Part shown: positions 1-12,028 of the stretch, piece by piece
How the letters are laid out: every line of letters starts with the position of its first letter
Numbering within the stretch: position 1 is the stretch's first letter
Assembly: GCA_012271025.1 (NCBI GenBank)
Contig: JAAXHF010000498.1
Location: forward strand, 1-12,028
Origin: Deltaproteobacteria bacterium
GTDB taxonomy: Bacteria; Desulfobacterota_B; Binatia; Bin18
Length of the DNA stretch: 12,028 nt
Reading direction: 5' to 3'
Made by a program: the position numbers and the translations under genes
Notes under the pieces: generated by a model
What the model saw: only the letters and a program-made list of their open reading frames with translations
The model's database searches: none
Told to the model about the DNA's origin: nothing

Positions 1-1
1 G

Positions 2-211
2 TGCTACCCGCTGAGCGTCCTGATAAACGGCCATCCGGTCGGCCGCCAGCTGCTGTACCGGGGCTGGCGGGAGTATGAGCTGTGGCTGGATCCGGCTTGG
101 GTCGTGGCCGGCGAGAACGAGGTACGGTTTCGGGTCGGACCGGATTTTCCGCCGGCCGGCCCCGAACAGCAGACCGTGGCCTTTCGCTCAGTGCGGATAG
201 CCCGCCCCTGA
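2..211 (+). CDS. 3' end of an unidentified protein (partial)
   Basis: Reading frame 2 is open from the window edge to a TGA at 209-211 and gives 69 residues of a C-terminus, so the start lies outside the window. The visible part alternates short hydrophobic and aromatic strands (VLINGHPVG, WREYELWLDP, GENEVRFRVG, FRSVRIARP). The pattern of an 'NG' turn, a 'W..YEL.L' strand, 'GENEVRFRV' and a final 'VRI' strand resembles a small beta-sandwich (jelly-roll-like) domain at the end of larger secreted or membrane proteins. I cannot name the protein. Codon use and GC content match the neighbours. The gene converges on the DUF493 gene, with only nine bases between the two stops. Confidence 0.6.
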   Translation, partial: CYPLSVLINGHPVGRQLLYRGWREYELWLDPAWVVAGENEVRFRVGPDFPPAGPEQQTVAFRSVRIARP

Positions 212-220
212 GCGTAGCGC

Positions 221-466
221 CTAGAAGACGATTTTGACCGTCGGGATGCTCTTGAGGGCGGTGAAGATCACATTCCGCTCTTCTTCGCTGTGGACCTGGA
301 GGGAGAAATGGAAGGACGTGTACTTGCCCGTTCTGCTGCGGTTTGACTCGCTCAGGTGATAGTCACAGTGCTCGAACAGGGTCGGGATGGTGTCCAGGAT
401 ACGCTGGCGGTCAGCCCCGATGATTTTGTAATACCACTGGCACGGATACCGGATTTCTGGCTTCAC
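221..466 (-). CDS. DUF493 / YbeD-like small protein
   Basis: This 81-residue protein has the layout of the DUF493 (YbeD) family, small cytoplasmic ferredoxin-fold proteins thought to be regulatory, with no established activity. The family features are an N-terminal YPCQWYYKIIG strand (residues 7-17), a helix with DTIPTLFEHC (25-34), the conserved S..GKY.S segment (SRTGKYTSF, 44-52), an 'FSLQVHSEEER' strand-turn (54-64) and a closing 'IPTVKIVF' strand at the very C-terminus. The length fits the family. The start is GTG (464-466), preceded on the minus strand by AAGGGA about five bases upstream; no in-frame ATG gives a better start. It lies 79 bp downstream of the ThDP enzyme gene on the same strand, with a hairpin between them, so co-transcription is possible but not assured. 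Confidence 0.75.
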   Translation of the reverse strand: MKPEIRYPCQWYYKIIGADRQRILDTIPTLFEHCDYHLSESNRSRTGKYTSFHFSLQVHSEEERNVIFTALKSIPTVKIVF

Positions 467-511
467 AGGATTCCCTTTGTTTGCAAACCGCTCTCCTCTT
501 CAGACAGACGT

Positions 512-535
512 GCGTGCCGCCGTAACGCGGCACGC
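512..535 (-). terminator. 9-bp hairpin after the ThDP enzyme gene, possible weak terminator
   Basis: A perfect inverted repeat, GCGTGCCGC (512-520) and GCGGCACGC (527-535), has a six-base loop and starts 11 bases beyond the TAA of the ThDP enzyme gene. In the direction of minus-strand transcription no T-run follows, so it is not a classical intrinsic terminator. It could be a Rho-assisted end or an RNA 3'-end stabiliser before the DUF493 gene. Confidence 0.4.
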
Positions 536-545
536 CGTCCCGCTC

Positions 546-2204
546 TTAATATCCGCCAAAGCCCATATCCGTGGTTGCCTGCGCTTCGGGGTCGGTGCAC
601 ACATTGACCAGGGCCGGCTTGCCGCTGGCTATGGCGCGCTCGATTGCGGCGCGGATGTCGTTTGGGTTCTCGACAAACTCGCCGTGGCCGCCCAACGCCT
701 CAACGACTTTATCGTAGCGCTGGTGGCCGAGTTCACGTCCGACATTGCCCATGCCCAGGCCACTGGCCGTCGCCCGACCGGTCTGGCGCGAGGTAAAGCC
801 GGCATTGTTCGACACGACCACGACAATCGGCAGGTTGTGACGGATGGCCGAGTCCATTTCCATGCCGTTCCAGCCAAACGCCCCGTCCCCGGACAAGACC
901 AGGACCGGCTTGTCCGGCTGGGCCGCCTTGGCGCCAATGCCGAACGGGACGCCAACGCCCATGCAGCCGTGCGGACCGGCGTTCAGGCTCGTCCCCACGT
1001 CATAAATGGGAATCGACTGGCGGGCAAAGTTGAGGATTTCGTGTCCGTCCACCACCAGGATCGTGTCGCGGCTGATGACCTCGCGCACTTCCTGGCACAG
1101 ACGCAGGGGATGGACGGGTACGGCGTCGGAGTGCAGCAGCGGCGCCGAGCGTTCTTCGTTTGAGCGCTGCTTGGCCGACAGCTGGGCGACCCAGGCCGTC
1201 TCCTCAGCCCCGTCGAACTTGCCGACCGCCTCCTCGGTCAGCTGCTGGAGGACCAGCTTGGCGTCACCAACAATCCCCACCTCAACACCCCGGTTATGGC
1301 CGAGGGAGCGGCCGTCGAGATTGACATTGATGAACTTGGCCTCGGCCGAAAACCGCGGCGCCCGCAGAAAGGACAGCATGGAGTTGGCCCGAGCGCCGAT
1401 GACGAGCACCACGTCGGCTTCCCGGAAGGCCATGGAGCGGGCGGCCGGAAACGCACGCTGGTGATCTTCGGGCACCACGCCCCGCCCCTGCGGGGTGGTG
1501 TAGAACGGAATGCCCGTGGCCTCGACAAAGTGTCGCAGCTCCTGGCTGGCCTCGGCCCACAGCACGCCACTGCCGGTGACGATGATCGGCTTGGCAGCCT
1601 GACGCAGTAGCTCGACCGCCCGCCGGATCAGGGCCGGGTCGCCGGCCGGCCGGCTCTCGACCCGGTACTGTTGCGGCCAGTACAGGCTGTCCTCTTCCAC
1701 CTTGCCGGCCAGGATGTCGCCGGGCAGGTCCAGGTAGACCGGTCCCTTCTTGCCGTCCATGGCCTCCCGAAAGGCGATGCTGACGTACTCCGGAATGCGC
1801 TGGACCATATCGACCCGGTAGGCGGCCTTGACCACCGGCCGCATCATCGCCACCTGGTCCATCTCCTGGAAGGCGTCCAGGGTGGTTGCCCGTATCGCCG
1901 CCGACCCGCCAATCGCCACAATCGGCGCGGAGTCGGCCCAGGCGTTGGCCAGCCCGGTGACGGCGTTGGCCGTGCCCGGCCCCGACGGGGTGATACAAAT
2001 GCCGGGTTTGCCGGTCACCCGGGCATAGGCGTGGGCCATCATGGCGGCGGCTTGTTCGTGACGCACATAGATGCCCTGCATGCCGTGGGTGAGACACGAG
2101 GCGGCCGTTCCCGAGGTCGGGCCACCCATCATGAAGAAAATGGTATCGACGCCCTCGTTCTTGAACGCTTGTCCGATGATCTGTTCGCCGCGGATGCTTG
2201 CCAT
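546..2204 (-). CDS. ThDP-dependent enzyme, acetolactate synthase / 2-hydroxyacyl-CoA lyase superfamily
   Basis: A full-length (552 aa) thiamin-diphosphate enzyme with the three domains of the acetolactate synthase / benzoylformate decarboxylase / oxalyl-CoA decarboxylase superfamily. The N-terminal Pyr domain carries the cofactor-activating glutamate in VRHEQAA (E50) and a SGPGTAN turn. The segment FQEMDQ.....P..KAAYRV resembles oxalyl-CoA decarboxylase and 2-hydroxyacyl-CoA lyase as much as acetolactate synthase. The C-terminal PP domain carries the Mg/ThDP motif GDGAFGWNGME...NN (439-467). The central domain is the usual FAD/nucleotide-type fold. The ATG at 2202-2204 has a strong site (AAGGAGGAACCC) overlapping the end of the upstream amidohydrolase gene, so the two are translated together. 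No regulatory-subunit gene is adjacent, which argues against biosynthetic acetohydroxyacid synthase. The substrate is unresolved: a 2-hydroxyacyl-CoA lyase or 2-oxoacid carboligase is likeliest. Confidence 0.85.
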   Translation of the reverse strand: MASIRGEQIIGQAFKNEGVDTIFFMMGGPTSGTAASCLTHGMQGIYVRHEQAAAMMAHAYARVTGKPGICITPSGPGTANAVTGLANAWADSAPIVAIGGSAAIRATTLDAFQEMDQVAMMRPVVKAAYRVDMVQRIPEYVSIAFREAMDGKKGPVYLDLPGDILAGKVEEDSLYWPQQYRVESRPAGDPALIRRAVELLRQAAKPIIVTGSGVLWAEASQELRHFVEATGIPFYTTPQGRGVVPEDHQRAFPAARSMAFREADVVLVIGARANSMLSFLRAPRFSAEAKFINVNLDGRSLGHNRGVEVGIVGDAKLVLQQLTEEAVGKFDGAEETAWVAQLSAKQRSNEERSAPLLHSDAVPVHPLRLCQEVREVISRDTILVVDGHEILNFARQSIPIYDVGTSLNAGPHGCMGVGVPFGIGAKAAQPDKPVLVLSGDGAFGWNGMEMDSAIRHNLPIVVVVSNNAGFTSRQTGRATASGLGMGNVGRELGHQRYDKVVEALGGHGEFVENPNDIRAAIERAIASGKPALVNVCTDPEAQATTDMGFGGY

Positions 2205-2215
2205 GGGTTCCTCCT

Positions 2216-3322
2216 TTAGCTGTCCAAATTATACAGCCGGACCGTGTTGTCACAGGTGAGTTTCTTCCTGACCTGGGGTGACAGCGAGGCCATGTGCTCG
2301 TCAATATACTTCTGGGAATGGGGCCAGGTGCTATCCGGGTGCGGATAATCCGAGGCCCACAGGACTTTGTCTTCGCCAAGCTCGGACAGCAGCTTCAGAC
2401 CAATATCGTCCTCCTCAAACGAGACCCAGATCTGCCGCCGGAAGAGTTCGCTGGGTTTGAGCGACAGGTGGACCATGTGGTGCAGCTGCTTGTCGTACTC
2501 GTGATCCATCCGCCACAGCAGATACGGCACCCAGCCGATCCCGGCTTCGGCCAGGACAATCCTGAGCTGCGGATACTTCTCCAGCGCACCGCAGAAAATA
2601 ATCTCACACAGGGCCTCGTCGAGCTGCATGGGCACCGCACATACAAAGGCCGCCGCCTGGCCGCGGCTGGTGTCTGTCACCCTGGCACTCCGGATCCCAC
2701 CCCCGAGGTGAAAGCTGATCGGAATGCCCGCCTCAGCCGCCACCGCCCAGACCGGTTCCCAGTCTTCGTGAAAGACCGGCTTGACCGCATCAAACACTCC
2801 GAACAGCGCGCCCTTGAGACCCAGCTTGGCGACCCGCTGGAGTTCCTTTTGGGTGGCTGCGGGATCGTGCATGGGCAGAATGGGGATACCGATCAGCCGG
2901 TCGGGAGCGGCCGTACAGAAGTCGGCCAGCCACGAGTTGTAGGCCTCAAGACAGGCGACGTGCAGGGCTGAGTCGGTAAACGACAGGGGCAGGGGAGGGC
3001 CGTAGATGACGTGCGCATCAATGCCATCACGGTCCATGTCTTCCAGCCGATACTTCGGCGTTGAGGGCCGAAACACGCCCGGTTCCGGCTCTTCATCGAC
3101 GCCTGCGCGAGGAATCGCACCGGTCAAGCGCGGGCCCTGCATCGAGCCGTGGTTGCCAAACGCCCACGGTTTGCCCTCGCACACCCACATCGGCCCGTTG
3201 GCGGTGTCGGCCACCCGTGGCGCCTGGGCCTTGAACCTGGCCGCCACCCGTTCCTGCCACAGATTGGCCGGCAGGTAGGACAGATCCATATGGTCATCAC
3301 CAGAAACGAATGTGTACTCCAT
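2216..3322 (-). CDS. Metal-dependent amidohydrolase / ACMSD-like decarboxylase (COG2159 type)
   Basis: A 368-residue TIM-barrel protein of the amidohydrolase_2 family, which includes 2-amino-3-carboxymuconate-semialdehyde decarboxylase and many uncharacterised metal hydrolases/decarboxylases. Visible signatures are the N-terminal D.H motif (SGDDHMDL, D9-H11), DMDRDGIDAHVIYGPP (95-110), a strand-end histidine in SFHLGGG (H205), LAEAGIGWVPYLLWRMDHEYD (257-277, E259) and the metal-ligand aspartate in WASDYPHPDSTWP (D325). D13 sits where classical members have the second histidine of HxH, as in many uncharacterised relatives. The start is the ATG at 3320-3322, preceded by GGAGGG at seven bases; the frame stays open far upstream, but that stretch is antisense to the oxidoreductase gene. 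It is the first gene of a run with the ThDP enzyme, 11 bp apart. The substrate is unknown, with a role in degradation of a carboxylated or ring-derived compound inferred. Confidence 0.85.
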   Translation of the reverse strand: MEYTFVSGDDHMDLSYLPANLWQERVAARFKAQAPRVADTANGPMWVCEGKPWAFGNHGSMQGPRLTGAIPRAGVDEEPEPGVFRPSTPKYRLEDMDRDGIDAHVIYGPPLPLSFTDSALHVACLEAYNSWLADFCTAAPDRLIGIPILPMHDPAATQKELQRVAKLGLKGALFGVFDAVKPVFHEDWEPVWAVAAEAGIPISFHLGGGIRSARVTDTSRGQAAAFVCAVPMQLDEALCEIIFCGALEKYPQLRIVLAEAGIGWVPYLLWRMDHEYDKQLHHMVHLSLKPSELFRRQIWVSFEEDDIGLKLLSELGEDKVLWASDYPHPDSTWPHSQKYIDEHMASLSPQVRKKLTCDNTVRLYNLDS

Positions 3323-3523
3323 AACAACACCCTCCTTCTTTACACGGTCGTCAGTCCCTGAGGCTGCCTGGCTCTCGGGCGCTGGCGCCGAAGATGTTGA
3401 GCCGAATCGCTGGAAAACCTCCCCGCCCTTTTCCCTCACCCGACGTGGCACAGTCAAGGGACCTATGCGCAGCCGCAGCATTGGGATAGTACACAAGACA
3501 CACCGCGCTGAAGGGAGAGCGAT
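3323..3523. promoter_or_regulatory. Divergent promoter region, amidohydrolase / quinone oxidoreductase
   Basis: This 201-bp gap separates two divergent start codons and must hold both promoters if the flanking runs are separately transcribed. On the minus strand a TTGACT hexamer (3457 down to 3452) matches the -35 consensus at five of six, but I see no convincing -10 at the right spacing. A short palindrome GGCGC-TG-GCGCC lies at 3378-3389. No regulator gene is adjacent. Confidence 0.3.
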
Positions 3524-4492
3524 ATGAAAGCAATTCTGTTCGAGACAGTCGGCGGACCCGAGGTGCTGCAACTGGGCGAGGCGCCCATTCCCGAACTCAG
3601 ACCCCGCAAGGTGTTGATCAAAAATCAGGCCATCGGGATCAACTTCGCGGATACGCGCTTCCGTCAGGGCCAGTATGTCATGCAGCCCAGACTCCCGGAC
3701 ACGCCCGGGCTCGAAGCTGCGGGCGTGGTCGAAGCGGTCGGCGAGGGGGTGGGCCATATCGCGCCGGGCACCCGGGTGGCGGCCATCGGCATGCGGACCT
3801 ACGCCGAATACGCGCTGGTCTCGGCCGACCAGGTCATGCCGCTGCCCGATTCGGTCAGTTTCGAGCAGGGCGCGGCCTTTCCGATCCAGACCCTGACCGC
3901 CTACCACCTGCTGCACACCTGCCATCAGACCAGCCCGGGCCAGACCGTGCTGGTGCATTCTGCGGCCGGCGGGGTGGGTATTGTCGCCATGCAGATCGCC
4001 AAGGCGGCCGGCGCGCGGGTGATCGGCACTGTCTCGAGCGACGCCAAGGTCGCCCTGGCCCAGGAGTATGGAGCCGACGCGGTCATCAATTATGAGAGCC
4101 AGGACTTTGCCGAAGAAGCCAAGCAGCTGACCGACGGCAAGGGCGTGGATCTGATCCTCGACGCGGTGGGGCAACCGACCTTTGCCGCAGGGCTCACATG
4201 CCTGGCCCCATTCGGTCACGCCATCCTGTACGGTCAGGCTGGCGGCGCGCCCGAGCCGCTCAACGTCTTTGGGCTGTTCCAGAACTCGCTCAAGGTCAGC
4301 TGCTTTGGCCTGTATACGGCCTCGGCCATACCCGAGCTGCACCAGAAAGGGATTACCGAGTCGTTCCGCTTGATGGAGGAGGGCAAGCTCAAGCTCCTGG
4401 TCGGCAAGAGCTACCCCCTGGCCGAGGCGGCCGAGGCGCACCGCTTCATGGAATCCCGCCAATCGGTCGGCAAGCTGATCCTGACCCCCTAG
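3524..4492 (+). CDS. NADPH:quinone oxidoreductase-like zinc-free medium-chain dehydrogenase
   Basis: A 322-residue member of the zinc-independent medium-chain dehydrogenase/reductase family (quinone oxidoreductase / zeta-crystallin group), expected to reduce quinones, enones or other activated double bonds with NADPH in the cytoplasm. The N-terminal GroES-like domain has MKAI.....GGPEVLQLGE (1-19) and the NFADTRFRQGQY segment (40-51); the cysteine/histidine zinc ligands of alcohol dehydrogenases are absent. The Rossmann domain has the family nucleotide motif HSAAGGVG (145-152) and 'YGADAVINY'. The C-terminal 'SVGKLILTP' ending is typical. The start ATG follows GGGAG at a good distance (3513-3517). 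It heads a plus-strand pair with the CoA-transferase family gene 109 bp downstream. The family is broad and the substrate cannot be inferred. Confidence 0.88.
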   Translation: MKAILFETVGGPEVLQLGEAPIPELRPRKVLIKNQAIGINFADTRFRQGQYVMQPRLPDTPGLEAAGVVEAVGEGVGHIAPGTRVAAIGMRTYAEYALVSADQVMPLPDSVSFEQGAAFPIQTLTAYHLLHTCHQTSPGQTVLVHSAAGGVGIVAMQIAKAAGARVIGTVSSDAKVALAQEYGADAVINYESQDFAEEAKQLTDGKGVDLILDAVGQPTFAAGLTCLAPFGHAILYGQAGGAPEPLNVFGLFQNSLKVSCFGLYTASAIPELHQKGITESFRLMEEGKLKLLVGKSYPLAEAAEAHRFMESRQSVGKLILTP

Positions 4493-4528
4493 GCTTGAGC
4501 CGGGCTCGCCCTGGGCACCCCCCCGGCC

Positions 4529-4559
4529 TGTGGGCAACCACGGGGGGATTGCCCCTACA
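4529..4559. repeat. Palindromic intergenic repeat of the GTAGGGGC...GCCC type
   Basis: Between the oxidoreductase and CoA-transferase genes lies an imperfect palindrome: TGTGGGCAA (4529-4537) pairs with TTGCCC-CT-ACA (4549-4559), a 6-bp stem, a two-base bulge and three more pairs. Inner CC/GG pairs can extend it. Read on the minus strand it begins TGTAGGGGCAATCCC, a form that I recall as a frequent interspersed palindrome in several bacterial phyla. Only one copy is visible here, so its repeat nature rests on recognition and not on this window. Confidence 0.5.
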
Positions 4560-4601
4560 CGAGGTGGACCGGCCCCCAGTTCAGCATAGAAGGAGTTCGG
4601 T

Positions 4602-5927
4602 ATGGACTGGCATGCGCTGTGCGGCGACAAACTCGTCACTCCCCAACAGGCGGTCGCCCTCATCCGGCCGACTGACACCGTCTATATTGCCGGCATACAG
4701 GCCACCCCGTTTGCCCTGTGCCAGGCCCTGGTTGAGCGGCAAGACACGCTGCGCGGCCTGCGCGTCAATACCCTGGTGTCGTTTTACGACTGGGACACTC
4801 CCGGCCTGAGCGACGCCTTCCGGCTGGAGTCGTGGTATCTGAGCCGGCGCGAGCGCAAGCTGATGCACAAGGGTGGCCTGGACTACATTCCGGTCTCGTA
4901 TTTCCGGGCCGAGGCCCTGCCCCACGGCATCGATGCGCTTGACGTGTACATGGTCAGCGTGTCGCCGCCGGACCGCCACAGCTATTGCAGCTACGGCACC
5001 AGCGTCGGCATGTCGCCGCTCATGACCAAACAGGCCAGGACGATCATCGCCGAGATCGACCCGAGCTTCATCCGCACCGGCGGCGAGAATTATCTCCACA
5101 TCTCGGCCATCGACCGCTGTGTGGAACGCCCGCCCAGCGTCAGCTCACCGACAATCAGCCCCGAAGTCTACAGCCAGGAAAAACAGGACGCGATTGACAC
5201 GATCTGCATGTCGATCACCAACGAGCTGATTCAGGACGGCGACACGATTCAAATCGGGGCCGGCGATATGACCAGCCCCCTGCCCGCCTATCTGTACGGC
5301 AAAAACGATCTGGGCATGCAGACTGAGATCATCCCGCCCGGCGTGGTCGGCCTCGTCCAGGCCGGCGTGCTGACCGGCACGAACAAAACCCGTCATACCG
5401 GAACGGTGGTCGGCACCGGCTTTCACCCCATGCTCAGCCCTGAAGAGCTGGACTATATTGACGCCAATCCGGTCTTTGAGCTGTACGATTTCAACTATAC
5501 CGACGATATCCGGCTGCTGTGCCAGGACCCGCGCTTTACGGCGATCAATAACGCGCTCAGCATCGACCTGACCGGCCAGGTCGCGTCCGAGTCGATCGGT
5601 CCCCAGCAGTTTACCGGACCGGGCGGCCAGACCGCCTTTTGCATTGCCGCCAGCCTGGCCGGCAGCAAATCCATTATTGCCCTGCCGTCAAGCTCACTCA
5701 GCGGGCCAGACCGCCGTCGGATTTCCCGCATCGTCCCCACCCTCGCACCGGGGACGGTGGTGACCACGCCTCGCGCCTTTGTCGATTATGTGGTGACCGA
5801 GTACGGCATTGCGACCCTGCGGGGCAGGACCCTGCGCGAGCGCGCCCAGGCTTTGAGCGCCGTTGCCCATCCGGACTTTCGGGACGAGTTGCGGACACAG
5901 GCCGAATGCCTGCACGGCGCCGGCTGA
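4602..5927 (+). CDS. Acetyl-CoA hydrolase/transferase family protein (4-hydroxybutyrate CoA-transferase-like)
   Basis: A 441-residue protein with the two halves of class I CoA-transferases of the acetyl-CoA hydrolase / 4-hydroxybutyrate CoA-transferase family, which move CoA between acyl donors and free acids through a glutamyl-CoA intermediate. Visible signatures are 'QIGAGDMTSPLP' (217-228); LGMQTEIIPPGVV (237-249) with the likely catalytic glutamate E242; FTGPGGQTAF (337-346); SKSIIALPSSS (355-365); and the C-terminal run SRIVPTL.PGTVVTT (375-389), YVVTEYGIATLRG (396-408), AHPDFRDEL (422-430). Q240 sits where I recall many relatives having His (G.HTE). Length is normal. ATG 4602 follows AAGGAG at six bases. 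It follows the oxidoreductase on the same strand and ends four bases before the convergent ATL gene stop. The acyl substrate is not readable; hydrolase activity is also possible. Confidence 0.88.
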   Translation: MDWHALCGDKLVTPQQAVALIRPTDTVYIAGIQATPFALCQALVERQDTLRGLRVNTLVSFYDWDTPGLSDAFRLESWYLSRRERKLMHKGGLDYIPVSYFRAEALPHGIDALDVYMVSVSPPDRHSYCSYGTSVGMSPLMTKQARTIIAEIDPSFIRTGGENYLHISAIDRCVERPPSVSSPTISPEVYSQEKQDAIDTICMSITNELIQDGDTIQIGAGDMTSPLPAYLYGKNDLGMQTEIIPPGVVGLVQAGVLTGTNKTRHTGTVVGTGFHPMLSPEELDYIDANPVFELYDFNYTDDIRLLCQDPRFTAINNALSIDLTGQVASESIGPQQFTGPGGQTAFCIAASLAGSKSIIALPSSSLSGPDRRRISRIVPTLAPGTVVTTPRAFVDYVVTEYGIATLRGRTLRERAQALSAVAHPDFRDELRTQAECLHGAG

Positions 5928-5931
5928 GGCC

Positions 5932-6297
5932 TCAGGACTGGGTCTTCCATGTGGGCGGTGTCCAGCGCTTCGGACCCGCCCAGCGGTAGGTGGCCAGATC
6001 AACCTTGCCGTGGCGACTGAACCGAACGCCCTCGTCTTCGAGCAGCCAGCGTTGCTGCTCGGCCCGCAGCAGGTCACCGCGAATGCTGATGCCGCCCGAG
6101 GCGTTAATGACCCGTTGCCAGGGAACTGTGCGGGACAGCTGGGGGGGCAGATGGCGCAGGGCCGTGCCAACCGCCCGCGGCGCCCGGGGTGCGCCAAGCA
6201 GAGCGGCCACCTGCCCGTAGGTCACGACTTTGCCTTTGGGAACGCGGGCGACCAGACGGTAGACGGCCGTATGAAAGGCGGGAAGACCGGCGGCCAT
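5932..6297 (-). CDS. Alkyltransferase-like (ATL) protein, non-catalytic MGMT homologue
   Basis: A 121-residue protein containing only the DNA-binding half of O6-alkylguanine-DNA alkyltransferases. It has KGKVVTYGQVAALLG (21-35), the arginine-finger region APRAVGTALRH (39-49, R41), then PWQRVINASGGIS (59-71). Tryptophan W60 replaces the methyl-acceptor cysteine of the PCHR motif, the hallmark of ATL proteins. These flip out and bind O6-alkylguanine without repairing it, and flag the lesion for nucleotide excision repair. The family's usual length is 100-130 residues. The start ATG (6295-6297) lies only four bases after the stop of the SnoaL-like gene and lacks an obvious ribosome-binding site, so coupled translation is likely. 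It is the last gene of the sigma/anti-sigma cassette and converges with the CoA-transferase family gene. Confidence 0.92.
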   Translation of the reverse strand: MAAGLPAFHTAVYRLVARVPKGKVVTYGQVAALLGAPRAPRAVGTALRHLPPQLSRTVPWQRVINASGGISIRGDLLRAEQQRWLLEDEGVRFSRHGKVDLATYRWAGPKRWTPPTWKTQS

Positions 6298-6301
6298 AGG
6301 C

Positions 6302-6715
6302 TCAGGACTCAGCCCCGATCTGCTGCATCAAGCCCAGGGCGTCCCAGGCTACCCAGGCTTCGGCAATTCGGCCATCGGCAATCCGATAGATGGCAATGCC
6401 CACCACCGACACGTTCTTGCCGCTGGGAGCAATGCCCATGAAATCGCCCCGATGGGTGCCCCGAAACGTCCAGCGTCCGACCACCCGGTCCTCCTCGGCA
6501 AGCAGGTCTTCGATCTGAAAATGGACATTCGGAAAACCACCCCGGACCGTTGAGACAATCTGTTTCACATCCTCCGGGCCGCCGCCAAAATCATAGCCGG
6601 TCGGATAATGGCTGACATAATCGGGAGCGATCAGCTCGTCGATCAGCTCGATCCGGCCCGCGTTCAAGACCTCGTCAAAATAGCGCCGGAAGATGGCTTT
6701 ATTGGCCTCTGACAT
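6302..6715 (-). CDS. SnoaL-like polyketide cyclase / ester cyclase family protein
   Basis: A 137-residue single-domain SnoaL-like (NTF2-fold) protein. Typical features, in order: 'FRRYFDEVLNAGRIELIDEL' (9-28), APDYVSHYP (30-38, H36), the FPNVHFQIEDLLAEEDRVVGRW segment (61-82), FRGTHRGDFMGIAPSGK (84-100) and IYRIADGRIAEAWVAWDALGLMQQIG (109-134), with D125 in the place of the acid residue of SnoaL cyclases. The annotated start (ATG 6713-6715) has GAGAGG just upstream; a longer frame begins 17 codons earlier but has a cysteine-rich, unfamily-like extension. It lies 82 bp after the anti-sigma/alkyltransferase gene, with a hairpin between, and four bases before the ATL gene. The family includes enzymes and non-enzymatic ligand-binding proteins, so no reaction can be assigned. 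Proximity to a sigma gene hints at a sensing role, but this is inference. Confidence 0.85.
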   Translation of the reverse strand: MSEANKAIFRRYFDEVLNAGRIELIDELIAPDYVSHYPTGYDFGGGPEDVKQIVSTVRGGFPNVHFQIEDLLAEEDRVVGRWTFRGTHRGDFMGIAPSGKNVSVVGIAIYRIADGRIAEAWVAWDALGLMQQIGAES

Positions 6716-6771
6716 GGCGTTCCTCTCCCTCTTGATTGCTGTACACAAAAGGCAGGGCCGACACAAGACTG

Positions 6772-6790
6772 GCCCGCGCCGGACGCGGGC
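6772..6790 (-). terminator. Hairpin after the anti-sigma/alkyltransferase gene
   Basis: The perfect inverted repeat GCCCGCG (6772-6778) / CGCGGGC (6784-6790) with a five-base loop begins eight bases beyond the TGA of the fusion gene. No T-run follows on the minus strand, so it may only partly terminate transcription or stabilise the upstream message, leaving read-through into the SnoaL-like gene possible. Confidence 0.35.
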
Positions 6791-6797
6791 GGGCCGC

Positions 6798-7775
6798 TCA
6801 GCCCGGACCGAACAGCGGGCTCGCGTCCACGGGGTGCAGCTCGGGCTGACACCCGGGGCAGGGCTGATAGCCGAGTTCGCGGGCTCGGGCCAGGGACGGG
6901 ATCAACACCCGTTCGGCGGCGGTCTGAGCGTGCAGGTCGGCGCAGTCGGGCCGACACAGGCGGGAGCCGGAACGCCAGCCCACATACATCCGGGCGGCGG
7001 CAATGGCCAAGCCGCGTCGGGTGTGTCTGACCGGAATGCCCTCGGTCTCAAGAATGGCCCGTTTGGTCTCGACCAGATTGCCGGCATAGCCGGTCAGGCG
7101 CCCATCGCTGCCGAGCACCCGATGACACGGAATATGGAGCGGAACCGGGTTGTGACGCAGGGCTTGGGCGACCGCGCGAACCGCCCGGGGTTGGCCGATG
7201 GCGTCGGCCAGACCCTGATAGCTGATAACCGTACCGTAGGGAATGGCTGCGGTGGCCCGCAGCACGCGGCGCTGAAAGTCGCTGCGCATCAGGCGATCAT
7301 CCAGCGTCCAGTCCAGCGTCCGGCGTGTTCCGGCAAAATACTCGTCAAGCTGTTGGACGAGGGCTGTGGTCTCCGGCCCGGCCTGCTCGGGCCTGAAATC
7401 GTGCTCCAGGCGCGTGAGCTGGGTCGAGGCTTGATTTTGGCGCGCGAACTCGACAAACACCACGCCTCTGTCTGTCGCTCCGAGCAGAATGTCTCCGACC
7501 GGCGAGTGCCACAGCTGGACGCGCAACCGCGGGCGCTGCGGCTCGTACAGCCGCGCCTCAAGCGCCTGCCGGGCACGTCGCAGGCCCTCGGCTTCTTGGG
7601 CGGGAGCGGGCCAGTCGTGTAGCCGGGCGCGTAGCGTCCGATACTGTTCCAGCAGCTCGCTACACACAGGACAGCCAGCCACATGCCAGCGCACCTGCTG
7701 GCTCAGCTCGGCCTGCGCCTCGCCAAACGCCTCGGCAATCAGCCGGTTTTCCGAAAATCCGCACGTTTTCGCCAT
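6798..7775 (-). CDS. ZAS anti-sigma zinc finger - O6-alkylguanine-DNA alkyltransferase - Ada metal-site fusion
   Basis: This 325-residue soluble protein has three recognisable parts. Residues 1-50 form a ZAS anti-sigma zinc finger with C5, H31, C35 and C38, the C-x25-H-x3-C-x2-C spacing of RsrA-type anti-sigma factors. Residues 84-246 are a complete MGMT/Ogt domain: N-terminal fold (SPVGDILLG, 91-99), IPYGTVISYQGLADAIG (178-194), arginine finger R200, N209 and PCHRV with acceptor C217. Residues 262-312 match the methylphosphotriester-accepting metal site of Ada: LCRPDC (C274, C278) and YQPCPGCQPE (C306, C309); C274 aligns with E. coli Ada C38. The Ada AraC-type DNA-binding domain is absent and the Ada site is C-terminal instead of N-terminal. 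No membrane segment is seen. ATG 7773-7775 lies three bases after the sigma stop, with AGGAGG inside the sigma gene. It likely repairs O6-alkylguanine and restrains the sigma factor; damage-triggered release is inference. Confidence 0.93.
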   Translation of the reverse strand: MAKTCGFSENRLIAEAFGEAQAELSQQVRWHVAGCPVCSELLEQYRTLRARLHDWPAPAQEAEGLRRARQALEARLYEPQRPRLRVQLWHSPVGDILLGATDRGVVFVEFARQNQASTQLTRLEHDFRPEQAGPETTALVQQLDEYFAGTRRTLDWTLDDRLMRSDFQRRVLRATAAIPYGTVISYQGLADAIGQPRAVRAVAQALRHNPVPLHIPCHRVLGSDGRLTGYAGNLVETKRAILETEGIPVRHTRRGLAIAAARMYVGWRSGSRLCRPDCADLHAQTAAERVLIPSLARARELGYQPCPGCQPELHPVDASPLFGPG

Positions 7776-7778
7776 AGC

Positions 7779-8318
7779 CTAATCCTCCTGAAGGGCGAGC
7801 CGCAGCTTGCGCAGCGCCTGATAGACATGCGCCCGCGCGGTATCTTGGGAACACGCCAGATTGCTGGCGATGACCTGATAGTCCAGCCCCTCGAACTGGC
7901 GTTGGACAAGCGCGGTGCGCTGCCGGAAGGGTAATGTTTCAATGGCGGCAAGCAAGGTCTGAGTCGTCTCGTTGGCAGCCATGGTTTCCTCCATATCGGC
8001 TCCGTTTCCAGACGGCGATGCAGTATCGTCGGTCCGCTCGTGGTTGCGCGTCACCACCACCCGGCCTCTGCGTTGGCGGTCGCGCGCGTAGTTCTTGGAC
8101 ACGTTGATGGCGATCCGCATCAACCAGGCCCGATAGTTCATCTCAGCCGGCCGATTTTGGACGCGCGGATACGCCCGGTAGGCGCGCAAGAACGTCTCCT
8201 GAAACAGATCCTGAGCGTCGTGTGGATCGCGGGTAAAGCGCAACAGATAGCCGTACACCGCGCCCTGGTGACGCGTGACCAACTCGGCAAAGGCCTGCTG
8301 TTCGGTATGTGTCGCCAT
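7779..8318 (-). CDS. ECF RNA polymerase sigma factor
   Basis: A 179-residue group IV (extracytoplasmic function) sigma factor. Region 2 covers about residues 8-85, with the core-binding DPHDAQDLFQETFLRAY stretch (31-47) and the -10 recognition part RAWLMRIAINVSKNYARDRQRR (63-84). A polar, variable linker follows (90-117). Region 4 (118-175) holds the -35-binding helix-turn-helix 'LDYQVIASNLACSQDTARAH' (145-164), followed by VYQALRKLR. The length is standard with no C-terminal extension. The start is ATG 8316-8318; GAGGTG lies somewhat far (13 bases) upstream and no better in-frame start exists. The fusion gene begins three bases after its stop, the classic sigma/cognate-anti-sigma arrangement, so this sigma is expected to be held by that zinc finger and perhaps to drive its own operon. 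I see no clear GGAAC-type -35 upstream of it. Confidence 0.95.
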   Translation of the reverse strand: MATHTEQQAFAELVTRHQGAVYGYLLRFTRDPHDAQDLFQETFLRAYRAYPRVQNRPAEMNYRAWLMRIAINVSKNYARDRQRRGRVVVTRNHERTDDTASPSGNGADMEETMAANETTQTLLAAIETLPFRQRTALVQRQFEGLDYQVIASNLACSQDTARAHVYQALRKLRLALQED

Positions 8319-8344
8319 GTGTAGAGAAAGACACCTCAGCCGGC

Positions 8345-8388
8345 CGTTTGTGAAAACGCTTGCGCCGTCGGGAGCCAGACAGTATATG
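8345..8388 (+). promoter_or_regulatory. Possible promoter/operator in the sigma - exported protein divergent gap
   Basis: The 74-bp gap between the sigma start and the divergent gene holds an inverted repeat CGTTT-GTGA-AAACG (8345-8358). On the plus strand TTGCGC (8360-8365) and TATATG (8383-8388) sit 17 bp apart, four of six matches each to the sigma-70 consensus. On the minus strand TATACT (8386 to 8381) overlaps this -10, but without a clear -35. All of it is weak evidence; a bidirectional control point is plausible only because both genes must start here. Confidence 0.3.
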
Positions 8389-8392
8389 CTGC

Positions 8393-9106
8393 ATGGGTAT
8401 GCTTGCGTTCGTCACCTCGGTCGTCATGGCCTGGGCACTCGCCACGCTCTTGGCCTCCCCGCCAGCGGCGGATCGCTTGCCGGCGGCCGACTTCTTCCCC
8501 CTGGCCATGCATAATACCTGGACCCATGAGGTCAGGTTCTCGGGCGGGGACTATCACTACTACATGACCGAGACCGTCATCAAAGACAACTGGCCGCTGC
8601 TCGGCCAACAGTCCTACGTGGTTGCCGAGGACTACGAGCCGCTCACCGACCGCGCCCCTGAGGCCAGAAGCACGGTTGCCTATTTTCGCAAAAACGGATT
8701 TCTCTACCGCTATCCGTGGCTGGACTCCGAGGGCGACCGGATCTGGGACACCCGGCTGGGTCAGGGGCTGGATCAAATCATGCCGAGTCCGTTTGTGGAG
8801 AGAACACGCTGGCGCATGAACCTGAGCACCCGGGTCATGGCCAGCGGCGGGCAGAGCAGCTCATCGGCCACCGCCTGGATCGATCCGAGCGCCATACAGG
8901 TGCCGGCCGGCACCTTTCGCAACTGCCTCAGAGTCGAAACGGTGACGATCAGCTTCGTGCCAGACCCGCGCAAAAAGAGCGCGGAATTTGCGCTGCGGCA
9001 TACCGAGTGGTACGCCCGGGGCGTCGGTCTGGTCAAAGCCATCAGCAGCGAAGGCACGGCGCAAAAAAGTGTGACAGAGCTGCTGAGGTATCGGATTCGT
9101 GAATAA
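8393..9106 (+). CDS. Exported protein of unknown function
   Basis: A 237-residue protein starting with an apparent signal peptide: MGMLAFVTSVVMAWALATLL, then ASPPAADRL, with a possible cleavage near residues 22-27 and no lipobox cysteine. The mature part is beta-rich: FFPLAMHNTWTHEVRF (35-50), YHYYMTETVI, RNGF/LYRYPWLD-type strands, an IQVPAGTFRNCLRVETV segment and a WYARGVGLVKAISSEGT stretch near the C-terminus. The order 'FPL...NTWTYxV', 'VPAGTF.NCL.V' and 'WYA.GVGLVK' is common to periplasmic or surface-associated hypothetical proteins; no function is known to me. The start is ATG 8393 or ATG 8399. Neither has a good ribosome-binding site, and a TTG six codons before the signal peptide's hydrophobic part is less likely. 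It diverges from the sigma gene by 74 bp and is followed 17 bp later by the nitroreductase gene. Confidence 0.8.
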   Translation: MGMLAFVTSVVMAWALATLLASPPAADRLPAADFFPLAMHNTWTHEVRFSGGDYHYYMTETVIKDNWPLLGQQSYVVAEDYEPLTDRAPEARSTVAYFRKNGFLYRYPWLDSEGDRIWDTRLGQGLDQIMPSPFVERTRWRMNLSTRVMASGGQSSSSATAWIDPSAIQVPAGTFRNCLRVETVTISFVPDPRKKSAEFALRHTEWYARGVGLVKAISSEGTAQKSVTELLRYRIRE

Positions 9107-9123
9107 GGAGCACCCCAATCACC

Positions 9124-9807
9124 ATGACTGACCACGACCTGTTTGACATCATGTATACCTGCCGCAGCATGCGGCGCCTCAAACCCGACCCCGTTCCGGA
9201 CGAGTTGATCTATCGCATTATCGAGGCCGGCACCCAGGCGCCGAGCGGCGGTGGCGTCCAGGCCTGGCGCTTTGTGGTGGTAACCGACCCGGAACGCAAG
9301 CAGCAGATTGCCGATCTCTACCAGCACGGCTGGCAGATTGCCCTGAAGCAGTACGCCGCAGCCAGCCTCACGCCCGAAAACGACAAAAATGTCCGCGCCG
9401 CCTCCTACCTGGCCGAGCACCTGGCCGAGGCGCCGGTGCTGCTCGTACCGTGTCTGCGGGAGCGCCGCCTGCACGCCGAGCGCAAGACAGGCCCCAACGC
9501 CCATAACTTCATTCGGATCATCAGCGGCAGCATTTACCCGGCGGTGCAGAATATCCTGCTGGCCTGCCGGGCGCTGGGTTTGGGCGCCACGCTGACCTCG
9601 GTGACCACCCAGTATGAAGCCGAGATGAAAAAAATCCTCGACCTGCCGGAGACAATCACCACCTATGCGTTGATTCCCATTGGCTACCCCATGGGCCGCT
9701 TCGGGCCGGTCACCCGCCGAGCGGTTGAAGAAGTCAGCTGGCTGAACGCCTACGGCACCCCGTTTCCCCGGCCGGCCGGCTATTCGGGCAGAAAGTCGCC
9801 AGTCTGA
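9124..9807 (+). CDS. Nitroreductase-family FMN oxidoreductase
   Basis: A 227-residue nitroreductase-superfamily flavoprotein, expected to reduce nitro compounds, quinones or other electrophiles with NAD(P)H using FMN. The signatures are the N-terminal phosphate-binding RSMRRLKPDPVPDELI (14-29), EAGTQAPSGGGVQAWRFVVV (34-53) for flavin contact, and the C-terminal IYPAVQNILLACRALGLGATLT segment (residues 137-158), then 'IPIGYPMGRFGPVTRR'. The length is normal. The start ATG 9124-9126 lies 13 bases after AAGGAG (9105-9110), which overlaps the stop of the exported-protein gene, so the two are probably one transcript. A detoxifying reductase divergent from an alkylation-repair cassette is suggestive, but the shared regulation is unproven. 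The end converges on the class V PLP enzyme gene with 42 bp between. Confidence 0.88.
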   Translation: MTDHDLFDIMYTCRSMRRLKPDPVPDELIYRIIEAGTQAPSGGGVQAWRFVVVTDPERKQQIADLYQHGWQIALKQYAAASLTPENDKNVRAASYLAEHLAEAPVLLVPCLRERRLHAERKTGPNAHNFIRIISGSIYPAVQNILLACRALGLGATLTSVTTQYEAEMKKILDLPETITTYALIPIGYPMGRFGPVTRRAVEEVSWLNAYGTPFPRPAGYSGRKSPV

Positions 9808-9849
9808 ACAGTCTGGCCCTGCCACACAAGGAAAAGACCGTCCGCCAGC

Positions 9850-10989
9850 CTAGCCCACCGCCCTGAGCAACGCCTCGGCCAGAGCCTGGATATCCTCGGG
9901 ACGATTATAGACGTGGGGCGACACCCGGATCGAGCTGCCGCGCTGGGATACGTACACCCGGCGCCGGCGCAGCTCGGTAAGAATGGCCGGGATCTGCCCG
10001 GCGTCGGGCAGCCGCACGCCGAACAGATGGGCGGAGCGCTCGGCACCAAGTGAGAATGGGCTGTCTGCCAACGCCTCGGCCAGCCCGCTGCTGAGCCGGG
10101 CGCAATAGGCCCGAATATTGGCGATACCCCAGCGCTCCAGCTGTTTCAGCGCTTCGAGCAGCATCGGCACCAGGATGAAGTTGGACCGCTCGCCGGCGTC
10201 AAACCGCTGCGCTCCGGGCTGAAACTCGGACTGGTAGTTGATCAGAGAGCTGAAGTCCTGACTGTTTTTGCGGGTGATCCAGTTGTGTTCGAACGGCTCG
10301 GCGTCCAGCAGTCGGTCGCCCACCACCGCAAAACAGTACTGGTAGGGACCGAACAGCCACTTGTAGCCGGCGCACACCAGCAGGTCCGGCCGTACCTGGG
10401 CGCAGTCAAACGGGACAGCCCCGATCGACTGCGTGCCATCGACAATGAACAACGCGCCGACCTCGCGTGCCCGGCGTCCAATCCGGTCCACATCAAACGG
10501 CGTACCGTCCGTCCAGTGGACCGTGCTGAGCGTCACCACTGCGGTGTTGCGGTCTATGGCGTCAAGGAGACGGGGAGTCCAACCATCGGTCGTCCCCTGC
10601 TCCGGACGCTCCACAAAACGCAGGCGCGCTCCGCCGTGCTGACACTGCGCCATCCAGGCATACACATTACTCGGAAACTCCTCGCCCGGGATGACCACGT
10701 TCTGGCCCGACCGCAGCCGCGTATTGTGACTGGCAATGGCAATGCCGTAGCTCACCGCCGGCACCAGCGCGACCCGCTCTGGCGTAGTATTGATCAACCG
10801 GGCGAACAGGCAACGCAACTCGTGTGTTTCGTCAAAAAAATCAGCCGGGACAAGCTCGGCCGGATTGACCTTGCGCCGCAGCCCGGCAATGCCGGCCGCC
10901 TCGACCGATTTCAGCAGCGGCGACATGTACGCGCAGTTGAGGTAGTGCTGGTCCTCGGGCAGGGTGAAGAGATGGCGCTGGCATTCCAT
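9850..10989 (-). CDS. Class V aminotransferase-fold PLP enzyme (isopenicillin N epimerase / cysteine desulfurase-like)
   Basis: A 379-residue fold-type I PLP enzyme of the class V family. Seen: LNCAYMSPL near the N-terminus (17-25), VALVPAVSYGIAIA (73-86) for phosphate binding, PGEEFPSNVYAW (101-112), TVHWTDGTPFD (156-166) with H158 for ring stacking, VDGTQSIGAVPFD (183-195) with D184 and Q187, and the PLP lysine K210 in 'CAGYKWLFGPYQYCF'. The C-terminal domain ends in RRVYVSQRGSSIRVSPHVYN. There is no cysteine-rich loop of a NifS/IscS active site that I can identify, so a desulfurase assignment is not favoured; epimerase, kynureninase-like or lyase activity is open. Start ATG 10987-10989 lacks a strong ribosome-binding site and sits seven bases after the MaoC stop, so translation is probably coupled. 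The frame is open further upstream but overlaps the MaoC gene. Confidence 0.85.
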   Translation of the reverse strand: MECQRHLFTLPEDQHYLNCAYMSPLLKSVEAAGIAGLRRKVNPAELVPADFFDETHELRCLFARLINTTPERVALVPAVSYGIAIASHNTRLRSGQNVVIPGEEFPSNVYAWMAQCQHGGARLRFVERPEQGTTDGWTPRLLDAIDRNTAVVTLSTVHWTDGTPFDVDRIGRRAREVGALFIVDGTQSIGAVPFDCAQVRPDLLVCAGYKWLFGPYQYCFAVVGDRLLDAEPFEHNWITRKNSQDFSSLINYQSEFQPGAQRFDAGERSNFILVPMLLEALKQLERWGIANIRAYCARLSSGLAEALADSPFSLGAERSAHLFGVRLPDAGQIPAILTELRRRRVYVSQRGSSIRVSPHVYNRPEDIQALAEALLRAVG

Positions 10990-10996
10990 AGCGGTG

Positions 10997-11500
10997 TCAG
11001 GCCTGTTTGACTTCAGGGAAGAGGTCCTGCTTTGGCGCGTGAGCCTTTTTCCAGACCATGACGTTGCGCGTATATTTACACACCAGAGTGCCGTCCTGTT
11101 TGACGCCGCGCGTTTCGACCTTGACAATGCCCCACTGGGGTTTGGACCGGGACTCGCGCGTTTCCAGGACTTCGGATTCGGAGTACAGGGTGTCGCCGGC
11201 AAACACCGGGTTGGGCAGGACGACATTATCCCAGCCCAGGTTAAAGCCGTTCTCGCTTACATCGGCCACGCCCAGCCCGGCCACAATCGCCAGGGTCAGC
11301 ACACTATTAATCAGACACTGGCCGAACTCGGTCTGTTTGCCGTACTCGGTATTAAAATGGATCTGGTTGGTGTTATTGGTCAACAAAGTAAACCAGATAT
11401 TATCGTTTTCGGTCACCGTCCGACCGAGCCGACAGCGGTACACGTCCCCGACCTCAAAATCCTCATAATAACGACCTTCCCAACCGGCTTTGACTGGCAT
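10997..11500 (-). CDS. MaoC-like acyl-CoA hydratase/dehydratase
   Basis: A 167-residue single hot-dog domain of the MaoC family, which hydrates or dehydrates CoA thioesters. Visible features: YYEDFEVGDVYRCRLGRTVTE (11-31), the central LLTNNTNQIHFNTEYGKQTEFG (39-60) with the catalytic histidine H48, LGWDNVVLPNPVFAGDTLYSESEV (88-111) and TRGVKQDGTLVCKYTRNVMVWKK (130-152). In (R)-specific hydratases the pattern is D-x-N-P-x-H; here N43 takes the aspartate position and Q46 the proline, as in the larger subfamily that includes itaconyl/mesaconyl-CoA hydratase-like proteins. Start ATG 11498-11500 follows AGGAGG at eight bases; an upstream ATG would add 16 unfamily-like residues. It is the first gene of a pair with the class V enzyme. 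The acyl-CoA substrate is unknown. Confidence 0.87.
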   Translation of the reverse strand: MPVKAGWEGRYYEDFEVGDVYRCRLGRTVTENDNIWFTLLTNNTNQIHFNTEYGKQTEFGQCLINSVLTLAIVAGLGVADVSENGFNLGWDNVVLPNPVFAGDTLYSESEVLETRESRSKPQWGIVKVETRGVKQDGTLVCKYTRNVMVWKKAHAPKQDLFPEVKQA

Positions 11501-12028
11501 AGTGCTTTCCTCCTGTCCGAGAACATGGGTTTCCCGGCACTCTACCACGCCCGGAGCGGGCAGGAGAAGGGGCCAGAGCTGTGGGACGCCGCCCTTCTGT
11601 GTCCAAGTACACCGTAGAATACTATCTGCTGAGAATTTGCTGCATACATCAGAAAGGTGCTATTTTAAAACATTGTTTTGTTTAATATTTCTCAAAAAGT
11701 ATAGAGGGGCTCTCAGACCTAAATTAAGGAAAATCAATAGTTTATGGAGCCATACACAGTCTCCTGCAAGCTGAAATCTCGCACGTTCGGCAGAACACAA
11801 GCAGGATCGTATAGTCACATCTTATTATCGCATCACCAATCGTGCTAGAGTGCCCCGACAAGCCAACCCACCCCGCCGCTAGCGCAGTTTCATCCTATTG
11901 TGAGTCATGGGCGGAGAGGCGAAGTCGGCAGGGTATGAGGCAGGCGGGGAAGCCGGGAGCGCGGGCGTCCCGCCCGCCTCTTCAGACGTATCGGAAATCA
12001 CCGAAAATGCTCTAGGGTCCGGACTCAT
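11501..12028. other. Gene-free region with AT-rich island
   Basis: No convincing coding sequence is seen over 528 bp. The part next to the MaoC gene (11501-11616) is GC-rich and should hold its promoter. From about 11617 to 11790 the DNA turns clearly AT-rich, with runs such as TATTTTAAAACATTG and TTTAATATTTCTC, unlike anything else in the window. From about 11855 it is GC-rich again and ends in a palindromic repeat. Short open frames cross the AT-rich part but lack ribosome-binding sites and family features. No tRNA, CRISPR or transposon end is recognisable. Confidence 0.6.
11957..11980. repeat. Palindromic GCGGGC-GTCCC-GCCCGC repeat
   Basis: GAG-C-GCGGGC (11957-11966) pairs with GCCCGC-CTC (11972-11980) around a five-base loop, leaving one bulged C. 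Reverse-strand reading begins GAGGCGGGCGGGACGCCCGC, a form I recognise as a common interspersed element that yields spurious 'GGTPALP' peptides in many genomes. A minus-strand frame from 12028 to about 11879 encodes exactly such a peptide and is not counted as a gene. Confidence 0.5.

What the first reader, a model, noticed from the sequence alone, without database searches (positions are those of the whole stretch)
6798..7775. Anti-sigma zinc finger fused to an O6-alkylguanine repair domain and an Ada methyl-sensor site
Seen: one 325-aa frame holds C5/H31/C35/C38 with exact ZAS spacing, an intact MGMT active site (PCHR, C217) and an Ada-like CRPDC...CPGC site (C274, C278, C306, C309). Known: ZAS domains bind ECF sigma factors; MGMT and Ada cysteines are irreversibly methylated by damaged DNA; Ada uses this self-methylation to switch transcription. 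Inference: this protein would sense alkylation by repairing it and release its sigma factor when C217 or C274 is methylated. I know of no described anti-sigma factor with such a sensor.
Basis: partly seen in the sequence, partly recalled or inferred. Interest (0 to 1): 0.94.

Follow-up and report, generated by a model that had tools for sequence, protein, structure and literature searches.

The report
DNA-repair enzyme doubling as anti-sigma factor
In bacteria of the little-studied phylum Binatota, a conserved protein encoded next to a sigma factor joins a predicted sigma-holding zinc domain to two DNA-repair domains of kinds that are permanently methylated when they mend alkylated DNA, so it would likely act as a one-shot damage gauge that frees the sigma factor to switch on repair genes.

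Summary
Confirmed and extended. Minus-strand ORF 7775-6798 (325 aa) is one intact protein: anti-sigma-type zinc domain (C5/H31/C35/C38), complete MGMT (PCHR, C217), C-terminal Ada-type methyl-acceptor site (C274/C278/C306/C309). Each of the nine residues is kept in 117-120 of the 120 best-listed homologues, misses being gaps. The model matches ChrR and RslA anti-sigma factors, MGMTs and methylated N-Ada in the three places. An ECF sigma gene ends 3 nt upstream and is kept in 14 of 14 family loci. In the Binatota loci counted, 21 of 21 MGMTs with a fused C-terminal Ada site sit behind a sigma gene, against 1 of 51 without. New here: an ECF-type promoter, TTTCACA-N13-GGTGTC, precedes sigma in 15 of 15 sequences and, in 3 genomes, an unlinked MGMT gene. 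Sigma-MGMT operons without the zinc domain occur in other Binatota and in Actinomycetota. Print knows only ECF122: MGMT neighbour, no anti-sigma factor, mechanism unknown (PMC8999054). Best reading: a suicide-repair anti-sigma factor. Sigma binding and methylation-triggered release are inferred. New variant of a known kind; high interest.

The parts
8329..8356 (-). Predicted ECF promoter TTTTCACA-N13-GGTGTCT; TTCACA begins 36 nt before the sigma start codon
   Evidence: TTCACA + 14 nt + G[GT]GTC with invariant spacing in 15 of 15 sequences (window and 14 family loci); genome scans with controls
7779..8318 (-). ECF sigma factor, 179 aa (Sigma70_r2, Sigma70_r4_2)
   Evidence: E 6.6e-18 and 2.5e-12; directly upstream of the fusion in 14 of 14 family loci with the upstream region on the contig
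6798..7775 (-). ZAS-MGMT-Ada fusion protein, 325 aa: predicted suicide-repair anti-sigma factor
7602..7775 (-). Residues 1-58: anti-sigma-type zinc domain, C5/H31/C35/C38, predicted helices 9-16, 22-34, 36-54
7536..7601 (-). Residues 59-80: linker and helix 59-76, candidate sigma2-binding fourth helix
   Evidence: pLDDT about 60-66 there; role assigned by analogy with PMC7406223 (passages)
7035..7529 (-). Residues 83-247: complete O6-alkylguanine alkyltransferase domain
7125..7127 (-). C217, alkyl-acceptor cysteine of the PCHR motif
   Evidence: 119 of 120
6840..6998 (-). Residues 260-312: Ada-type methyl-acceptor zinc domain at the C terminus
6954..6956 (-). C274, equivalent of the Ada C38 methyl acceptor
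   Evidence: 120 of 120; alignment to 1adn
6302..6766 (-). SnoaL-like protein, same direction (the real start is probably the ATG near 6718, by comparison with relatives)
   Evidence: E 4.1e-39; downstream of the fusion in 10 of 14 family loci, missing in L027, contig ends in L031, L036 and L040
5932..6297 (-). Alkyltransferase-like (ATL) protein; PWQR replaces PCHR
   Evidence: best solved relatives 2kif and Atl1 3gva; in the same 10 of 14 family loci as the SnoaL gene

Best explanation
The protein joins an anti-sigma-type zinc domain, an intact O6-alkylguanine repair domain and an Ada-type methyl-acceptor site, is encoded directly behind an ECF sigma factor, and is predicted to hold that sigma factor inactive until its own repair cysteines are alkylated. 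Shown by the calls: the domains, their conserved residues, the gene order, the fixed promoter-like element in front of it, and copies of that element in front of unlinked MGMT genes and of some other genes, among them an epoxide hydrolase. Inferred: helices 1-3 of the zinc domain grip sigma region 4 and the fourth helix grips region 2; when C217 takes an alkyl group from O6-alkylguanine (and C274 a methyl from a phosphotriester) the irreversibly altered protein lets go; sigma then transcribes its own operon, making new sigma and new repair-competent anti-sigma together with an ATL lesion-binding protein, and in some species a further MGMT. Since each anti-sigma molecule repairs once, the circuit would count lesions and close itself when unmethylated protein is again in excess. 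C217 is the likelier main trigger, because sigma-linked relatives without the Ada site (L043; Arthrobacter and Tsukamurella operons) still keep the MGMT core.
For: Domains and residues. Gene order. Linkage: 21 of 21 MGMT genes with a fused C-terminal Ada site lie directly behind a sigma gene, against 1 of 51 MGMT or ATL genes without (L043, which has a non-zinc N-terminus). These 72 genes are those on the Binatota loci that the script listed (L046-L080 and L105-L134 were skipped; not every MGMT hit was fetched), after leaving out L039 (contig end) and L100 (duplicate); in L093 and L151 the script's Ada hit is a separate neighbouring ORF, counted as not fused. The linked sigma is the best hit of the window's sigma in 7 of 8 genomes; 19 of 21 linked sigmas fall on one side of a branch, support 95/97. 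Promoter: 15 of 15; 23 sites in 17 genomes against 2 with the reversed pattern; refined pattern 22 sites in 16 genomes against 0. Of those 22, 15 precede the sigma gene, 3 end 45-47 nt before the start of an unlinked MGMT gene, 4 precede other genes: epoxide hydrolase and a short-chain dehydrogenase by Pfam, a second dehydrogenase and an SRPBCC-dehydrogenase pair by eye. Actinobacterial operons with AlkB-type genes: L054 (also a methyladenine glycosylase), L057. Precedents: MGMT-cysteine methylation switches Cada2 on (PMC10957082, sections 8-10 read); C38 methylation is Ada's switch (PMC4437013 and PMC10779285, passages).
Confidence: 0.72

Rival explanations
1. Zinc-thiol sensor: the ZAS zinc site itself is oxidised or modified by electrophiles, as in RsrA (recalled), and releases sigma; MGMT and Ada are repair cargo made in the response.
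For: The C-H-C-C ligands have the spacing of redox-sensing ZAS proteins (recalled for RsrA and ChrR) and are kept in 117-119 of 120 homologues. PMC7406223 notes that soluble class I anti-sigma domains are enriched for zinc motifs, consistent with sensing of intracellular redox conditions (passage). An epoxide hydrolase and dehydrogenase genes behind the promoter element would fit electrophile detoxification.
Against: The sigma-MGMT link persists where the zinc site is absent (L041-L044, L094-L097 and four actinobacterial operons), so zinc cannot be the general sensor. Three of the seven unlinked sites in the family precede MGMT genes.
Confidence: 0.15
2. Sigma-recruiting activator: the methylated protein binds promoter DNA through its MGMT/Ada part and brings the tethered sigma to it, rather than inhibiting it.
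For: E. coli Ada contacts the RNA polymerase sigma subunit (a title in the reference list of PMC4437013) and methylation raises its DNA affinity (PMC10779285 passage).
Against: The A-box-reading arginines are lost (R45 to L281, Leu in 118 of 120; R71 to G308, Arg in 6 of 120). No column in the 70 nt upstream of the -35 box exceeds 1.1 bits in 10 aligned promoters. Pfam shows no HTH up to E 1.
Confidence: 0.08
3. Repair protein only: the zinc domain is a vestigial or structural cap and the sigma factor is controlled by its synthesis; the fusion is simply one of its products.
For: Many sigma-linked MGMTs lack the zinc domain. ECF122 was classed without an anti-sigma factor (PMC8999054).
Against: The four zinc ligands recur in three bacterial families down to 39% identity; the gene is directly behind sigma in each zinc-form locus with that region on the contig; the fold matches of the N-terminus are two anti-sigma factors solved with their sigma. 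An autoregulated sigma (promoter) without an inhibitor would be expected to stay on.
Confidence: 0.05

Closest known systems
ECF122 sigma group (known to me only through passages of the review PMC8999054)
   Same: ECF sigma with a conserved 6-O-methylguanine DNA methyltransferase neighbour; the actinobacterial sigma-MGMT operons found here fit that description.
   Different: ECF122 is listed as having no cognate anti-sigma factor and unknown mechanism; here the neighbour itself carries an anti-sigma-type domain and an Ada site. Sequence membership was not tested: the type protein and group profile were not at hand.
Class I zinc anti-sigma factors ChrR and RslA (RsrA recalled)
   Same: N-terminal helical zinc domain, best fold matches of residues 2-67; gene directly behind its ECF sigma.
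   Different: The sensory part is a suicide DNA-repair enzyme plus a methyl-acceptor zinc site; no paper listed by my searches describes such a sensor.
E. coli Ada
   Same: MGMT domain plus a four-cysteine methyl-acceptor zinc domain in one protein, controlling a response to alkylation (here predicted).
   Different: Domain order reversed (zinc acceptor at the C terminus), no HTH found, A-box arginines lost, output predicted through an ECF sigma instead of activation at ada boxes.
Caulobacter Cada2
   Same: The MGMT-domain cysteine (PCHR) is the regulatory methylation site (PMC10957082, section 9).
   Different: Cada2 is a DNA-binding activator (B-box and RLHD regions); here no such region is conserved and a dedicated sigma is the predicted target.

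Membership tests
Class I (ZAS) anti-sigma factors | N-terminal helical domain with HxxxCxxC plus an upstream ligand | tested here: met
Class I (ZAS) anti-sigma factors | Gene paired with an ECF sigma gene | tested here: met
   (14 of 14 family loci)
Class I (ZAS) anti-sigma factors | Fourth helix that contacts sigma region 2 | tested here: inconclusive
   helix 59-76 is predicted with low confidence; no complex was modelled
Class I (ZAS) anti-sigma factors | Binds and inhibits its sigma | not testable with these tools
   needs binding or transcription assays
O6-alkylguanine alkyltransferases (MGMT/Ogt) | PCHR active site in DNA_binding_1 plus the ribonuclease-like N-subdomain | tested here: met
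O6-alkylguanine alkyltransferases (MGMT/Ogt) | Alkyl transfer activity | not testable with these tools
   needs an assay
Ada N-terminal methyl-acceptor domain | Four zinc cysteines with a cysteine at the C38 position | tested here: met
Ada/AdaA transcription factors | A-box arginines R45 and R71 | tested here: not met
   L281 and G308; family-wide Arg in 1 and 6 of 120
Ada/AdaA transcription factors | AraC-type HTH | tested here: not met
   no such hit up to E 1 in Pfam
Cada2-like regulators | B-box (SPHFQR) and conserved RLHD regions | tested here: not met
   SPHFQR absent from the sequence; the letters RLHD at residues 51-54 of the window protein are not conserved in the alignment
ECF122 | Conserved MGMT neighbour | tested here: met
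   definition from PMC8999054
ECF122 | Sequence membership of the sigma factor | not tested
   group profile and type protein WP_057211282.1 not available; gkaa1229 not held

The most novel reading that the evidence does not exclude
A second, sigma-factor-based adaptive response to DNA alkylation, in which the anti-sigma factor is itself the suicide repair enzyme and counts lesions by consuming itself; the same sigma-MGMT logic, with other sigma-holding N-termini, runs alkylation-repair operons (MGMT, AlkB, TagI) in Actinomycetota and would explain the ECF122 group of unknown mechanism.
Probability: 0.5. Interest if true: 0.92.

Novelty: new variant of a known kind. Interest (0 to 1): 0.87.

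Why it matters
The adaptive-response regulators that I know of (Ada, AdaA, Cada2) turn self-methylation into the action of a DNA-binding activator. This one would turn it into release of a dedicated sigma factor, directly coupling the number of repair events to the amount of free sigma, with built-in shut-off. It would be the first anti-sigma factor known to me whose signal is an irreversible repair event on its own body, would suggest a mechanism for an ECF group listed as unknown, and would offer a modular, self-resetting alkylation sensor; the steps can be tested with two genes and one promoter in a laboratory strain.

Tried and rejected
Chance or assembly artefact: rejected. Ada-box activator model: no conserved upstream element and arginines lost. 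Promoter at every MGMT gene: not so, 3 of 14 loci fetched. hhalign of the non-zinc N-terminus of the L043 family against the zinc domain: colinear but weak (probability 1.5, E 0.014); the model of a relative, P0160, has three N-terminal helices at mean pLDDT 72.3; kinship of the two N-termini is only suggestive. N-terminal profile search: 14 short proteins (66-166 aa; one named RsiW by its source); that search admits only candidates near the length of its 82-residue query, so it could not show longer anti-sigma factors. Rfam: nothing in the window. PHROGs: one family, on the MGMT part; PADLOC: nothing. Plasmid search: no hit over 80% of the query among 402 records; I looked at 6 of them and 4 had a sigma gene overlapping an MGMT gene. 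Sigma tree: three background loci (L126, L128, L134) dropped out for want of a tblastn hit, and the sigmas of L094-L097 were not put in. The VIA-align list is a second look at Foldseek's own matches; absence of a family from it was not used as evidence.

Literature: ten searches over open-licence PMC papers; no title or abstract start listed describes an anti-sigma factor fused to MGMT or Ada. I saw listings only, apart from the papers named here, and subscription journals are mostly missing. The classification paper gkaa1229 (its content recalled) is not held, so ECF122 is known to me through passages of PMC8999054. Seen of the other papers: PMC7406223 and PMC8103513 passages; PMC10957082 outline, sections 8-10 and passages; PMC4437013 passages; PMC10779285 passages.

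Full report
What is there. The finding lies on the minus strand: an ATG-started ORF of 325 codons, 7775 to 6798. It begins 3 nt after the stop of an ECF sigma gene (8318-7779; Sigma70_r2 E 6.6e-18, Sigma70_r4_2 2.5e-12) and is followed in the same direction by a SnoaL-like gene and an alkyltransferase-like (ATL) gene with PWQR in place of PCHR. The nearest named relatives are contigs of a Candidatus Binatota MAG; the window's own assembly is not held.

A methyl acceptor without Ada's DNA reading. The four Ada cysteines align with C38, C42, C69 and C72 of E. coli Ada. The arginines that read the A box, R45 and R71 (PMC4437013 passage), correspond to L281 (Leu in 118 of 120) and G308 (Arg in 6 of 120). 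Pfam shows no HTH. So the acceptor chemistry looks kept and the promoter-reading role lost: a sensor, not an Ada-type activator (inference).

Genetic linkage. In the window's family the sigma gene is directly upstream in 14 of 14 loci where that region is on the contig, and 15 of 16 genomes have the fusion. The zinc form recurs in two other families, G113 (L046) and G274 (L155), each with its sigma. More widely, I counted 72 MGMT or ATL genes on Binatota loci (those listed, less one at a contig end and one duplicate; L046-L080 and L105-L134 were skipped and not every MGMT hit was fetched): 21 of 21 with a fused C-terminal Ada site have a sigma directly upstream, against 1 of 51 without. That one, L043, has a non-zinc N-terminus. 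In the other families whose N-terminus I read, the sigma-linked MGMT-Ada protein has no zinc domain. The window's sigma finds the linked sigma first in 7 of 8 genomes; in G023 it does not. In a tree of 41 sigmas, 19 of 21 linked ones lie on one side of a branch (95/97), the two outside being actinobacterial; one origin of the whole group is seen in 28% of bootstrap trees.

Promoter and regulon. Upstream of the sigma gene lies TTTCACA-N13-GGTGTC (variants AGTGTC and GGGGTC) with invariant spacing in 15 of 15 sequences; no column in the 70 nt above it exceeds 1.1 bits. A scan of 17 genomes gives 23 sites against 2 for the reversed pattern: 15 before the sigma gene; 3 ending 45-47 nt before the start of unlinked MGMT genes (G005, G007, G010); and 5 others, before an epoxide hydrolase and a short-chain dehydrogenase (Pfam), a second dehydrogenase and an SRPBCC-dehydrogenase pair (by eye), and, in G113, pointing away from sigma towards a small ORF. 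Two further fixed bases, read from 7 sigma and 3 MGMT promoters, are present at all four remaining sites of the family, which had not been used to derive them (22 of 22 sites kept, control 0); chance would give about 1.5e-5 (my estimate from equal base frequencies). Against this, only 3 of the 14 stand-alone MGMT loci that I fetched have the site.

Beyond Binatota. Of six plasmid-collection records that I examined out of 402 with hits, four carry a sigma gene overlapping an MGMT gene: Arthrobacter (MGMT, sigma, MGMT, AlkB-like, methyladenine glycosylase), Tsukamurella (MGMT, sigma, MGMT, 2OG oxygenase, AlkB), Streptomyces and Nonomuraea (sigma, MGMT-Ada). This ties sigma-MGMT units to alkylation repair. 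The review PMC8999054 lists ECF122 with a conserved MGMT neighbour, no cognate anti-sigma factor and unknown mechanism; whether these sigmas are ECF122 was not tested.

How it most likely works. In class I anti-sigma domains helices 1-3 hold sigma4 and the fourth helix sigma2 (PMC7406223 passages). Residues 1-80 here have that layout in the model, the fourth helix with low confidence. In Cada2, methylation of the MGMT cysteine is the switch, and a C-to-G mutant is constitutively on (PMC10957082). I infer that alkylation of C217, perhaps helped by C274, changes the protein so that it lets sigma go; sigma then renews its own operon, including fresh repair-competent anti-sigma, and the response ends when lesions no longer consume it. 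C217 is favoured because sigma-linked relatives without the Ada site keep the MGMT core. None of the binding and release steps is shown.

Verdict. I rate it a new variant of a known kind (anti-sigma signalling; adaptive response), interest 0.87.

Noticed in passing
L054:1764-4907 and L057:1890-4848: Actinobacterial plasmid operons MGMT-sigma-MGMT-AlkB (L054 also a methyladenine glycosylase): compact alkylation-repair cassettes with their own ECF sigma.
   Followed up: partly
L032-L038, between promoter and sigma gene: In one genus the promoter lies 155-230 nt upstream and a hydrophobic ORF of about 29 codons (MSxxRSLLIVWFSLTCFLGMLAPLP..., read by eye) sits in the leader: possible leader peptide.
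   Followed up: no
L075 and L079, behind the unlinked MGMT gene: A small ORF of 103-106 aa with an Ada-zinc-like C-x2-C end (by eye) follows the promoter-bearing MGMT gene.
   Followed up: no
L043:6546-7226 and its homologues P0121-P0240: A sigma-linked MGMT with no Ada site and a non-zinc N-terminal domain that aligns weakly and colinearly with the zinc domain.
   Followed up: partly
L027-L033 and L038, between the fusion gene and the SnoaL gene: A VOC/glyoxalase-like ORF (L027, L029, L030, L031) and a lipoprotein-like ORF with YADDFVSGTGR-type motif (L028-L030, L032, L033, L038) are inserted in relatives but missing from the window; named by eye.
   Followed up: no
window 8360-9106 (+): A divergent gene (DUF3108-like, hit below its cut-off) starts right at the far edge of the sigma promoter; found in 13 of 14 family loci.
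   Followed up: no
L077:213-1379 (-): An epoxide hydrolase lies behind a copy of the sigma promoter element: the regulon may also detoxify alkylating epoxides.
   Followed up: partly
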